Shown one piece after another: positions 1-64,000 of a stretch of DNA of 64,000 bases. The DNA is from Shinella lacus (GTDB lineage: Bacteria > Pseudomonadota > Alphaproteobacteria > Rhizobiales > Rhizobiaceae). The position numbers and the translations under genes were made by a program. The DNA is taken from assembly GCF_010994755.1 (NCBI RefSeq), contig NZ_WHSB02000013.1, positions 1 through 64,000 of the forward strand, read 5' to 3'. Position 1 is the stretch's first letter. Each line of letters begins with the position of its first letter. The notes under the pieces are model-generated. The model was not told where the DNA came from, did no database searches, and saw only the letters and a list, made by a program, of their open reading frames with translations.

Positions 1-332
1 GGCGTGCGCTTGGTTCGTCTGAAAAATTCCAGGAGGTCATCCTTCCGGTTGCCGACAAGCTCGGTGCTGCCGTCGGTGCCTCGCGCGCGGCAGTCGATGC
101 GGGCTACGCGCCGAACGACTGGCAGGTTGGGCAGACGGGCAAGGTTGTCGCGCCGCAGCTCTACATCGCCTGCGGCATCTCGGGTGCGATCCAGCATCTC
201 GCCGGCATGAAGGACTCCAAGGTGATCGTGGCGATCAACAAGGACGAGGAGGCGCCGATCTTCCAGGTCGCCGACTATGGCCTCGTCGCCGATCTCTTCG
301 AGGCGCTGCCGGAGTTACAGAAGGCGCTCTGA
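1..332 (+). CDS. etfA: Electron transfer flavoprotein alpha subunit, 3' end (partial)
   Basis: The reading frame starts upstream of the window and ends at TGA 330-332, leaving about 109 C-terminal residues. They contain the FAD-binding features of EtfA: a GRALGS-type start, a [12 protein letters not shown] stretch, the QVGQTG loop, the [10 protein letters not shown] segment and the closing [10 protein letters not shown] followed by the [10 protein letters not shown] motif. EtfA with EtfB passes electrons from acyl-CoA and related dehydrogenases to ETF-quinone oxidoreductase. EtfB and the gene start lie outside the window. The gene converges on the MmgE/PrpD gene, with 85 bp between the two stops. 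Confidence 0.93.
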
Positions 333-417
333 ACGGGCACGCATCGACTTTACCGTCGTCACCCTGAGGCTTGAACCGAGGATGCCGACGGTGAGGGAGC
401 CCGCGAGTCGGCTCAGG

Positions 418-1797
418 CTAATGGGTAGCGGAGAGATGCCGGCCAAGTTCACGGAGGGTGGCCTGGGCATCCATCGTGGCAATCGTGGAGGCGATCGCGT
501 GGGCTTGAGCGGGTGGCACGATGCCATCGCAGAGCGAGAAAAACTTCTGTTCAATCCTTTGCCGCCCGACAGGGCGTTCCGCGCTGCCCGTGCGATGGGG
601 CACGTCCGTCTCGAGGACCCGGCCGTCCGTCATGCGTGCGACGGCCGTGACGCGATGACGGTTCGCGGCGCCGCCGGCGTCGAGCTCCGGCTCATGCCTG
701 AATTCCATCTTCGCGATGAGCGTGAGCACGTCGGGATCGGCGAGGCGATCCTGCCTGTACTGCTTCACGAAGGCATCGCCTTCGAGCAGCTGAATCGCCG
801 CGGCAAACGATCCGTTCATCTGCGCTGAGACGATATCCACCGGCTGGTAGGGCCAGCCGACATTCATGGCGCCCTTCTTGCTGAGGCTAATGGTAAGGTG
901 CTGGAGGTTATCGGCGCGAAGGCCTGCTGCTGTCAGCTCCCTGACCGCGTCTATCGTCGTGTGTGCGCTTGCGCATGCCGCGTAGAGCTTGAAGCCGACA
1001 CGTCGGCATTCCCAGTTTTCCCCCAATCCTTCGAGTATTGTCTCGGGATCGAATTGTCCCTTCATCGTGCTCATGAAACCGCCGGACTGCGCCTCGATTC
1101 CATTGAGTGCGCCGGTAAATCCCTTGCGGGCCAGGAGGGCGGCGAGAACACCGCTTTCGGCGGCGCGGCCGGCGTGGAAGCGTTTGGCCATCGCGCCCTT
1201 GCGCGCCGCATAGAGGCCGCTTGCCTGCGTGGCGCCAAGCGCAATCGCATGTGCGCTCGCAGTCGCGTCGAGCTTGAGACAGGATGCGGCGGCCGCGGCC
1301 GCGGCGAACGTCCCGACCGTCCCAGTGACATGGAAGCCGCTGGTCGAGTGGCTAACGCCGGCGCAGATGCCGACGCGTATACCGATCTCATAGCCGGCCG
1401 CAAGTGCCAGGAGCAGGTCGCGTCCGCTGCGTCCTTCGGCTTCGGCCACTGCCAGGGCTGCGGGAATGGTGACGGCAGCCGGGTGCAGGGAGGACGAGAC
1501 GTGCACGTCATCGATCTCGTAGCCATGTATGGCCGTGCCGTTTGCGAGCGCCGCATTGGGCGGGCTCGCCGTCTCGCCACGCCCGAAGAGTGTTACGCCG
1601 GGCCTGCCGCCGAGCTCCGAGGCGAGTTCCGACACCATCGACCCCCAGGGCTGGCGAGCGCCGAAGAGGCCGCAGCCGATGCCATCAAGCAGGCACAGCT
1701 TCATGTGCTCCACGACGTCGGACGGAAGATCCTCATAACGCAGTGAGCTCAGCCACGCGCCGAGCCGGGCGATAACCGTCGTTGACATGGTGTTCAT
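418..1797 (-). CDS. MmgE/PrpD family protein
   Basis: A 459-residue protein of the MmgE/PrpD family, whose characterised members include 2-methylcitrate dehydratase and cis-aconitate decarboxylase. Family features are the N-terminal LLDGIGCGLFGA helix, the GRGETASPPNAALANG segment, the HGYEIDDVH motif (usually HALDFDD) and a C-terminal MmgE fold. The start codon overlaps the stop of the enolase-superfamily gene (ATGA), so the two are co-translated; Met4 is an alternative start. Pairing with an enolase-superfamily enzyme and a divergent TctC binding protein suggests catabolism of a hydroxy or branched carboxylic acid. The substrate cannot be read from sequence. Confidence 0.88.
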   Translation of the reverse strand: MNTMSTTVIARLGAWLSSLRYEDLPSDVVEHMKLCLLDGIGCGLFGARQPWGSMVSELASELGGRPGVTLFGRGETASPPNAALANGTAIHGYEIDDVHVSSSLHPAAVTIPAALAVAEAEGRSGRDLLLALAAGYEIGIRVGICAGVSHSTSGFHVTGTVGTFAAAAAAASCLKLDATASAHAIALGATQASGLYAARKGAMAKRFHAGRAAESGVLAALLARKGFTGALNGIEAQSGGFMSTMKGQFDPETILEGLGENWECRRVGFKLYAACASAHTTIDAVRELTAAGLRADNLQHLTISLSKKGAMNVGWPYQPVDIVSAQMNGSFAAAIQLLEGDAFVKQYRQDRLADPDVLTLIAKMEFRHEPELDAGGAANRHRVTAVARMTDGRVLETDVPHRTGSAERPVGRQRIEQKFFSLCDGIVPPAQAHAIASTIATMDAQATLRELGRHLSATH

Positions 1798-2966
1798 GCG
1801 AGTACCTCGCGCCGCAGCGTCAGGCGCTCCAGTGCCGTCTCGTCGATGGTGATGCCGAAGCCGGGTCCGTTCGGCACGCGGACGTGACCATCACGGATCT
1901 GGAAGTCGTTTTCTGCAGCGATCGGATCCGGACCCATGACGCCGAGCCCGAAAATGAACTCGCCGGCGGGCATGACCTGCCGCGCGGGCCGGCTGGCATA
2001 GAAATGCGCGCCGGCGGCGGCCTCGAGCTGTGAGAGAACAGCAAGCCCACCACAATTGATCTTGAGGTTTGCCGCTTCGGCGAGTGCCGCAATCTTGCGG
2101 GCCGGCGTGATGCCACCATGCTTGTAGAGCTTGATGCACAGCACATCGGCGGCGCCCGCAGCGATGATCGCATGCGCGTCCTTGATCGTCCCGCAGGCCT
2201 CGTCCGCCATCAGCGGCACGCCGCTTGCCGCGGCCCTGATCGCCGCCATGCCTCGCAGGTCATGCCGGTCGATCGGCTGTTCGAGGTAATCGAGGCGATA
2301 ATCCTTCAGCGCTTCAAGAACGCTGAACGTGTCGCTACAACTCCAGCCGGTATTGGGATCCATGCCGAGCACGATGTCGAGCCCGATCGCCTCGCGGATC
2401 TTGCGGAAGGTTCGCACGTCCTCGCGCCAGCCGTTCGGATGGCCGGCCTTCATACATAGTACGGTGATGCCGAACTGCGAAACCGCGCGCTGCGCATCCT
2501 CAACCACGCGCGCAATGTCGCTTGCCATGCTGATCGACCATTCGAGCGGGATGAGCTCCTGACAGAGACCGCCGATCAGGTTGTAGACCGGCTGGCCGAG
2601 CGCCTTGCCCATGGCGTCGTATAGGGCGTGGTCGATGAGGGCGCGGGCATTGACGTTCTGCGGGCCGCGATTGTCGAACATCGCGTGGATCGCTTCCACG
2701 TCGAAAATCGACCGGCCGATCAAGTGAGGCCCGTACACCTCCTGGATCGCGGTAATGATGCTGGCATAGGTGTCGGGTATCGAGTGATGCGGCGAAAGCG
2801 GGCGGATCTGGCCGTAGCCGACAACACCTTCTGCAAAGATTTTCACCAGAACCGGCTTACCGAGCAGGTCGCCCGAGCGTCCCGTATCATAGGAGCCGGT
2901 GGAACGCATACGCTGCAGGCGCTGGGTCAGGTCGCTGACAATGATTTCGATCCGCTCGATTTTCAT
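1794..2966 (-). CDS. Enolase superfamily enzyme, mandelate racemase/muconate lactonizing type
   Basis: A 390-residue protein with the two-domain enolase-superfamily layout: an alpha+beta cap followed by a TIM barrel. Barrel acid/base and metal residues are visible: Lys in LCMKAG, Asp in GMDPNTGW, Glu in LEQPI, the MADEA segment, and Lys in CIKLYKHGG. The first lysine of the usual KxK pair is replaced by Cys. The start was set at the Met preceded by GGGGGA (2966); an upstream in-frame start at 3077 would add a poor leader and run through the divergent promoter. It is the first gene of an operon with MmgE/PrpD. A sugar-acid dehydratase, racemase or cycloisomerase role is equally possible. Confidence 0.88.
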   Translation of the reverse strand: MKIERIEIIVSDLTQRLQRMRSTGSYDTGRSGDLLGKPVLVKIFAEGVVGYGQIRPLSPHHSIPDTYASIITAIQEVYGPHLIGRSIFDVEAIHAMFDNRGPQNVNARALIDHALYDAMGKALGQPVYNLIGGLCQELIPLEWSISMASDIARVVEDAQRAVSQFGITVLCMKAGHPNGWREDVRTFRKIREAIGLDIVLGMDPNTGWSCSDTFSVLEALKDYRLDYLEQPIDRHDLRGMAAIRAAASGVPLMADEACGTIKDAHAIIAAGAADVLCIKLYKHGGITPARKIAALAEAANLKINCGGLAVLSQLEAAAGAHFYASRPARQVMPAGEFIFGLGVMGPDPIAAENDFQIRDGHVRVPNGPGFGITIDETALERLTLRREVLA

Positions 2967-3030
2967 GATTCCCCCGTTTTTGAACACCGGGAGAACCCGG
3001 ACGACGCTATGTATAGCGCTTGAAATGCTA

Positions 3031-3116
3031 TTCCATGGTGTGAAACATATTGATTTGACTCCCGGTGCGCAACCCAACTACGATAAATTTGTGGAACAAC
3101 ATTTCACATCGTGAAA
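3031..3116. promoter_or_regulatory. Divergent promoter region with two operator-like inverted repeats
   Basis: The 162 bp between the enolase-superfamily gene and the TctC-like gene holds two related palindromes. At 3102-3116 TTTCAC and GTGAAA are separated by 3 bp (perfect arms). At 3031-3045 TTCCAT and GTGAAA have the same spacing (imperfect). Their positions suit one repressor acting on both directions. No regulator gene is adjacent, so the cognate factor is unknown; a GntR or IclR type would be an ordinary guess. Confidence 0.5.
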
Positions 3117-3128
3117 CGGGAGGAATTT

Positions 3129-4217
3129 ATGAAGCCTATCAAGAGTTTGGGTCGACTCATGGTCGCGGCTGCGGCCATGTGGGCGAGTGCAGCCTATGCG
3201 CAGTCAGCCGATTTCGGCGGAAAGCGTGTCGAGATCATCGTGCCATACGAGGCTGGCGGGGGAACCGACCTTTATGCGCGCTATCTCGCCCCCTTTCTTT
3301 CGGCGAAGCTGCCCGGCAACCCCACGGTCATCGTCACGAATGTGGAAGGCGCTGGCGCGATTGCCGGCAGCAACCAGTTCCAGGAGCGTGCCAAGCCGGA
3401 TGGGTTGTCGCTCATTGCGGTCGCGGCGTCGGTTACGTCAAACTATGTGTTCCGGGATGAACGGGTTCGCTACAAGCTCGACACCTGGATTCCGATCATC
3501 AGTTCGCCCGCCGGCACGGTGGTCTATGCCCGGCCGGATATTGGGCCGAAAACGCTCGGAGACATGGCGTCTCTCAAGGGCAAGCAACTGGTTATGGGGG
3601 CGAACAACCCTTCGGGCGGCGACATGCGCGTGCTGCTGAGCCTGGATCTGCTGGATCTCGACCTGAAGCCGATCTACGGCATCAACCGCGGCGATGCCCG
3701 GCCCGCTTTCGAGCGCGGCGAGTTCAACGTCAACTTCGACTCGACCCAAGCCTATCCGACACAGGTCAAGCCGCTGATCGAGGCGGGCGAGGCCGTGCCG
3801 CTCTTTGCCTTCGGCATTGCCGACGAAAACGGAAAGATCGTGCGTGATCCCACGGTCCCCGACCTGCCGACCTTTGTCGAAGTGTATCGCTCGATGTTCG
3901 GCAAGGACCCGGAAGGACCAGGCTTCGAGGCATGGAGAGCCGTCTTTAACCTCAATGTCATGGCCTCGAAGGCACTTGCGCTGCCAGCGGACACGCCGAG
4001 CGAAATCGTGGAGGCCTATAATACCGCGATGAAGGAGGTGCTCGTCGACCTGCGCAAGCCGGAAAACGTCGAGAAGTCCGACGAGATCGTCGGTCCTTAT
4101 CCGCAAGCGCTCGGCGCACAAGCCGGCGAGATCCTGCGCGGCGCCGTGGCCTTCGACGACGCGACCTTTACTTGGCTTCAAGAATGGATCGCGAAGGAAA
4201 CTGCGGGCCGGCAGTAA
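3129..4217 (+). CDS. TctC-like (Bug family) periplasmic binding protein of a tripartite tricarboxylate transporter
   Basis: A 362-residue secreted protein with a signal peptide of about 24 residues ending in AYAQ. The mature part opens with GKRVEIIVPYEAGGGTDLYAR, split here as the VEIIVPYEAGGGTD motif that marks Bug/TctC proteins, followed by VEGAGAIAGSNQ. It should capture a carboxylate in the periplasm for a TctA/TctB permease. The ATG at 3129 is chosen because GGGAGGAA precedes it. No TctA or TctB is adjacent; the only TctA/TctB in the window is the fusion at 57356-59398. Divergent from the MmgE/PrpD operon, which hints at a shared substrate. Confidence 0.88.
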   Translation: MKPIKSLGRLMVAAAAMWASAAYAQSADFGGKRVEIIVPYEAGGGTDLYARYLAPFLSAKLPGNPTVIVTNVEGAGAIAGSNQFQERAKPDGLSLIAVAASVTSNYVFRDERVRYKLDTWIPIISSPAGTVVYARPDIGPKTLGDMASLKGKQLVMGANNPSGGDMRVLLSLDLLDLDLKPIYGINRGDARPAFERGEFNVNFDSTQAYPTQVKPLIEAGEAVPLFAFGIADENGKIVRDPTVPDLPTFVEVYRSMFGKDPEGPGFEAWRAVFNLNVMASKALALPADTPSEIVEAYNTAMKEVLVDLRKPENVEKSDEIVGPYPQALGAQAGEILRGAVAFDDATFTWLQEWIAKETAGRQ

Positions 4218-4223
4218 TGGCTC

Positions 4224-4262
4224 GGGGTGCCGCACCGACAAAGCGCGGCACCCCTTGCATTT
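4224..4262 (+). terminator. Stem-loop after the TctC-like gene
   Basis: GGGGTGCCGC (4224-4233) pairs with GCGGCACCCC (4245-4254) around an 11-base loop, followed by TTGCATTT. It begins 6 bp after the stop codon. The U-tract is weak, so it may be a terminator or a 3' stabilising hairpin. Confidence 0.6.
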
Positions 4263-4308
4263 CGCTGATGCATAAAACCCAAGGCGTTGAAACGTGCTGA
4301 TACGCGAA

Positions 4309-4596
4309 TGCCCCGTCGCCGTGGTGGAGAAGGTGAGCCATCGGGTGGTAGTTATGCATCTCGCTGAGATCGTCGAGATTGGTCCGCGCCAGGCCGTGTT
4401 CGAGAATCCGCAGCATGCCTATACGCAAAAGCGGATGGCGGCAGTCCCTGTACCGAACCCGTCGCGGCGTAACATCAAACGGCCTGTGTCAACCGACGAG
4501 ATTCGGAGCCCAATCCATCACATCGGCTACGAGCCGCCAAAGCGCCTGTACCAAGAGGTCTCAAAGGGGCACTTTGTGCAGGCGGGATTTCATTGA
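4309..4596 (+). pseudogene. Remnant of a dipeptide/oligopeptide ABC transporter ATPase (C-terminal tail only)
   Basis: About 95 residues in one frame match the end of DppF/GsiA-type ATPases: VVEKVSHRVVVMHL, EIVEIGPRQAVFENPQHAYT, then a proline-rich tail ending near GHFVQAGFH and a stop. The Walker A, signature and Walker B parts are absent upstream, where only short unrelated sequence lies before the TctC hairpin. The piece begins about where the H-loop of a full-length protein would end. It is interpreted as a leftover of a deleted ABC transporter locus and is probably not expressed. Confidence 0.75.
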
Positions 4597-4992
4597 GCGT
4601 CCTCGCTGCCAGCAAGTTGCTATCGTCACCCTTGCCGCGTCGGTTCGTCCATAGTTGCGTCTGCGAAGCGCTGGCTGAATTTTCACCGGCAGGCGAAGCG
4701 GCGGCGCGCTTGGCGCGTTTGAACTGACCATATGCGGCATCGGATTGCTTAGAAAATCTAACAAATTCATTCGACTTTCTAAATTGAGCTAAGCGCTTAT
4801 CGGCCGTACCTTCCTTCCGAAGCTGCTCGGGAGGCGGCTGGGAGTGGCGGCGAATTCGCCCTCCTCGGAGGAGACCAAGCTCATTGCGACGATTGTGGCC
4901 GGTGAAGCGCATGCGCTTTGCCGTTCACTCGACGATGCGCGGACTTCGGCGGGGCACTCCTCACAATCATCCCCAAGCTGAGGACCCTGTCG
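4597..4992. other. Non-coding stretch with a small inverted repeat upstream of the SAF-oxidoreductase operon
   Basis: No convincing gene. A perfect repeat TTAGA-AAA-TCTAA lies at 4749-4761, followed 17 bp later by TTTCTAAATT, in a locally AT-rich patch that could be the promoter/operator of the operon starting at 4993. The bases at about 4800-4960 are GC-rich and open in more than one frame but match no family I recognise; they may be further debris of the deleted locus. Confidence 0.4.
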
Positions 4993-6351
4993 ATGAACCT
5001 TTATTCCCTTCTTTCCCTGCGTGCGGCCGAGGGCCGTCCCGTTCGTGTGGCACTGATCGGCGCCGGCAAGTTCGGTTCGATGGTCCTTGCTCAGGCCCAG
5101 CGCATTGACGGCTTGCACATGGTTGCCGTCGCCGACCTTGACGTCGCCAAGGCACGCGAATCCATGGAGCGGGTCGGCTGGACCAAGGAGCGCTACCAGG
5201 CACGGAGCTGCGGCGAGGCGCTGAAAACCGGCCAAACCTTCGTAACCAACGACGTCAACGCGATCTTCGGCTGCGACGAGATCGAATGCGTCATCGAGGC
5301 AACCGGCCATCCGATCGCCGGTACGCGCCATGCGCTTGCTGCTATCGAAAGCCGCAAGCATGTTGTGATGGTCAATGTCGAGGCCGACGTCATGGTCGGT
5401 CCGATTCTGGCGGAGAAGGCCCGCGCGGCCGGCGTGATCTATTCCATGGCCTATGGCGACCAGCCGGCCTTGATCTGCGAGCTTGTCGACTGGGCTCGCG
5501 CCACCGGCTTCGAGGTCACCTCTGCCGGCAAGGGCATGAATTTCGAGCCGCGCTACCGTTATTCCACGCCAGACACGGTATGGGGACTGTTCGGCTGGAC
5601 TGAAGAACAGGTTGCCGCAGACAATCTCAACCCGAAGCTCTACAACTCCTTCACGGACGGCACCAAGGCTGCAATCGAGATGGCCGCCGTTGCAAACGGC
5701 ACGGGTCTCGATTGCCCGGATGATGGCCTTGCGTTCCCGCCCGCTGGTCTCCACGATCTCGCCCGCGTTTTCCGTCCGGTGAGCGACGGCGGTCGCATGG
5801 CCCGGTCCGGCCTCGTCGACATCGCGGCCAGCCAGGAGCCTGATGGCCGCGAGGTCTTCAACAATATCCGCTACGGCGTCTTCGTGACTTTCAAGGCGCA
5901 CAACGAATATGCCCGCGCCTGCTTCAAGCAATATGGCCTCCTTACCGATCCGTCGGGCTGGTATGCCTCCATGTGGCGCCCCTTCCACATCATTGGCCTC
6001 GAAACTTCCGTTAGCGTTTTGTCCGCAGTGCTCCGCAATGAACCGACCGGCACATCCAAGCAGTTCCGCGGCGACGCGGTTGCGACTGCCAAGAAGGACA
6101 TGCAGCCCGGTGAAATGCTGGACGGTGAGGGCGGGTACGCTGTCTGGGCCAACGCAATCCCGGCGACGCGCAGCCTCGACCTGAAGGCTCTGCCGATCGG
6201 CCTTGCTCATAATGTCAAGCTCAAGCGGCCGATCAAGAAGGACCAGATCGTCAGCTTTGATGATGTCGAGATCGTCAACGACCTCGATGTCGTCACACTG
6301 CGCCAGGACATGGAAGCACGCTTCCGCCCCGGCCAGGAAGCGGCAGCCTGA
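4993..6351 (+). CDS. NAD(P)-dependent oxidoreductase with C-terminal SAF domain
   Basis: A 452-residue protein. Residues 17-140 form a Rossmann domain opening with VRVALIGAGKFG, homoserine-dehydrogenase-like in order. The middle carries the GDQPALICELVDWAR segment typical of the SAF-oxidoreductase family. The last 60 or so residues (LPIGLAHNVKLKRPIKKDQI onward) are a SAF domain, as in FlgA and sialic-acid synthase. The ATG at 4993 is used because it directly precedes the conserved start; longer frames read into non-coding debris. First gene of a probable operon with a monooxygenase, a beta-hydroxyacid dehydrogenase, a TRAP transporter and a kinase. The family is associated with carbohydrate-acid catabolism, but the reaction is not known to me. 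Confidence 0.87.
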   Translation: MNLYSLLSLRAAEGRPVRVALIGAGKFGSMVLAQAQRIDGLHMVAVADLDVAKARESMERVGWTKERYQARSCGEALKTGQTFVTNDVNAIFGCDEIECVIEATGHPIAGTRHALAAIESRKHVVMVNVEADVMVGPILAEKARAAGVIYSMAYGDQPALICELVDWARATGFEVTSAGKGMNFEPRYRYSTPDTVWGLFGWTEEQVAADNLNPKLYNSFTDGTKAAIEMAAVANGTGLDCPDDGLAFPPAGLHDLARVFRPVSDGGRMARSGLVDIAASQEPDGREVFNNIRYGVFVTFKAHNEYARACFKQYGLLTDPSGWYASMWRPFHIIGLETSVSVLSAVLRNEPTGTSKQFRGDAVATAKKDMQPGEMLDGEGGYAVWANAIPATRSLDLKALPIGLAHNVKLKRPIKKDQIVSFDDVEIVNDLDVVTLRQDMEARFRPGQEAAA

Positions 6352-6374
6352 TCGCGCGGTAAGAGGACGGGAAG

Positions 6375-6674
6375 ATGGAAGCTTTCGTCGTTGTTGCCGA
6401 GTTTCGCGTGTGGCCGGAGAGGCTTGCGGACTTTCTGGAGGCCGCGCGCGAAGATGCGCAGCATTCGTTGGCGGATGAACCGGGATGCCGTCAATTCGAC
6501 GTCGTCCAGCCGCAAGGAGAAGACGGCACTGTTGTCTTCTACGAAGTCTACGACAGCCGCGCAGCGTTCGATGTCCATCTGCAAACGCCACATCTCAAGC
6601 GTTTCCGGGCGGCCTTCCCATCCTTCATCCTGGAGGAGCGGCCTGTCCGCTTCCTTCACCGCCACTATCCGTGA
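6375..6674 (+). CDS. Antibiotic biosynthesis monooxygenase (ABM) domain protein, YgiN-like
   Basis: A 99-residue single ABM domain. Recognisable pieces are the first strand FVVVAEFRVWPERLADFLEA, the central EPGCRQFDVVQP and the YEVYDSRAAFDVHLQTPHLKRF helix. Such dimeric ferredoxin-like proteins act as quinol monooxygenases, heme-degrading enzymes or small isomerase/lyase-type helpers. Spacing is 23 bp after the SAF oxidoreductase and 12 bp before the next gene, so it is in the operon. ABM proteins are frequent in sugar and sugar-acid operons, where an auxiliary role in handling a keto intermediate is plausible. Confidence 0.88.
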   Translation: MEAFVVVAEFRVWPERLADFLEAAREDAQHSLADEPGCRQFDVVQPQGEDGTVVFYEVYDSRAAFDVHLQTPHLKRFRAAFPSFILEERPVRFLHRHYP

Positions 6675-6686
6675 AGAGGGTGTGCC

Positions 6687-7592
6687 ATGGCCGAAAGTGT
6701 GAAACGGATCGCCGTTATCGGAACGGGCATCATGGGCGGGCACATGGCCGGCCGGCTGGCTGATGCGGGTTTTCAGGTGGCTGCCTGGAACCGGACGCGG
6801 GACAAGGCCGATGTGCTGTCGTCCCGCGGCATCGCCGTCTCGGGCTCGGCGGCGGAGGCCGCCGCCGGCGCCGATGTGGTGATCTGCATGCTCAGCTCCG
6901 GCCCGGTCTGCGAGGACGTGCTTTTGGGCGCCGGCGGTGTCGTGGCCGCGATGAAAACGGCCGCCGCGCTCGTCGTGATGAGTTCCATTCCGGTGGAAAC
7001 AGCGGTGCACATCGGCGAGCAGGTGGTCGGTCGCGGCCTTACCTATAGCGATGCCCCGGTTTCCGGCGGTGAGAAAGGCGCGCGGGATGGCACGCTTGCC
7101 ATCATGGCGGGGGGCGTCGAGGCGGATGTTGCGGCACTTGCCGCCGTCTTCGCGTGCCTCGGACGGGTTACGCACGTCGGCCCTGCCGGCAGCGGCGCAC
7201 TGACGAAACTCGCCAACCAGCTCATCGTCGCTTCGACAATCTGTGCGGTTGCCGAGGCTCTGACACTCGTAGAACGGGGCGGGGCAAATCCAGCCCGCGT
7301 ACGCGAGGCCTTGCTCGGCGGTTTCGCCGATTCCACCATCTTCCGTCAACACGGCCTGAGAATGGTCATGGGCGATTTCCAGCCGGGCGGTCCGGCGAAA
7401 TACCAAGTGAAGGATACATCCACGGCCCTGGCATTTGCACATAGCCGGGGATTGAGGCTACCGGTCGGCGAGGAGGTCGACCGGCTCTACCAGGCCATGG
7501 TCGACAACGGCGATGGCGATCTGGATCATAGCGGCATCATTCTTGAACTTCGGCGCATGAACGATACCGCGCAACCGACGGCTTGTACCTGA
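6687..7592 (+). CDS. NAD(P)-dependent beta-hydroxyacid dehydrogenase (3-hydroxyisobutyrate dehydrogenase family)
   Basis: A 301-residue protein with the full HIBADH pattern: the dinucleotide-binding start IAVIGTGIMGGHMAGRL, the DAPVSGGEKGARDGTLAIM substrate loop and catalytic Lys at about residue 174 in ALTKLANQL. The family oxidises 3-hydroxyisobutyrate, tartronate semialdehyde, L-threonate or D-erythronate and similar beta-hydroxyacids. Its position ahead of a TRAP transporter and a gluconokinase-like kinase points to a sugar acid such as a tetronate or pentonate, by inference only. Confidence 0.92.
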   Translation: MAESVKRIAVIGTGIMGGHMAGRLADAGFQVAAWNRTRDKADVLSSRGIAVSGSAAEAAAGADVVICMLSSGPVCEDVLLGAGGVVAAMKTAAALVVMSSIPVETAVHIGEQVVGRGLTYSDAPVSGGEKGARDGTLAIMAGGVEADVAALAAVFACLGRVTHVGPAGSGALTKLANQLIVASTICAVAEALTLVERGGANPARVREALLGGFADSTIFRQHGLRMVMGDFQPGGPAKYQVKDTSTALAFAHSRGLRLPVGEEVDRLYQAMVDNGDGDLDHSGIILELRRMNDTAQPTACT

Positions 7593-7617
7593 CATCAAAT
7601 TCTTTGGGAGGAATGAC

Positions 7618-8613
7618 ATGAAACTCTTTACCATTCGCGGCCTCGTCGCGGCAGCAACGCTCTTCTCGGCCTCGTTCGCCGCGGCCGAAACCCTGACGCT
7701 TTCAACACCGGATGCCGATACGTCGGAAATCACCCTTGCCGCCAACAAATTCGCCGAGCTGGTCTCTGCCAAGACGAATGGCGAGCTGACAATCAAGGTA
7801 TTTGCCAATGGCACGCTCTACGGCGGCGATCCATCGGCTGGCGTCAAGCAGCTTGCGGGTGGTTCGCTGGATATGCTCTTGAACTCCACATCGCTTTACG
7901 CAACTTTCAATCCAAAGTTCACGGCAATCGCTATCCCCTACCAGTTCCGGGACATTGAGCAGCTGCGCGCTTATCTTGATAGTGATCTCGGCAAGGAGCT
8001 CCAAGGCGATCTCAGCAATATCGGCATTCTCGGTCTTGATCTCTGGTCCCGACCACTGCGCCAGATTACCAATTCGAAGCTTCCGATCACCGCACCGGCT
8101 GACCTCAAGGGCATGAAGCTACGCGTGCCGAACAATCCGCTCTGGGTTGAGTTCTTTGGCGCGATGGGTGCTGCGCCGACGCCAATGGCTTTCGCTGAAG
8201 TCTACAATGCGTTGCAGTTGAAGGTGGTCGACGGGCAAGAGAATCCGATCAACGTTCCAGTCAGCGCCCGCCTGTTCGAAGTGCAGAAATACGCAACGAT
8301 CAGCAACCACATCGCCGACGCTTGGGTGCTGGGCATGAACCCGGCACGCTATGAAGGCTTGAGTGATGCCTTCAAGTCCGCGTTGCAGGATGCTGCCAAG
8401 GAAACCGAGGCCTGGAAGGCCGAGAACGACGCTGCGGATATCGCAAAGTCGCTGGAGACCCTCAAGGCAAAGGGCATGGAGGTCAACGAACTGACGGAAG
8501 AGCAGCGTCAGGCGTTCGTTGACGTCGCAGCCGGGCTGTCGGAGACGTTTGCCGCTCTCGTGAAGGACCAGTCCTTCTTCGATCGCACCCAGTCTTTCGC
8601 CAAGACGAACTGA
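7618..8613 (+). CDS. TRAP transporter solute-binding protein (DctP family)
   Basis: A 331-residue periplasmic protein with a signal peptide of about 22 residues ending SFAAA. DctP features include the GGDPSAGVKQLAGGSLDML region, the LKGMKLRVPNNPLWVEFF segment carrying the conserved carboxylate-binding Arg, and the EVYNALQLKVVDGQENP motif. GGGAGGAA lies upstream of the ATG. It supplies the DctQ/DctM pair downstream, and a perfect 10-bp hairpin separates it from dctQ. The ligand is predicted to be an organic or sugar acid. Confidence 0.93.
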   Translation: MKLFTIRGLVAAATLFSASFAAAETLTLSTPDADTSEITLAANKFAELVSAKTNGELTIKVFANGTLYGGDPSAGVKQLAGGSLDMLLNSTSLYATFNPKFTAIAIPYQFRDIEQLRAYLDSDLGKELQGDLSNIGILGLDLWSRPLRQITNSKLPITAPADLKGMKLRVPNNPLWVEFFGAMGAAPTPMAFAEVYNALQLKVVDGQENPINVPVSARLFEVQKYATISNHIADAWVLGMNPARYEGLSDAFKSALQDAAKETEAWKAENDAADIAKSLETLKAKGMEVNELTEEQRQAFVDVAAGLSETFAALVKDQSFFDRTQSFAKTN

Positions 8614-8617
8614 CGTT

Positions 8618-8654
8618 TGGGCCGACACCTTGTCTTGGGACAGATGTCGGCCCA
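8618..8654 (+). other. Intercistronic hairpin between TRAP binding-protein gene and dctQ
   Basis: TGGGCCGACA (8618-8627) pairs perfectly with TGTCGGCCCA (8645-8654) around a 17-base loop. It starts 5 bp after the dctP stop and has no U-tract. Probable RNA stabiliser or partial attenuator that raises binding-protein output over the membrane subunits. Confidence 0.65.
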
Positions 8655-8688
8655 GGCTTCTGTTTCACTCCCGCGGAAAGGTATTTCC

Positions 8689-9240
8689 ATGCGTGCTCCC
8701 CTGCGCTCCCCGCTCGGCACCTTCGTGAAGATCATCGCCGATGTCGCCGCCGGTGCTGCGTGCGCCGGCATCCTGGTCGTCGTGCTGATCCAAGTCGTCG
8801 GCCGTCTTGCCGGGCACCCGTTTCCGTGGACCGAGGAAGCGACGCGCTTTCTTTTCATCTGGATGGTGTTTCTCGGTCTCGCCGCCGGCTTCAGGACCGT
8901 CGAGAGTGCTCGCGTCGTTATTTTCCTCGTGCTTGCGCGCCGGCTCTTCCAGAATCTCGCCGTGCCGATCTATGTCCTGTCTTCCGTCCTTTTTTTTGCT
9001 TTGATGGGATGGACCGGGCTGACGCTGGTGCGTCAGCAGATCATGATGAACGAGACCGCCGCGACGCTGCCCATTCCCATGTGGGTGATCGGCATGGTGA
9101 TGCCCGTCTCCGCGGCGATCGCGATCCTGGCGATCTTCGATTCCCTGCGCCGCCGCCGCGACCTCATCGCACTTCCAGAACTCGGCCTGCCGGCGGGTGA
9201 AAGTGCCCATGCCGACATCTCCATATCAGCGGGACATTGA
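8689..9240 (+). CDS. TRAP transporter small permease (DctQ family)
   Basis: A 183-residue inner-membrane protein with four predicted hydrophobic helices (about residues 15-35, 50-70, 90-115 and 130-155) and the DctQ signature around PWTEEATRFLFIWMVFLGLA. The Met at 8689 is taken because GGAAAGG precedes it and because an upstream in-frame Met at 8617 would put the intercistronic hairpin inside the coding sequence. It lies between the DctP and DctM genes of the same transporter. Confidence 0.9.
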   Translation: MRAPLRSPLGTFVKIIADVAAGAACAGILVVVLIQVVGRLAGHPFPWTEEATRFLFIWMVFLGLAAGFRTVESARVVIFLVLARRLFQNLAVPIYVLSSVLFFALMGWTGLTLVRQQIMMNETAATLPIPMWVIGMVMPVSAAIAILAIFDSLRRRRDLIALPELGLPAGESAHADISISAGH

Positions 9241-9243
9241 CCC

Positions 9244-10524
9244 ATGTCGCTCTTTCTCCTCCTTTCCTTCTTCGGGCTGAGCATGCTCGGCATACCGCTT
9301 GCAGTAGCTCTAGCGCTCGCCGGTATCGCCACGCTCTGGCTGTTCACGTCCATGCCGATGGATCTCCTGTCACAGACGATGTTCTCGTCGATGAATTCGT
9401 TCCTGCTGGTGGCGGTGCCGCTCTTCATTCTGGTCGGGGCCGTGATGGAGCGCGGCCGGGTCGCCGAACGTATTTTTGACTTCGCCGAGGCGATCGTCGG
9501 CTGGCTTCCGGGTGGTCTCGGCCATGTCAACGTGATTTCGTCGGTGATCTTTTCAGGCGTGTCCGGCTCCTCCGTCGCCGACATTGCCTCCGTTGGCGCC
9601 ATCGAGATCAAGGCGATGGAGCGGCACGGCTTTCCCAAGGGTTATGCCGTCGGCATGACGCTCTGCACCGCCACGCTCTCCTCGATCATCCCACCGTCCA
9701 TCCTCGTTGTCATCGCCGGCTCTATCGCCAACGTGTCGATCGGCACACTGCTGGTCGCCGGTCTCGTGCCGGGCCTGTTCATCGCCTTCGCCTTCCTGGT
9801 CTTCAACCATTTCTATTCGGTCTACTACGGCTACAATCCGCCGAAGCCCTTCAATTTTCGACTCTTGGTGGTGACGGGCCTGCGCGCCATCCTGCCGATG
9901 CTGACGCCGCTGATCCTCATCATCGGTATTGCGAGCGGTCTGTTCACGCCCACCGAGGCGGCGGCAATCGCCGTGATCTATGTCGCGGTCCTCGGCCTTC
10001 TGGTCTACCGGACCCTTCCGCTCCGCGAGATTCCGGAAATCCTGATCTCGACGGCGCGCATCTCCGGCACCATCCTCTTCATCGCCGCCACCTCGCAGCT
10101 TGCCGCCTGGATCTTCACCTATGATGGCCTGCCGGAGAAGGTGGCCGAACTGATGCAGATCATGAGCCTCGGCCCGCTGACAGGCATGCTTGTCATCTTC
10201 TTTTTCCTTTTGATCATCGGCATCTTCATGGAGGCGATCCCCGCCATGTTCATTCTTATCCCCGTGCTGATGCCGCCGGTGCAGGCGCTGGGTATCGACC
10301 CGATCCACTTCCTAATCGTCACCGTCATGACGCTGACACTCGGCCTCGTGACCCCGCCCATCGGTGTCTGCCTCTTTGCGGCGGCGCAGGTGGCCAACAT
10401 GAAGGTGGAGGATGTCATCCGCGGCTCGCTGGCGCCGATGGCGGTATTGACGCTGGCCATCTTCGCGCTGGTGCTCTTCCCGATCCTCACTCTCGGCCCG
10501 ATCCGTCTTTTGGGAATGTATTGA
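9244..10524 (+). CDS. TRAP transporter large permease (DctM family)
   Basis: A 426-residue polytopic membrane protein of the DctM/ion-transporter superfamily, which couples uptake to the sodium or proton gradient. Landmarks are the N-terminal LLLSFFGLSMLGIPLA, the FSGVSGSSVADIASVGAIEIKAM region split by the re-entrant hairpin, and PPSILVVIAGSIANVSIG. It starts 3 bp after the dctQ stop. Length and topology are normal for the family. Confidence 0.94.
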   Translation: MSLFLLLSFFGLSMLGIPLAVALALAGIATLWLFTSMPMDLLSQTMFSSMNSFLLVAVPLFILVGAVMERGRVAERIFDFAEAIVGWLPGGLGHVNVISSVIFSGVSGSSVADIASVGAIEIKAMERHGFPKGYAVGMTLCTATLSSIIPPSILVVIAGSIANVSIGTLLVAGLVPGLFIAFAFLVFNHFYSVYYGYNPPKPFNFRLLVVTGLRAILPMLTPLILIIGIASGLFTPTEAAAIAVIYVAVLGLLVYRTLPLREIPEILISTARISGTILFIAATSQLAAWIFTYDGLPEKVAELMQIMSLGPLTGMLVIFFFLLIIGIFMEAIPAMFILIPVLMPPVQALGIDPIHFLIVTVMTLTLGLVTPPIGVCLFAAAQVANMKVEDVIRGSLAPMAVLTLAIFALVLFPILTLGPIRLLGMY

Positions 10525-10526
10525 CG

Positions 10527-11078
10527 ATGGCTAAGGCAGTTCAAAGTCTGCGCCCTGAAATGATGCAGGCGGCTTACATTCTCGTCATGGGCATTGCGGG
10601 CACGGGAAAAAGCGTGATCGCCAGCCGTCTCGTGAACTCCCTTCGCGGTACCTTCGTTGAAGCGGATGCTTATCATAGCCCCGAGAATGTCGAACGCATG
10701 CGCCAGGGTATCGGTCTCACAGATAACGACCGTTGGCCGTGGCTGACGGCTGTGGCGGAAGCCGCGATTGGCGCGGAAGGCCGGCCCGTCATCATTGCCT
10801 GCTCCGCCCTCAAGCGAAGCTACCGTGACTTCCTCCGCGCGAAGATTGGAGCGTTCCCGATCCTCTTTCTCACCGGCGCCCCGGAATTGATCGGCGAGCG
10901 GCTCGCCGACCGTCAGAATCATTTTGCCAGTGCCTCGCTGCTCGAAAGCCAGTTGCAGACCTTGGAGCCACCGGCAGAAGACGAGGATGTCGTGTACCTC
11001 GATATCCGCATGTCGCCCGATGAAATCGTCGTGTTCGCGCTTGCCCAGCTCGATGGGCGGACTTCCACCGGCGGCTGA
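10527..11078 (+). CDS. Gluconokinase-like carbohydrate kinase (GntK family)
   Basis: A 183-residue P-loop kinase. Walker A is GIAGTGKS at residues 22-29; the GntK hallmarks EADAYHSPENVERMRQGIGL and DNDRWPWL follow, then CSALKRSYRDFLR and a LTGAPELIGERLADR lid region. GntK phosphorylates D-gluconate at O6. Here it begins directly after dctM in an operon of beta-hydroxyacid oxidation enzymes, so the true substrate may be another aldonate or a keto sugar acid. Met at 10527 is used; Met12/Met13 would also give a family-length protein. Confidence 0.88.
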   Translation: MAKAVQSLRPEMMQAAYILVMGIAGTGKSVIASRLVNSLRGTFVEADAYHSPENVERMRQGIGLTDNDRWPWLTAVAEAAIGAEGRPVIIACSALKRSYRDFLRAKIGAFPILFLTGAPELIGERLADRQNHFASASLLESQLQTLEPPAEDEDVVYLDIRMSPDEIVVFALAQLDGRTSTGG

Positions 11079-11081
11079 TCC

Positions 11082-11972
11082 TCAGCGCCTTGCCGCCCAG
11101 GCATCCCGTTCTTCACGCAGCCAGTCTAGGAAGGTGCGCACCTTTTTTCGCCGCAGATGATCGAACGGGCAGACGATCCACTGGGTCACCAGCCGGATTG
11201 CCGGGTAGGACGCGACGGGGCAAACGAGGCGGCCGGAAGCGAGTTCCTCCTCCATCATCAGCGTGCTTTCCAAGGCAATGCCCATGCCGCGTGCGGCGGC
11301 GTCGATTGCCATATGGCTGCGGTCGAACAATACGCGCTGCCAACGGTCTGTGGATGTCACTCCCGCCAAAGGAAACCATGTCGTCCATTGCGCCTGAGAC
11401 TTGGCGGAGTGGATGAGGCGGAACTTCGGCAAATCCTCCGGAGAAAGACTATCGGCTGCGGCGTAGCCCGGCGAGCAGACCGGCATGAACTCTTCCTCCA
11501 CCACACCCTCGACAAACAGGCCTGGCCAGCGCCCGTCGCCGTGGCGAAGCTCGATATCGACGATCTCCTGGCTGAAATCAGTCGGCTCGTTCGTGCCATC
11601 GAGGCGCACTTCCAGGTCGGGCTGCTGGTCGAGAAACGAGGCCAACCTCGGAAGCAGCCATTTGTTGGAAAGCGTCGGCGTCGCGCGAATGGTGAGGCTG
11701 GTGACGGAGCGGAAACCCTTGATGGTCGCAGTCGCCTCGGCGATGTGCTCGACCTGGTCTGCTATCATCGAAAAATAGCGTTCGCCGGCCTCTGTCAGCA
11801 CAATGCCGCGACCCGCCTTGGCCAATAGGGAGACGCCGAGCTGCAGTTCAAGCGCCTGGATTTGCTGACTGACGGCTGATGGTGTGACGCTGAGCTCTTT
11901 AGCGGCGCGCGAAATGCTGCCCGCGCGAGCCGCTGTATGGAAGACAAAAATCGGCTTGATGGGGATATGCAT
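11082..11972 (-). CDS. LysR-family transcriptional regulator (GcvA-like)
   Basis: A 296-residue regulator: an N-terminal winged helix (FVFHTAARAGSISRAAKELSV, then TPSAVSQQIQALE) and a LysR substrate-binding domain of the GcvA/AmpR subgroup. The start at 11972 gives the usual LTTR length; a longer frame to 12185 has no family resemblance. It converges on the kinase gene, 3 bp between stops, and is the only regulator near the 4993-11078 operon, so it may control that operon, although it is not divergently placed. Confidence 0.9.
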   Translation of the reverse strand: MHIPIKPIFVFHTAARAGSISRAAKELSVTPSAVSQQIQALELQLGVSLLAKAGRGIVLTEAGERYFSMIADQVEHIAEATATIKGFRSVTSLTIRATPTLSNKWLLPRLASFLDQQPDLEVRLDGTNEPTDFSQEIVDIELRHGDGRWPGLFVEGVVEEEFMPVCSPGYAAADSLSPEDLPKFRLIHSAKSQAQWTTWFPLAGVTSTDRWQRVLFDRSHMAIDAAARGMGIALESTLMMEEELASGRLVCPVASYPAIRLVTQWIVCPFDHLRRKKVRTFLDWLREERDAWAARR

Positions 11973-12123
11973 CAGGGATTGTCCGCATAAGGTTCGCTTT
12001 CTTAAATCATCTACCTTCCGTTCCGCCAAGCATCGAGCAAGCTGCAACGCTGCAATGCGCAATCTGCACTGCGTCGCTGACACGGCAGGTTGTAGATTCA
12101 CGCCGGAAAGCGAGGACAGCACG

Positions 12124-12237
12124 ATGCGTTCGACAGACAAAGCGAAATCACAGAGCACTGCCCGCCGTCTCTGGGCGGTATTCATGTCGGTTCGCGCCTA
12201 TCAGGCGCGACAGTTGCTCAAGAATCGCTGCAATTAA
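12124..12237 (+). CDS. Possible small basic protein, 37 residues
   Basis: ATG at 12124 is preceded by GAGGAC at a good distance, and the frame ends at TAA 12235-12237. The product is basic (Arg/Lys-rich) with a central amphipathic stretch, RRLWAVFMSVRAYQARQLL. This resembles the very short DUF1127-like proteins common in rhizobia, but the similarity is only in composition and size. It is the only coding candidate in the 410-bp gap between the LysR gene and the degP terminator. It could be chance. Confidence 0.3.
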   Translation: MRSTDKAKSQSTARRLWAVFMSVRAYQARQLLKNRCN

Positions 12238-12330
12238 CTTTTCGTTCCCGCGCATAACGTAAGTCGCTCGAGGGGAGCCGGCTCTCGCACCTATTTCGCC
12301 TCAGGAATGTGACTAGCCGACAGATGCCGT

Positions 12331-12364
12331 CAAAAAGCAGCCGCCCAGCAGCGCTGGACGGCTG
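12331..12364 (-). terminator. Rho-independent terminator of the DegP gene
   Basis: Read on the minus strand, CAGCCGTCCAGC pairs with GCTGGGCGGCTG around a 3-base loop (12338-12364, one mismatch), followed by CTTTTTG. It lies 18 bp beyond the degP stop codon. Confidence 0.8.
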
Positions 12365-12381
12365 TTGAAAGGCTGAAACAC

Positions 12382-13887
12382 TCAACCCTGGGCGAAGGGG
12401 ACCGTCACGAAGGTCTGCTGGTCCTGCCGCTGTACCAGAAGCAGGACGGCCTTGCGGCCTGCCTTGCCCGCTTCAGAAACTGCGGTTTTGGCTTCACCGG
12501 CCGAGCCAACCGGCTTCTGATTCACCGAAAGGATGACGTCGCCCGGCTGGAGGCCGGCGTCGGCGGCGGGCTTGTCTGGGTTGACACCCTCGACGACCGC
12601 GCCGTTTTCATCCTTCGGCAGGCCGAGCGATTGCCGCATGTCCGCCGTCAGGTCGCCAAGCTGAACGCCGATGGTCGGCACATGTTGTGCCGCCTTGCCC
12701 GATTTGCCGCCGGCATCGGCTATGATCTGCCCACTGCCGTCCTCATTGTTGCCGATGGTAATCGAAAGGTCCTTGTCGCCGCCATCGCGCCAGACCGTCA
12801 GGCTTTCCTTCGCGCCGGGGTTGAGATCGGCAACCATGCGTGAGAGATCGCGCGGCGAGGTCACTGCCTTGCCTCCGAGCGCGGTGATGATGTCGCCGGA
12901 ACGGATACCGGCTTTGCCGGCCGGTGTGCCGTCATCGACCTTCGCCACCAGTGCACCCGTCGGTTTGGCAAGCCCGATTGCATCGGCGATGTCGGCGGTC
13001 ACGGGCTGAATCTGCACACCGATGAAGCCGTGCTCGATCGAGCCGTCCTTCATCAGCTTGGCGACGACCGCCTGCGCCTGGTTGGAAGGTATGGCGAAAC
13101 CGACGCCCACACTGCCGCCATTTGGCGAATAGATCGCCGTGTTGATGCCGACGACCTTGCCGTCGGCGCCGACAAGCGGACCGCCCGAATTGCCGTGGTT
13201 GATCGGTGCATCGATCTGGATGAAATCGTCATAAGGTCCACTGTGCAGGTCGCGGCCGCGGGCCGAGACGATGCCGGCCGTTACCGTCGTGCCGATGCCG
13301 AAGGGGTTGCCGATGGCGAGGGTCGGATCGCCGGCGCGCAAGTTATCCGATTCGCCCCAGCCAATCGTGGCCAGCGGTTTGTCGCTGTCGATTTTCAACA
13401 CGGCGAGGTCCGACTTCGGGTCCGCACCGATGAGCTTCGCCGACAGTTCCGTGCCGTCGTCGAGCGTTACCTTGATGGTGTTCGCCTTGTCGATGACGTG
13501 GTTGTTGGTGACGATGTAACCGTCACTCGTCAGCACGAAGCCGGAGCCGAGCGCCTGGGCCTTTTCGGCAGACCGCGGCTGCGGCATCTGCCGCTGGCCG
13601 AAGAAGTCGCGGAACTGCTGGTCGAAGGGCGAACCGCCGCCGAAGGGGGAGGTGCCATCGGCACTGGCATCTTCCGCACTGAGGGTTGTCGTAATGGTGA
13701 CGACGGCTGGCTTGTCGGCCGATACGACCGAGGCGAAGGAACCCTCGGCGAGCGGTGAGCCGAAGCTTTGCGGTGCAGCAGCTTGCGCGGTTTTCGTGCC
13801 GAGAAGGCCGGAGGCAGCCATCGGCAGCACCAGCAGGGCGACGCCGAAGAGCGCTGCGACACGATGTTTTTCAAGAATTCTGGTCAT
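12382..13887 (-). CDS. degP: Do-family periplasmic serine protease/chaperone (DegP/MucD type)
   Basis: A 501-residue HtrA protease. There is an N-terminal signal sequence with the hydrophobic core about residues 10-30 ending near AQAAA. The trypsin-like domain has the triad His130 (TNNHV), Asp160 (SDLAVLK) and Ser234 (HGNSGGPL). Two PDZ domains follow, at roughly 280-370 and 400-495. It degrades or refolds misfolded envelope proteins. It is a single transcription unit with its own terminator. Rhizobial genomes carry several HtrA paralogs, so which one this is cannot be told. Confidence 0.95.
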   Translation of the reverse strand: MTRILEKHRVAALFGVALLVLPMAASGLLGTKTAQAAAPQSFGSPLAEGSFASVVSADKPAVVTITTTLSAEDASADGTSPFGGGSPFDQQFRDFFGQRQMPQPRSAEKAQALGSGFVLTSDGYIVTNNHVIDKANTIKVTLDDGTELSAKLIGADPKSDLAVLKIDSDKPLATIGWGESDNLRAGDPTLAIGNPFGIGTTVTAGIVSARGRDLHSGPYDDFIQIDAPINHGNSGGPLVGADGKVVGINTAIYSPNGGSVGVGFAIPSNQAQAVVAKLMKDGSIEHGFIGVQIQPVTADIADAIGLAKPTGALVAKVDDGTPAGKAGIRSGDIITALGGKAVTSPRDLSRMVADLNPGAKESLTVWRDGGDKDLSITIGNNEDGSGQIIADAGGKSGKAAQHVPTIGVQLGDLTADMRQSLGLPKDENGAVVEGVNPDKPAADAGLQPGDVILSVNQKPVGSAGEAKTAVSEAGKAGRKAVLLLVQRQDQQTFVTVPFAQG

Positions 13888-14033
13888 GGTCGTCTTCCTT
13901 TGTTCGGTGCTCCGGTGCCTGCGAGACAGGCGCCGGAGCGTACGAGACCGGACCGCAGGTGCAGGGCGGCCGCTCTCGTGTTCAGGGCTGGGGGGGTGAA
14001 ATGTGGTCGAACGTCGCCGACGGGTACCGAAGG

Positions 14034-14447
14034 TCAGCTCAACCGTACGATATCCTGGTCGAGCTTGCGGATGTCGCTCTTGAGGCGTTTGTAAGTGGTG
14101 TTCGGGATCGCGCCGGCATGGGAGTTGGCGGCGGTCATTGCCTGGTTGTGGATGCTACCGGTTTCGCTTTCTAGTTTGCGCACGGCGCTTGCCGACAACC
14201 GATGCATGGCCTCTTCTTGTTGTATCTTCTCGTCGGCCGAACGTAGCCTGATGAGAACCTGGTTGAGACGCGGCTTGTAGAGAAGCGCTGGCATATACTG
14301 CGATGACGCCTGGGGATCGGTAGAGTCGTGATCATGGGTCGAAACACGCCCCGAGGGAGGCTCGTGCCGGCCGGCGGCGAAGGCGCCGCCTACGGCAAGC
14401 GAAAGAGCGATAGTGGCAAAGGTGATGGTTTTCAATGTCGAGCGCAT
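14034..14447 (-). CDS. Secreted hypothetical protein, 137 residues
   Basis: The N-terminus is a clear signal peptide (MRSTLKTITFATIALSLAV, cleavage near AFA-AG). The mature part has a His/Asp/Ser-rich segment (THDHDSTDPQ), then a helical region rich in Arg, Glu and Gln with heptad-like spacing from about residue 60 to the end. No family was recognised. GAGGA precedes the ATG. It lies 146 bp downstream of the start of degP on the same strand, so it is transcribed away from a separate promoter. A periplasmic or cell-surface role is inferred only from the signal peptide. Confidence 0.65.
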   Translation of the reverse strand: MRSTLKTITFATIALSLAVGGAFAAGRHEPPSGRVSTHDHDSTDPQASSQYMPALLYKPRLNQVLIRLRSADEKIQQEEAMHRLSASAVRKLESETGSIHNQAMTAANSHAGAIPNTTYKRLKSDIRKLDQDIVRLS

Positions 14448-15009
14448 GACGCGTATCCTCGAAGAAGGAGGGAAGACGTACCCTCCACCCGGCTGTCCGG
14501 TGTCGTCGCGTCGCGGTTCCTTCCCGCCGGCGGCATCCAGCCTGTCATCATCTATAGGCCCGCCCGGTCGGTCTGGTCATGTTACAATTAAATAAAGTTT
14601 CGGGCGCCTTTTTCGCCAAATTAATGCCCGGATTGAGGAGCTTGCCCGGTAAGTGTTCTCGAATTACCGTTTCTTTTCAATTGTTTGCTTTTCTATGTGT
14701 TGCGCCGGGCGCAGGCACCAAACATGGCCGATCTGTAATCTTTCTCTCAGGCATCGAGTGGGAGTTTACTGCCGGGGCCAGCCGCGCCTTCAGCCCATAT
14801 ATGATGCGGTCGGCAGGGCCTTCGTATTCGAAATGATGCTTGCCTTCGACGTCGTCGACCTGGTGGGACATACGGATATCGTCGGCCGTCTAATACGGAT
14901 TACGCTCGGGCGGAAGCAGCGCACAGTGGGAGACGGGGCGCACTCATGCTCGTCCATTTTACGGGTCGGCAGTCAAGATCTTTTCAACGGCAAATACAGC
15001 CGCAAATGA
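14448..15009. other. 562-bp region without a recognised gene
   Basis: Open frames on both strands here (for example 14677-14871 minus and 14653-15009 plus) have no ribosome-binding site of note, no recognised family and ambiguous codon bias. The first 150 bp upstream of 14447 contain the probable promoter of the secreted protein. I see no repeat, tRNA or mobile-element end. Confidence 0.5.
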
Positions 15010-15690
15010 CTATTTGTTCCCTCTAACTTTGGGCAAATTGCTCAGCAGAGACTCGCATGCCTTGGTGATGTGAGTAACGAGCAGGTCTGTCGCGAGCGCG
15101 ACATCGCGCTGCCGGCAGGCGGCAAGAATCTGGCGGTGTTCTCGATCATCGACGCCGGTTCCGCCCGATAGTGTCAGCTGAATGCGAAGATATCGTTCGA
15201 TCCGGTCGTTCACCGATCGGATGAGGTTGAGCAGGAAGGGTTTGTCTGCGTCTTCGTAGAGACAGGAGTGAAATTGCCAGTTCAGTTCTGCCCATCGCGC
15301 GACATCTGTCTCGCGGGCGAACTCGTCGCAATAGCCTTCAGCACGCTCGAATGTGCGCTCGGTCATTCTCGGAACCGAAAGTTTCAGCGCGTTGGCTTCC
15401 AGCATGGCCCGCACTTCGAAGATCTCGGCGATTTCCGGTTCGGTGATACTCGTTACGACAGCGCCGCGGTTGCGCTGAAACTCGACAAGCCCCTCGGCTT
15501 CGAGACGCTTCAGCGCTTCGCGGACGGGAATCTTGCTGACGTCGAAGAGCTTGGCAATGTCGTCTTGGCGGATTGGCTCGCCCTCATCCAGGACGCCAGT
15601 GACAATCGCTTCGCGAATGTATTTCGCGATGATATCCGAAGTCGGGGGCGTGCTGCCGAGTGACGGCAGGTTTTGGGCTTTCAGCGGCAA
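15010..15690 (-). CDS. GntR-family transcriptional regulator with FCD ligand-binding domain
   Basis: A 226-residue regulator. Residues 15-85 form the GntR winged helix (IREAIVTGVLDEGEPIRQDD, then KIPVREALKRLEAEGLV); the rest is an FCD helical domain. A TTG start at 15690 is inferred because a stop lies two codons upstream and GGAG precedes it. Divergent from the imino-acid island. Its probable operators, ATCGTATACGAT and a CGTATATACG palindrome, lie in the shared intergenic region, and the palindrome recurs before two more transcription units. It is therefore the likely local repressor of 15824-26881. Confidence 0.9.
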   Translation of the reverse strand: MPLKAQNLPSLGSTPPTSDIIAKYIREAIVTGVLDEGEPIRQDDIAKLFDVSKIPVREALKRLEAEGLVEFQRNRGAVVTSITEPEIAEIFEVRAMLEANALKLSVPRMTERTFERAEGYCDEFARETDVARWAELNWQFHSCLYEDADKPFLLNLIRSVNDRIERYLRIQLTLSGGTGVDDREHRQILAACRQRDVALATDLLVTHITKACESLLSNLPKVRGNK

Positions 15691-15743
15691 CTTTCACTCC
15701 ATGGTCGCTCGGCGCGGTCGCGTGGGCGCTTCGAATACCGTAG

Positions 15744-15792
15744 CGTATATACGATCGGTGCTTGTCTGTCTTGACTCGTAATCGTATACGAT
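15744..15792. promoter_or_regulatory. GntR operator pair in the divergent promoter
   Basis: CGTATATACG (15744-15753) and ATCGTATACGAT (15781-15792) are both perfect palindromes. The second begins 5 bp after a TTGACT -35 hexamer at 15771-15776 and lies before TATTCT/TCTATA, so a bound repressor would block the promoter of the dimethylformamidase-like gene. The first lies nearer the regulator gene and suits autoregulation. Confidence 0.65.
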
Positions 15793-15823
15793 ATTCTATA
15801 TAAGGAAAGAAGGAGAGTTGTGC

Positions 15824-17992
15824 GTGGTGGACGGGCAAAAAACACCGGGATTGATCGGCTATGTTGCGCCCCTCAGCGCTACGCCCGGTGGCACTCTGGA
15901 ATTCAAGGTTTCCTCTCAAGGCAATCGGCCGGTTGCTGCGCGGGGACTTCGTCTCATCTGCTGCGATCCGAATCCGGCAGGACCTGGCGTCAAGACCGAG
16001 GCTGCTGACTTCGGCCTCGCGGAAAGCTATCCGGCTTCAGAGCAGCAGGCCCACCTCGGCTCCTGCGCGTTCGGCCAAATATCGGATCTCAGTGACTTTG
16101 CGTCGGCCAGGATTGGGCTGATGGTGCAGCCGACCCTATTCTCCGAACGGGCGCAGACGGTCTTCTCCTTGCAGAACGCCGGCGGGACCGCAGGCGTGGC
16201 GACGATTGTTCGCGGCGGCATGTTGTTTCTCCAGCAGTTGGGAACGGGTCGGGTATTCGATGTCGGCTTGGGCATGGCGCAGGACCGTTGGTCCCGTCTC
16301 GAGGTGACCTTTGAGTTCGATGGTTTCTCGGTGGTCGTCTCGGAAGGGAGGCCCGGGGGCGACCAAAGCAAGCGGGCCAGCTTTTCCGATGTTACGAGTG
16401 CGGTACTGGTCGGAGCCGATCACATCTGCTTTGCCGCTGTGTGGCGAGGACACCCCGAGCAGACCTTCAACGGGGCTCTCGAAAATCCGGCAGTGAGGGC
16501 AAGACGCCCGGAATCGTCCGCATGGGACGTCATCGCCGGCTGGAATTTCGGCGGAGACGCGCGCGAGGTCTGGGTGGAGGACGAGACGAGACGTGGGCGG
16601 CGGCTTTCCCTGATCAACATGCCGATGCGCGCCGTCAGGTCATCGGCATGGTCCGGACGTAACCAGGATTGGAAGCAGGCGCCGCAAGACTATGCCGCGA
16701 TCCGTTTTCATTCCGACGACCTCAGCGATTGTGCCTGGGAAACAACGATCCGCATGGACGTGCCCGAGGGCGTGCGCTCCGGTGTCTACGGGCTTGAGAT
16801 CGACAACGGCGCCAGCAAGGACACGATCCCGTTCTATGTCACCCCGGGGGAGAGGACCAAGCGGCAGCGGATCGTCTTCCTGGCGCCGACCTTCACCTAT
16901 ATGGCCTATGCGAATTTTGCGCGCGGCAATTTCGCCGGCGACCTCGCCGAGAGGGGCGCGGGCTGGAATGCCTATCCGCACAATCCCGACGAGGTCGGCG
17001 CCTACGGATATTCTACCTATAGCCGCCATCCCGACGGAACCGGGGTCACCCTGTCATCGCGCCTGCGGCCCATCATGACCATGCGTCCGAACTATCTCGT
17101 CTACTTCGATGCGAATGGATCGGGCATGCGACATTTCCCGGCAGATTCGCACCTGACGGATTGGCTTGAGGAAAAGGGTTTCTCCTTTGACGTCATAACC
17201 GATGAAGACCTTGACCGGGATGGCCTTGCCGCCTTGTCGCCCTATGACGTCGTGCTGACCGGCACGCACCCCGAATACCACACCCGACGCACCATGGAGG
17301 CGTTGATCGCCTATCGGGAAGCCGGCGGCAATCTCATGTATCTTGGGGGCAACGGCTTCTACTGGAAGATCGGCCGCAATGACGACATGCCCCATCTGAT
17401 CGAGGTCCGGCGTGCCGAGGGCGGCATGCGGGTATGGGCGAGCCAGCCGGGCGAATACTACCACCAGCTCGATGGAGACTATGGCGGCCTTTGGCGCCGC
17501 AACGGAATTCCGCCCCAGGCCGTCGCTGGCGTCGGCTTTACTGCCGAGGGCGGGTTCGAGGGCTCGTATTATGTCCGCACCGCTGCCTCCTACGCGGAGT
17601 ATCTTGCCTTTCTCTTTGACGGCATATCGTCCGATGAGCGCATCGGTGACTTCGGATTGTCCGGTGGTGGGGCGGCGGGTTTCGAGATCGACCAAGCCGC
17701 AACCGATCTCGGCACGCCGGAATTCGCGACGATCGTCGCCTTCTCCGAAGGGCATGGGCCTTCGTTCCACACGACGTTCGAGGAACTTCTTCTGCCTGGT
17801 GTGTTCGACGGCGCGCCGCGGGCGCATGGCGGCATCAGCGCCAACATCGTCTACGGAAAGTCGGATACAGGTGGGGGGCTTTTTGCCGTCGGCTCGATCA
17901 CCTTTTGCGGGAGCCTGTCGCACAACAACTACGACAACAATGTCTCGCGGCTTCTCGAAAATTGCCTGAGGAGGTTTCTCGCTGATGGTTGA
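15824..17992 (+). CDS. N,N-dimethylformamidase large-subunit-like amidohydrolase
   Basis: A 722-residue protein. The N-terminal half has concanavalin-like strands; the C-terminal half is the DMFase catalytic domain. As I recall for the Paracoccus enzyme, a mononuclear iron is held by two Tyr and one Glu with a nearby His. Here, by spacing, these correspond to Tyr362 (FTYMAYANF), Tyr399 or a neighbour (YGYSTYSRHP), and His482 and Glu484 (THPEYH). GTG at 15824 is chosen for its 8-nt distance from AAGGAG; TTG 15818 is too close. No small DMFase subunit gene is adjacent. It overlaps the next gene by 8 bp. The amide substrate is unknown; context suggests an imino-acid derivative. Confidence 0.85.
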   Translation: MVDGQKTPGLIGYVAPLSATPGGTLEFKVSSQGNRPVAARGLRLICCDPNPAGPGVKTEAADFGLAESYPASEQQAHLGSCAFGQISDLSDFASARIGLMVQPTLFSERAQTVFSLQNAGGTAGVATIVRGGMLFLQQLGTGRVFDVGLGMAQDRWSRLEVTFEFDGFSVVVSEGRPGGDQSKRASFSDVTSAVLVGADHICFAAVWRGHPEQTFNGALENPAVRARRPESSAWDVIAGWNFGGDAREVWVEDETRRGRRLSLINMPMRAVRSSAWSGRNQDWKQAPQDYAAIRFHSDDLSDCAWETTIRMDVPEGVRSGVYGLEIDNGASKDTIPFYVTPGERTKRQRIVFLAPTFTYMAYANFARGNFAGDLAERGAGWNAYPHNPDEVGAYGYSTYSRHPDGTGVTLSSRLRPIMTMRPNYLVYFDANGSGMRHFPADSHLTDWLEEKGFSFDVITDEDLDRDGLAALSPYDVVLTGTHPEYHTRRTMEALIAYREAGGNLMYLGGNGFYWKIGRNDDMPHLIEVRRAEGGMRVWASQPGEYYHQLDGDYGGLWRRNGIPPQAVAGVGFTAEGGFEGSYYVRTAASYAEYLAFLFDGISSDERIGDFGLSGGGAAGFEIDQAATDLGTPEFATIVAFSEGHGPSFHTTFEELLLPGVFDGAPRAHGGISANIVYGKSDTGGGLFAVGSITFCGSLSHNNYDNNVSRLLENCLRRFLADG

Positions 17993-19019
17993 GAGAAACA
18001 AAACTCGAGACACCCATCTTCGCTTTCACGAGCTGAAATCGCTTCTGACGACAATTTTCGTCAACAATGGCACAGCCGCGGAGACCGCCGAAATCCTCGC
18101 GGAAAACTGCGCCGGATGCGAAAGGGACGGTGCGCTCAGCCATGGCATCTTCCGCATGCCGGGCTATGTCGGTTCTCTCCGGTCGGGATGGGTGGACGGC
18201 CTGGCGGTGCCCGATGCCACGCGTCTTGGACCGTCCTTCATCCGCGTCGATGCGCGGAACGGTTTTGCCCAGCGGGCGCTTGCGGCCGCGGACCCGCTTG
18301 TCAGAAACGCTCTTCGCGAGACAGGTATAGCCATCGCCGCGATCCGCAATTCCCACCATTTCAGCGCATTGTGGCCGGACGTCGAACCTTTTGCGCTTTC
18401 GGGCTACATGGCCATCACGGCGGTGAACGGGCTTGCGAATGTGGTTCCCCATGGCGGCCGGCAGGCGATCTATGGAACCAATCCCATAGCCTTTGCCGCG
18501 CCGGTGGAAGGTGCGCCGCCGCTGGTCGTCGATCAAGCCAGCAGCGTCATGGCGAATGGCGAAGTCCGTCTGCAGGCTCTCGCCGGCAAGCCGGTTCCTG
18601 TCGGAACAGGTGTCGACCGCGACGGCAATGCCACGACGGATCCGCACGCGATCCTGGCGGGCGGGGCTTTGAACACCTTCGGCGGCTACAAGGGGTCGTC
18701 GATCGCCTTGCTCGTCGAGATTCTCGCGAGCGCCGTCACAGGGGGACAGCTCTCGTTCGAAAACGACTTTACCGGTTATCCCGGCGCGCAAACGCCGAAA
18801 GCGGGGCAGTTCCTCATCGCGATCGATCCGAACTGGGGTGGCTCTACAGGCTTTGAAACGCGCCTTGCGCATCTGTGCACCCGGCTGATCGATGCCGGCC
18901 AGGATCGGCTCCCCGGCGCGCGGCGATTTGCGAACCGTGCGGCGGCCGAGCAGTCCGGCATCCCGATCGCACAGGGCGAACTCCAGCGGCTTCGAACGCT
19001 GGCGGGGGAGGCGCCATGA
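17985..19019 (+). CDS. Ldh-family reductase, DpkA-like (delta1-pyrroline-2-carboxylate/delta1-piperideine-2-carboxylate reductase)
   Basis: A 344-residue member of the malate/L-lactate dehydrogenase (YlbC/DpkA) family. Landmarks are CERDGALSHGIFRMPGYV, with the catalytic His in SHG, then NSHHFSALWPDVEPFA, which is close to DpkA, and the GTNPIAFAAP nucleotide region. DpkA reduces delta1-piperideine- or delta1-pyrroline-2-carboxylate to L-pipecolate or L-proline with NADPH. The presence of a trans-3-hydroxyproline dehydratase two genes later, which makes delta1-pyrroline-2-carboxylate, supports this. It overlaps its neighbours at both ends, so it is translationally coupled. Confidence 0.85.
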   Translation: MVERNKTRDTHLRFHELKSLLTTIFVNNGTAAETAEILAENCAGCERDGALSHGIFRMPGYVGSLRSGWVDGLAVPDATRLGPSFIRVDARNGFAQRALAAADPLVRNALRETGIAIAAIRNSHHFSALWPDVEPFALSGYMAITAVNGLANVVPHGGRQAIYGTNPIAFAAPVEGAPPLVVDQASSVMANGEVRLQALAGKPVPVGTGVDRDGNATTDPHAILAGGALNTFGGYKGSSIALLVEILASAVTGGQLSFENDFTGYPGAQTPKAGQFLIAIDPNWGGSTGFETRLAHLCTRLIDAGQDRLPGARRFANRAAAEQSGIPIAQGELQRLRTLAGEAP

Positions 19020-19486
19020 AACCCGAAATGGATCGGCTCAAACAGGAAGGCCATGACATGACGCTCGACAGGAACAGACTTGAACTTCGGCGGGACCTCA
19101 CGCCCGAGCAGGTGGACCAACTGGTTGATCTCTTTCAGCAGGAGTGGTGGACCAAAGGCCGGGAGAAAGCGGATGTCGAACGATTGATGAAGAATGCCGG
19201 GCCGGTGTTCGCCTTTATCGATCCGTTGAACGGAGAGCTGGTCGCCTTCGCGCGCGCCATGACGGACGGCGTCTACAAGGCGATGATCTTCGACATCATC
19301 GTCAAGGATACCTGGCGGAACACCGGGCTCGGGCGCCTCCTAATGGACACCGTCATGACGGATCCCGTCCTCGCGGGCGTCAAGCATCGCGAACTCTATT
19401 GCCTCGAAGAAATGCGGCCCTTCTACGAAAAGTGGGGGTTCACGGCCAACCTGCCCGGTCTTTTCTTCATGCGCCAGTCGTCCTGA
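19016..19486 (+). CDS. GNAT-family N-acetyltransferase
   Basis: A 156-residue protein with the acetyl-CoA binding motif A (IIVKDTWRNTGLGRLLMDTV) and a closing YCLEEMRPFYEKWGF strand-helix typical of small GNATs. The start overlaps the stop of the reductase gene (ATGA). Met at 19058 would trim 14 residues. In this operon it might acetylate the amino acid substrate or a toxic analogue; the sequence does not say which. Confidence 0.85.
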   Translation: MKPEMDRLKQEGHDMTLDRNRLELRRDLTPEQVDQLVDLFQQEWWTKGREKADVERLMKNAGPVFAFIDPLNGELVAFARAMTDGVYKAMIFDIIVKDTWRNTGLGRLLMDTVMTDPVLAGVKHRELYCLEEMRPFYEKWGFTANLPGLFFMRQSS

Positions 19487-19514
19487 GGCACGGCAAGTGG
19501 GGTTTCGAGCTATC

Positions 19515-20681
19515 ATGGCTACCCATCAAACCATTCTCGACGTCGACTGTGCCGTTGTCGGCCTTGGCGTCATGGGCGCTTCAACGCTGTATTTCCTGGC
19601 CCAGTCGGGCGGGAAGGTCGTCGGTATCGACACATACAGCCCCCCGCATGGCCATGGCGCAAGCTATGGCGGCTACAAGGTGACGAGAGAAGCCGTTGCC
19701 GAAGGCCCGGCCTATCTGCATTTTGTCCGGCGCTCGAATGCGCTGCTGTGTGACCTCGAACACCGCTACGGCGTCAGCCTGATGCAGCGCACGGGAACTT
19801 TGATCATCGGGTCGGAGGCGACGAGCAGCGCCAGCGGTTTCCTGCGCGATACCATTGGGATTGCCCAGGCGAATGGCATTGTGCACGAAGTTCTACCGTC
19901 AAGGGAGTTGCGCAGACGCTATCCGCAGCTCATCGGCATAGCCGAAGAGGACACGGGTTATCTTGAGCCTGACGCCGGGTTCATCCGCCCCGAGCCGCTG
20001 TTGGATCTGCAGATCGCCCTTGCCGAACACGCGGGCGCCGAGATTTTGAGGAATACTGCCATCAAACGGATCACGTCGGTCTCCGGCGGTGTCGAGATCG
20101 AGGCCGAGGGGGTGCGGATCCGCGCCCGGCAGGTCGTCGTTGCGGCAGGGCGGTGGATGGGCGAACTCCTTGGCGACCAGCTTGCGAGCCTGCTGACTGT
20201 CGGCCGGCAGCGGACCTTTACGTTCAAAGTGCGTGATGCGGCTGCCTACCGCGCGGAGCGATTCCCGACCTTGATGTGGTTTCGCGAGCGTGTCGGTGGT
20301 GATTGCGCGACGGTTTTCCCGCTCGAAGGATCGGAGGAGGGGCTCAAGTTCTTTGTCGCGGACACGGAGGTCGATGCCCGCATCGGCCAGTCGAGCGATC
20401 GGTTTTTCGAGCAGCATGTCGCGCCGTTCTTCTCCGGGATTTCCCCGGAATTGCAGGCGATGGAGGCCTGCTACTACACGTCGACCTCCGATCATGGATT
20501 CCTGCTGGATTGGCATCCGGACATTGCGGGGCTGTTCCTCGTGTCCGCCTGTTCGGGTCATGGGTTCAAACATGCATTGGGGATTGGCGAGACGGTATCG
20601 GCCGTGCTGAGGGGAAGGCCTACTCCTGATCTTTCGGCATTCAGCCTGGAGCGATTTTTCGCCGGCCTGCCAGGCCACTGA
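19515..20681 (+). CDS. FAD-dependent oxidase of the monomeric sarcosine/N-methyltryptophan/pipecolate oxidase family
   Basis: A 388-residue flavoprotein. It opens with a DAO-type FAD motif (DCAVVGLGVMGASTLYFLA), then an HGHGASYGG segment that matches the family's GSSHG-like loop. Cys319 in EACYYTSTSD aligns with the Cys that binds FAD covalently in sarcosine oxidases, and SGHGFKHALGIGE closes the FAD site. The family oxidises N-methyl amino acids, L-pipecolate or L-proline to imines with release of hydrogen peroxide. Start 19515 is chosen; a GTG at 19497 with GAGG is an alternative. Its position in a 3-hydroxyproline operon suggests an N-methylated or cyclic imino acid substrate. Confidence 0.87.
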   Translation: MATHQTILDVDCAVVGLGVMGASTLYFLAQSGGKVVGIDTYSPPHGHGASYGGYKVTREAVAEGPAYLHFVRRSNALLCDLEHRYGVSLMQRTGTLIIGSEATSSASGFLRDTIGIAQANGIVHEVLPSRELRRRYPQLIGIAEEDTGYLEPDAGFIRPEPLLDLQIALAEHAGAEILRNTAIKRITSVSGGVEIEAEGVRIRARQVVVAAGRWMGELLGDQLASLLTVGRQRTFTFKVRDAAAYRAERFPTLMWFRERVGGDCATVFPLEGSEEGLKFFVADTEVDARIGQSSDRFFEQHVAPFFSGISPELQAMEACYYTSTSDHGFLLDWHPDIAGLFLVSACSGHGFKHALGIGETVSAVLRGRPTPDLSAFSLERFFAGLPGH

Positions 20682-20712
20682 ACATATCGTCGGTGCAAGG
20701 CGGTAAACGGCC

Positions 20713-20740
20713 TTGACACATTTGGTAGATCGTATACGAT
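20713..20740 (+). promoter_or_regulatory. Promoter with GntR operator before the 3-hydroxyproline dehydratase gene
   Basis: TTGACA (20713-20718) is followed after 16 bp by TACGAT (20735-20740), which is the right half of the palindrome ATCGTATACGAT (20729-20740). A repressor on this site would cover the -10 element. The palindrome is identical to the one at 15781-15792. Confidence 0.65.
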
Positions 20741-20795
20741 ATCTGAAATAGAAGAATGAACGACGACGAACGGGTCGTCGGTGAGAGGAAGACAC

Positions 20796-21803
20796 ATGAA
20801 ATTCGATCGCTTCCTGACCACGGTGGAGCTGCACACCTGCGGCGAGACTTTTCGCCTGGTCACCCAGGGCCTGCCCAAGATCCCCGGCAAGACGATTGTC
20901 GAGCGCATCACCTGGCTCGAACAGAACGCGGATCACTATCGACGCGCCGTGCTGCTGGAGCCCCGCGGCCACAAGGATCTCTACGGCGGCTATCTGACCG
21001 AGCCGGTTCATCCCGAGGCCGATTTCGGCGTGATCTTCCTCAACAACATGGGCTACAGCCCCCATTGCGGTCACGGTGTCATCGCTCTTGCGACCGCCGC
21101 CGTGGAGCTCGGCTGGATCGAGCGGAAAGCGCCGGAAACGAAGGTCGGCATCGATGCGCCATGCGGCTTCATCGAAGCCTATGTCCAATGGGATGGCGAG
21201 CGCACCGGCGCGGTTCGTTTCGTCAATGTGCCCTCGTTCATCTTCAGCCGCGACGTAACCGTTGAGACGCCGAGCTTCGGCGAGGTCACCGGCGATGTCG
21301 CGTATGGTGGTGCGACCTATTTCTACGTCGACGGCCGCAAGCACGGCGTCGAAATTCGCGAATTCGATGCGCAGCGCGTCATGCAGCTCGGATACGAGAT
21401 CAAGAAGGCGGTGAATGCCAAGATGCCGTTCGTGCATCCGGAAATCCCGGAATTCAACAATGTCTACGGCGTGATGGTTTATGGCGACCCCCGCCATGCG
21501 GGCTCCACACAGGCAAATTGCTGCGTCTATGCCGACCGCGCCGTCGACCGCTCGCCGACCGGTTCGGGTACGGCGGGCCGCGTTGCCCAGCTTTATCTTC
21601 GCGGCGAGATGACCGGTGCCGAGACGCTGGTCAATGAATCGATCATTGGCACGATCTTCAAAGGACGTGTGCTTTTCGAAACCAAGGTCGGCGACTTCGA
21701 CGCCGTCGTCCCGGAAGTGGAAGGCAGCGCCCATATTTGCGGCTTTGCCAACTGGGTGATCGATGAAGCCGATCCGCTCAAATACGGCTTCCTGGTGAGC
21801 TGA
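20796..21803 (+). CDS. trans-3-hydroxy-L-proline dehydratase (proline racemase superfamily)
   Basis: A 335-residue member of the proline racemase superfamily. The two catalytic positions are Cys91 (SPHCGHGVI) and Thr255 (DRSPTGSGT). In the family, the Cys/Thr pair marks trans-3-hydroxy-L-proline dehydratase, whereas Cys/Cys marks racemases and 4-hydroxyproline epimerases. The product is delta1-pyrroline-2-carboxylate. The downstream cyclodeaminase-like gene starts 2 bp later and is the expected reductase. ATG 20796 is preceded by GAGAGGAAG. Confidence 0.9.
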   Translation: MKFDRFLTTVELHTCGETFRLVTQGLPKIPGKTIVERITWLEQNADHYRRAVLLEPRGHKDLYGGYLTEPVHPEADFGVIFLNNMGYSPHCGHGVIALATAAVELGWIERKAPETKVGIDAPCGFIEAYVQWDGERTGAVRFVNVPSFIFSRDVTVETPSFGEVTGDVAYGGATYFYVDGRKHGVEIREFDAQRVMQLGYEIKKAVNAKMPFVHPEIPEFNNVYGVMVYGDPRHAGSTQANCCVYADRAVDRSPTGSGTAGRVAQLYLRGEMTGAETLVNESIIGTIFKGRVLFETKVGDFDAVVPEVEGSAHICGFANWVIDEADPLKYGFLVS

Positions 21804-21805
21804 CG

Positions 21806-22729
21806 ATGGTCCAGCACTTCGATGCATCCCTAACCGAGACATTGCTGCCCTTCGGTCTGCTCGTCAGGGAGCTGGAAAGAACCGTGGCCGCGTATGCCGA
21901 CGGAAAGATCGTCAGTCCGGAGCGGCTGGTCATTCCTCTAGCGGCCGGCGGTGTCATGCTTTCCATGCCCGCGAGCGCCGAGGACATTGCGAGCCACAAG
22001 CTCGTCAATGTCTGCCCGTCGAACCTTTCGCGTAATCTTGCGACGATCAACGGTGAGGTCGTTGCCTACGATGCCGTCACCGGCGTTTCCCTCTTCGCCC
22101 TCGACGGTCCGACCGTCACCGGACGGCGAACGGCGGCGGTGACGCTGCTGGCCATCAGCCGGCTTCGGAAAACGCCGCCGAAGACCATCGCGATCATCGG
22201 AACAGGCAAGCAGGCGTCCACACATGCACAGGCATTCGCCTCTTTCTTTCCCGGCGCAAACCTGGTCGTCGCTGGGATTTCCCGGGAAGAGGAAGACCAA
22301 TTTTGTGCAAGGCATACCGCCTGCGCCGTCAGGCCCTTTGCGGATCGCGACTGGTCTCGCGTTGACGTCGTGGTGACGCTCACCACCAGCAAGACGCCGG
22401 TCTATGCGGAAGTCGCGACGCGGGATCGGCTTGTCGTGGGGGTAGGGGCCTTTACGCCGGATGCAGCCGAGGTTGGAAGGGAAACAGTGCTGGCCAGCTC
22501 TCTGATCGTCGATGATGCCGCCGGTGCGCGGCACGAGGCGGGTGATCTCATCCAGGCCGGCGCCGATTGGTCCAAGGTGCTTTCCCTGTCTGACGTTCTG
22601 AAGGGAATGGCAGATGTCGCTGGCCCGATCTTCTTCAAGAGCGTCGGCTGTGCGGCGTGGGACCTCGCGGCATGCCGCGTGGCGCGTGCAATGATCGCTA
22701 CGGACACTTCGGACCGGCCGTCGCGGTGA
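21806..22729 (+). CDS. Ornithine cyclodeaminase/mu-crystallin family protein, probable delta1-pyrroline-2-carboxylate reductase
   Basis: A 307-residue protein with the OCD family layout: an N-terminal substrate cap, then a Rossmann fold beginning IAIIGTGKQASTHAQAF, and a VVVTLTTSKTPVY strand. In hydroxyproline catabolism, OCD homologs such as LhpI act as NAD(P)H-dependent delta1-pyrroline-2-carboxylate reductases. Direct coupling to the trans-3-hydroxyproline dehydratase makes that the best call. It may duplicate the activity of the DpkA-like enzyme at 17985. Confidence 0.85.
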   Translation: MVQHFDASLTETLLPFGLLVRELERTVAAYADGKIVSPERLVIPLAAGGVMLSMPASAEDIASHKLVNVCPSNLSRNLATINGEVVAYDAVTGVSLFALDGPTVTGRRTAAVTLLAISRLRKTPPKTIAIIGTGKQASTHAQAFASFFPGANLVVAGISREEEDQFCARHTACAVRPFADRDWSRVDVVVTLTTSKTPVYAEVATRDRLVVGVGAFTPDAAEVGRETVLASSLIVDDAAGARHEAGDLIQAGADWSKVLSLSDVLKGMADVAGPIFFKSVGCAAWDLAACRVARAMIATDTSDRPSR

Positions 22730-22801
22730 ATTGGGAAGGCCATCGGATTCGTTTCAAGGCGCCTCTTACCTCTCTCTTTGCGGGGAATAGCGGCACTTTA
22801 G

Positions 22802-22813
22802 AGCGTATACGAT
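22802..22813 (+). promoter_or_regulatory. GntR operator before the amino acid ABC transporter operon
   Basis: AGCGTATACGAT differs from the palindrome at 15781 and 20729 only at the second base. It lies 43 bp upstream of the binding-protein start codon, consistent with control by the GntR regulator at 15010. Confidence 0.6.
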
Positions 22814-22855
22814 AGCCAATATGCGAAATAATCCATAACAAGAGAGGAACTGCAA

Positions 22856-23677
22856 ATGAAGAAAATGATCCCGCTTATGGCGCTCGCCGCTGTGGCAATA
22901 TGTGGTTCGGCTGCCCAAGCAGACCAGCTTGACGACATCATCAGTGCCGGCAAGCTTCGCTGCGCCGTGCAGCTCGACTTCCCGCCGAATGGCTCGCGCG
23001 ACGCGAACAATAACCCAATCGGTTTCGACGTCGACTACTGCAACGATCTCGGCGCGGCGCTTGGCGTCGAAGTGGAAATCGTCGATACGCCGGAAAATGA
23101 CCGCATCCCGGCGATCCTGTCGGGCCGGGCCGACGTTGCGGTCGCCGTCGCCTCCGACACGCTGGAGCGTGCGAAGACCGTAGGCTTCTCGATCCCCTAT
23201 TTCGTGTTCGAGACGATTGTGCTGGCGCGCGAGGATTCGGGCATCAAGGCGCCTGACGATATCAAGGGTCATACGGTCGGCGGTCCGGCGGGCGCCTATG
23301 AAACGCTCGCGCTTGCCAAGGAGGTCGAGAAGAAGAACGATCCGGCGTCGAAAATGCTGACGTTCCAGACCCAGTCGGACACCTTCCTGGCACTCGGCCA
23401 GAAGCGCATCGACGCGACCTACACCACGTCGACGATCGCCGCAGCGATCATCGAATCCGGCAAATATCCGGGCCTCAAGGTTGTCGGCCCCGCGCCGGTC
23501 GATGCCGATTACTGCGCACTGATCGTCAAGCGACAGGAACAGGGTTGGCTCAACTACGTCAACCTGTTCCTGAACCGCCAGGTGCGTTCGGGCCGCTATG
23601 CCGAACTCTACAAGAAGTGGATCGGTGAGGATGCCGGTGCAGCCCCGGCTCTAACCGTCCCCGGCGTCTACCGATAA
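22856..23677 (+). CDS. Polar amino acid ABC transporter, periplasmic binding protein
   Basis: A 273-residue secreted protein. The signal peptide ends near AAQA (residue 22). The mature domain is a family-3 (HisJ/ArtJ) fold: IISAGKLRCAVQLDFPP, the GFDVDYCNDLGAALGV motif and the later GYETLALAKEV-like helix region. It begins the four-gene PAAT transporter operon and is separated from the first permease by a strong hairpin. Given the operator and neighbours, the ligand is probably an imino acid or derivative. Confidence 0.93.
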   Translation: MKKMIPLMALAAVAICGSAAQADQLDDIISAGKLRCAVQLDFPPNGSRDANNNPIGFDVDYCNDLGAALGVEVEIVDTPENDRIPAILSGRADVAVAVASDTLERAKTVGFSIPYFVFETIVLAREDSGIKAPDDIKGHTVGGPAGAYETLALAKEVEKKNDPASKMLTFQTQSDTFLALGQKRIDATYTTSTIAAAIIESGKYPGLKVVGPAPVDADYCALIVKRQEQGWLNYVNLFLNRQVRSGRYAELYKKWIGEDAGAAPALTVPGVYR

Positions 23678-23701
23678 CCAGCATTCGTCTCATCGCAAGA
23701 A

Positions 23702-23729
23702 GGCACCCGGTCGCAATCGATCGGGCGCC
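23702..23729 (+). other. Intercistronic hairpin after the amino acid binding-protein gene
   Basis: GGCACCCGGTCG (23702-23713) pairs with CGATCGGGCGCC (23718-23729) around the tetraloop CAAT, with one A-C mismatch and one G-T wobble. There is no U-tract. It lies 25 bp after the stop and 59 bp before the permease start. Confidence 0.6.
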
Positions 23730-23788
23730 ACCTTTGGCGGGCATCTGCGTCCGCGACAACCGAGCGCTGACAAAGAATGAGGTCGCAA

Positions 23789-24451
23789 ATGGACTATGAA
23801 TTTCAATGGAGGCCGGTCCTGCGTTCGCTTCCCGAGATGCTGTGGGGCGCTCTGCAAACGATCGAGATCGCGGGCCTCGCCATGATGCTTGGAACGGTCC
23901 TCGCCATTTTCCTGGCCCTCGCCAAACGATCCGGCAAAAAATACCTGTCCTTGCCAGCCGACATGTGGATTGAGACGGCGAGAAACACGCCCGCACTCTT
24001 CCAGATCTACATGTTGTATTTCGGCCTGGGCTCGCTCGGCTTGCAGGTCGGATCCTACACCGCGCTGTTGCTCGGCATCACGTTCAACAATGCCGGTTAT
24101 CTCGCCGAGACGTTCCGCGGTGGCTTTGCAGCCGTTCCAGAGACGCAGACACGGGCGGCACGCTCCCTTGGACTGGGGGCGGTGCAGACCCAGTGGCACA
24201 TCGTGATCCCGCAGATGCTGCGCGCGGTTTTCCACGCCATGACCAACCAGATGGTGTGGTCCGTCCTGATGAGTTCGCTCGGGGTCATTGTCGGCCTGAC
24301 CACGGACCTGACCGGCGTTACCCAGAAACTCAACGTCGTGACCTACAGGACCTTCGAGTACTTCTTCGTCGCGGCGTGCCTCTACTACCTCATTTCCAAG
24401 GCTTTCACGCTATCGGCGCGCGTCGTGGCCTGGCGCCTGTTCCGCTATTAG
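23789..24451 (+). CDS. Polar amino acid ABC transporter permease 1
   Basis: A 220-residue inner-membrane permease of the HisMQ family with an N-terminal ALQTIEIAGLAMMLGTVLA helix and the EAA-type loop (AETFRGGFAAVPETQTRAAR, then SLGLG). ATG at 23789 is preferred because GAGG lies 6 nt upstream; ATG 23777 has no such site. It forms a heterodimer with the next gene. Confidence 0.92.
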   Translation: MDYEFQWRPVLRSLPEMLWGALQTIEIAGLAMMLGTVLAIFLALAKRSGKKYLSLPADMWIETARNTPALFQIYMLYFGLGSLGLQVGSYTALLLGITFNNAGYLAETFRGGFAAVPETQTRAARSLGLGAVQTQWHIVIPQMLRAVFHAMTNQMVWSVLMSSLGVIVGLTTDLTGVTQKLNVVTYRTFEYFFVAACLYYLISKAFTLSARVVAWRLFRY

Positions 24452-24460
24452 GAGGTCGCG

Positions 24461-25114
24461 ATGTATTTCGGTGGATCATTTTCGAGGGGCGACTTCCTCT
24501 TCCTTCTGTCGGGAGCCGTGACCACGCTTTCAATCACCCTTGTCGCCGTCGTCATCGGTACCGTCCTCGGTGTCCTGTTCGGCCTGATCCGGGCCGGCGC
24601 GCCCTGGTGGATCGGCAACACGCTCGGCGCGGTCCTCGATGTCTTCCGGTCCGTGCCGCTCCTCATTCAGCTCGTACTGTTCAACTCGTTCAACAGCATG
24701 CTCAAGCTGAACTGGCCGACCTTTACTGTCGGCTGCATCTGCCTGGGGATTTACGCCTCAGCCTTTTGCACCGAGATCGTCAGAAGCGGTGTCGGCGCAG
24801 TCCCTCAGACGACACGCCGCGCTGCCCGTTCTCTCGGCCTCACCTGGCGGCAGGAATTGACGTCGATCACGCTGCCGATCGCCACCCGGATCGTCTTTCC
24901 GAGCTGGATCGGGCTGACGCTCGGCGTGATGAAGGACACGGCGCTCGTCTTGTGGATCGGCATCGTCGAACTCCTGCGCAGCTCGCAGATCGTCACGTCG
25001 CGGGTTCAGGAACCGCTGCTGATCCTCGGCATCACCGGGCTGATCTACTTCGTGATGAGCTTTCCTATCGCCAGACTCGGCAATCAACTTGAGAAGAAGT
25101 GGGGCACGCAATGA
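24461..25114 (+). CDS. Polar amino acid ABC transporter permease 2
   Basis: A 217-residue HisMQ-family permease, with TM segments starting LLSGAVTTLSITLVAVVIGT and an EAA loop CTEIVRSGVGAVPQTTRRAA followed by RSLGLT. Its stop overlaps the ATPase start (ATGA). Partner of the permease at 23789. Confidence 0.92.
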   Translation: MYFGGSFSRGDFLFLLSGAVTTLSITLVAVVIGTVLGVLFGLIRAGAPWWIGNTLGAVLDVFRSVPLLIQLVLFNSFNSMLKLNWPTFTVGCICLGIYASAFCTEIVRSGVGAVPQTTRRAARSLGLTWRQELTSITLPIATRIVFPSWIGLTLGVMKDTALVLWIGIVELLRSSQIVTSRVQEPLLILGITGLIYFVMSFPIARLGNQLEKKWGTQ

Positions 25115-25830
25115 TCGCCATCGAGAACGTTCACAAGCAATTCGGCGCGCTGCATGTGCTGAAAGGTGTCGATCTGTCGGTGCAGAAGGGCGAGGTCCTT
25201 TCGATGATCGGCGGCTCGGGATCCGGTAAATCGACTATGCTGATGTGTATCAACGGCCTCGAAGGCATCCAGCAGGGCCGCATCACGGTCGATGGCGTCG
25301 AGGTTCACGCCAAGGCCACCGACCTCAACAAACTGCGCCGCCGCATTGGAATCGTCTTCCAGCAGTGGAATGCCTTTCCGCATCTCACGGTGCTGGAGAA
25401 TGTCACGCTTGCGCCGAGAAAAGTTCTCGGCAAATCCAGGGAAGAGGCGGAGGTGATCGCGGTCGAGCAACTGTCTCATGTCGGGTTGAAGGAAAAGCTC
25501 GCCGTGTTCCCGTCCCGGCTTTCCGGCGGCCAGCAGCAACGCATGGCCATCGCAAGAGCGCTTGCGATGTCACCCGACTATATGCTGTTCGACGAGGTCA
25601 CCTCGGCGCTCGATCCGCAGCTCGTCGGCGAGGTGCTTGATACAATGCGCATGCTGTCGAAGGAGGGCATGACGATGATCGTCGTCACCCACGAAATGCG
25701 CTTTGCTCGCGAGGTGTCGGATCGCGTCGCCTTCTTCCGCGAGGGGCGCATTCACGAGATCGGCTCGCCGGATCAGATCTTCGAGAACCCCCAGCAGCCG
25801 GAAACCGCGGCTTTCCTCAAATCCATTTGA
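25111..25830 (+). CDS. Polar amino acid ABC transporter ATPase
   Basis: A 239-residue HisP/GlnQ-type ATPase: Walker A GGSGSGKST at residues 34-42, Q-loop in IVFQQWNAFPHLTV, signature LSGGQ at 137-141, Walker B YMLFDEVTSALD and the H-loop VVTHEM. It energises the two permeases upstream. The gene start overlaps the permease stop. The next gene begins 22 bp downstream, in the same direction. Confidence 0.94.
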   Translation: MIAIENVHKQFGALHVLKGVDLSVQKGEVLSMIGGSGSGKSTMLMCINGLEGIQQGRITVDGVEVHAKATDLNKLRRRIGIVFQQWNAFPHLTVLENVTLAPRKVLGKSREEAEVIAVEQLSHVGLKEKLAVFPSRLSGGQQQRMAIARALAMSPDYMLFDEVTSALDPQLVGEVLDTMRMLSKEGMTMIVVTHEMRFAREVSDRVAFFREGRIHEIGSPDQIFENPQQPETAAFLKSI

Positions 25831-25852
25831 CCTCCATCTAGGAACCTGAACA

Positions 25853-26881
25853 GTGCGCTCATCCAAGATAGTCCATGTCGTGAGCTGCCATGCCGAAGGC
25901 GAAGTCGGCGACGTCATCGTCGGCGGTGTCGCGCCGCCTCCCGGTGCGACGATCTGGGACCAGGCGCGCTGGATCGCGGAAGACGAAACACTCCGCAACT
26001 TCGTCCTCAACGAGCCACGCGGCGGCGTGTTCCGTCATGTGAACCTGCTGGTGCCGCCGAAGGACCCGAAGGCATAGATGGGCTGGATCATCATGGAGCC
26101 CGCCGATACGCCGCCCATGTCCGGCTCGAATTCGATGTGCGTGGCGACAGTCCTGCTCGACACCGGCATCATCCCCATGCAGGAGCCGGTCACACGCCTG
26201 ACCCTGGAAGCGCCTGGCGGCCTGATCGATGTCGAGGCGGAATGCCGAAACGGCAAGGCCGAGCGTATCCGCGTGCGCAACGTGCCCTCCTTCGCCGACA
26301 AGCTCGACGTGACGCTCGAAGTGGAAGGGATCGGCACGATCACCGTCGATACCGCCTATGGCGGCGACAGCTTCGTCATCGTCGATGCCGCGTCGCTCGG
26401 CTTGAGCCTCCGCCCCGAGCAGGCGCGCGACATTGCGCGCATGGGTGTGAAGATCACGGAGGCCGCCAACGAGCAGATCGGCTTCAAGCACCCGACAAAT
26501 GGCTGGAGTGGGATTTCCTTCTGCCAGATGACCGATCGCGTGTTTATGAAAGACGGCGTCCTGCACGGTAAGAACGCCGTCTCGATCCGCCCCGGCAAGG
26601 TCGATCGTTCGCCCTGTGGCACAGGCTGCTCCGCCCGCCTGGCCGTTCTCTACGCCAGGGGGTTGATGAAGGCCGGCGACGGGTTCGTCGGCATCTCGTT
26701 GCTCGACAGCGAGTTCCATTGCAGCCTCGACGAGGCGCTCGAGCTCAACGGTTTGCCAGCAATCCGGCCGACCCTTTCAGGCCGCGCCTGGATCGTCGGA
26801 ACGAAACAACTGATGGCCGATCCCACTGACCCGTTCCAGGGTGGCTATCGGGTCTCCGACACCTGGCCGATGGACAGGTGA
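25853..26881 (+). pseudogene. Proline racemase-family gene (hydroxyproline epimerase/dehydratase type) interrupted by an in-frame amber codon
   Basis: The frame from GTG 25853 (AGGAA upstream) runs 74 codons, meets TAG at 26075-26077, and continues in the same frame with no further stop to 26881. Removing the stop restores an ordinary 342-residue family protein: [10 protein letters not shown] is followed directly by [12 protein letters not shown], where relatives have a Gln. A single C-to-T change (CAG to TAG) explains it. Catalytic positions are Ser90 (MSGSNSM) and Cys255 (DRSPCGTG), the Ser/Cys pair reported for enzymes with 4-hydroxyproline epimerase and 3-hydroxyproline dehydratase activity. 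It may be a recent pseudogene, suppressed, restarted at the Met after TAG, or a sequencing error. Confidence 0.85.
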
Positions 26882-27092
26882 TCATTGCAATCCGGCTTTC
26901 CGAGCAGCAGTTTCTGCACCACAGCGACGGACTGAACCGGCGGTGTGCGCGTATTGCGATATCCACCTTGCGCGTGAGCAGGTCGCCCACCGACAGAGGC
27001 GTTAAGGCCGGTAACCAACTCCGGTAAACCACGTTGCCGCCCGCGGAACACCGTTCGGGGTCGCGCGGGTGGCTCGTGATTTTGTTCTGCCG

Positions 27093-28133
27093 TCAGGCTG
27101 CTTCACGGTTTTCCAAGTTTGTCGGCACCGTTGAAATCGTCTTCAGAATTTGGGATGCGATCTGATAGGGGTCGCCCTGTGAGTTCGGGCGGCGGTCTTC
27201 GAGGTAGCCACGGTAGCCATTGTTAACGAAGCTGTGCGGAACACGGATCGAAGCACCGCGGTCGGCCACTCCATAGCTGAACTGGTGGATCGAGGCGGTC
27301 TCGTGCTTGCCGGTGAGGCGCATGTGGTTGTCGGGGCCGTAAACGGCGATGTGGTCCGCACGGGCTTCGGCGAACGCATCCATCAGGCCCTCGAAATACA
27401 TCTTGCCGCCAATTTCGCGCATGTATTTGGTCGAGAAGTTGGCGTGCATGCCCGACCCGTTCCAGTCGGTGTCCCCAAGAGGCTTGCAATGGTACTCGAC
27501 GTCGATGCCGTACTTTTCCGTCAGGCGCTGCAGCAGGTAACGGGCAAGCCAGATTTCGTCGGCCGCCTTGCGTGAGCCTTTGCCGAAGACCTGGAATTCC
27601 CACTGGCCCTTGGCGACTTCGGCATTGATGCCCTCGTGGTTGATACCGGCTGCAAGGCAGATATCGAGATGTTCTTCGACGATCTTACGGGCGACGCCGC
27701 CGACATTGCTGTACCCGACGCCGCAATAGTACGGACCCTGCGGGGCGGGGAAGCCCGCATCCGGGAAGCCAAGCGGGCGGCCGTTCTGGTAGAAGAAATA
27801 TTCTTGCTCGAAGCCGAACCAGGCGTCGTCGTCGTCAAGGATTCCGGCGCGAGTGTTGGACGGGTGCGGCGTCTTGGCGTCCGGCATCATTACTTCGCAA
27901 AGCACGAGGGCGCCGTTGTTGCGCTCCGGGTCGGGATAGACGGCGACGGGCTTGAGCACGCAGTCCGAACTGTTGCCTTCGGCCTGCATGGTCGAGGAAC
28001 CGTCGAAGCCCCAGAAGGGGAGCTGCTCTAGCGTCGGGAAGGCGTCGAATTCCTTGATGAGGGTCTTGCCGCGAAGGTTCGGGGTTGGTTTGTAGCCATC
28101 GAGCCAGACATATTCGAGTTTAAACTTTGTCAT
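27093..28133 (-). CDS. glnII: Glutamine synthetase type II (GlnII)
   Basis: A 346-residue eukaryote-like glutamine synthetase found in rhizobia and relatives. Markers are LEYVWLDGYKPTPNLRGKT, the WGFDGSST motif, the AGINHEGINAEVAKGQWEFQ substrate segment and NGSGMHANFSTKYMR near the ATP site. It makes glutamine from glutamate and ammonia under nitrogen limitation. The start at 28133 gives the usual MTKFKLEY beginning. A sigma-54 promoter lies upstream. The 210 bp downstream to the proline-racemase remnant hold no gene I can support. Confidence 0.96.
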   Translation of the reverse strand: MTKFKLEYVWLDGYKPTPNLRGKTLIKEFDAFPTLEQLPFWGFDGSSTMQAEGNSSDCVLKPVAVYPDPERNNGALVLCEVMMPDAKTPHPSNTRAGILDDDDAWFGFEQEYFFYQNGRPLGFPDAGFPAPQGPYYCGVGYSNVGGVARKIVEEHLDICLAAGINHEGINAEVAKGQWEFQVFGKGSRKAADEIWLARYLLQRLTEKYGIDVEYHCKPLGDTDWNGSGMHANFSTKYMREIGGKMYFEGLMDAFAEARADHIAVYGPDNHMRLTGKHETASIHQFSYGVADRGASIRVPHSFVNNGYRGYLEDRRPNSQGDPYQIASQILKTISTVPTNLENREAA

Positions 28134-28195
28134 ACGAATTCCTTCACGCATGGGACCAAACTGAAGTCGACCCTCATCGACATTCGCGAGTTCAG

Positions 28196-28213
28196 AAGCA
28201 GGTATCGTGCCAA
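28196..28213 (-). promoter_or_regulatory. Sigma-54 promoter of glnII
   Basis: On the minus strand the sequence is TTGGCACGATACCTGCTT: the -24 GG and -12 GC are separated by exactly 10 bases and the flanks fit the TTGGCAC-N5-TTGC-type consensus. It lies about 63 bp upstream of the glnII start. It implies RpoN and NtrC control by nitrogen status. Confidence 0.8.
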
Positions 28214-28592
28214 TCTGGCCTGCCGCTCAACGCGCAGGAAATTGGGCGCATGTTGCGGCGAATTGGATAACCCCGCGTGTGCGGAATGAATGCGAATTAG
28301 GCGCTCTGCACAAAATGTCGGCAAGCCTATTGCTCGGCAGTTCACGTTGCTCCGGCAGAAAAGCAATATGTTAATCTGGTGCTTTTTGCCGGACGCCTAA
28401 GCCCTCATAGGGGCGCTGGCGAGCTTGTGTACATGACTATTCTACCGCGGTGGATAGCATCTTCGTCTGGGCTGGCGCTCCGGCTTTGCAACAAACTGTT
28501 CCTCGGCCGTTTTGCAAGTGAGCTCAAAAGCTCCTCCGCTTCTGATAATGCTTCCTCTTGCCTGGCAAAAATATGTAAAGTTTGGACATTCC
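28214..28592. other. Upstream region of glnII and spacer to the next operon
   Basis: No gene is supported here. The stretch should carry NtrC enhancer sites; a TGCAC half site is visible at about 28308, but no complete palindrome was found. The part nearest 28592 is the 3' flank of the CoA-transferase gene. Confidence 0.4.
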
Positions 28593-29768
28593 TTATATTT
28601 CCCTATCGCCCAACCACTCCGCCAGCACCTCGTCCGTATGCTCTCCAAGCAGGGGCGCGGGGCGGGTGATGCGGCCGGGCGTGTCGTGCAACGTCACGGT
28701 CACGCCGTGGGTCGTGTACGTGCCGACGGTTGGGTGTTCGATATCGACGATCTGGCCCCGGTGGCGAAGCTGCGGGTTTTCCGTCACCTCGCCAATGCTG
28801 GCGACCTTGGCGCAGGGCACGCCTGCCTTTTCCATCGCCTCAACGACGGCGCTTGAGGGATGCAGGCCAACCCATTGCTGGACGATCGCTTCGATCGCCT
28901 CCTGATTGGCGAGGCGGGCGTCGGCCGTGGCAAAACGTGGATCGTCGAGCAGGTGCATCAGGTCGGCGGTTGCGGCGAAGCGGCGAAAGAGTGAATCGGT
29001 GCCGGCCGAGAGGTAGACCCATTCGTCGTCGCTGCACCGGAAGCTGTTGACGGGTGCGGTGTAACGGTCGCGGCTTCCCATGCGTGTCATCGACTGGCCG
29101 AGCTGCCTGAAATCCGGGATGGCGCTCATCAGCAGGCTGGCGCTCGTTTCGAGCAGGCTTGCTTCGACGAGCTGACCCTTGCCGGTCTGGCGGCGGGCCT
29201 CCAGCGCGCAGAGCGTGCCGATCGTCGCGTAGAGCGCCGTCGAGTAATCGACCATGAAGGTGCCGGCCATGGTGGGCGGTCCGTCCGGCTGGCCCGTCAG
29301 ATTCATGATGCCACCCATCGCCTGGGCGATCACATCGAAACAGGCGCGGTTGGCGAAAGGGCCATCCTGGCCGAAGCCGGAAATGCGCACGACGATGAGG
29401 CGCGGGTTGATCGCCGACAGGACATCCCAGCCGCAGCCCATCTTTTCGAGCGTTCCAGGTCGAAAATTCTCGATGAGGATATCGGCCGTGGCGGCAAGCT
29501 GGCGCAAAGTTTCCTGGTCCTTCGGGTCGCGAAAATCGAGTTCGACGCTGCGCTTGTTGCGGTTGAACGACAGGAAATAGGTGCTCTCGCCAGCAATCTT
29601 CGGATGGTTGAGCCGCGTGTCGTCGCCGCTGCCGCGCTTTTCGATCTTCACGACATCAGCGCCCATGTCGCCGAGCTGCATGGCGCAGAAGGGGCCGGCG
29701 ATGAAACGGGAAAGGTCGAGAACGCGCAGGCCATCAAGGGGCGCGGCGAGGGGCGGGGTAAGCGACAT
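28593..29768 (-). CDS. CaiB/BaiF (family III) CoA-transferase, copy 1
   Basis: A 391-residue protein with the family III signature: LDGLRVLDLSRFIAGPFCAM near the N-terminus, GADVVKIEKRGSGDDTR, FNRNKRSVELDFRDP and ENFRPGTLEKMG. A conserved Asp (FMVDYSTALYA) takes the place of the catalytic Asp that forms the acyl-anhydride. Such enzymes move CoA between carboxylic acids. It is paralogous to the gene at 37480, sharing most signature blocks. It lies 12 bp downstream of the LacI gene and is probably co-transcribed with it. Confidence 0.93.
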   Translation of the reverse strand: MSLTPPLAAPLDGLRVLDLSRFIAGPFCAMQLGDMGADVVKIEKRGSGDDTRLNHPKIAGESTYFLSFNRNKRSVELDFRDPKDQETLRQLAATADILIENFRPGTLEKMGCGWDVLSAINPRLIVVRISGFGQDGPFANRACFDVIAQAMGGIMNLTGQPDGPPTMAGTFMVDYSTALYATIGTLCALEARRQTGKGQLVEASLLETSASLLMSAIPDFRQLGQSMTRMGSRDRYTAPVNSFRCSDDEWVYLSAGTDSLFRRFAATADLMHLLDDPRFATADARLANQEAIEAIVQQWVGLHPSSAVVEAMEKAGVPCAKVASIGEVTENPQLRHRGQIVDIEHPTVGTYTTHGVTVTLHDTPGRITRPAPLLGEHTDEVLAEWLGDREI

Positions 29769-29780
29769 GTCTGCTCCAGT

Positions 29781-30923
29781 CTATGCAACGATGATGGTTG
29801 ATGGTTTCCAGCGGCTTGCGAGGTAAGCCTCCAGATTGTCAGTCGAAAGGGGGCTGCCGGGGTCGACCCGGCTCGGGGCCTCCGCCGTGGAATGGCGCAC
29901 GATGATTTCGACCGGCAGCGTTACGGCGATCGGCGACAGGGCCTCGTCGGAAAAGCGTTCCAGCAGGCGCTCGCCGACGCTTTCGCCGATTTCGGTCGCC
30001 GGCTGGCGGGCGGTGGTCAACGAGATCATCGGGAAGGCCGAGAAGAAGACGTCATCGACGCCGACGATAGACAGGTCCTTCGGCACGGAAAGCCCCATCT
30101 GCTGCGCCACGTCCATGGTGCCGAAGGCCATAAGGTCGTTGGCTGCGATCACGGCCGTCGGACGCTGTGGCAGCGACAGAAGTTCGCGCGCCCCGCGCAT
30201 GCCGGCGATGAAATCGTAGCTGCCGTCCGCAACCAGTTCGGGGGCGGCGTCGAGGCCGAGGGCTGCGACGCCGTCGCGAAAGCCGCGGGTGCGCTCGCAG
30301 GCGGCAGAGGATTGCTTGGGGCCGGTGATGAAGCCGATACGCCGGTGACCGAGATCGGCGAGGTGGCGGACGAGGGCGTAAACACCGCCGGTATTGTCCA
30401 TGCCGACATAGTCGAAGGTCGAGCTCGGCGCATGCGTGGTCTGCCAGTCGGCGGGCGTGCGGTGGACGAGCACGACCGGCAACCCGCAGCCGGCAAGCTG
30501 TGCGGTCTCCTCGATGTCGAGACACTGCGAAATGACGACGATGGCGTCGACATCCCGCTTGACGAAGGCATGGATCGCCGCCTTGCAGGTCCGCCCGTCA
30601 TTCGCGGTGCTGGCGACGAGCGTCGCGTAGCCGGCGGGCACGAGGATCGAATTCAGCCCACTAATGATCTCGTTGAACACCGGGTTGGCGAAATCCGGCA
30701 GGATCACGCCGACCGAGGAGGACTGGCGGGTGACGAGCGCGCGAGCGGCCGCGGACGCCTCGTAGTTCATGGCCTTCGCCATGGCCATGATGCGCGCCTT
30801 CGTGCGCGGCGCCACGATGTCCTTGTCGTGCAGGGCGTTCGACACCGTGGATGGTGCCACACCCAGTGCCTCTGCCACGTCGACGATGGTCACGCCGCGT
30901 TTTGCCCGTCGTCTCGCTCCCAT
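29781..30923 (-). CDS. LacI-family transcriptional regulator, copy 1
   Basis: A 380-residue regulator: N-terminal HTH (VTIVDVAEALGVAPSTVSNAL) and hinge, then a periplasmic-binding-protein-like effector domain (SSSVGVILPDFANPVFNEI, and the closing DLSIVGVDDV). It is divergent from the hydratase/ABC operon. A perfect 12-bp-arm palindrome with AAACGTTT cores sits between the two starts. Sugar or sugar-acid ligands are usual for the family. Confidence 0.94.
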   Translation of the reverse strand: MGARRRAKRGVTIVDVAEALGVAPSTVSNALHDKDIVAPRTKARIMAMAKAMNYEASAAARALVTRQSSSVGVILPDFANPVFNEIISGLNSILVPAGYATLVASTANDGRTCKAAIHAFVKRDVDAIVVISQCLDIEETAQLAGCGLPVVLVHRTPADWQTTHAPSSTFDYVGMDNTGGVYALVRHLADLGHRRIGFITGPKQSSAACERTRGFRDGVAALGLDAAPELVADGSYDFIAGMRGARELLSLPQRPTAVIAANDLMAFGTMDVAQQMGLSVPKDLSIVGVDDVFFSAFPMISLTTARQPATEIGESVGERLLERFSDEALSPIAVTLPVEIIVRHSTAEAPSRVDPGSPLSTDNLEAYLASRWKPSTIIVA

Positions 30924-30962
30924 CCCTTGCTCCTCCGCCTGATGGTTTTTGTACTATGACCA

Positions 30963-30990
30963 ATAAAAACGTTTGCAGAAACGTTTTTAT
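30963..30990. promoter_or_regulatory. LacI-type double operator in the divergent promoter
   Basis: ATAAAAACGTTT (30963-30974) and AAACGTTTTTAT (30979-30990) form a perfect inverted repeat with a 4-bp centre. Each arm contains its own palindrome AAACGTTT. The right arm with flanks, CAGAAACGTTTTTATAT, recurs exactly at 35734-35750. Confidence 0.75.
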
Positions 30991-31127
30991 ATGAAAGTCT
31001 TTGTGTCGGGAGAAGATTTGCCAGGGAAACGGTATGTCCGGTGATGCGCCTTGATCGGCGTTCACGACATGCGTGCGGCTGTTTTGAAAACGCCGGCAGG
31101 GCCGGCGCCATACCGGTGAGGAGTTCT

Positions 31128-32051
31128 ATGCACTACAAGGATCCGACCTTCGAATCCGTCGAACTGGGTGAAACATTCGGCCCCCAGGTTCTCGACATGG
31201 ACGAGCATTACCTGCGCTCGGCCTGCTTTGCTTTGTCCGATTATTCCGACTGCTATTTTCATGCAGACCCGGCATTCGGATACCGCATCGTGCCTTCCGC
31301 AGCGCTGGTTCGTGACGGTGTTGCGCTGTTTTTGACCAAGTACAATCCGAACACCGTCGTCGGTCTGCACCAATCGGAAGAGCTCTGGTACCACGCCCCC
31401 GTTCCCTTCGGCGGCAAGGTGACGCTGACCGGCGAATATGTCGATAAATACGAACGGCGTGGCAAGGGTTACTGCGTACTCGACGTCGACGTGCGCGACG
31501 AGGCCGGTCGCCTTCTGGTGCGCCAGAAATCGACGGAGATCATGCGCATTCCCGAAGGCATCCGCATGGGCGAGGGCAGTTCCACGCCGCGCGCGGGGCG
31601 CGTTTCCGGCACAGTTTCCGAAAACGTTTCTCCAATCGGCTGCGCCCGTCTGGATATCCCCGCTGGCACACCGATCCCGTCGCTAAGGAAGACGGCGCAC
31701 AACGACGAGATGGCCGTGTTCTCGGGCATCCACTTCAACCGGCATAACATTCACACGGACGACCACGTCTCAAGCGCTGCCGGCTTCCGCGCCCGCCTTG
31801 CGCAGGGCGTCCAGACGACGTGCTGGATGTCGGAAATGCTGGCGAATTTCTTCGGTCCCGCCGCCTGGTTCACCTCCGGCTGGATGAAGAACGTCTACCT
31901 GCAACCGGTCTATGCCGGCGACGAGCTGACGGCGCATGGCGTCGTCACCGGCCGCACGGATGACGGCCGGCTCGAACTCGAAATCTGGACGCGCAACCAG
32001 GATGGTCTCATGACCGCCGCCGGCTGGGCGTCTGCCAAGGTCGAGGTTTGA
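31128..32051 (+). CDS. MaoC-like acyl-CoA hydratase (HTD2/itaconyl-CoA-hydratase-like), copy 1
   Basis: A 307-residue double-hotdog protein. The N-terminal half has KDPTFESVELGETFGPQVLD and the C-terminal half carries FNRHNIHTDDHVSS, which resembles the FNxHRIHYD motif of HTD2, mesaconyl-C4-CoA and itaconyl-CoA hydratases rather than the GDxNPxH motif of ordinary MaoC enzymes. It probably hydrates or dehydrates an unsaturated acyl-CoA. ATG 31128 is preceded by GAGGAG. It is the first gene of an operon with a sugar ABC transporter, and a paralog lies at 48017. Confidence 0.87.
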   Translation: MHYKDPTFESVELGETFGPQVLDMDEHYLRSACFALSDYSDCYFHADPAFGYRIVPSAALVRDGVALFLTKYNPNTVVGLHQSEELWYHAPVPFGGKVTLTGEYVDKYERRGKGYCVLDVDVRDEAGRLLVRQKSTEIMRIPEGIRMGEGSSTPRAGRVSGTVSENVSPIGCARLDIPAGTPIPSLRKTAHNDEMAVFSGIHFNRHNIHTDDHVSSAAGFRARLAQGVQTTCWMSEMLANFFGPAAWFTSGWMKNVYLQPVYAGDELTAHGVVTGRTDDGRLELEIWTRNQDGLMTAAGWASAKVEV

Positions 32052-32061
32052 GGAGGCTGAC

Positions 32062-33069
32062 GTGTCGAACGGAACTAACCTCAGCGAAAGGACACCCATG
32101 TTCGCCAAAGGCAATCTCTCGGCGACCGTCAAGGATCTGCTGCTGCGCAACATCGCGGTCACCGGTCTTCTGGTGCTCATCATCATCTCGGCCTTCCTGT
32201 CACCCTATTTCCTGACGGCTGACAACCTGTTCAACGTGCTGCGGCAATGGACTATGGTGGGGTTGATCGCGATCGGCCTGACCTTCGTGATCATTTCCGG
32301 CGGCATCGACCTTTCGGGCGGCGCCGTGCTGGCGCTGGCGACTGTCGTCGGCGCTCTGTCCGCTCCGCTGGTCGGATCGGCCGGCATGATCGCCGTCGTC
32401 ATTCTCGTCGGTGCGGCTTGCGGCTATATCAACGGCGCCCTCATCACCTGGGGCAAGGTGCCGCCTTTCGTCGCCACGCTCGGCATGATGACTGCCGCGC
32501 GTGGGCTTGCGCTCATCCTCAGCGAGGGACGCACGGTGACGGCCGATCTCGCGCCGGAATTCGTCTTCGCCTTCGGCCGCGGTTATCTAGGGCCGATCCC
32601 GATGCCGGTGCTGCTGACGGCAATCGTCTTCATCGTCGCAGCGGTGACGCTGAAATACACGGTCTATGGCCGGCATGTCTGCCTCGTCGGTGATAATCCG
32701 GTCGGCGCGCACCGCTCCGGGATTCAGGTCCAGGGCGTCATCCGCAGTGTCTACACGCTGCATGGTGTGCTGGCGGCGATGGCGGGCCTCTTGTTCCTCG
32801 GACGCCTTGGCGTCGGTGAGCCGACCGGCGGCATGCTGTTCGAACTCTCCGGCATTGCAGCGGTCGTCATCGGCGGCACGCCCTTCGTTGGCGGCGTCGG
32901 CAGCATCTTGCTCACCTTCGTCGGTCTGATGGTGATCGGGCTGACCTACAACATCCTGAACCTTCTCTCCGTCTCACCCTACGCACAGGACTTCGCACGC
33001 GGCGTCATCATCGTCGTCGCCGTGATGTTCAGCATACGCCGTGAGGCCAGGAGCCGGGTGAGGAAATAG
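32062..33069 (+). CDS. Sugar ABC transporter permease (RbsC/BPD_transp_2 family)
   Basis: A 335-residue permease of the ribose/fructose/xylose ABC family. Features are an SPYFLTADNLFNVLRQW first loop, the VIISGGIDLSGGAVLALATV motif and the VGDNPVGAHRSGIQV cytoplasmic loop. GTG at 32062 follows AGGAGG at 5 bp and is used; ATG 32098 with AAAGGA is an alternative that removes 12 residues. It works with the binding protein and the ATPase that follow. Confidence 0.93.
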   Translation: MSNGTNLSERTPMFAKGNLSATVKDLLLRNIAVTGLLVLIIISAFLSPYFLTADNLFNVLRQWTMVGLIAIGLTFVIISGGIDLSGGAVLALATVVGALSAPLVGSAGMIAVVILVGAACGYINGALITWGKVPPFVATLGMMTAARGLALILSEGRTVTADLAPEFVFAFGRGYLGPIPMPVLLTAIVFIVAAVTLKYTVYGRHVCLVGDNPVGAHRSGIQVQGVIRSVYTLHGVLAAMAGLLFLGRLGVGEPTGGMLFELSGIAAVVIGGTPFVGGVGSILLTFVGLMVIGLTYNILNLLSVSPYAQDFARGVIIVVAVMFSIRREARSRVRK

Positions 33070-33118
33070 CGCAGCAAACCCCGGCGCAGGCCGGATCAAG
33101 TCAAAACGGGAGGAAACC

Positions 33119-34036
33119 ATGACTTACAGACAGACACTCCAAATCGCCATGCTGGCCGGCACGATCCTCGCCGCACCGGCGGCAGCAACTGCCCAGACGG
33201 TGGAAATCGGCGTCGCCCAGCCGAACCTCGAACATCCCTACCGCGTCGGCGGCATCGAGCGGGCAAAGGCCTGGGGCGCCGAGCACCCAGACGTAAAGCT
33301 GACGATTGTTGACGGCCGGCGTGACAGCGCGACGCAGTTGTCCGGCATCGAGGATCTGATCACTCGCCACGTCTCGGCCGTCGTCATGTCGCCGAACGAT
33401 TCCAAGGCGCTGGCGCCGATCGCCGACGCCGCCAAGCGCGCCAACGTTCCGCTGATCATCTTCGACCGTAAGCTCGACGTACCGGAAACGGATTTCGCCG
33501 CCTTCATCGGCTCGGACAATGTCGAGATGGGTCGCGTCGCCGCGCGCTTCGTCGTCGAGAAGATCGGCGAGGAGGGCAAGGTCATCCAGCTCGAAGGAAC
33601 GCCTGGCGCTTCGGCGACTGTCGACCGCAAGACGGGTTTCGAAGAGGAAATTGCCAAGCATCCGGGCATCACGGTGGTCTCATATGTCGGCCATTATCGT
33701 CTGCAAGAAGCCGTAGCGGCAATGGAAGACGCCGTCACCGCACATCGCGATGTGAAGGCGGTCTTCGCGCATAACGACACGATGGCACTGGGTGCGGCTC
33801 AGGTGCTGGAGGAGCAGAAGATCGAAGGTGTCGCCACCGTCGGCATGGATGGGGCGAAGGAAGGCTGCGACGGCGTTGCCGCCGGCCGCCTGACGGGCTC
33901 GGTCTATTACCCCACCATGTTCCCGGAATCGCTGGAACTCGCGATGAAGGTGCTTGCCGGCGAAAAGGTCGAGAAGATGACCTTCCTCGATACGCCTATG
34001 ATCACCAAGGAAACGCACGACACCTATTGCAAGTAA
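33119..34036 (+). CDS. Sugar ABC transporter periplasmic binding protein (type 1, RbsB-like)
   Basis: A 305-residue protein with a signal peptide (to about ATAQ, residue 25) and a class-I periplasmic binding fold. IGVAQPNLEHPYRVGGIERA opens the mature domain. VSAVVMSPNDSKALAPIADA and AVFAHNDTMALGAAQVLEEQ are typical ligand-site segments. Next in the operon after the permease, followed by a strong hairpin and the ATPase. Confidence 0.93.
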   Translation: MTYRQTLQIAMLAGTILAAPAAATAQTVEIGVAQPNLEHPYRVGGIERAKAWGAEHPDVKLTIVDGRRDSATQLSGIEDLITRHVSAVVMSPNDSKALAPIADAAKRANVPLIIFDRKLDVPETDFAAFIGSDNVEMGRVAARFVVEKIGEEGKVIQLEGTPGASATVDRKTGFEEEIAKHPGITVVSYVGHYRLQEAVAAMEDAVTAHRDVKAVFAHNDTMALGAAQVLEEQKIEGVATVGMDGAKEGCDGVAAGRLTGSVYYPTMFPESLELAMKVLAGEKVEKMTFLDTPMITKETHDTYCK

Positions 34037-34042
34037 TCGGCT

Positions 34043-34070
34043 GCGGTCGAGGGGCCATCCCCTCGACCGC
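34043..34070 (+). other. Intercistronic hairpin after the sugar binding-protein gene
   Basis: GCGGTCGAGGGG (34043-34054) pairs perfectly with CCCCTCGACCGC (34059-34070) around CCAT. There is no U-tract. It begins 6 bp after the stop codon and lies just before the ribosome-binding site of the ATPase gene. Confidence 0.7.
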
Positions 34071-34086
34071 CCAGAGGATATGCGTG

Positions 34087-34836
34087 ATGACCCCATTGCT
34101 GAAACTGAACAATATCTGCAAGTCGTTCGGCGCCGTGCGTGCGCTGACCGATATCGATTTCGAACTCTATGAATCGGAAGTGGTGGCGCTGGCCGGTGAC
34201 AACGGTGCGGGAAAATCCACCCTCATCAAGATCATCTCCGGCGCGCAGCCGGCCGATAGCGGCCAGATCTGGTTCGAGGGCCGCGAAGTGACGGTGCGCA
34301 AGCCCGAGGATGCCCGGCATCTTGGCATCGAGACGGTCTATCAGGATCTGGCGCTCTTCGACGATTCCAACGTCGCGGAAAACATCTTTGCCGGACGCGA
34401 GGCCGTGCGCAACGTGCTCGGCGCGAAGTTTCTCAAGGCCGAAGAGATGCACAGCCGCTCGAAGGATCTGTTGAAGTCGCTCAACATCCACATCCAGTCG
34501 ACGCATTTTACCGTGAAGGGCATGTCCGGCGGCCAGCGCCAGAGCGTCGCCATCGCACGCGCCGTCGCCTTCGGCCGCAAGGTCGTCATCCTCGACGAGC
34601 CGACGGCGGCACTCGGCGTGCCAGAGCAGGAGAAGGTCCTGTCGCTGATCAAGGACCTGCGCTCGCGCGGCTTCTCGATCATCCTGATCAGCCACAACCT
34701 GCACCATATTTTCGAGGTTTGCGACCGCATCCATGTGCTGCGTCAGGGCCAGACGGCAGGGGTGCGTAAAAAGGCCGAAACCAGTCCCGACGACATCGTC
34801 AAGCTCATCACCGGTGGCAATCTGGTCGTGCATTGA
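34087..34836 (+). CDS. Sugar ABC transporter ATPase (single-domain, FrcA-like)
   Basis: A 249-residue ATPase with Walker A GDNGAGKST at 37-45, Q-loop in VYQDLALFDDSNVAENI, a variant signature MSGGQRQS and Walker B VVILDEPTAALG. It has one nucleotide-binding domain, as in FrcA, unlike the duplicated RbsA. Starts at GTG 34084 or ATG 34087 are both possible after GAGGAT. Last gene of the hydratase-transporter operon, convergent with the AroE-like gene. Confidence 0.93.
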   Translation: MTPLLKLNNICKSFGAVRALTDIDFELYESEVVALAGDNGAGKSTLIKIISGAQPADSGQIWFEGREVTVRKPEDARHLGIETVYQDLALFDDSNVAENIFAGREAVRNVLGAKFLKAEEMHSRSKDLLKSLNIHIQSTHFTVKGMSGGQRQSVAIARAVAFGRKVVILDEPTAALGVPEQEKVLSLIKDLRSRGFSIILISHNLHHIFEVCDRIHVLRQGQTAGVRKKAETSPDDIVKLITGGNLVVH

Positions 34837-34850
34837 GCACGACCAGGACG

Positions 34851-35642
34851 TCACAGACCGTTTTCGTAGAAGCGGAGCGCCAGCGGGATCTGTGGGCCGA
34901 ACATCGCCTTGCCATGCTGCGTGCGGCAGCCGCGCGCCTCGGCCACCTCCAGAAAGGGCGTCATATGCGGGACGTTCACCACATCGCCGACGAAGATGCC
35001 GTGCCGCGTCGCCGAAAGGTCGACGGGCAGCGGATCATCGGCCGAAAGACCGAGACTGATGGCGTTTACGACGATGTCGATCTCTGCGCCGGGCGCAGCA
35101 GTCGTCACAGTGAAGACGGTCGCCGGGAAGGCGCTGCGAAGCCGGTTCGCAAGTGTTTCCGCGCGTTCTCGGTTGCGGTTTGCGATCGCGATGCGGCCGA
35201 TGCCGGCTTCGGCGAGTGCACAGCAGATACCGGCGCTGACGCCGCCCGCACCGGCCACATGGGCCGAGGCACCGGCAATGGTGATGCCTGCGGCCGTCAT
35301 GGCGCCGACAAAACCGGCACCGTCGAGCTGGTGGCCGAAGAGCTGGCCATCCGGCGTGCGGCGGACGATGTTCACAGCGCCGGCAATGCGCGCCGTTTCA
35401 CTGGCATCATCGAGAAGTGGCAGGATGCTCTCCTTGAACGGCATTGTGACGAAGAAGCCTGCGAGGTTTTCCACATGCCGCAAGCCGGTGAGGGCGGCGT
35501 CCAGCGATTCCGGCTTTACACCGAACGGGATCATGCGGCCCGGCAGCCCATGTTCGGTGAGATAGGTATTCAGAATGCCCGGCGAGCGGACGAAGCCTAT
35601 CGGGTAACCGATCAATCCATAGAGTCGATGTTCATCCGCCAT
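34851..35642 (-). CDS. Shikimate dehydrogenase-like protein (AroE family), copy 1
   Basis: A 263-residue AroE-family oxidoreductase. The catalytic Lys lies in TMPFKESI and the catalytic Asp in HQLDGAGF; the NADP-binding loop reads VAGAGGVSAG instead of the usual GAGGAAxA, and ANRNRERAETLA follows. IGYPIGFVRSPGILN is the substrate loop, where the canonical motif has SxSxxP-type residues; the first Ser is replaced, hinting at a substrate other than shikimate. It faces the CoA-transferase operon across a LacI-type operator pair. Confidence 0.87.
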   Translation of the reverse strand: MADEHRLYGLIGYPIGFVRSPGILNTYLTEHGLPGRMIPFGVKPESLDAALTGLRHVENLAGFFVTMPFKESILPLLDDASETARIAGAVNIVRRTPDGQLFGHQLDGAGFVGAMTAAGITIAGASAHVAGAGGVSAGICCALAEAGIGRIAIANRNRERAETLANRLRSAFPATVFTVTTAAPGAEIDIVVNAISLGLSADDPLPVDLSATRHGIFVGDVVNVPHMTPFLEVAEARGCRTQHGKAMFGPQIPLALRFYENGL

Positions 35643-35710
35643 CCGGCGTGTCCTCCTGCCAATGAGTGGTGTCTGTCGAGCTCCGGCCTAACAGAAAAAT
35701 ACCAAGCAAG

Positions 35711-35750
35711 AAACGTTTTTTGTTGCCAATATCCAGAAACGTTTTTATAT
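35711..35750. promoter_or_regulatory. Two LacI-type operators in the divergent AroE-like/CoA-transferase promoter
   Basis: AAACGTTT occurs at 35711-35718 and at 35737-35744, in the same orientation and 26 bp apart. The second lies in CAGAAACGTTTTTATAT, identical over 17 bp to 30976-30992. The spacing suits two repressor dimers on neighbouring faces of the helix. Confidence 0.72.
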
Positions 35751-35779
35751 CCGGTTCTACCTATCGGGAGGACCGCATT

Positions 35780-36673
35780 TTGAAAGAGAAACTGACGACC
35801 CTGGAGAGCGCGTTGTCTCCGATCGTGTCCGGCTCGTCCGTGGCGATCGGCGGCAGTCTGCTGCGCCGCCAGCCGAACGCCGCCGTGCGCCAGCTGATCC
35901 GCGCTAGGGTGCGCGACCTGACCGTGATGAGCTGGGCCGGCACGACGGCGATCGATCTGCTGGCTGCCGCGGATGCCATTCGCCGCTGGGAGGGCATCTA
36001 TGTCGGCCTGTTCAACTACGGGCTGGCGCCGAATTTCCGCCGCGCCGTCGAGAGCGGGCGCATCGAGGTGCGCGATTTCTCCGAAACGGCAATGGTGGCG
36101 CGCCTGCGCGCGGCCGCCCAGGGCATGCCCTTCCTGCCGATCCGCACGCTGTTCGGCTCCGATATCGCCAAGGTGAATCCCGAGCAGATCCGCACCTTCG
36201 ACTGCCCGTTCACCGGACAGAAGCTGCAGGCGATTGCCGCCGCCGAGCCGGACTTCACCCTCATCCACGGTTACGCCGGCGACAAATACGGCAATGTGCA
36301 GTGGCCGGTCGTGCGCGACACCGACGACATGGACCAGCCGTTCGCCTCCGGCGCAAAACGCTTGATCGTGACGGTCGAAAAGATCGTGCCACATGAGGAG
36401 ATCAAGAAGCAGCCGTCGCTGACCTACATTCCCGGTAACTGGGTGGAGGCGATCGTCGAGGTGCCCTATGGCGCGCATCCCGCCGCCTGCGACACGCTTT
36501 ATGACGAGGACGACGCGCATCTGCGCGACTACGTCGCCCGCTCGAAGACCGCCGAGGGCGTGAAGGCCTATCTCGACGAATTCGCAAACGCTCTGCCGGA
36601 TCACGCTGCCTATCTCGAAAAATGCGGGGGCCTCGCTGCGCTCGCCGCCCTCGACGTCAAGGGGAGGGCGTAA
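35780..36673 (+). CDS. CoA-transferase subunit A (glutaconate/3-oxoacid type)
   Basis: A 297-residue family I CoA-transferase alpha subunit: VAIGGSLLRRQPNAAVRQLI at the N-terminus, LFNYGLAPNFRRAVE, and HGYAGDKYGNVQW in the middle. A TTG start at 35780 is inferred because GGGAGG lies 8 nt upstream and the frame further upstream runs through the operators. The gene is 3 bp from subunit B. It activates a carboxylic acid by transfer of CoA. Confidence 0.88.
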   Translation: MKEKLTTLESALSPIVSGSSVAIGGSLLRRQPNAAVRQLIRARVRDLTVMSWAGTTAIDLLAAADAIRRWEGIYVGLFNYGLAPNFRRAVESGRIEVRDFSETAMVARLRAAAQGMPFLPIRTLFGSDIAKVNPEQIRTFDCPFTGQKLQAIAAAEPDFTLIHGYAGDKYGNVQWPVVRDTDDMDQPFASGAKRLIVTVEKIVPHEEIKKQPSLTYIPGNWVEAIVEVPYGAHPAACDTLYDEDDAHLRDYVARSKTAEGVKAYLDEFANALPDHAAYLEKCGGLAALAALDVKGRA

Positions 36674-36676
36674 GCC

Positions 36677-37477
36677 ATGGCCGACTTCACCAATAACGAA
36701 CTCATCACCGCCTATCTCTCCCGCCAGATCCGCGAAGACGATCTTTGCTTCGTCGGCGTTGGCACCAATGGGCGCGCCTTTACGCTTGCCGTCGGCATGC
36801 CGCTGGCTGCCGTGCGGCTCGCGCAGCTGCACCATGCGCCGGGTGCCGCCGTCTACTGGGGCAACCTGCTGGAGCCAGACCTCTCGGTGATCCCGGAACA
36901 TTTCACGCAGGATACGTTCACGCAATGGCAGGCCGCCGCCTGCCCGCCGGATACGGGCGTGAAATGCGACATGCTGGCGCGCGGACGGTTCGACGTGTCG
37001 TTCAATTCCGCCGCCCAGCTCGATCGCTACGGCAACATGAACATCACGGCGATCGGTGACTACCGCAATCCGAAGGTGCGCCTTGTCGGCAGCCTGGCGC
37101 AGCCGGAGCATTTCGCCTTCGTGCGCCGGCCCCTGCTGCTAATGGACCTCGATGCGCGCAGCTTCGTCGAGAAGGTCGATTTCATTACCAGCGCCGGCCA
37201 TCTCTCGGGCGGCAACAGTCGCCGCGAGGCCGGGCTGAGCGAGGGTGGTCCGGCGCTTGTCGTGACCGACAAGGCGGTCTTCGACTTTGCCGAAGACACG
37301 CGCGAGATGCGGCTGAAATCGCTGCATCCGGGCGTGACGAAGGATGCGGTGCTTGCCGCCATGTCTTTTGTTCCGCTGGTTCCAGAAACGATTCCGGAGA
37401 CCGAGCCGCCGACGGTGAAGGAACTCGCCCACATCCGCAGCGATATCGACCCCAACCGCATCCTGCTCAAAGTCTGA
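36677..37477 (+). CDS. CoA-transferase subunit B (glutaconate/3-oxoacid type)
   Basis: A 266-residue beta subunit matching GctB-like proteins: ELITAYLSRQIREDDLCFVG, then LAQLHHAPGAAVYWGNLLEP and SFNSAAQLDRYGNMN. The canonical catalytic Glu motif (ENG) at the start of the fold reads GTNGRAF here, which is a departure worth noting. Coupled to subunit A upstream, and 2 bp before the CaiB/BaiF gene. Confidence 0.87.
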   Translation: MADFTNNELITAYLSRQIREDDLCFVGVGTNGRAFTLAVGMPLAAVRLAQLHHAPGAAVYWGNLLEPDLSVIPEHFTQDTFTQWQAAACPPDTGVKCDMLARGRFDVSFNSAAQLDRYGNMNITAIGDYRNPKVRLVGSLAQPEHFAFVRRPLLLMDLDARSFVEKVDFITSAGHLSGGNSRREAGLSEGGPALVVTDKAVFDFAEDTREMRLKSLHPGVTKDAVLAAMSFVPLVPETIPETEPPTVKELAHIRSDIDPNRILLKV

Positions 37478-37479
37478 TC

Positions 37480-38691
37480 ATGTCTTCAAACGCACAGTCC
37501 ACGGTTTCGTCCCTCTCCGGCATCAAGGTGCTGGATCTCTCACGCTTCATCGCCGGCCCGCATTGCGCCATGCTGCTCGGCGATCTCGGTGCGGATGTCG
37601 TGAAGGTCGAACGCACGCGCGCCGGCGACGACACCCGTTCGCTCGGCCCCTATATTGCGGGCGAGAGCATCTACTTCATGATGTTCAACCGCAACAAGCG
37701 CAGCCTGACGCTCAATTTCCGCAATCCGGAGGCGCAGGACCTGCTGCGCCGCCTCGTGCTGGAGGCCGACGTGCTGGTCGAGAATTTTCGACCCGGTACG
37801 ATGGAGAAAATGGGCTGCGGCTGGGAGGATCTGCGCAAGATCAACCCCAAGCTGATCATGGCCCGGCTTTCCGGCTTCGGCCAGAACAACAGCCTATCCG
37901 CCGAACCCTGCTTCGATGGCATCGCCCAGGCGATCACGGGCTTCATGGACCTCACTGGCGATCCGAAGGGCGGCCCGATGATGGCAGGCACCTTCCTCGT
38001 CGACTATGCCACTGCGCTGCATGCCACGATCGGCATTCTCGCCGCATTGAACCATCGCAACCGGACGGGCGAGGGGCAGGTCGTTGATGTCAGCTTGATC
38101 GGCGGCGCGACCTCCATGCTGATGACTGCCATTCCGGAATTCCTGGTCAACGGCCGCCGCATGACACGCGCCGGCAACCGCGACCGGTATGCCGCGCCCG
38201 CCAACACTTTCCGCGCCAAGGACGACGTCTGGATCCACATGGTCGCCGGCAACAATGCGCATTTCCCGCGTTTTGCGGCGATGATCGGCCGACCCGACCT
38301 GTTGGACGATCCACGCTTCTCGACGCTCGAGCAGCGCATGGTGAATGTCGAGGCGATCGAGGCGATCGCGGCCGCATGGATTGCGGAGCACACGGCGGAC
38401 GAGGTGCTCGCGGTGTTGCGCGTTGCAGAACTTCCTTCGGCCCGCATCCGCACCGTCGAGGAGGTCGCGAACGACCCCTACATGCGCGAAGCCGGTCATA
38501 TCGTCGATGTCGTGCATCCCAAGGCTGGCGTGGTGCCGATGCAGGGGCCGCCCGTCGGTCTCGGCACCACGCCGACCGCCGTGCGGCGTCCGCCGCCGAT
38601 GCTCGGCGAACATTCCGACGACGTGTTGCACGAGTGGCTTTCCATGCCGGACGAGGAGATCGCCAAGCTCCGCTCGGCAACGGTCATCTGA
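37480..38691 (+). CDS. CaiB/BaiF (family III) CoA-transferase, copy 2
   Basis: A 403-residue family III CoA-transferase, clearly paralogous to the gene at 28593: LSRFIAGPHCAMLLGDLGAD, GDDTRSLGPYIAGES, FNRNKRSLTLNFRNP and ENFRPGTMEKMGCGW are shared blocks. It keeps the conserved Asp (FLVDYATALHA). Having both a family I and a family III CoA-transferase in one operon suggests that two different acids are activated, or one acid and its decarboxylated product. Confidence 0.92.
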   Translation: MSSNAQSTVSSLSGIKVLDLSRFIAGPHCAMLLGDLGADVVKVERTRAGDDTRSLGPYIAGESIYFMMFNRNKRSLTLNFRNPEAQDLLRRLVLEADVLVENFRPGTMEKMGCGWEDLRKINPKLIMARLSGFGQNNSLSAEPCFDGIAQAITGFMDLTGDPKGGPMMAGTFLVDYATALHATIGILAALNHRNRTGEGQVVDVSLIGGATSMLMTAIPEFLVNGRRMTRAGNRDRYAAPANTFRAKDDVWIHMVAGNNAHFPRFAAMIGRPDLLDDPRFSTLEQRMVNVEAIEAIAAAWIAEHTADEVLAVLRVAELPSARIRTVEEVANDPYMREAGHIVDVVHPKAGVVPMQGPPVGLGTTPTAVRRPPPMLGEHSDDVLHEWLSMPDEEIAKLRSATVI

Positions 38692-38734
38692 CAGAATTCA
38701 TCCGCATTTTCAAAGGTTTCGAGGAGGATAGAAC

Positions 38735-40447
38735 GTGAGCAAGGGTAACAGGAGCGGGGCGCATGTGATGGCGCAGGCGCTGAAGCGGCATGGTGTAGAG
38801 GTGATCTTCGGCCAGGCTATTCCGGCAGCGCTTTTCCTCGCGGCGCCGCATTACGGCATCCGGCAGATCGGCTATCGCACGGAAAATGCCGGCGCGGTGA
38901 TGGCCGACGCCTATGCGCGCATTTCGCACAAGGTGGCGGTCGTGACGGCGCAGAACGGGCCGGCCGCGACGCTGCTGGTGGCTGGTCTGGCAGAGGCCTA
39001 CAAGGCCTCGATCCCGATCGTCGCCATCGTGCAGGACGTGGCGCGCCCCTTCGCCGACAAGAACGCTTTCCAGGAACTCGATCATCTCGACCTCTTCAAG
39101 GGCGTGGCCAAGTGGATCAAGCGCGTCGCCGACGTCAACCGCATCGACGACTATATCGACATGGCCTTCACGGCCGCTGCCTCCGGTCGCCCTGGCCCCG
39201 CGGTGCTGATCGCGCCCATCGACATGTTCGTCGATACGGCGGAAAGCCGTACCGAGGGGCGCATGGCATCGCTCGGTACTTTCCCGCTCGATCGCAGCGG
39301 ACCTGATCCGGACCGCATCGCGGAAGCCGCCAAGCTGCTCGCCTCCGCCGAGCGCCCGCTGATCATCGCCGGCGGCGGCGTGCATGTGTCTGATGCTGCC
39401 GATGAGCTTGCAGCTCTTCAGGAACGCTTCTCTATTCCGGTGGCGACCACCGTAATGGGTAAGGGCGCTGTCGAAGAGGGCCATCCGCTCTCCGTCGGCA
39501 TCGTCGGTTATTTCATGGCGACGCGCAGCCGCACCAAGCACCTGCGCGCGCTGGTCACCGAGGCGGATGTCATCATGCTGATCGGCAACCGTACCAACCA
39601 AAATGGCACGGATAGCTGGTCGCTCTTCCCGAAGGGCGCAAAATACATCCACCTCGACGTGGACGGTCAGGAAATCGGCCGCAACTACGAGGCGCTGCGC
39701 CTCGTCGGCGATGCGAAACTCGGCATCAAGGCGCTCTCGGCAGCGCTCGATGCGGAAGATGGGGCGAAGCGCAAGGCGGCCCGTCCGGCGCTTGAAAAGA
39801 CCATTGCTGAAGGCCTTGCCAAGGGCCGCCAAGATGCCGCCGCTGTCGAAACGTCGAATGCCAGCCCGCTTCGCCCGGAGCGGTTGATGCGGGATCTCGA
39901 CAGCCTGCTGACGCCGAACCACATCGTCGTCTCGGATGCCAGCTATTCCTCGATCTGGATCGGCAACCACCTGACCGCGCGCAAGCCCGGCATGCGCTTC
40001 CTCACGCCGCGTGGCCTTGCCGGCCTCGGCTGGGGCCTGCCCTATGCGCTCGGCGCCAAATGCGCCCGGCCGGATGCGCCGGTCTTCGCGCTCGTCGGCG
40101 ATGGCGGTTTCGCGCATGTCTGGTCGGAGCTGGAGACGGCGCGCCGCATGGGGCTGAACGTCGTGGTCGCGGTGCTCAACAACTCGATCCTCGGTTATGA
40201 GAAACACGCGGAAAAGGTGATCTTCAACGAATATTCTGATGCCTGCGATTTCACGCCAGTCGACCACGCGGCGATTGCTCGCGGGGCGGGTTGCGCGGGC
40301 GTGCGCATCGAGAAGGCGGAGGATTTCCTGCCGGCGCTGAAGGCGGCGTTTGCGGCCAACACCACGACCGTTCTCGACGTCTTGACCGACGAGCGCGCCT
40401 ATCCGCCGATCACCATGTTCAACGACAATTCCGCGCTGAATTACTGA
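38735..40447 (+). CDS. Thiamine pyrophosphate-dependent enzyme (acetolactate synthase-like)
   Basis: A 570-residue TPP enzyme with three domains in the usual order: PYR (1-170, with the activating Glu in YRTENAGAVMADAYAR), a central domain (190-330), and PP (370-545, with the TPP/Mg motif GDGGFAHVWSELETARRMG then VVAVLNNS). GTG start after GAGGAGGATA. The family includes acetolactate synthase, glyoxylate carboligase, oxalyl-CoA decarboxylase and sulfoacetaldehyde acetyltransferase; residues visible here do not fix the reaction. Next to CoA-transferases and DhaKL kinase, a decarboxylation or carboligation making a ketose is a reasonable hypothesis. Confidence 0.9.
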   Translation: MSKGNRSGAHVMAQALKRHGVEVIFGQAIPAALFLAAPHYGIRQIGYRTENAGAVMADAYARISHKVAVVTAQNGPAATLLVAGLAEAYKASIPIVAIVQDVARPFADKNAFQELDHLDLFKGVAKWIKRVADVNRIDDYIDMAFTAAASGRPGPAVLIAPIDMFVDTAESRTEGRMASLGTFPLDRSGPDPDRIAEAAKLLASAERPLIIAGGGVHVSDAADELAALQERFSIPVATTVMGKGAVEEGHPLSVGIVGYFMATRSRTKHLRALVTEADVIMLIGNRTNQNGTDSWSLFPKGAKYIHLDVDGQEIGRNYEALRLVGDAKLGIKALSAALDAEDGAKRKAARPALEKTIAEGLAKGRQDAAAVETSNASPLRPERLMRDLDSLLTPNHIVVSDASYSSIWIGNHLTARKPGMRFLTPRGLAGLGWGLPYALGAKCARPDAPVFALVGDGGFAHVWSELETARRMGLNVVVAVLNNSILGYEKHAEKVIFNEYSDACDFTPVDHAAIARGAGCAGVRIEKAEDFLPALKAAFAANTTTVLDVLTDERAYPPITMFNDNSALNY

Positions 40448-40460
40448 GGGAGGCGACGTC

Positions 40461-41462
40461 ATGAAGAAATTGATGAACAAGCCCTCGGGCTTTGTCGATG
40501 AAATGCTCGACGGTCTCGTTGCCGCCAATCCCTCGCTGGCGCTCGGCGGCGACACCGGCCGCGTCGTGCACCGCGCAAAGCCTATCCGCAGCGGCAAGGT
40601 CGGCGTCGTTTCCGGCGGCGGCTCCGGCCACCTGCCGCTCTTCACCGGCTATGTCGGGGAGGGGCTGCTCGACAGCTGCTCGATCGGCAACGTCTTCGAA
40701 GGGCCGACGGTCGGCTCCTGCATGGAGGCGATCAAGCTTGCCGATGGCGGCAAGGGCGTGCTGCGCCTCTATGGCAACTACGGTGGCGACCGGATGAACT
40801 TCGACATGGCCGGCGAAATGCTGGAGGACGAGGGCATCCGCACGACGACCGTGCTCGGAAATGACGATGTCGCAAGCGCCGGCCCGGCCGAGCGGCAGAA
40901 ACGCCGCGGCGTTGCGGGCATCATCTATGCCTACAAGACGGCCGGCGCGCTTGCGGAAACCGGCGCCGATCTCGATGCCGTGACGGCGATCGCGCAGAAG
41001 ACGGTGGATCGCACGCGCACCATTGGCGTTGCACTTGCGCCCTGCCAGGTGCCGGGCTCCGACAAGCCGTCCTTCACGCTCGGCGAAAACGAGATCGAGA
41101 TGGGCATGGGCATCCATGGCGAGCCGGGCATCTGGCGCGACACGCTGCGCGAAGCCGACGCCATTGCCGACGAGATGATTGAGCGCCTGCTCGCCGACAA
41201 GCCGGAGGGGGCGGGCAAGCGCGTCTCCATCCTCGTCAATAGCCTTGGTGCCACGCCGCTGGAAGAGCTATTCATCCTCTACCGCCGAGCGAGGGCGACG
41301 CTCGAAGCAGCAGGCATCGAGATCGTCCGGCCGCTCGTGGGCCACTATGCGACGTCGATGGAAATGGCCGGCGCCTCCATCTCGCTCTGCTTCGTCGACG
41401 ACGAGATCGAGGCGTTGCTGGCCGCCCCCGCCCACTGCCCATTCTGGACGGTGACGGCATGA
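40461..41462 (+). CDS. Dihydroxyacetone kinase subunit DhaK-like
   Basis: A 333-residue DhaK domain. VSGGGSGHLPLFTGYVGEGLL and YGNYGGDRMNFDMA are hallmark segments. The His that covalently holds the keto substrate lies in MGMGIHGEPGIW. It acts together with DhaL, whose start overlaps this stop (ATGA). No DhaM phosphotransferase gene is nearby, so ATP rather than PEP is the likely donor. The substrate may be dihydroxyacetone or a four-carbon ketose such as erythrulose. Confidence 0.93.
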   Translation: MKKLMNKPSGFVDEMLDGLVAANPSLALGGDTGRVVHRAKPIRSGKVGVVSGGGSGHLPLFTGYVGEGLLDSCSIGNVFEGPTVGSCMEAIKLADGGKGVLRLYGNYGGDRMNFDMAGEMLEDEGIRTTTVLGNDDVASAGPAERQKRRGVAGIIYAYKTAGALAETGADLDAVTAIAQKTVDRTRTIGVALAPCQVPGSDKPSFTLGENEIEMGMGIHGEPGIWRDTLREADAIADEMIERLLADKPEGAGKRVSILVNSLGATPLEELFILYRRARATLEAAGIEIVRPLVGHYATSMEMAGASISLCFVDDEIEALLAAPAHCPFWTVTA

Positions 41463-42064
41463 GCATTACGGTCGCCTCCATCGCCGCTGCCGTCACCCGC
41501 GCCGATAAGGCGATGGGCGGGCTGGAGCAGATATTGAACGACGCCGATGCAAAACTCGGCGACGGCGACACGGGCGGCATGCTCGCCCGGGTCATCGGCA
41601 AGATGGCCGAGGTCGACCTGTCTTCCACCGCCGATCCGGGCGCTGCCTTGAGCCAGCTCGCCAAAGCGGCGACGGTTGCGACGGGATCGAGCCTGGGCAC
41701 TTTGTTCGCGACGGGATTGCTTGCCGCGGGCCGCGAGGCAAAGGGCCGGGCGACACTCGACGTTGGCGACCTTTCCAGCCTCTTTGCGACGGCGCGCGAT
41801 GCGATGATTGCGCGCGGCGGCGCGTCGCTTGGCGACAAGACCGTGCTCGATTCGCTCGATGCCATTGCCGAGGCGCTAAAGGGCACCGAAACGCCGGAAC
41901 AGGCGACACGGGATGCAGCGAAGGCGGCATCCGAGGCGCTCGAAACCTTCCGTTCGCAGCCGAACCGCATCGGCCGCGCACGTATGTTCGGTGACCAGAC
42001 GATCGGCATCGACGATCCCGGCATGCTGGCGATCAAGGAGCTTTCGGCCGCACTTGTGGCCTGA
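41459..42064 (+). CDS. Dihydroxyacetone kinase subunit DhaL-like
   Basis: A 201-residue all-helical DhaL domain that binds the nucleotide. The magnesium-binding Asp cluster is in AKLGDGDTGGML near residue 30, and SLGTLFATGLLAAGRE follows. It closes the CoA-transferase/TPP/kinase operon and is followed by a good terminator. Confidence 0.93.
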   Translation: MSITVASIAAAVTRADKAMGGLEQILNDADAKLGDGDTGGMLARVIGKMAEVDLSSTADPGAALSQLAKAATVATGSSLGTLFATGLLAAGREAKGRATLDVGDLSSLFATARDAMIARGGASLGDKTVLDSLDAIAEALKGTETPEQATRDAAKAASEALETFRSQPNRIGRARMFGDQTIGIDDPGMLAIKELSAALVA

Positions 42065-42072
42065 AGCCAGCC

Positions 42073-43146
42073 TCAGCCTGGAGAGACGAGAGGCCGGCGT
42101 TCTGCCGGCCTTTTTGCGTTCCCGCCATCGGCAGGGGCCGCGCATGATTCGCGCAGGACCAGCTCCGTCGGTATGATGATTTCGCGCGGCGTCGGCGGGC
42201 GCTTGGAGTGGATGCGGCGCATCAGCAGTTCCGCGGCGGCAGCGCCCATTTCGCGCTTGGGCAGGTGAAGCGTGCTGAGATTGATGCGGCGCAGCCGTGC
42301 TAGATCGATATCGTCGCAGCCGAGCAGCGACAAGTCTTGCGGAATGGACAGGCCGAGTTCGCTTGCCGCATCCTGCACACCGAGCGCGCAGACATCGTTG
42401 CTGGCGATCACCGCCGTTGGCCGCTTCGAGAGTGTGGCGAAGTAGTGCATGGCGTCATAGCCGGCCTCGACGGTGTAGTCGCCGCGATAGATCAGGTCGG
42501 GGTCCTCGTCGCAGCCGAGGTCAGCGATGGTCGCCTCGAAGGCTTCGAAACGTTCCTGCGCCGTGCTGGAGGTTCCTGGGCCGGTCACGAGGCCGATCCG
42601 GCGGTGGCCGAGCCCGTGCAGGTAGGTCACGCTGTCGCGCATGCCCTGAAGATTGTCAGAGCCAACGTAGTCGTCGCGAAAACGTGAAGAACGGCGCTGG
42701 ATGAGCACGAAGGGCGTCTTGCCGTCGAGCAGCTTGCGCACCTCCGGCGTGTCGCAGTGCTGGGAGATCAGGATCATGCCGTCCACCTGGCGATCCAGCA
42801 GCGTCTGCATCTGGCTGACCTGGCGCTCGACGAGCTCGTCGGTGTTGCAGAGCAGGATTGTACAGCCCTCGCGCACGGCGATGTCGTCGATGCCGCGGAT
42901 AAATTCCGGGATGGCGGGATTGCTGACATCGGGCACCAGCACGCCGATGGTTGAACTCAGCTTCATGCGCAGCGAGCGCGCCACGGCGGAGGGTCGATAA
43001 CCCAGCCGTTCAGCGGCTTCCTTCACCTGGCGGCGGGTTTCCTCGTTAACGTGCCGCTTGCCGGCCAACGCATTCGAGACCGTCGAAACCGCATGTCCGG
43101 TCGCCGCAGCCACATCCCTGATTGTAATCCGGCCATTGTCGGGCAC
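42073..43146 (-). CDS. LacI-family transcriptional regulator, copy 2
   Basis: A 357-residue LacI regulator with GTG start: HTH ITIRDVAAATGHAVSTVSNAL, hinge PSAVARSLRMKLSSTIGVL and effector domain closing in LSLLGCDDIDLARL. Divergent from the Gfo/Idh-SDR-TRAP operon, with an AAACGTTT-type operator between them. Its last 15 or so codons run through the terminator of the convergent dhaL gene. Confidence 0.93.
   Translation of the reverse strand: MPDNGRITIRDVAAATGHAVSTVSNALAGKRHVNEETRRQVKEAAERLGYRPSAVARSLRMKLSSTIGVLVPDVSNPAIPEFIRGIDDIAVREGCTILLCNTDELVERQVSQMQTLLDRQVDGMILISQHCDTPEVRKLLDGKTPFVLIQRRSSRFRDDYVGSDNLQGMRDSVTYLHGLGHRRIGLVTGPGTSSTAQERFEAFEATIADLGCDEDPDLIYRGDYTVEAGYDAMHYFATLSKRPTAVIASNDVCALGVQDAASELGLSIPQDLSLLGCDDIDLARLRRINLSTLHLPKREMGAAAAELLMRRIHSKRPPTPREIIIPTELVLRESCAAPADGGNAKRPAERRPLVSPG
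42092..42115 (+). terminator. Rho-independent terminator of the CoA-transferase/TPP/kinase operon
   Basis: GGCCGGC (42092-42098) pairs with GCCGGCC (42104-42110), loop GTTCT, followed by TTTTT. It lies 27 bp after the dhaL stop and inside the 3' coding end of the convergent LacI gene. Confidence 0.88.
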
Positions 43147-43285
43147 GCTTCAAACTCCAGTTGCAGAACCGATTTTATCGTGGCGCTATTTTCACGGCGC
43201 CAAGCGACATTAGCTGAGAATCGTCGGCGGAAATAGTCAAATACTAACATTGACAGGTCGCGGGCAGGGGGCTAATCAAAACGAC

Positions 43286-43312
43286 GAAAACCGTTTCTCG
43301 AAAAACGTTTTC
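43286..43312. promoter_or_regulatory. LacI-type operators between LacI copy 2 and the oxidoreductase operon
   Basis: GAAAACCGTTTC (43286-43297) and GAAAAACGTTTTC (43300-43312) are two closely spaced near-palindromes with the AAACGTTT core seen at 30963 and 35711. They lie 40 bp before the start of the Gfo/Idh/MocA gene. Confidence 0.65.
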
Positions 43313-43351
43313 TGAGGCGTGGAGGCCTCTTTCCGGTGGAGGAGTTTCAGG

Positions 43352-44419
43352 ATGCAGCAGGACCGTCTGCGAACGGCGCTAGTAGGATGCGGGGCGTTTG
43401 CCAATGCCGCGCTGCTTCCAGCGATGCGCATGGCTGATATCGACATCGTGGCAGTCTGCGACCCGGATGCGGCGCGCGCTGAAGCGACGATGCGGGCTGC
43501 CGGCGCCGGCGCCTGCTACGCCGACATGTCCGCTATGCTGGCCGCGGAAACGGTGGATGCTGTCGTCATGGCTGTCGGCCCGACGATCTATCCCACACTC
43601 GCCGTGCAAGCCTTTGCCCACGGCGTTCATGTTTTCGTCGAGAAGCCGCCGGCGATCACGCTTGCCGAGGGCGAGGCGATGGCGCTGGCCGCAAGAAAGG
43701 CCGGCCGGCAACTCATCGTCGGCTTCATGAAGCGCTTCGCGACCGGCTACCGCATGGCGAAGGACATTTCCGATACGGCGGATTTCGGCGCGGTACAGAT
43801 GGTGAGCGCGCGCATCACCTCCGGCGTCTGGACGCCGGCCTGGTCGAAGACCTTGACGCCGTTCTCCTTCGTGCTCGATCACAGCGTGCACTTTCTCGAT
43901 CTGATGCGCTTCTTCGGCGGCCCGGTCGATTGGGTCTCGGCCGTCAAGACACAGGCATCCGATGAGCGGTTCGGTTTCGCGGTGCTGCTCGGTTATGCCA
44001 GCGGGGCGGCCGGGCTGCTTGAAATATCGAATTACGAAAGCCGTGGCGTGCCGAACGAGCGCGTGCAGATCACCGGCTCGAAGGGCGCCAGCGTCACAGT
44101 CGAAAACGTCACGCGCGTCACCTATACACGGGATGCCGAACCCATGGTGCCCGGCCGCGCCTTCTCGCCGGAGCGCGAGCGCTTGATCTGGGAACCGAAC
44201 ATGACGAACATTTCCGGCGAGAACGCGTCGCTCGTCCACATGGGTTATGTCGGCGAGATGCGCAATCTCGCGGCCGGTCTTGCGGCGGGCAGCGCGGTCA
44301 CCCCGTCCATCGAGGATGGCATCGCGGCGCTGGCTCTTGCCCATGCGGTCGTCGAAAGCGATGGCCGCCGTATCAATCTTCAAAATGCAGGTGAGTTTCA
44401 ACATGTCGCTGTCCATTGA
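43352..44419 (+). CDS. Gfo/Idh/MocA-family oxidoreductase
   Basis: A 355-residue NAD(P)-dependent sugar oxidoreductase. Residues 5-120 form the Rossmann domain (LRTALVGCGAFANAALLPAM, EKPP motif in VFVEKPPAITLAEG). The C-terminal alpha/beta domain carries the LDHSVHFLDLMRFFGG catalytic segment. ATG 43352 follows GGAGGAG. Typical substrates are cyclitols and sugars. It overlaps the SDR gene by 17 bp. Confidence 0.92.
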   Translation: MQQDRLRTALVGCGAFANAALLPAMRMADIDIVAVCDPDAARAEATMRAAGAGACYADMSAMLAAETVDAVVMAVGPTIYPTLAVQAFAHGVHVFVEKPPAITLAEGEAMALAARKAGRQLIVGFMKRFATGYRMAKDISDTADFGAVQMVSARITSGVWTPAWSKTLTPFSFVLDHSVHFLDLMRFFGGPVDWVSAVKTQASDERFGFAVLLGYASGAAGLLEISNYESRGVPNERVQITGSKGASVTVENVTRVTYTRDAEPMVPGRAFSPERERLIWEPNMTNISGENASLVHMGYVGEMRNLAAGLAAGSAVTPSIEDGIAALALAHAVVESDGRRINLQNAGEFQHVAVH

Positions 44420-45149
44420 TCTGAAAGGCCGTATCGCACTCGTCACGGGTGGCGGAACGGGGCTTGGGCGGGCCGGTGCGGATGCATTGGTGGCGGCAGG
44501 TGCAACCGTCATCATCGCCGGCCGGCGTCAGGATGTGCTCGAAAAGGCTGCGACCGAGGCGGGAGCGCAGGCGATGACCTGCGATGTCAGCGATGCAACG
44601 GAAACACGCGCGCTCGTCGAGCGTATTGTCGCCGAACACGGCAAGCTGGACATCCTCGTCAACGCCGCCGGCCTTAACATCCGCGGCGATTCGTTCGACT
44701 ATGGCGTCGAGGACTGGGACAGGGTACATGCGATCAACACGCGCGGCCTGTTCTTCATGTCGCAGGCGGCCGGCCGCGTCATGCGCACCAATGGTTATGG
44801 CAAGATCATCAACATCGCCTCGATGGCAAGCGAGATCGGCATGCCGGCCATCGTCGCCTACGGGTCTTCGAAGGGCGGCGTCAAGCAGATCACGCAGGGC
44901 CTCGCCGTCGAATGGGCCAAGGCCGGCATCCGGGTGAATGCCATCGAGCCGGGCTGGTTCCGCACCGAACTCACCGAGCCGCTCTTCCACAACAAGGAAT
45001 GGCTGGCGAAGGTAGAAAACCGCGTTCCGATGGGGCGTGCGGGAAATCCAGAAGAAGTCGGCGGCGCCATCGCTTTCCTTGCCAGCGCGCTCTCGGACTA
45101 TATAACCGGCGCCGTTATCAAGGTCGACGGGGGAGCACTGGCAGCCTGA
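44403..45149 (+). CDS. Short-chain dehydrogenase/reductase
   Basis: A 248-residue classical SDR: cofactor motif TGGGTGLG at residues 14-21, NAAG motif, catalytic Ser in NIASMASE and the Y-x3-K dyad in YGSSKGG. DGG near the C-terminus is also typical. It oxidises or reduces a hydroxyl of a polyol, sugar or hydroxyacid. It ends within the start of dctQ (TGATG). Confidence 0.94.
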   Translation: MSLSIDLKGRIALVTGGGTGLGRAGADALVAAGATVIIAGRRQDVLEKAATEAGAQAMTCDVSDATETRALVERIVAEHGKLDILVNAAGLNIRGDSFDYGVEDWDRVHAINTRGLFFMSQAAGRVMRTNGYGKIINIASMASEIGMPAIVAYGSSKGGVKQITQGLAVEWAKAGIRVNAIEPGWFRTELTEPLFHNKEWLAKVENRVPMGRAGNPEEVGGAIAFLASALSDYITGAVIKVDGGALAA

Positions 45150-45664
45150 TGCAAGAACAATCCGAAATCGTCGAAGCCCCAGAAAATCCGACGCTGCTCG
45201 AGCGTATCGGGGAAGCCGTCATCGTTCCGTTGATGCTCGCCATCATCGCAATAGGCTTTGCGTCCGTCTGCCTGCGTTATGTCTTCAACGGGCACTACGC
45301 GCTGTTCTGGTCGGAAGAGGTCATCCGCTATGCCTTCATCTGGCTGTTCTGGCTGGCCGCGCCGATCCTCGTCTGGCGGCGCGCCATGTTCACGGTCGAC
45401 CTGTTCACCAACATGCTGCCGAAGCCCATACAGCGCGTCATCGCGATCCTTCTCGATCTTGCCGTCATCGTGCTGATGGGGACCTTCGTCTACTACGGCT
45501 GGCTGATGGCGCGCGTGAATGCGCCGCAATTGTCGTCGGCGCTGTCGCTGTCGCTCTTCTGGATCTATCTCGCCATTCCCGTCGGCGCGGCCCTCATCAT
45601 ATTTGCTACGATCGCACGCATGTTGCGCGACGTGCGTAACGGTGCACAGGAGGCAGGCCGATGA
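45149..45664 (+). CDS. TRAP transporter small permease (DctQ family)
   Basis: A 171-residue four-helix membrane protein with the DctQ block FWSEEVIRYAFIWLFWLAA. Start and stop overlap its neighbours. It forms a complex with DctM at 45661 and DctP at 46968. Confidence 0.92.
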   Translation: MQEQSEIVEAPENPTLLERIGEAVIVPLMLAIIAIGFASVCLRYVFNGHYALFWSEEVIRYAFIWLFWLAAPILVWRRAMFTVDLFTNMLPKPIQRVIAILLDLAVIVLMGTFVYYGWLMARVNAPQLSSALSLSLFWIYLAIPVGAALIIFATIARMLRDVRNGAQEAGR

Positions 45665-46935
45665 CGCTCACACTCTTCGGCTGCTTCTTCCTCTTTCTGC
45701 TGCTCGGCCTGCCGGTGGCCTTCTCCACCGGTCTTGCGGCGCTCGTCGTCGTACTCAACTATCCCATCGTGCAGGAACGCCTGCTGATCACAAAAACCTT
45801 CGGCGGCATGGATTCTTTCACGCTGATGGCGATCCCGTTCTTCGTGCTGGCCGGCGAGGTCATGTCGCGCTCAGGCCTCACGCAACGCATCGTCGATTTG
45901 GCGATCGCCCTCGTCGGGCATTTTCGGGCAGGCCTTGCCTATGTCACGGTTATTTCCAATGTCATGATGGCGGGCGTTTCGGGCTCTGCGTCGGCCGACT
46001 GCGCTGCCACCGGCTCGATCCTGATCCCGGCCATGAAGGAGCAGGGCTACAAGCCGGAGTTCGCGGCGTTGATGGTGGCATTCTCGGCAATGATGGCGCC
46101 GCTTATCCCGCCGTCGATCTTCCTGATCATCTACGGCTCGATGTCCGGCGTTTCGATCGGACGGCTGTTCCTCGCTGGTATCATCCCGGGCCTGCTTGTC
46201 GGCTTTTCGCTGCTCATCCTCGCCTTTATCCTGACACGCTTCACGTCGTTCAAGGTGGAGACGGTAAAATTCTCCGGTCAACGCTTGAAGGAATCCGCTA
46301 TGAAGGCGGGTTTTGCATTGGTCATGCCCTTCGTCATCATCGGCGGCATCCGGTTCGGCATCTTCACGCCGACGGAAGCCGGCATAGTCGCGGTGGTCTA
46401 TGCGCTGTTCTACGGCTTCGTCATCGAACGCTCGCTGAACCTCAAGAACCTGCGCGAACTCACCATGTCGGCGGCCCTCTCCTCCGCCAACATCATGATG
46501 ATCGTCGGCTTTTCAGCGGTCTTCGGCACCATTCTGGCCCTTGGCCGCTTCGAGCAGCAGATCACCTCGGTGCTGTTCTCGATCACCACAGAACCGCTGC
46601 TCGTCGTCACCATCCTTATCATCGTGCTGACGCTGATCGGCGGCCTGATGGACGAAGTATCGACCGCCGTGCTGTTCGTGCCCACGCTTGCGGCCATCGG
46701 CGTGCAGATGGGCTTCGATCCGGTGCAGTTCGGCGTCGTCATGGTGCTTGCCATCATGATGGGCGCGGTCATGCCGCCGGTCGGCACGCTGCTGTTCATC
46801 GGGGTCAGCATCGCGCGCATACCGCTGTCGCGCATCCTCGTGCTGGTCTGGGTGTTCCTGATCCCGCTGCTGCTGGTCAACCTGCTGATCGCATTCGTCC
46901 CGTTCTTCACAACCTATCTGCCGTCCTTCATGTGA
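45661..46935 (+). CDS. TRAP transporter large permease (DctM family)
   Basis: A 424-residue DctM protein: LFGCFFLFLLLGLPVAFSTG start, VSGSASADCAATGSILIPAM at the first re-entrant region and PPSIFLIIYGSMSGVSIG after it. Overlaps dctQ by 4 bp (ATGA). Confidence 0.94.
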   Translation: MTLTLFGCFFLFLLLGLPVAFSTGLAALVVVLNYPIVQERLLITKTFGGMDSFTLMAIPFFVLAGEVMSRSGLTQRIVDLAIALVGHFRAGLAYVTVISNVMMAGVSGSASADCAATGSILIPAMKEQGYKPEFAALMVAFSAMMAPLIPPSIFLIIYGSMSGVSIGRLFLAGIIPGLLVGFSLLILAFILTRFTSFKVETVKFSGQRLKESAMKAGFALVMPFVIIGGIRFGIFTPTEAGIVAVVYALFYGFVIERSLNLKNLRELTMSAALSSANIMMIVGFSAVFGTILALGRFEQQITSVLFSITTEPLLVVTILIIVLTLIGGLMDEVSTAVLFVPTLAAIGVQMGFDPVQFGVVMVLAIMMGAVMPPVGTLLFIGVSIARIPLSRILVLVWVFLIPLLLVNLLIAFVPFFTTYLPSFM

Positions 46936-46967
46936 CGGTGCATCAAGGCTCAACGGAGGAGTAGAGC

Positions 46968-47954
46968 ATGTTCGTAGAAAAACGTTTCTTGATGGGTGCG
47001 CTGACCGCACTCGCACTCGCCGCCAGCACCGCGCTGGCCCAGGCCGAAACAACGCTGACGCTTGGCGACATCTATGCGGCCGACCACAGCAACACGCTGG
47101 CCGACAAGCGCTTTGCCGAGCTGGTCGCCGAGCGCACCAATGGCGAGGTGAAGATCGAGGTCTATGGCGACGCCACGCTCGGCAATGAGCGCGAACTGGC
47201 GGAAAGCGTCGTTTCCGGCTCGGTCGACATCGCGCCGAGCGGCATGTCGGGCATCGGCCGCTTCTTCCCGGAATTGCAGGTCCTGGAGCTTCCTTATCTT
47301 TATAAGGACCTCGACCACATGCAGCGCGTTGCCGCGGTAATTGCGCCAGACGTGCAGGAAGCCTTCCAGGCACAGGGCGTGCGCAATCTCGGTTTCCTCT
47401 ACCTCGGCCCCCGGTCGATCGCCAGCAAGAAGGCAATCAACACGATCGAGGACATGGACGGGCTGCGGATCCGCGTGCCGGAATCGCCTCTTTATATCGG
47501 CTTTGCCAAGGCACTGAATGCGGTTCCGACGCCGATCCCGTTCCCGGAAGTCTATTCCGCCATTGAGACGGGTGTTGCGGATGCGACGGAAGGCGAGCCG
47601 GCGACGCTCTCGACCACCAAATGGTACGAGACGACGAAGAGCGTGAGCCTAACCAAGCACATCTGGCACTTCCGCTTCATCCCGGTGAATTCGGCGAAGT
47701 TCGATGCGCTCCCCAAGGAACAGCAGGACGTGTTGGTAAACGCGGCTGCCGAGGCGCAGGCCTATCAGGCAAGCCTCGTTAACGACTTCAATGACAAGGC
47801 GCTCGACGAGATGAAGAAGGCCGGCGTGACCATCATCGAGACCCAGGGTCTCGACAAGTTCGCAGCCCGTCTTGCCACCTTCCAGGACGAGTTCGCCGCC
47901 AGCCTCGGCGACAAGGCCGTCGCGCTTCTCGCCAAGGTCCGCAGCGTTCAGTAA
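46968..47954 (+). CDS. TRAP transporter solute-binding protein (DctP family)
   Basis: A 328-residue periplasmic protein with signal peptide to about residue 24 (ALAQA). ASKKAINTIEDMDGLRIRVP holds the carboxylate-binding Arg, and VYSAIETGVADATEGEP is the DctP family motif with Glu at the usual Gln position. An AAACGTTT word occurs at 46980-46987 within its first codons; it may be coincidental. A GC-rich hairpin follows the stop. The binding-protein gene comes after the permeases, unlike the 7618 operon. Confidence 0.92.
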   Translation: MFVEKRFLMGALTALALAASTALAQAETTLTLGDIYAADHSNTLADKRFAELVAERTNGEVKIEVYGDATLGNERELAESVVSGSVDIAPSGMSGIGRFFPELQVLELPYLYKDLDHMQRVAAVIAPDVQEAFQAQGVRNLGFLYLGPRSIASKKAINTIEDMDGLRIRVPESPLYIGFAKALNAVPTPIPFPEVYSAIETGVADATEGEPATLSTTKWYETTKSVSLTKHIWHFRFIPVNSAKFDALPKEQQDVLVNAAAEAQAYQASLVNDFNDKALDEMKKAGVTIIETQGLDKFAARLATFQDEFAASLGDKAVALLAKVRSVQ

Positions 47955-47964
47955 CCCGCATTCT

Positions 47965-47988
47965 GCCCGCTGCCGCAGGGTGGCGGGC
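47965..47988 (+). other. Intercistronic hairpin after the TRAP binding-protein gene
   Basis: GCCCGC (47965-47970) pairs with GCGGGC (47983-47988) around a 12-base loop, 10 bp after the stop. It is weaker than the other hairpins found after binding-protein genes in this window. Confidence 0.45.
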
Positions 47989-48016
47989 TCCCATCTCGAC
48001 AAGGATTCGATTGACG

Positions 48017-48943
48017 ATGACGCCCCCGACCTTCAAGGACCCGACCTACGAAAACGTCTATATCGGCGAGACCTTCGGACCGGTCGACCTCGTGCTCGAC
48101 GACTTTTTCCTGCGCAGCTACGCCTATGCCCTCGACGATTACAGCGGCATGCGGATCGTCGACGGCATGGTCCAGCCGGTCGGCGCGGTACCGCCCCACA
48201 TGATCGTGTCGGATCTCATGCAGATCTTCCTGACGGTCTACGACCGCGACAAGGTGGTGGGCCTGCACCAGAAGGAAGAGGTCATCCACTACAAGCCCGT
48301 GCCGGTTGGTGCAAAGCTGACGCTCACCGGTACCTATGTCGACAAATACATGAAGCGCGGGAAGGGTTATACGGTGCTGGAAAGCATCGCGCGGGACGAA
48401 GAGGGCGACATCGTCATCCTGCAACGATCGACGGAAGTCATGCGCATGCCTGAAGGCGTCAAGGTCGGCACGGGCTCGGCCGAGCCGGAGCGGCGGGTCA
48501 GCCCGCGTGCGCTACCGGCCGAGCGGGCAGGACGTGTCACCGCGGAAACGCCGGTTGGCACGGCGCTGCGGCCGATGATGAAACAGGTGCGCCAGGCCCA
48601 GATGTCCGTCTTCACCGGTGCCGAATTCCACAAGCAGGGCATCCACACCAATCTGGAGATCGCAAAGAAGGCGGGCCTGCGTGAATGCATCGCCCAGGGC
48701 ATGATGGAATCCTGCTGGGCGTCGCAATATCTCGCAGGTCTCTTCGGCGAAAGCTTTCTTTCCACCGGCCGGCATTTCTCGACCTACCTCATGCCGATCT
48801 ATCCGAAAGACGTGATCACGATCGAGGGCATCGTGACGAGTAGGGAACCGTTAGATGGTGGGACCAGCGTTGAGATTGAATATTGGCTGATTAATCAGGA
48901 CAGCCAAACGACCGCGGTCGGGTTTGGCGCGGCGGTACTGTGA
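48017..48943 (+). CDS. MaoC-like acyl-CoA hydratase (HTD2-like), copy 2
   Basis: A 308-residue double-hotdog protein, paralogous to 31128: KDPTYENVYIGETFGPVDLV, VVGLHQKEEVIHYKPVPVG, DKYMKRGKGYTVLES and TEVMRMPEGV are shared blocks. The catalytic-region motif reads TGAEFHKQGIHTN, keeping the His of IHT but losing the Asn and Asp seen in copy 1. ATG 48017 is used; TTG 48011 is possible. Last gene of the Gfo/Idh-SDR-TRAP operon. The following 175 bp to the QuiC stop hold nothing recognised. Confidence 0.87.
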   Translation: MTPPTFKDPTYENVYIGETFGPVDLVLDDFFLRSYAYALDDYSGMRIVDGMVQPVGAVPPHMIVSDLMQIFLTVYDRDKVVGLHQKEEVIHYKPVPVGAKLTLTGTYVDKYMKRGKGYTVLESIARDEEGDIVILQRSTEVMRMPEGVKVGTGSAEPERRVSPRALPAERAGRVTAETPVGTALRPMMKQVRQAQMSVFTGAEFHKQGIHTNLEIAKKAGLRECIAQGMMESCWASQYLAGLFGESFLSTGRHFSTYLMPIYPKDVITIEGIVTSREPLDGGTSVEIEYWLINQDSQTTAVGFGAAVL

Positions 48944-49118
48944 TCATTTCATGCGACGTCAATTAATGGACGTTCGGAGTCTAGTTGGCGGCCTCAACCC
49001 CACCGGCTCGCGCTGACACCAAAAGCCCTCGCCAAGCGAAGGCCGCATACATGCGTTCCCCAAGCACAACGTTCCTTCGAAAAATTGGTTGTCCGATTTT
49101 CCGTCAGGAAATTGCGTG

Positions 49119-51008
49119 TCAGGAACGCGGCATTCCCAGTGGCCGGAGATGACGGCGCAGGGCGGCGATGCGGAAGATCGCGTTTGCCGCGCCATAGCCG
49201 CGATAGCCGCGCCGCTCGACGATCTCGAAGAAGAGACCCTCGCCGTAGGTGGGGCTGTAGAGCTGGAAATATTCGCCATGCTCGTCACGGTCGTAGAGGA
49301 TGTTGCGGGCCTGCAGCCGTTCGGTGAGGGCGGGGTCGAGGCCGAAGCGCGCTTCAAGGTCGTCGTAGTAGTTCTGCGAGATGTCCAGAGCGACGAAACC
49401 GTTTGCGGCGAGCGCGTCGGCCGTCGCAAAAATGTTGTCGGTGGTGAAGGCGAGATGCTGGATGCCGGAGCCGAAGGTTTCGCTGATGAAGCGGCCGGCC
49501 ACCGTGTTGCGGTTTTCCGCGCCGTTCATGGTGATGCGCAGCGATCCTTCGCCGTTCTCAACCACCTGGCTGCGCACCAGGCCCGACGGGTCGACGATGT
49601 CGACCATCGGCGTCTTCTCTGCCTCGAAGATCGCGGTGTAGAACAGCAGCCAGGTCAAAAGCTCGTCATAAGGCATGGTCTGGGCGACGTGATCGACGCG
49701 CCCGAGGCCGGCGTCCCGCATTCCCGGATCTTCCTCCACGGGATCGAACTCGATGTCCCAGATGCGGGCGAGTTCGCTCGTCCGGTCGAGGAAATAGAGC
49801 ACGCCGCCGCCCACGCCGCGCACCGCCGGCATTTCGATCTCGCCGGGATCGAGCGGTTCTCCGAAGGCCTCGGCGCCGAGCGCGACGGCGCGCGCCTGCG
49901 CGGCCCTCCCATCCTCGACGAGAAGGCCCATCGCATAGGCGGAGGTGCCGTGCACGAGATAGGAGGAGCCGGCAAAGCCGCGCTCGTCGGCATTGACGAC
50001 GATGCGGATATCGCCCTGCCGGAACACGGTGACGTTCTTCGATTTGTGGCGGGCCTCCCGGCGGAAGCCGAGGGTGGCGATCATGGCTTCGAGATCGGGT
50101 GCCTCTGCCTCGTCTACCGTGAACTCGACGAATGCGACCCCCTCCACGCGGCTGCGCGCCGGCATGGCCGGCACGTCGAGGGAGAGGCTGGGGTTGGCGC
50201 GGCGGATGCGGTCGCCGAGATAGACGAGGGAACGGTAACCGTCGACGGCAATCGCGCCCGGCGAGCCGCCGCGGAACTGGTCGTTGAAGATTTCGAGCGA
50301 GAGGTAGCCGTCATAGCCGGTCTCGGCCACGGCGGCCATGAAGGTCTCGACCGGCAAGTCCCCTTCGCCCGGCATGTTGCGGAAGTGGCGGCTCCAGTAG
50401 AGCAGGTCCATGTCGATCTTCGGCGCATCGGCAAGCTGGATGATGAAGATCTTTTCCTTCGGGATCGAGCGGATCGAGTTGACGTCGATTTTGCGCGCCA
50501 AAGTGTGAAAGCTGTCGAGGATCAGGCCGATATTGGGGTGGTCGGCCCGGCGCACGATTTCCCACGCGTCGCGGTGATCGTTGATGTGCCGGCCCCAGGC
50601 GAGCGCCTCATAGCCGACCCGAAGGCCGCGTTTTGCCGCGCGTTCGCCGAGTTCGTGGAAGTCGGCGGCGGCGCGGTCGAGCCCGCCGAGGGCGGCGCTG
50701 GAGACGTTCGAGCAGACCAGCACGAGATCGGTGCCCATATCCTGCATGAGGTCGAACTTGCGCTCGGCGCGGTCGAAGGTGCGGCTGCGCAGCGGCTCTG
50801 GCATCCCTTCGAAATCGCGGAAGGGCTGGAACAGCGTGATCTCCAGGCCGAAATCACGCACGATGCGGCCGAGCTGGCGCGGGCTTTCGTCGAAGACGAG
50901 AAAATCGTTCTCGAAAATCTCGACGCCGTCGAAGCCGGCCTTGGCGATGGCGCCGAGCTTTTCGCTGAGGTCGCCGCTGAGCGAGACGGTGGCGATCGAG
51001 GTCTTCAT
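49119..51008 (-). CDS. quiC: 3-dehydroshikimate dehydratase, QuiC type (isomerase-like barrel fused to HPPD/VOC domain)
   Basis: A 629-residue fusion. Residues 1-265 form a xylose-isomerase-like TIM barrel (FDGVEIFENDFLVFDESPRQ, LILDSFHTLARKIDV, and the metal-binding Glu in SLEIFND). Residues 290-610 are a tandem VOC domain like 4-hydroxyphenylpyruvate dioxygenase, with GRVDHVAQTMPYDEL and GIQHLAFTTDNIFATADAL. Known QuiC1 enzymes with this layout turn 3-dehydroshikimate into protocatechuate. Shikimate dehydrogenase and a TRAP transporter in the same operon support the call. Protocatechuate ring-cleavage genes are not in the window. Confidence 0.92.
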   Translation of the reverse strand: MKTSIATVSLSGDLSEKLGAIAKAGFDGVEIFENDFLVFDESPRQLGRIVRDFGLEITLFQPFRDFEGMPEPLRSRTFDRAERKFDLMQDMGTDLVLVCSNVSSAALGGLDRAAADFHELGERAAKRGLRVGYEALAWGRHINDHRDAWEIVRRADHPNIGLILDSFHTLARKIDVNSIRSIPKEKIFIIQLADAPKIDMDLLYWSRHFRNMPGEGDLPVETFMAAVAETGYDGYLSLEIFNDQFRGGSPGAIAVDGYRSLVYLGDRIRRANPSLSLDVPAMPARSRVEGVAFVEFTVDEAEAPDLEAMIATLGFRREARHKSKNVTVFRQGDIRIVVNADERGFAGSSYLVHGTSAYAMGLLVEDGRAAQARAVALGAEAFGEPLDPGEIEMPAVRGVGGGVLYFLDRTSELARIWDIEFDPVEEDPGMRDAGLGRVDHVAQTMPYDELLTWLLFYTAIFEAEKTPMVDIVDPSGLVRSQVVENGEGSLRITMNGAENRNTVAGRFISETFGSGIQHLAFTTDNIFATADALAANGFVALDISQNYYDDLEARFGLDPALTERLQARNILYDRDEHGEYFQLYSPTYGEGLFFEIVERRGYRGYGAANAIFRIAALRRHLRPLGMPRS

Positions 51009-51029
51009 GGCGATGTCCTCCGGCGCTTC

Positions 51030-51890
51030 TCAGCGGGCGAGCATGTTGAAATGGGCGAGCATGCGGTTGGCATCGGGTTCGCGGCCGGTGAACAGCCGGA
51101 ACGCGCCGACCGCCTGGAACACCGCCATGCCCCCGCCGTCGAGCGTGCGGCAGCCGTGGCGTTTCGCTTCGTGCAGCAGCGCGGTTTCGAGCGGGAAATA
51201 GACCACCTCAGCGACCCAGTGGCGCGGCGCGAGCAGATTGGCCGGCAGCGGCAGGCCGGGATATTTCGCCATGCCGGTTGGTGTCGCGTGGACGAGTCCC
51301 GTGGCGGCCCGCATGGCCGCGACTAGATTCTCGGCCGCCTCGACATGGGCTGCGGGAAAAAGCGCGGCCATGCTGTCTGCCAGGGTTGCGGCGCGTTCCG
51401 GCTCCCGGTCGAAAACCAGAAGCCTTTCCAGTCCCAGCGATAGCAGAGCATAGGCGGTCGCCGCGCCCGCTCCGCCAGCGCCGAGTTGCAACGCCGCGGA
51501 TAGCTCGGCCTGCGGCAGGCCCCTGCGAAAACTTTCGGCAAAACCCCACCAGTCGGTATTGTGGCCGAAGCGCTTGCCGTCGCGCAGCACGACCGTGTTG
51601 ACCGCGCCGAGATCGCGCGCCTGCGGCGATAGCTCATCGAGATGGGGAATGACGCTTTGCTTGCAGGGATGGGTGATGTTGAGCCCGGCAAGCCCGCGCG
51701 CCTCCGCCTCGCCGATCAGGCGCGGCAGGTCTTCAGGCGTGGCGCCGATCTGGTTGAGGTCGATCAGCGCATAGTCGTAGGAAAAACCCTGAGCCTCGCC
51801 CTCGCGCATATGCATGGCCGGGGTCAACGATGCCTGGATACCAGCACCGATCAGGCCGGCTTTCATCGGTTTGATGAGCGTGTCGATCAT
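51030..51890 (-). CDS. Shikimate/quinate dehydrogenase (AroE family), catabolic copy
   Basis: A 286-residue AroE-family enzyme. Catalytic Lys lies in NITHPCKQSV, Asp in GHNTDWWGFAE, and the nucleotide loop reads GAGGAGAATAYAL. SLTPAMHMREG is the substrate loop, lacking one of the usual Ser residues of anabolic AroE. It should oxidise shikimate or quinate to the dehydro acid used by the QuiC gene 21 bp downstream. ATG at 51890 is used; a TTG three codons upstream is an alternative. Confidence 0.9.
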   Translation of the reverse strand: MIDTLIKPMKAGLIGAGIQASLTPAMHMREGEAQGFSYDYALIDLNQIGATPEDLPRLIGEAEARGLAGLNITHPCKQSVIPHLDELSPQARDLGAVNTVVLRDGKRFGHNTDWWGFAESFRRGLPQAELSAALQLGAGGAGAATAYALLSLGLERLLVFDREPERAATLADSMAALFPAAHVEAAENLVAAMRAATGLVHATPTGMAKYPGLPLPANLLAPRHWVAEVVYFPLETALLHEAKRHGCRTLDGGGMAVFQAVGAFRLFTGREPDANRMLAHFNMLAR

Positions 51891-51915
51891 CTCTTGCAAT
51901 CCATTGGGGTGTGGT

Positions 51916-51940
51916 CCGGCCCGCCCGTCCGGCGGGCCGG
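51916..51940 (-). other. Intercistronic hairpin after the shikimate-operon TRAP binding-protein gene
   Basis: CCGGCCCGCC (51916-51925) pairs perfectly with GGCGGGCCGG (51931-51940) around a 5-base loop. It starts 11 bp beyond the dctP stop in the minus direction and has no U-tract. Confidence 0.65.
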
Positions 51941-51951
51941 TTCCGGCGGGT

Positions 51952-52968
51952 TTACTGGCCGCGGATCGTTTCGAGTTCCTTGAAGAGGGCGGCGACCGTA
52001 TCCGGGCCGATTTCGGCGCCGAATTTTTCGATCAGCGGCTTGACGGCGTCGCGCAGCTTCTGGGTTTCCTCGGGCGAAAGCTCGCTCACCTCCATGCCGG
52101 TCGCCTTGATGTCCGCGAGCGCCTTGGCGTCCACCTCGCGCGAGACCGTGCGCTGGTAGTCGCGGGCTTCCGCCGCGGTGGACTGGAAGAGCGCCTTCTC
52201 CTCGTCGTTGAGGCCGTCCCAGACCTTCTTGCTGATCAGCACGATCTGCGGGTTGTACTGGTGGCGGGTCACGGTCATGTATTTCTGCACTTCGAAGAAT
52301 TTTGCATTGAGGATGTTGGCGGAGGGGTTCTCCTGGCCGTCGACGGTGCCGGTTTCGAGCGCGGTGTAGAGTTCGGTATAGGGCAGCGGCACGGCATTGG
52401 CGCCGAGGCTGTTGAACAGCTCGATCGGGATCGGCGACTGGATCGTGCGGATCTTCAGCCCCTTGATGTCCTCAAGCTTAGTCACCGGATGGCGGTTGTT
52501 GGTGAGGTTCCGGAAGCCGAGTTCCCAATAGCCGAGGCCGACGAGGCCAGTTTCGGGCAGAAGCTCCATGAGGCTCGTGCCGAAGGTGCCGTCCATCACC
52601 TTGTCGGCTTCCTCGCCGCTGTTGAAAAGGAAGGGCAGGTCGACCGCGCCGAATTGCTTGACGTTGCCGGCGAGGATACCGGCATTCAGCACGGTCATCT
52701 CGATGACGCCGCCCTGCAGCGCCGAAACGGTCTGCACGTCGCCGCCGAGAACGCCGCCCGGAAACAGCTTTACCTCGATCTTTCCGCCGCTCTTCTCCTT
52801 CATGAGTTCGGCGAACTTTTCCATGCCGGTCACCTGCGGATGACCCTTGTTGTTGGCGGCAGCGAATTTGAGCTGATGTTCGCGGATTTCCGCCGAGGCC
52901 GGCAAGGCGACAAGCAGGGCGAGCGGCACGATCGTTCCGAGCGCCAGTTTCTTCAGTGTATCGAACAT
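51952..52968 (-). CDS. TRAP transporter solute-binding protein (DctP family), probable shikimate/quinate uptake
   Basis: A 338-residue periplasmic protein. Signal peptide about residues 1-27 (LALLVALPASAE). ITVLNAGILAGNVKQFGAVD-like and LEDIKGLKIRTIQSPIPIEL segments, then YTELYTALETGTVDGQENP, are DctP landmarks. ATG 52968 follows GGGAGGAAA. It is third in the operon, after the permeases and before the dehydrogenase. Confidence 0.92.
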   Translation of the reverse strand: MFDTLKKLALGTIVPLALLVALPASAEIREHQLKFAAANNKGHPQVTGMEKFAELMKEKSGGKIEVKLFPGGVLGGDVQTVSALQGGVIEMTVLNAGILAGNVKQFGAVDLPFLFNSGEEADKVMDGTFGTSLMELLPETGLVGLGYWELGFRNLTNNRHPVTKLEDIKGLKIRTIQSPIPIELFNSLGANAVPLPYTELYTALETGTVDGQENPSANILNAKFFEVQKYMTVTRHQYNPQIVLISKKVWDGLNDEEKALFQSTAAEARDYQRTVSREVDAKALADIKATGMEVSELSPEETQKLRDAVKPLIEKFGAEIGPDTVAALFKELETIRGQ

Positions 52969-53024
52969 GGTTTCCTCCCAGGTTTGGCCGTGCCTTTGCA
53001 CTCGGCCGGTTGAGTTTCCGCGGC

Positions 53025-54305
53025 TCAGTGTCCCATCAGCGCCACGGGAACCGTGACGAGCTGTGGGAACAGCACGAGCAGCAGAAGCACGATGATTTCG
53101 GCGATGAGGAAGGGCATGACCCCCTTCATCAATTGCTCCATGCTGAGCTTGGAGACGCCGCAGATGACGTTGAGCACGGTACCGACGGGGGGCGTGATCA
53201 AGCCGATGGAATTGTTGATGATGAAAAGCACGCCGAAATAGACCGGATCGATGCCCGCCTCCCGGATGATCGGCATCAGCACCGGCGTCATGATCAGGAT
53301 AGTCGGCGTCATGTCCATGGCGGTGCCCACCACCACGACCAGGGCCATGATGGCGAGCAGCAGCAGCGTCTGGTTGTCCATCAGCGGCCGGACGAGCGAG
53401 GCGAGTTCGCCGGGAACGTCGGCGACGGTGACGAGCCAGGCCGAGACGGCGGCGCAGGCGACGAGGAACATGACGACCGCCGTGATCTTCGCCGCCGCGA
53501 CGAAGACGCCGAAGAGTTTGGCCGGCGGCAGTTCGCGATAGACGACCATCGCCACGAACAGCGAATAGACCGCCGCGACCACGCCCGCCTCCGTCGGCGT
53601 GAAGACGCCGAATTTCAGGCCGACGATGATGATGACAGGTAGCATCAGCGCCCAGATACTGTCGGTGAAGGCCTTCAGGCGGGCGCCGCCGCTCTGGCGC
53701 GGCGGCAGCGCGAATTGCTCCTTGCGGGCAACGAGCAGCCAGGTGAGGCAGAGCGCGCCGGCGATCATCAGGCCGGGAAAGATGCCGGCAAGGAAGAGTT
53801 TCATGATCGAGACCCCGCCGACGACGCCGTAGAGGATGAAGCCGATAGACGGGGGGATGATCGGCCCGATGACCGAGGCGGATGCGAGCAGCCCACCCGT
53901 CCTTGCCGGATCGTGGCCGGATTTCAGCATCATCGGATAGAGCAGGGCGCCGAGCGCAGCGGCATCGGCGACCGCCGAGCCCGAAAGGCTGGACAGGATG
54001 CAGGCCGCGAAGATGGCCACGAAGCCGAGCCCGCCGCGGATATGCCCGACCATCGCCATGGCAAGGTTGACGATACGCCGCGAAAGGCCGCCGGTGTTCA
54101 TCACTTCCCCGGCCAGCAGGAAGAAGGGCACGGCCATCAGCGGAAAGCTGTCGGCGCCGTTGAGCACGTTCTGCGCCACGATCTGCGCATCGAAGAGACC
54201 GAGATACATCATCAGGGCAACGCCGCTGAGGATGAGGGCGAAGGCGATCGGCACGCCGAGCGCCATGGGCACGAGAAGGGCGCCGAGAAAGATCGAGACG
54301 GTCAT
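53025..54305 (-). CDS. TRAP transporter large permease (DctM family)
   Basis: A 426-residue DctM permease starting MTVSIFLGALLVPMALGVPI. LSGSAVADAAALGALLYPMM and PPSIGFILYGVVGGVSIM mark the re-entrant regions. Met at 54305 is chosen because it gives the family length; an upstream frame to 54434 runs inside dctQ. Confidence 0.93.
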   Translation of the reverse strand: MTVSIFLGALLVPMALGVPIAFALILSGVALMMYLGLFDAQIVAQNVLNGADSFPLMAVPFFLLAGEVMNTGGLSRRIVNLAMAMVGHIRGGLGFVAIFAACILSSLSGSAVADAAALGALLYPMMLKSGHDPARTGGLLASASVIGPIIPPSIGFILYGVVGGVSIMKLFLAGIFPGLMIAGALCLTWLLVARKEQFALPPRQSGGARLKAFTDSIWALMLPVIIIVGLKFGVFTPTEAGVVAAVYSLFVAMVVYRELPPAKLFGVFVAAAKITAVVMFLVACAAVSAWLVTVADVPGELASLVRPLMDNQTLLLLAIMALVVVVGTAMDMTPTILIMTPVLMPIIREAGIDPVYFGVLFIINNSIGLITPPVGTVLNVICGVSKLSMEQLMKGVMPFLIAEIIVLLLLVLFPQLVTVPVALMGH

Positions 54306-54315
54306 CGGCGCGGCC

Positions 54316-54879
54316 TCACTGTTTGATGGAAGGGGCGGTGAGCGGGGCAGTGGGCTGGTGATCCGGCGCCAACTCGTCCTCGCTGTCCTTGACGAATTCG
54401 GCCGTGGTGACGTCGATGCGGCCGGTGAGGACACCGATCATGTCGGAGAGGACGAGCAGCAAAGCCGGGATGCCAAAGGCAAGGCCCGCGCCGTAGAAGA
54501 CGCCCATGGAAATGCCGGTCGCCGGGGCCGAGACGTGAAGGTTGATCAGAGTCTGCGTCCAGCTTCCGCTGATCATCAGCCAGATGGCCCAGAGCATTAG
54601 CGCCTGGCCGGCCAGAACGGCGATCTTCGCGCCTCCCGGCGGCAGGCGGCGCAACAGGGAATCAACGCCGAGATGGCCATGTTCACGTATGGCGACGACC
54701 GCGCCGAGGAAAGTCAGCCAGACGAAAAAGAGGCGCGACAGCTCTTCCGAATAGGTGATGCCGGTGTTGAAGGCATAGCGCAGGACCACATTGCCGAAGA
54801 CCAGCACGACCATGCCGGCGAGCAGCGCGGCGATCACAGCCTTCAGTCCCCAGAAGCAGAAATCGATGATGCGAACCAT
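54316..54879 (-). CDS. TRAP transporter small permease (DctQ family)
   Basis: A 187-residue membrane protein with four helices and the block YSEELSRLFFVWLTFLGAVV. ATG 54879 follows GGGAGGAGC. It is the first gene of the shikimate operon, 10 bp upstream of dctM. The promoter region carries the GTAC-rich operator at 54997. Confidence 0.91.
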   Translation of the reverse strand: MVRIIDFCFWGLKAVIAALLAGMVVLVFGNVVLRYAFNTGITYSEELSRLFFVWLTFLGAVVAIREHGHLGVDSLLRRLPPGGAKIAVLAGQALMLWAIWLMISGSWTQTLINLHVSAPATGISMGVFYGAGLAFGIPALLLVLSDMIGVLTGRIDVTTAEFVKDSEDELAPDHQPTAPLTAPSIKQ

Positions 54880-54995
54880 TGTGCTCCTCCCAAAGCCAAT
54901 TGCCGCTTGCACGGCCCTGTTCCTACCTAGCGCGGTCCGGCGGGACGCGTTAGGGGCACCGCGCCTTGACAGCTTCCTCCTCGCCGTGAATGTCC

Positions 54996-55024
54996 AGTAC
55001 AAAATGTACGAACTAGTACGTATG
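54996..55024. promoter_or_regulatory. TetR-type operator region upstream of the shikimate operon
   Basis: Three GTAC words at 54997-55000, 55006-55009 and 55016-55019 form overlapping imperfect palindromes, the clearest being GTAC-GAACTA-GTAC. The cluster lies 117 bp upstream of dctQ and 142 bp upstream of the divergent TetR gene. Confidence 0.55.
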
Positions 55025-55165
55025 TCAAGTGCCCTCTCTTGAAAGACCCCTTCAATCTCAATATGACTTCCCCGAGCGATAGAAAGCGGAGGCCGTTAGC
55101 GCGTCCGCTTCAGGGCGCTTTTCTTGATGAAAATCAGGACGATCGCCGGAGAGAAGTGACGAGGA

Positions 55166-55813
55166 ATGGTGGCGCGAGCTGAAACGAACCGAAAGAACGA
55201 TCCGGAGCGGACGAAAGAAGACATCCTTGCTGTCGCGACCGAGGAATTCTCGACTCACGGTCTCGCTGGCGGACGCGTGGATGCCATCGCCGAGCGCACG
55301 CGAACATCAAAGCGGATGATCTACTATTATTTCGGCGGAAAGGAGGGGCTCTATCTTTCCGTCCTCGAACGCGCCTACCGCAAGATCAGAACCCTCGAAG
55401 AGGACCTGAAGCTCGCAAGCCTTGCGCCGGAAGAGGCGCTGCGCACGTTGATCGCCAGCACCTTCGAACATGACGAGGCCAATCCCGATTTTGTGCGTCT
55501 TGTCAGCATCGAGAACATCCACCATGCCGCGCACATGCTGCGCTCGGACGCGATCCGCGACCTCAACGTCTCGGTCATCGAGACCATCGCCGGCATCCTT
55601 GAGCGCGGCCTCGCGGATGGCGTCTTCAAGCGCCAGGCCGACCCGATCGACGTGCATATGTTGATCAGTGCCTTCTGCTTCTTCCGTGTCTCCAACCGCT
55701 ACACCTTCGGCACGATCTTCCGCCGGGATCTCTCAGAACCCGAGATAATGGTGCGGCACAAGGGCATGATCGCCGACGCGGTTATAAACTACCTTAAAAG
55801 TGAGCGTAGTTGA
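55166..55813 (+). CDS. TetR-family transcriptional regulator, probable repressor of the shikimate operon
   Basis: A 215-residue TetR regulator. The HTH occupies residues 15-60 (ILAVATEEFSTHGLAGGRVD, then RTSKRMIYYYFGGKEGLY) with a C-terminal helical effector domain. Divergent from the quinate/shikimate operon, so it probably regulates it in response to shikimate or a derived intermediate. Confidence 0.92.
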   Translation: MVARAETNRKNDPERTKEDILAVATEEFSTHGLAGGRVDAIAERTRTSKRMIYYYFGGKEGLYLSVLERAYRKIRTLEEDLKLASLAPEEALRTLIASTFEHDEANPDFVRLVSIENIHHAAHMLRSDAIRDLNVSVIETIAGILERGLADGVFKRQADPIDVHMLISAFCFFRVSNRYTFGTIFRRDLSEPEIMVRHKGMIADAVINYLKSERS

Positions 55814-55879
55814 CTTGCCCTTCCACAACGCGTTTTTCTTCGGATATCCGGCGCGCGCCGGTAGGAACACGCCACCTCC

Positions 55880-56143
55880 TTGTGTGACAGGCTCGACCGT
55901 CCGAGTTATCTCTTCGATAGCGGCATCGCGTCTTGTGTCAGCTTCGTGCAGTCGTTCAGCCCTCAAGCTGGTGCGGAGTTCAACGACAACGTCTCCAAAC
56001 CGACCACCGGCGAGCAATACGAAATCGGCATCAAATGCCAGCGCGCCGAAATCGGCGCGCTCGTCACGCTCTCTGCGTTCCAACTTGCGCAACAGAACAC
56101 GCTGACGACGGACCCGGCCGATCCCCTATTCCAACTCGTTTGA
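55880..56143 (+). pseudogene. Remnant of a TonB-dependent siderophore receptor
   Basis: Residues such as SFSPQAGAEFNDNVSKPTTG, then EQYEIGIKCQ, ALVTLSAFQLAQQNTLTTDP and NPLFQ-like ending match the beta-barrel of ferrichrome/FhuA-type receptors, but only about 85 residues remain and no plug domain or start is present. The frame closes at 56143. The rest of the 338-bp gap between the TetR and UbiX genes holds nothing else recognised. Interpreted as debris of a deleted iron-uptake gene. Confidence 0.78.
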
Positions 56144-56151
56144 CCTCTTCT

Positions 56152-56724
56152 TCAAACCTCTTTCGTTTCCATCCAGCGCTTGACCCTATGCGTATCGATA
56201 TCAAAGAGATCGAGCGCGCGTCCGACGGTCTGGTCGATGATGTCGGCCAGGGTTTTGGGACGGTGGTAGAATGCGGGTACGGGCGGCATGATGATGGCAC
56301 CGTTGAGTGTCGCCTGTTCCATGAGGCGGATATGGCCGGCATGCAGCGGAGTTTCGCGAAGCAGCAGCACCACGCGACGGCGCTCCTTGAGGCAGACGTC
56401 GGCGGCGCGCACGATCAGCTCGTCGTTATAGCTATTGGCAATGCCGCTCAATGTCTTGATGGAGCAGGGCGCCACCAGCATGCCTTCCGTCTTGTAAGAG
56501 CCTGATGAGAGCGAAGCGCCGATATCCTTGAACGCGTGCACAGTGTCGGCGAGAGCGCGGACCGCGTCGATCTCGTAGTCCGTCTCCTCTCCGATCGTCC
56601 GGATGGCTGAGGGCGACAGGATGAGATGGGATTCGATGTCCTCGATCTCCCGGAGCATCTCCAGTGCGCGAATGCCATAGATGACGCCGGAGGCCCCGGT
56701 TATCGCAACGATGAGCCGGCGCAT
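56152..56724 (-). CDS. UbiX-type flavin prenyltransferase
   Basis: A 190-residue flavoprotein: IVAITGASGVIYGIRALEML at the N-terminus (FMN phosphate site), MLVAPCSIKTLSGIANSYND in the middle and LRETPLHAGHIRLMEQATLN (prenyl/FMN site). It makes prenylated FMN, the cofactor of UbiD-family decarboxylases. No UbiD gene is in the window. It is one base downstream of the CMD-family gene, so in the same operon. A role in decarboxylating an aromatic or heteroaromatic acid is inferred. Confidence 0.92.
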   Translation of the reverse strand: MRRLIVAITGASGVIYGIRALEMLREIEDIESHLILSPSAIRTIGEETDYEIDAVRALADTVHAFKDIGASLSSGSYKTEGMLVAPCSIKTLSGIANSYNDELIVRAADVCLKERRRVVLLLRETPLHAGHIRLMEQATLNGAIIMPPVPAFYHRPKTLADIIDQTVGRALDLFDIDTHRVKRWMETKEV

Positions 56725-56725
56725 G

Positions 56726-57301
56726 TCATGGACCTCCGTTTGTCTTACGTAGCTCGGCGAAGGGTCGCGCCACGCCGTCGGGAACACCAATGTCGAAGAC
56801 GTTGAGCGTCATGGCGACGAAGCTGTAGTAGCCCGCGATTGCCACGAGGTCTATCATGCCGTCTTGCCCCAGTTCTGCGATACCACGTTCATAGCTTTCC
56901 GCGGAAAGGCTGCGTGACACGTAGAGCTCGTTCACCAACGCAAAGACACAGGCACTCTTCGCATCGGCGAACCGTGGCGTGGCGTCGGTTTCGATGGCAT
57001 CGATAATATCCGGTGTGATGCCGGCGTGTAGAGCTTCGCGCTTGTGCGCATGCCATTCGTACTCGCTCATCCAGTAGCGGGCGGTGACGAGGATCGCGAG
57101 TTCGGACAGTTCCGTCGGCAACGACGTGCCGTAACGGGCATAGGCGCCAAGACTCTGCCCGCGCCGGGCGAGTTCGGGCCGGAACAGCCAGGCCTTGAGA
57201 GGAGCGGGCAGGCTGGAGCGCGGCCCGGCGAGTGTTTCGTCGCAGATCTTGCGCTGTTCGGATGACATGGTTGCGGGGTCGAGGCTAGGCAGTCGGGGCA
57301 A
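56726..57301 (-). CDS. Carboxymuconolactone decarboxylase (CMD)-family protein
   Basis: A 191-residue helical protein. ELSELAILVTARYWMSEYEW then HAHKREALHAG is the CMD core with Glu, Trp and His in the usual places. The CxxC of AhpD peroxidases is absent, so peroxidase activity is unlikely. A TTG start after AAAGG is inferred; Met12 (57268) is possible. Position between UbiX and the TctAB fusion suggests a lactone or aromatic-acid step. Confidence 0.85.
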   Translation of the reverse strand: MPRLPSLDPATMSSEQRKICDETLAGPRSSLPAPLKAWLFRPELARRGQSLGAYARYGTSLPTELSELAILVTARYWMSEYEWHAHKREALHAGITPDIIDAIETDATPRFADAKSACVFALVNELYVSRSLSAESYERGIAELGQDGMIDLVAIAGYYSFVAMTLNVFDIGVPDGVARPFAELRKTNGGP

Positions 57302-57355
57302 TCGCGAACCTTTCGATTGGGACGCGGCAGTAAGTCCGCCGCGCCTTTGTTCACA

Positions 57356-59398
57356 TTAGACGGTGGGGATGATCGTGAGGGCAGGAATGAGCTTGCCTAG
57401 CACCGTTGCCGGCCACGGAATATGCATGATGCGATCGGCCAGGACATGGATGAAGATGGTGAAGCATGTTGCCTGCGTCACGCTCAACCACCACTGCTCG
57501 CGTCCCTCCACGCGCATATATGCGATGATGAAGACAAAGGAGCTCGGGAGGAAACCGATCAGCGATACTCCGACGATGAAGGAACCAAACCAGGCAAGGA
57601 AGATGCCGGACCGCACGAGGAAAGTGCGGGTGTCGATCGCTTCATCGCCGCTGATATCCATGTGAACGGCGGATTCGCGTTGTTCGCCCTCCCGAAGGCT
57701 GACCCCACCCCGGCGCAGAACCTGATAGACGAGGCTGACGCCGGCGGTGATCATGAAGACGCAACCTACGATGATGGGAGCGGTGTTCGCTGGTGCCCGC
57801 CATCCCGAGGCTTGGAACATCATGATGGCGACCACGATGATAAGAAGCACGTAGAACAGGTCGGCGACCTTGAATGTCGGCCGGTGGAATTCCAGCAACA
57901 TCCTCTTGAGCCCGCCGCTGCGCTTGGTTTCCCGCAGGAATGGACGAACCATGCCGAGGACGGAGACGGTGAGAATGACGACGACGGCCGGCCGCAGAAG
58001 CCAGTCGGCACCGTAGCGCACCACCGAGATCGACATGTAACGTTCAATCAGCGCGCCAAGGACGAAGCCCAGCATAAGGGGCGGGCGCGCCCAGCCCAAC
58101 CGCTTCATCGTCCATCCGAGCACGGAGAATACGAGAAGCGCGTAGATGTCGCCCCAATCGCGGGTTTCCTGATAGGCGCCCATGAACACCACACAGAGAA
58201 CGATGGGAAGGATGAGCGTGTAGCGAAGCGTCGCCAGCTTGGCGAGTTGGCCGGAAAACAGAAAACAGATACCGGCGCCGAGGATGTTGGCGATGGCGAT
58301 CGACCAGATCATCGAGAAAGTGATTTCGATGTTGGTGGTCAGCATTTCCGGCCCGGGGATCAGGCCCTGGATAAGGAATGCTCCGAGCAGGATCGCCATG
58401 CTGGCGCTGCCGGGGACGCCGAAGGCGATGGTGGGGATGAGCGAACCGGCGGTGATGGAGTTGTTGGCGCTTTCCGGCGCGATAAGCCCGCGCACGTCGC
58501 CTTTCCCGAAGGTCTCGCGCGCACCCTTTACCGTCTGCATGGCGTGGCCATAAGCAAGCCAGTCGACGACCGAAGCACCGAGGCCGGGGATGGCGCCCAC
58601 GGCGGCTCCGATGCCCCCGCAACGCAGTACCAGCCACCAGTTCGTGAGCGCATCACGCACGCCGGCACCCATGCCCTCGCGAACGTTGAAACGGGAATGG
58701 CTGGCGATCGCCGCCCGGCGAATGGCAAGATCGGCGAGTTCCGGAACTGCAAAAAGGCCGAGTGCGATCGGCACCAGCGGTACGCCCTCCCAGAGATAGA
58801 GTTGACCCATCGTCCAGCGCAACGTGCCGGTCTGGGGATCGGTGCCGATCATGGAGAGCATCACGCCGAAGCTGGCGAGCGCCAGCCCGCGCAACGGGGC
58901 ACTGCCTGAGAGCGTCGCCACCATGGAGACACCGAAGATCGACAGCGCAAGCAGTTCCGGGCTACCGATCTGGAGGACGAGTGGACGCATGACCGGGATA
59001 AGCGCCGCCAGCAAGGCGGCACCAAACAACCCTCCGATCAGGGACGCGGTATAGGCGGCGGCCAGGGCGCGGCCTGCTTCGCCTTTCTTCGCCATGGCGT
59101 AGCCGTCGAGCACGGTGGCCTGGGCTGACGACCCGCCGGGCACGCCAAACAGGATCGCCGGGATCGTGTCGCTGGTGCCCGTCACCGACTTCATACCCAA
59201 AAGAAGAGCGAAGGCGGTCACGGGATCAAGTGTGAACGTGAAGGGAAGCAGCAGCGCCAACCCTAGAAGTCCACCGATGCCGGGGATGATGCCCAATGCA
59301 AGACCCATCAGCACGCCGGCTGACAGCATCATCAAGCGATAGGGCTCGAGCACGCTGAGCATTGCTGAGCCAGCAACCCCCAAGAGCGAAACGTCCAT
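57356..59398 (-). CDS. Tripartite tricarboxylate transporter TctA-TctB fusion
   Basis: A 680-residue membrane protein. Residues 1 to about 500 are TctA: GIIPGIGGLLGLALLLPFTF, SGTSDTIPAILFGVPGG-like region and a second GAIPGLGASVVDWLAYGHAM repeat. From about 515 to the end, four further helices match TctB. Fusion of the two is known in some alphaproteobacteria. No TctC gene is adjacent; the window's only TctC-like protein is 54 kb away at 3129. It is the first gene of the minus-strand operon, divergent from the CoxG-like gene across two IclR-type operators. Confidence 0.9.
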   Translation of the reverse strand: MDVSLLGVAGSAMLSVLEPYRLMMLSAGVLMGLALGIIPGIGGLLGLALLLPFTFTLDPVTAFALLLGMKSVTGTSDTIPAILFGVPGGSSAQATVLDGYAMAKKGEAGRALAAAYTASLIGGLFGAALLAALIPVMRPLVLQIGSPELLALSIFGVSMVATLSGSAPLRGLALASFGVMLSMIGTDPQTGTLRWTMGQLYLWEGVPLVPIALGLFAVPELADLAIRRAAIASHSRFNVREGMGAGVRDALTNWWLVLRCGGIGAAVGAIPGLGASVVDWLAYGHAMQTVKGARETFGKGDVRGLIAPESANNSITAGSLIPTIAFGVPGSASMAILLGAFLIQGLIPGPEMLTTNIEITFSMIWSIAIANILGAGICFLFSGQLAKLATLRYTLILPIVLCVVFMGAYQETRDWGDIYALLVFSVLGWTMKRLGWARPPLMLGFVLGALIERYMSISVVRYGADWLLRPAVVVILTVSVLGMVRPFLRETKRSGGLKRMLLEFHRPTFKVADLFYVLLIIVVAIMMFQASGWRAPANTAPIIVGCVFMITAGVSLVYQVLRRGGVSLREGEQRESAVHMDISGDEAIDTRTFLVRSGIFLAWFGSFIVGVSLIGFLPSSFVFIIAYMRVEGREQWWLSVTQATCFTIFIHVLADRIMHIPWPATVLGKLIPALTIIPTV

Positions 59399-59459
59399 GT
59401 CCGAAACTCCTCCTATTTCGCACGTGAGGCCCATCCTCACCACAGTTTGGGGCGCTCAA

Positions 59460-59556
59460 TTTCCACGAGGCGGAATTAGTTTCCGTCTTGTTGACATGTG
59501 ACTTGGACCTGATGCTAATTGCAAGAACAGCAGAAAATAATTCCGCTAAGTGGAAT
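59460..59556. promoter_or_regulatory. Two IclR-type operators in the divergent promoter
   Basis: TTTCCACGAGGCGGAAT (59460-59476) and ATTCCGCTAAGTGGAAT (59540-59556) share the pattern TTCC-N7-GGAA with symmetric inner RC/GY positions, 80 bp apart between centres. Each lies near one of the two divergent genes. A third copy precedes the IclR gene itself. Confidence 0.7.
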
Positions 59557-59617
59557 TTCTTTGGGTCGATTGTGCGTATGCACGGACCGAAAGTAAAAAT
59601 ACCGGAGGAGCATCAGC

Positions 59618-60220
59618 GTGATACTGCAGAACAAATTTGACGTTCCGACCTCACCCGAGGAAGCCTGGCAGACGCTTCTGGACGTGCCGGGTATCGTTGG
59701 ATGCGTTCCGGGTGCCGAGCTGACTTCCAAGGAATCGGATAACGTCTACAAGGGCCGTGTCTCCGTGAAGCTCGGTCCCGTCGCGCTCAAATTCAACGGG
59801 TCGGCGACGATCGAAACGGCGGATTCCGCTACCCGTACCGCACTGATCCGCGCCAACGGCACAGACCAGCAGGGCCGGGGAAATGCCGGCGCAGTCACAA
59901 CGATGCGCGTTGAGCCGTCGGCTGCCGGTTCGACCGTGACGCTCGACACCGATCTGCAACTCTCGGGGCTCGTCGCACAATATGGCCGCGCTTCGGGTGT
60001 GATCACCGCGGTGTCCAGCACCATCATTTCCCAGTTCGCGGAAAACCTCCGCCGACAGATAAGCGCCCAAAATGTGGCTGATCTGCCCTCCGAAAGAGAG
60101 GAGCCAATTTCCGCTGGGCGGAAAACTGCATCGGCTAACAATGCTATCGGCGGCGGCATGCTCTGGAAGATCTTTACCGCCTGGTTCGGTGGCCTTTTCG
60201 GCGCGTCGAGAAGGGGCTGA
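59618..60220 (+). CDS. CoxG-like SRPBCC protein
   Basis: A 200-residue protein. Residues 1-145 form the SRPBCC/CoxG fold (FDVPTSPEEAWQTLLDVPGI, CVPGAELTS, KGRVSVKLGPVALKFNGSAT). The tail ends in a hydrophobic helix (MLWKIFTAWFGGLFGAS), a possible membrane anchor as in CoxG. CoxG recruits CO dehydrogenase to the membrane; relatives accompany other molybdenum hydroxylases, which are encoded three genes later. GTG 59618 follows GGAGGAG at 7 bp. Confidence 0.87.
   Translation: MILQNKFDVPTSPEEAWQTLLDVPGIVGCVPGAELTSKESDNVYKGRVSVKLGPVALKFNGSATIETADSATRTALIRANGTDQQGRGNAGAVTTMRVEPSAAGSTVTLDTDLQLSGLVAQYGRASGVITAVSSTIISQFAENLRRQISAQNVADLPSEREEPISAGRKTASANNAIGGGMLWKIFTAWFGGLFGASRRG
60108..60124 (+). promoter_or_regulatory. 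IclR-type operator inside the CoxG-like gene
   Basis: TTTCCGCTGGGCGGAAA matches the two intergenic copies (TTCC-N7-GGAA). It lies in the last part of the CoxG-like coding sequence, 97 bp upstream of the IclR start codon, so it could govern an internal promoter for the regulator and the hydroxylase genes. Confidence 0.6.
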
Positions 60221-60221
60221 C

Positions 60222-61037
60222 ATGTCGCTGGCCATGTCCGCGCTGAGGCGCTCTCATACTTTGTTGTTGCACGTCGCCCAAGCCGGCGAACATGCCACGC
60301 TTGGCAGCATCGCCAGCGATCTGGAGATGCCGCAATCGACGGTGCACCGCGTGCTGTCGCAACTGGTCGAGGAAGGGCTTGTGGTGGTTGGCCCGGCCGG
60401 GCACTACCGCCTCGGCTGGAAGGCGCTGCAACTGGCGCGTCGCATCTGGAATGCGGCATCGGAGGAGGAACTGGCGCTGCCGCTTATGCGGGAGCTGTCG
60501 GAGACGACGGGGGAGACCGTCACTCTCAACAAGTACATTCCGAGCGAAGGCTTCTGTGTCTGCGTTGCGGTCGCGGAAACCTCGCACTCGCTCTCGTATG
60601 CGCTCAATGTCGGTGATACCCGACATCTCAATATGGGGGCCGGCGGCAAATCGATTCTGGCAGGGATGGGCGACGCGGACGCCGATGCGGTCATTGCGCG
60701 CCACGGACTTCCTTCAGCCACGAAGGAAACGGTCACCGATCTTGAAAGGCTCAACTCCGACATAGCGTTGATCCGAAGCCGTGGCTATGCGGTGTCGAGT
60801 GGAGAAAGCGTGGAGGGAGCGATCGGCTATGCCGTTCCGATTTTCTACCGCGGCGAGATGGTCTTCGGTTCCATGGCTGTCACTGCTCCGCAGATTCGCT
60901 TTCGCGCGGAATGGGAGAAGGACTGGCTCGCGGCACTTGTCGACAAGGCGCGTACGCTTTCCGAGTTGCTGGGCGCGTCACAACGCAAAATCACGACCTT
61001 CTATCCGTCATATCAAAAGGAAGCGGCTAACATATGA
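60222..61037 (+). CDS. IclR-family transcriptional regulator
   Basis: A 271-residue regulator: N-terminal winged helix (ATLGSIASDLEMPQSTVHRV) and a C-terminal GAF-like effector domain (LNMGAGGKSILAGM, YAVSSGESVEGAIGYAVPIF). It begins 1 bp after the CoxG-like gene and its stop overlaps the FAD-subunit start. Three matching palindromes around it are its probable binding sites. Confidence 0.93.
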   Translation: MSLAMSALRRSHTLLLHVAQAGEHATLGSIASDLEMPQSTVHRVLSQLVEEGLVVVGPAGHYRLGWKALQLARRIWNAASEEELALPLMRELSETTGETVTLNKYIPSEGFCVCVAVAETSHSLSYALNVGDTRHLNMGAGGKSILAGMGDADADAVIARHGLPSATKETVTDLERLNSDIALIRSRGYAVSSGESVEGAIGYAVPIFYRGEMVFGSMAVTAPQIRFRAEWEKDWLAALVDKARTLSELLGASQRKITTFYPSYQKEAANI

Positions 61038-61909
61038 AGCCCTCGCCCTTCACCTATCACGCGCCCACAACGACGGCCGAACTGACCGAACTGCTTGGAA
61101 CGCTCGACGACGTCCGCATCATTGCAGGCGGTCAGTCTCTAATGCCGATGATGAATTTCCGCTTCGTACAGCCCGGCCATCTCATCGATCTCAACACCGT
61201 TGGCGGCCTTGCCTATGTCGATGTCCAGAGGGACTTCATCGAAATCGGTGCGTCCACGCGCCAGAGGTTCCTGCAGCGTTCTCAGGATATCGCCAAGCAC
61301 ATGCCGATCGTTGGCGAAGCCCTTTCGCATGTGGGACACCGCCAGACACGAGCCCGCGGCACGATTGGCGGCTCTCTCTGTCATTTTGATCCGTCCGCCG
61401 AACTGGTAAACATGGCCGCGCTGCATGATGCAGTGCTGACGCTGACGAGCGTGGACGGTGACCGGAGTATCAGCTTCGGTGAATTCGGCTTGGGCTTCCT
61501 AACGACATCCGTACAACCCAATGAATTCTTGCGATCGGTCCGTCTTGCCCGCTGGCCGGAAGGTCATGGCTATGGCTTCGAGGAATTCGCGATGCGCCAT
61601 GGCGACTTTGCGATCTGTGCCGTGTCCTGCTTGATGACGCTGGACGATCGGGGCGCGATCGACCGGCTGGCAGTCGCGGTTTCGGGCGTCAGCGAAACTC
61701 CTGTTCGCCTCACCGAGATGGAAGGCCGCTTGCGGGGCACAATGCCTGATGCCGGAACAGCCACCGATCTTGCCGCTGCTGCTGGCGATATCGAGGCCAT
61801 GAGTGACGCCTATATCACCTCCGACTACCGGAGCCATCTGGCGCGCGTCATCACGCGCCGCGCCTTCACCAAGGCCACCGAGCGCGCCGATCAGAGAGTT
61901 CGAGCATGA
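61034..61909 (+). CDS. Molybdenum hydroxylase FAD-binding subunit (CoxM/XdhB-like)
   Basis: A 291-residue FAD subunit. VRIIAGGQSLMPMMNFRFVQ is the first FAD motif and ARGTIGGSLCHFDPSAEL the second. A C-terminal CO-dehydrogenase-flavoprotein-like domain follows. It hands electrons from the molybdenum centre, via the iron-sulfur subunit, to an acceptor. It overlaps genes on both sides by 4 bp (ATGA). Confidence 0.94.
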   Translation: MKPSPFTYHAPTTTAELTELLGTLDDVRIIAGGQSLMPMMNFRFVQPGHLIDLNTVGGLAYVDVQRDFIEIGASTRQRFLQRSQDIAKHMPIVGEALSHVGHRQTRARGTIGGSLCHFDPSAELVNMAALHDAVLTLTSVDGDRSISFGEFGLGFLTTSVQPNEFLRSVRLARWPEGHGYGFEEFAMRHGDFAICAVSCLMTLDDRGAIDRLAVAVSGVSETPVRLTEMEGRLRGTMPDAGTATDLAAAAGDIEAMSDAYITSDYRSHLARVITRRAFTKATERADQRVRA

Positions 61910-62388
61910 AAGACCTGCGTACCATTTCCGTGACCGTGAACGGAACGCCCTATTCGCGCGAAGTCGAAACCCGGCGCACGCTCGCCGACTTTCTGCGCCT
62001 CGATCTCAAGCTGACCGGCACGCATCTGGGCTGTGAGCATGGTGCCTGCGGTGCATGCACGGTTCGTGTCGAAGGTGAGGCGGTCCGCTCCTGCCTGATG
62101 CTGGCTGTGCAGACCAACGGCAAGTCGGTCGCGACCGTCGAGGGCCTCGCCAAGGACGGTAAGCTGACGCCGATGCAGAACCAATTCTGGGAAAAACATG
62201 GGCTGCAATGCGGCTTCTGTACCCCCGGCATCCTGATGACCATGACGGAGTTTCTCGAAGAGAACCCCGATCCGACGGAATCCGAGGTTCGCGATGCGCT
62301 CTCGGGCAACATCTGCCGATGCACCGGCTATCAGGCGATCGTTGACGCGGTACTCGCGACGGCGGCTCAGGCGCGGGGAGAACAGTGA
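61906..62388 (+). CDS. Molybdenum hydroxylase [2Fe-2S] subunit (CoxS-like)
   Basis: A 160-residue protein with two [2Fe-2S] clusters. The N-terminal plant-type cluster ligands are in GCEHGACGACTV plus SCLM; the C-terminal cluster uses CGFCTPG and ICRCTGY. Length and motif order are standard. Its TGA overlaps the start of the large subunit. Confidence 0.95.
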   Translation: MKDLRTISVTVNGTPYSREVETRRTLADFLRLDLKLTGTHLGCEHGACGACTVRVEGEAVRSCLMLAVQTNGKSVATVEGLAKDGKLTPMQNQFWEKHGLQCGFCTPGILMTMTEFLEENPDPTESEVRDALSGNICRCTGYQAIVDAVLATAAQARGEQ

Positions 62389-64000
62389 TGCAGATGCGCT
62401 CATTCGGACAGAGCATCAAGCGTAAGGAAGACCCGGCGTTTCTGACCGGCAAGGGGCGGTATGTCGATGACATCGAGTTGCCCAACATGGCGCATGCGGC
62501 TTTCGTGCGAAGCCCCCTCGCGCACGCGAAAATCAAGTCGATCGACGCGAGTGCTGCACGTGCAATGGACGGCGTCATTGCTGTCATCACGTACCACGAA
62601 CTGCCCGAAACATTGCGGCAGCGCCGCCTGCCGCTGGTCGTGCCGGTAGAATCACTCACCAATCCGCGGCTTCCGTACACTTTGGCACGTGATGAAGTCT
62701 GTTATGTCGGCGAGGCCATTGCCATTGTCGTTGCGGAAAACCGCTACATCGCGGAGGACGCGGTTGCGCAGGTGATGGTCGACCTCGAACCTCTCGGCGT
62801 GGTCGCCGACTGCCGGGCTGGGCTTCTGGAAGGAGCGCCCCGATCGCATCTTGGTGCAGACTCCAATATTGCGGCGACGATGCCGTCGGTGACGGGGGAC
62901 ATAGACGCTGCCTTCTCCAACGCTCGCCATGTGTTCAAGGAGTCGATCTTCCAGCACCGCGGTGGCGCCTTCTTCATGGAATGCCGCGGTGCAATCGCCC
63001 ACTACGATCAGTTCAGCGAAAACCTGCTCGTCTATGTTTCATCGCAGGGCGTGCATCGCATCAAGCGGTCCTTCCACGAACTTTTCGATATTCAGGATTC
63101 CAAGCTGCGCATCGTAACGCCGGATGTCGGCGGCGGCTTCGGCCCGAAGGGTTCGTACTACGTGGAATATGGTGCCGTCGCTGCGGCCTCGATGGCAACC
63201 GGACGTCCGGTCAAATGGATCGAGGATCGCCGCGAGAATTTCGTCGCTACCCACCAGGAGCGTGACCAGTACTGGGACGTGGAGATCGCCGTCGACGAGA
63301 ACGCCAAGATTCTCGGTGTCCGTGGCACGCTCACCCATGACAACGGCGCCTACACGCCGTGGGGAATCGTGCTGCCGTGGATTTCGGTCGCAACCGTGCC
63401 CGGTCCCTACGTAATTCCCGCTTATGACATGACCCTCATTTCGGTGATCACCAACAAGGTGCCGACCACGCCGGTGCGGGGCGCGGGCCGGCCACAGGCT
63501 GTTTTCGTCATGGAGCGGCTTCTGGAGCGTGTCGCCAAGGAGCTTGGCCTCGATCCGGCCGAAGTGCGCCGACGCAACTTCATCAAACCGGAACAGATGC
63601 CCTACGATGTCGGGGTCATTTTTCGCGATGGTCGTCCAGTCGTCTATGATAGCGGGGACTATCCGAAATGCCAGGAGGTGGCGCTTGAGGCCATCAACTA
63701 CGAAGCCTTCGCGGAACGGCAGAAAGCGGCGCTCTCGGAAGGTCGGTATATCGGCATCGGTATCGGCAATGCCGTCGAGGCGACAGGCCTTGGACCCTAT
63801 GAGGGTGTAACAGTGCGCATTGGCACCAATGGCAATATCACTGCCTATACCGGTGCCACACCGCAAGGTCAGGCGCACAAGACGACGCTGGCACAGATTG
63901 TCGCCGACCATTTCGGCGTCTCGATCGATGCAGTGACGGTTGAGACGGGTGATACGTCGAACATCTCGTTTGGCATCGGCACTTTCGCGTCGCGCACGGC
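62388..64000 (+). CDS. Molybdenum hydroxylase large (molybdopterin) subunit, 5' part (partial)
   Basis: About 537 residues before the window ends. IKRKEDPAFLTGKGRYVDDI opens the family's hammerhead domain. TPDVGGGFGPKGSYYVEYGA is the first molybdopterin-binding segment, and PTTPVRGAGRPQAVFVMERL lies where CO dehydrogenases have the active-site AYRCSFR loop. That loop is missing, so it is not a form I CO dehydrogenase. The catalytic Glu near the C-terminus is off the window. Met at 62388 overlaps the previous stop; Met at 62394 is also possible. The substrate is probably an aromatic or heteroaromatic ring or its CoA ester. Confidence 0.93.
   Translation, partial: MQMRSFGQSIKRKEDPAFLTGKGRYVDDIELPNMAHAAFVRSPLAHAKIKSIDASAARAMDGVIAVITYHELPETLRQRRLPLVVPVESLTNPRLPYTLARDEVCYVGEAIAIVVAENRYIAEDAVAQVMVDLEPLGVVADCRAGLLEGAPRSHLGADSNIAATMPSVTGDIDAAFSNARHVFKESIFQHRGGAFFMECRGAIAHYDQFSENLLVYVSSQGVHRIKRSFHELFDIQDSKLRIVTPDVGGGFGPKGSYYVEYGAVAAASMATGRPVKWIEDRRENFVATHQERDQYWDVEIAVDENAKILGVRGTLTHDNGAYTPWGIVLPWISVATVPGPYVIPAYDMTLISVITNKVPTTPVRGAGRPQAVFVMERLLERVAKELGLDPAEVRRRNFIKPEQMPYDVGVIFRDGRPVVYDSGDYPKCQEVALEAINYEAFAERQKAALSEGRYIGIGIGNAVEATGLGPYEGVTVRIGTNGNITAYTGATPQGQAHKTTLAQIVADHFGVSIDAVTVETGDTSNISFGIGTFASRT

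Follow-up and report, generated by a model that had tools for sequence, protein, structure and literature searches.

Gene content of the island

The window studied here, a 64,000-nucleotide stretch of Shinella lacus DNA, holds 11 head-to-tail genes that follow a divergently oriented GntR gene (Table 1). Open reading frames and family scans recovered every gene named in a first-pass annotation, each where it had been placed; the second proline-racemase-family gene and the three operator-like palindromes are absent from that annotation. With its in-frame TAG, the second gene is probably inactive or truncated in the window.

Family comparison supports the assignment of the dehydratase and the reductases. 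As recognized in the first pass, the predicted trans-3-hydroxy-L-proline (T3LHyp) dehydratase, LhpH, is of the Cys/Thr kind: it exceeds its family cut-off and has both Cys91 and Thr255, a pair that we take to mark such enzymes. The best solved structure for the DpkA-like protein is 1wtj, a delta1-piperideine-2-carboxylate reductase (382 bits; the next reaches 152 bits). The OCD-type reductase and the sarcosine-oxidase-like flavoenzyme, both also named earlier, clear the cut-offs of LhpI and NF008425, respectively, and the Cys of the latter that had been read as FAD-linking, Cys319, sits in what is presumably a flavin-linking motif. The transporter is of the polar amino acid type, and the nearest solved relatives of its binding protein (SBP) are amino-acid binders.

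Table 1. Features of the Shinella lacus island, with positions in the window
Feature	Position	Strand	Basis
GntR/FCD regulator, putative repressor of the island	15010..15690	-	Pfam GntR 60.6 and FCD 86.8 bits; ortholog in 17/17 linked relatives
Operator-like palindrome ATCGTATACGAT in the GntR–hydrolase intergenic region	15780..15793 (about 15782)	.	Motif comparison
DMFase-superfamily amide hydrolase (acylase-like)	15818..17992	+	Pfam DMFA2_C 297 bits, cut-off 27
DpkA-like (MLD2/Ldh_2) delta1-pyrroline/piperideine-2-carboxylate reductase	17985..19019	+	Ldh_2 294 bits; 1wtj 382 bits
GNAT N-acetyltransferase, 142 aa	19058..19486	+	Family scan
Monomeric sarcosine/N-methyltryptophan-oxidase-like flavoprotein (SoxA/MTOX-like), accessory	about 19515..20681	+	NF008425 298 bits, cut-off 257
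Sigma-70-like promoter TTGACA-16-TACGAT, -10 box overlapping operator	20713..20740	+	Motif search
Operator-like palindrome 5' of the dehydratase gene	20728..20741 (about 20730)	.	Motif comparison
T3LHyp dehydratase LhpH	20796..21803	+	610.6 bits, cut-off 540; Cys91/Thr255
LhpI/OCD-type delta1-pyrroline-2-carboxylate reductase, accessory	21806..22729	+	NF045512 424 bits, cut-off 400
Operator-like site, 1 mismatch, 5' of the transporter genes	22801..22814 (about 22803)	.	Motif comparison
ABC transporter, whole	22856..25830	+	SBP, two permeases, ATPase
Periplasmic amino-acid-binding protein (SBP_bac_3)	22856..23677	+	Pfam; nearest solved relatives
ABC permease 1	23777..24451	+	Pfam
ABC permease 2	24461..25114	+	Named from place and translation; counterpart in 17/17 relatives
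ABC ATPase, GlnQ/EhuA-like	25099..25830	+	NCBIfam
Second proline-racemase-family gene, NF047722-type T3LHyp dehydratase	25853..26881	+	In-frame TAG at codon 75

A core linked to the hydrolase

All 17 analysed loci with a hydrolase at least 63% identical to that of the window also carry DpkA, GNAT, T3LHyp dehydratase, ABC transporter and GntR genes; these loci come from Rhizobiales, Gluconacetobacter and Pseudomonas. The pairing of a dimethylformamidase (DMFase)-like gene with a T3LHyp dehydratase, whose recurrence the first-pass annotation had put forward as a check, was thus seen throughout this set. Judged from these comparisons, the conserved core is hydrolase–DpkA–GNAT together with dehydratase, transporter and GntR. 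We considered LhpI and the MTOX-like oxidase as further core genes and rejected both on their presence counts: the LhpI-type reductase occurs in 6 of the 17 relatives and the oxidase in 9, one of these being a short piece, with no oxidase detected in 8 of the linked loci. A different type of OCD gene (25% identical) is present in two Pseudomonas loci, and the copy in one of them, L118, clears a delta1-pyrroline-2-carboxylate reductase cut-off (415 versus 322 bits). L118 also has a different DAO-type flavoprotein in the place of the oxidase.

The expected conservation was absent from the first 40 neighbourhoods, drawn from the organism's own family and class, in which the main hydrolase match is 35–45% identical: a single locus (L087) showed a weak, partial dehydratase match at its edge (34% over 211 aa) and another (L102) a DpkA match (37%). 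In two loci from Paraburkholderia (L123 and L124), LhpH adjoins a hydrolase of 55% identity, and both the GNAT and the operator are missing, which speaks against the interpretation developed below.

An acylase-like iron hydrolase

The hydrolase gene is directly flanked by the GntR gene and the overlapping DpkA gene; its start codon is TTG or one nearby, and its product is probably cytoplasmic. It had been described as a DMFase large-subunit homolog that keeps the iron positions and has no small-subunit partner, and both points held. The predicted iron ligands Tyr364, Tyr401 and Glu486 align with Y399, Y440 and E521 of DmfA2, and the Tyr/Tyr/Glu site is kept in 31/31 aligned proteins besides this reference. 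The window protein also retains an Asn and a Glu close to the ligands (other predicted site residues in it are Asn512, Glu623 and His484). A tblastn search with DmfA1 (E<=1e-6) matched its own locus (L194) alone, with no match in the window or in any of 35 further loci searched; a very divergent subunit encoded elsewhere could escape such a search. The DMFase large subunit is inactive alone according to PMC7686228. His484 is replaced by Gln in 4 of 18 aligned proteins, all from Pseudomonas, which counts against our main reading; His519 of DMFase is called essential in the same source.

The nearest solved relative, similar across the full-length sequence and fold, is N-acetyl-(R)-beta-phenylalanine acylase (8huy, 8i59 and 8i5a), an N-acyl-amino-acid acylase whose substrate, judging by its name, is an N-acetyl beta-amino acid; our search of the open-licence literature did not find a paper on this enzyme. 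DMFase (DmfA1A2) and the hydrolase have a common fold and the same iron site, but DmfA2 lies well outside the hydrolase clade on the tree. We therefore rejected the idea of a DMFase that has lost its small subunit. The LhpH-linked clade differs from the acylase in having fixed residues of its own, such as Arg403, two residues past the ligand Tyr401; this Arg, which may contact a carboxylate, is invariant in the clade (18/18) and present in at most 3 of 13 other proteins. With such an acylase as the closest relative, a carboxamide or an N-methyl compound appears less likely as the substrate than an N-acyl- or N-aminoacyl-imino acid. Database records name the large iron-hydrolase family 'N,N-dimethylformamidase beta subunit'.

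Shared operator-like palindromes

A palindrome, TCGTATACGA, lies upstream of the dehydratase (20/20), GntR (19/19), SBP (20/21) and hydrolase (17/18) genes, and was found upstream of none of 12 control dehydratases and none of 27 control hydrolases. Because the motif came out of a comparison of hydrolase upstream regions, and because a single site is commonly shared by the two genes of a divergent pair, the GntR and hydrolase counts are not independent. The window palindromes exceed chance: with two mismatches allowed on both strands, there are 6 matches to the 13-mer against 0.46 expected, and 0 of 100 shuffles reach 6. Because the palindrome is common to hydrolase and dehydratase genes and missing from the controls, the two look like members of one regulon. 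The GntR protein probably binds these sites and represses the island. The single sigma-70-like promoter is weak evidence by itself, with 2.5 expected in shuffles.

A proposed route for amide-bound 3-hydroxyproline

Conserved linkage and the common operator tie the hydrolase to the T3LHyp pathway, as the first pass had supposed. From gene content, linkage, operator sequence, iron-site residues and enzyme families, the comparisons on which our reading is based, we consider it fairly probable that GntR controls the island as a single regulon for amide-bound 3-hydroxyproline, in which N-acyl- or N-aminoacyl-T3LHyp is hydrolysed and the freed T3LHyp converted to L-proline. The ABC transporter would import a free or N-substituted amino acid; the acylase-like iron hydrolase (2-Tyr-1-Glu) would cut the ring-nitrogen amide; LhpH would dehydrate the T3LHyp released to delta1-pyrroline-2-carboxylate; and DpkA, with LhpI where present, would reduce this to L-proline. 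The probable role of the GNAT is to protect or store an imino-acid or amino intermediate by N-acetylating it, a step that the hydrolase could reverse. We infer the hydrolase substrate, the GNAT role and the N-acylated state of the transported molecule from this arrangement; the amino-acid-binding relatives of the SBP argue instead for import of a free amino acid.

The known T3LHyp pathway, as presented in PMC4113996 and PMC5144071, has the same dehydratase family, both reductase types and the same kinds of transporter and regulator, but the main text of PMC4113996 mentions no formamidase, acetyltransferase, amidase or acylase. The first pass knew of no described pathway linking a DMFase-type enzyme to this chemistry, and we likewise found no description in the open-licence literature, which is weak evidence of novelty.

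Other hydrolases occur beside LhpH. In A. vitis, two M20-family hydrolases take the place of the DMFase-type gene in the same regulon, and Amidohydro_1 proteins adjoin the dehydratase in two other lineages, so that an amide hydrolase is found in 3 of the 7 examined lineages whose LhpH loci lack the DMFase-type gene (A. vitis, P. sprentiae and R. leguminosarum). None was found among the chosen ORFs scanned at the LhpH loci of Burkholderia, G912, G861 and G836; given such loci, the amide hydrolase appears to be an optional front end. Among solved structures, the P. sprentiae amidohydrolase is nearest to the cog1228 prolidases Sgx9260b/c, reported in PMC11511702 to cleave Xaa-Pro and N-acetyl-L-proline; they belong to another family (Amidohydro_1), which is absent from the window. 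Against our reading, both Amidohydro_1 proteins (257 and 243 bits) fall short of the 500 bits that NCBIfam sets for an Xaa-Pro dipeptidase.

These prolidase-like hydrolases in two lineages, together with the dipeptide ABC system and ggt that adjoin the A. vitis cluster, would also suit degradation of a 3-hydroxyproline-containing peptide or lipopeptide, in which the hydrolase would serve as the peptidase for a late fragment. Peptide antibiotics have been proposed as a source of free hydroxyproline (PMC5144071), and PMC4113996 names peptidases once, for families found next to a Bacilli group within the proline racemase superfamily. The window island, however, has its polar amino acid transporter and no peptide transporter, and we hold this explanation to be possible, if on the unlikely side.

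The GNAT invites another explanation, an acetylation–deacetylation shuttle without any external N-acyl substrate: imported T3LHyp, a toxic proline analogue or a cyclic imine would be acetylated by the GNAT and deacetylated by the acylase when flux allows. Every one of the 18 core loci has the GNAT gene, as does the M20 locus of A. vitis (19/19 together); it was found in 0/5 loci at 51–57% identity, 0/59 below 50% and 0/40 of the family and class neighbourhoods. PMC4964394 offers a precedent in Mpr1, a GNAT for which cyclic secondary amines, cis-4-hydroxy-L-proline among them, can be acetyl acceptors, and a binding protein that resembles amino-acid binders would fit as well. Yet the GNAT fold is nearest to rice serotonin N-acetyltransferase, Mpr1 appears neither in a phmmer search with the GNAT (E<=0.1) nor among the 50 fold matches listed, and the P. 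sprentiae and R. leguminosarum loci have an amide hydrolase and no GNAT match; we regard the shuttle as unlikely.

The substrate first suggested, a hydroxyproline carboxamide or other exotic amide opened by the hydrolase and stripped of an N-methyl group by the oxidase, is improbable, because the flavin oxidase that carries the N-methyl idea, although present in the window and nine relatives, is not core, and because the hydrolase is closest to an acylase.

Beyond amide-bound 3-hydroxyproline as a substrate, we tentatively raise a further proposal that is more doubtful than not: that the iron-dependent amide hydrolases of this kind form a new class dedicated to the hydroxyproline ring nitrogen, working with a dedicated N-acetyltransferase in an acyl-protection cycle and evolutionarily exchangeable, next to the same dehydratase, with unrelated M20/prolidase-type hydrolases. 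If true, it would provide soil and plant-associated bacteria with a route for N-acylated 3-hydroxyproline of which the searched literature holds no description. The main reading gives a testable function to a single clade within a large family of iron hydrolases, and it suggests that 3-hydroxyproline comes to soil bacteria amide-bound. Since the shared operator delimits the putative regulon, a simple induction screen could be used to look for its substrate.

Distribution of the island

The island appears to be accessory, because a close hydrolase occurs in only 2 of 21 genomes of its own genus (its own and G690). In a phylum sample searched at E<=1e-190, the source genome alone matched (1/398). 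Among plasmids, a protein search with the hydrolase matched 68 records, 2 of them at 60–80% identity (one of the two falls among the 40 matches listed), and megablast with the whole cluster gave one full match, in Pararhizobium sp. A13, among 5 records.

Organization of the island

The island lies in a genome of 7.04 Mb and consists of a run of eleven genes on the + strand, from 15818 to 26881, with a GntR regulator gene divergent from them. In order, the run encodes an acylase-like amide hydrolase of the N,N-dimethylformamidase (DMFase) superfamily; a DpkA-like reductase, whose gene overlaps the 3′ end of the hydrolase gene; a GNAT; a sarcosine/N-methyltryptophan-oxidase-like flavoprotein; an LhpH-type trans-3-hydroxy-L-proline (T3LHyp) dehydratase; an LhpI/OCD reductase; an amino-acid-binding protein (SBP); two permeases; an ATPase; and a second proline-racemase-family protein. 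The stop that interrupts this last gene is followed immediately by an ATG, and both catalytic motifs lie downstream of it. Because the copies in all seven relatives compared lack the stop, the interruption probably reflects either recent loss of the gene or a fault in the assembly. Elsewhere, the genome has a second hydrolase of the same family, 37% identical, with no LhpH in the 20 kb fetched; the ABC ATPase is the only other window protein with a match there. Six proline-racemase-family genes are present in the genome (contigs C5, C6 and C40), two of them around 6 kb apart on C5.

Features of the island and of related loci
Feature	Position	Strand	Remark
Hydrolase gene	15818-17992	+	
LhpH gene	20796-21803	+	
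Second proline-racemase-family gene	25853-26881	+	in-frame TAG at codon 75
Operator-like sites	15782, 20730, 22803		palindromic
Second hydrolase, own genome	G000:C50:266874-269057		
LhpH match, R. rhizogenes	L114:7789-8850		in two pieces
'AAK beta-lactamase', plasmid record	L194:6096-6359		within IS3 transposase gene

Conservation of the neighbourhood

The first-pass annotation had proposed that the hydrolase and the T3LHyp pathway form one imino-acid catabolic island. Judged by 40 distant homologues alone (main match 35–45% identical), which share no common gene context, the neighbourhood would appear unconserved, but closer relatives overturn that reading. Scanning named genomes with six short peptide patterns yielded 204 relatives, and we analysed the neighbourhoods of 81 loci (the best 80 of these relatives plus L109). 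Wherever the hydrolase was at least 63% identical, GntR, DpkA, GNAT, LhpH, SBP, two permeases and the ATPase were all present (17/17 loci), in Shinella, Pararhizobium, Agrobacterium genomosp. 13, Phyllobacterium, Mesorhizobium, Ancylobacter, Rhizobium, two other Rhizobiales, Gluconacetobacter and Pseudomonas. The 17 do not all count as independent, because the two R. rhizogenes loci nearly duplicate each other and the four from Pseudomonas are related to one another. In one R. rhizogenes locus (L114), LhpH may be broken or misassembled, because its match is split.

Beyond this group the association fades: among hydrolases 51–57% identical, LhpH occurred in 2/5 loci (both Paraburkholderia) and GNAT in none of the five, and below 50% identity LhpH occurred in 0/59 loci, 11 of which are shorter than 8 kb. 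LhpH-type genes were rare in background genomes. In a tree of 46 proteins, a single label change (support 93/86) explains the 20 LhpH-linked ones, and the core group of 18 (the window and its 17 relatives) is supported at 100/100. Gene order varies: the Shinella group has a single run, Rhizobium, Mesorhizobium and Ancylobacter split the genes into divergent blocks, Pseudomonas places GntR apart, and in Gluconacetobacter the hydrolase gene is preceded by the ATPase gene. The same content despite shuffled order argues for function. Four DMFase-family relatives (L039, L053, L058 and L107) each contain one in-frame stop.

The nearest locus, in Shinella sp. CPCC 101442, has a hydrolase 92% identical to that of the window; it was treated as one assembly, and counted once, with G690 of the same genus (hydrolase copy also 92%). 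Since a close hydrolase is found in only 2 of 21 genomes of the genus, the island is accessory within it.

A shared operator-like palindrome

Comparison of the regions upstream of the hydrolase across the 18 core loci revealed a single dominant palindrome. Allowing at most one mismatch within 320 bases 5′ of a gene, TCGTATACGA was found before LhpH (20/20), GntR (19/19), SBP (20/21) and the hydrolase (17/18), the one exception being the Gluconacetobacter hydrolase behind the ATPase gene. The inner genes GNAT (0/19), oxidase (0/11) and LhpI (0/7) had no site, and DpkA had one in 1/19 cases, in A. vitis, where it opens the block. The motif was derived from hydrolase upstream regions, and one site often serves two divergent genes, so the figures for LhpH and SBP come closer to being independent than those for the hydrolase and GntR.

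In 73 control loci, counting only genes at least 40% identical whose match begins in the first 40 residues, no site preceded hydrolase (0/27), LhpH (0/12) or LhpI/OCD (0/8) genes. These controls include both Paraburkholderia loci with LhpH beside a related hydrolase, and the operator therefore marks the core group only. Searched over their whole length (1.23 Mb), the control loci yielded 15 sites when one mismatch was allowed, two of them exact. The 12-mer TCGTATACGATA has two exact occurrences in the whole Shinella genome, both in the island. At LhpH, the −10 hexamer of a promoter-like site overlaps the palindrome, which fits repression; the promoter scan by itself performed no better than chance. 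We infer that GntR binds the palindrome. Taken together, the island is very probably real, conserved and, apparently, co-regulated.

Other hydrolases beside LhpH

On an A. vitis plasmid (one examined of three records of similar size), the same regulon, with operator, two LhpH genes, DpkA, GNAT and oxidase, occurs in a stretch without a DMFase-type gene. Its DpkA–GNAT–oxidase run closes instead with an M20 amidohydrolase, whose closest relatives are YxeP and an IAA-amino-acid hydrolase homologue and which also matches an N-alpha-acyl-glutamine aminoacylase; a second, dipeptidase-like M20 protein follows a binding-protein gene. The plasmid locus (L196) gathers both LhpH genes, three binding-protein genes, a dipeptide ABC system, ggt and six operator-like sites in one block. 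In P. sprentiae and R. leguminosarum, LhpH is adjoined by an Amidohydro_1-type protein; both proteins fall under the NCBIfam Xaa-Pro dipeptidase cut-off, and that of P. sprentiae is nearest to the prolidases 3feq/3n2c, described as also hydrolysing N-acetyl-L-proline (PMC11511702). Three unrelated hydrolase families in a similar setting point to one step, amide cleavage at an imino nitrogen.

Other loci weigh against a common step: Burkholderia (four related records, one Pfam-scanned) and the genomes G912, G861 and G836 pair LhpH with an OCD gene, and the ORFs selected for scanning there included no amide hydrolase. The hydrolase front end is therefore optional. One such genome also carries aconitase X, of a family characterized as cis-3-hydroxyproline dehydratase (PMC5144071).

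Proposed chemistry

N-acyl-prolines are tertiary amides, as is DMF, and their cleavage by the hydrolase's fold is plausible. All 18 members of the clade have Arg403, two residues past the iron ligand Tyr401, and no more than 3 of 13 other proteins carry Arg at this position, suggesting from sequence that this residue may hold a substrate carboxylate. In four Pseudomonas loci (L118, L119, L120 and L126), Gln occupies the position of DMFase His519, a residue called essential in PMC7686228. The predicted GNAT model (pLDDT 84) looks nearest to rice serotonin N-acetyltransferase; Mpr1 is described as a precedent for acetylation of cyclic imino acids (PMC4964394). We lean towards reading the window's hydrolase as an N-acyl- or N-aminoacyl-imino-acid hydrolase. 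The dehydratase and reductases would act as described for T3LHyp, through delta1-pyrroline-2-carboxylate to L-proline (PMC4113996, PMC5144071), and the island is a variant form of this pathway, not a separate kind of system.

Separately, the predicted 'AAK beta-lactamase' of one plasmid record (L194) is probably a false resistance call.
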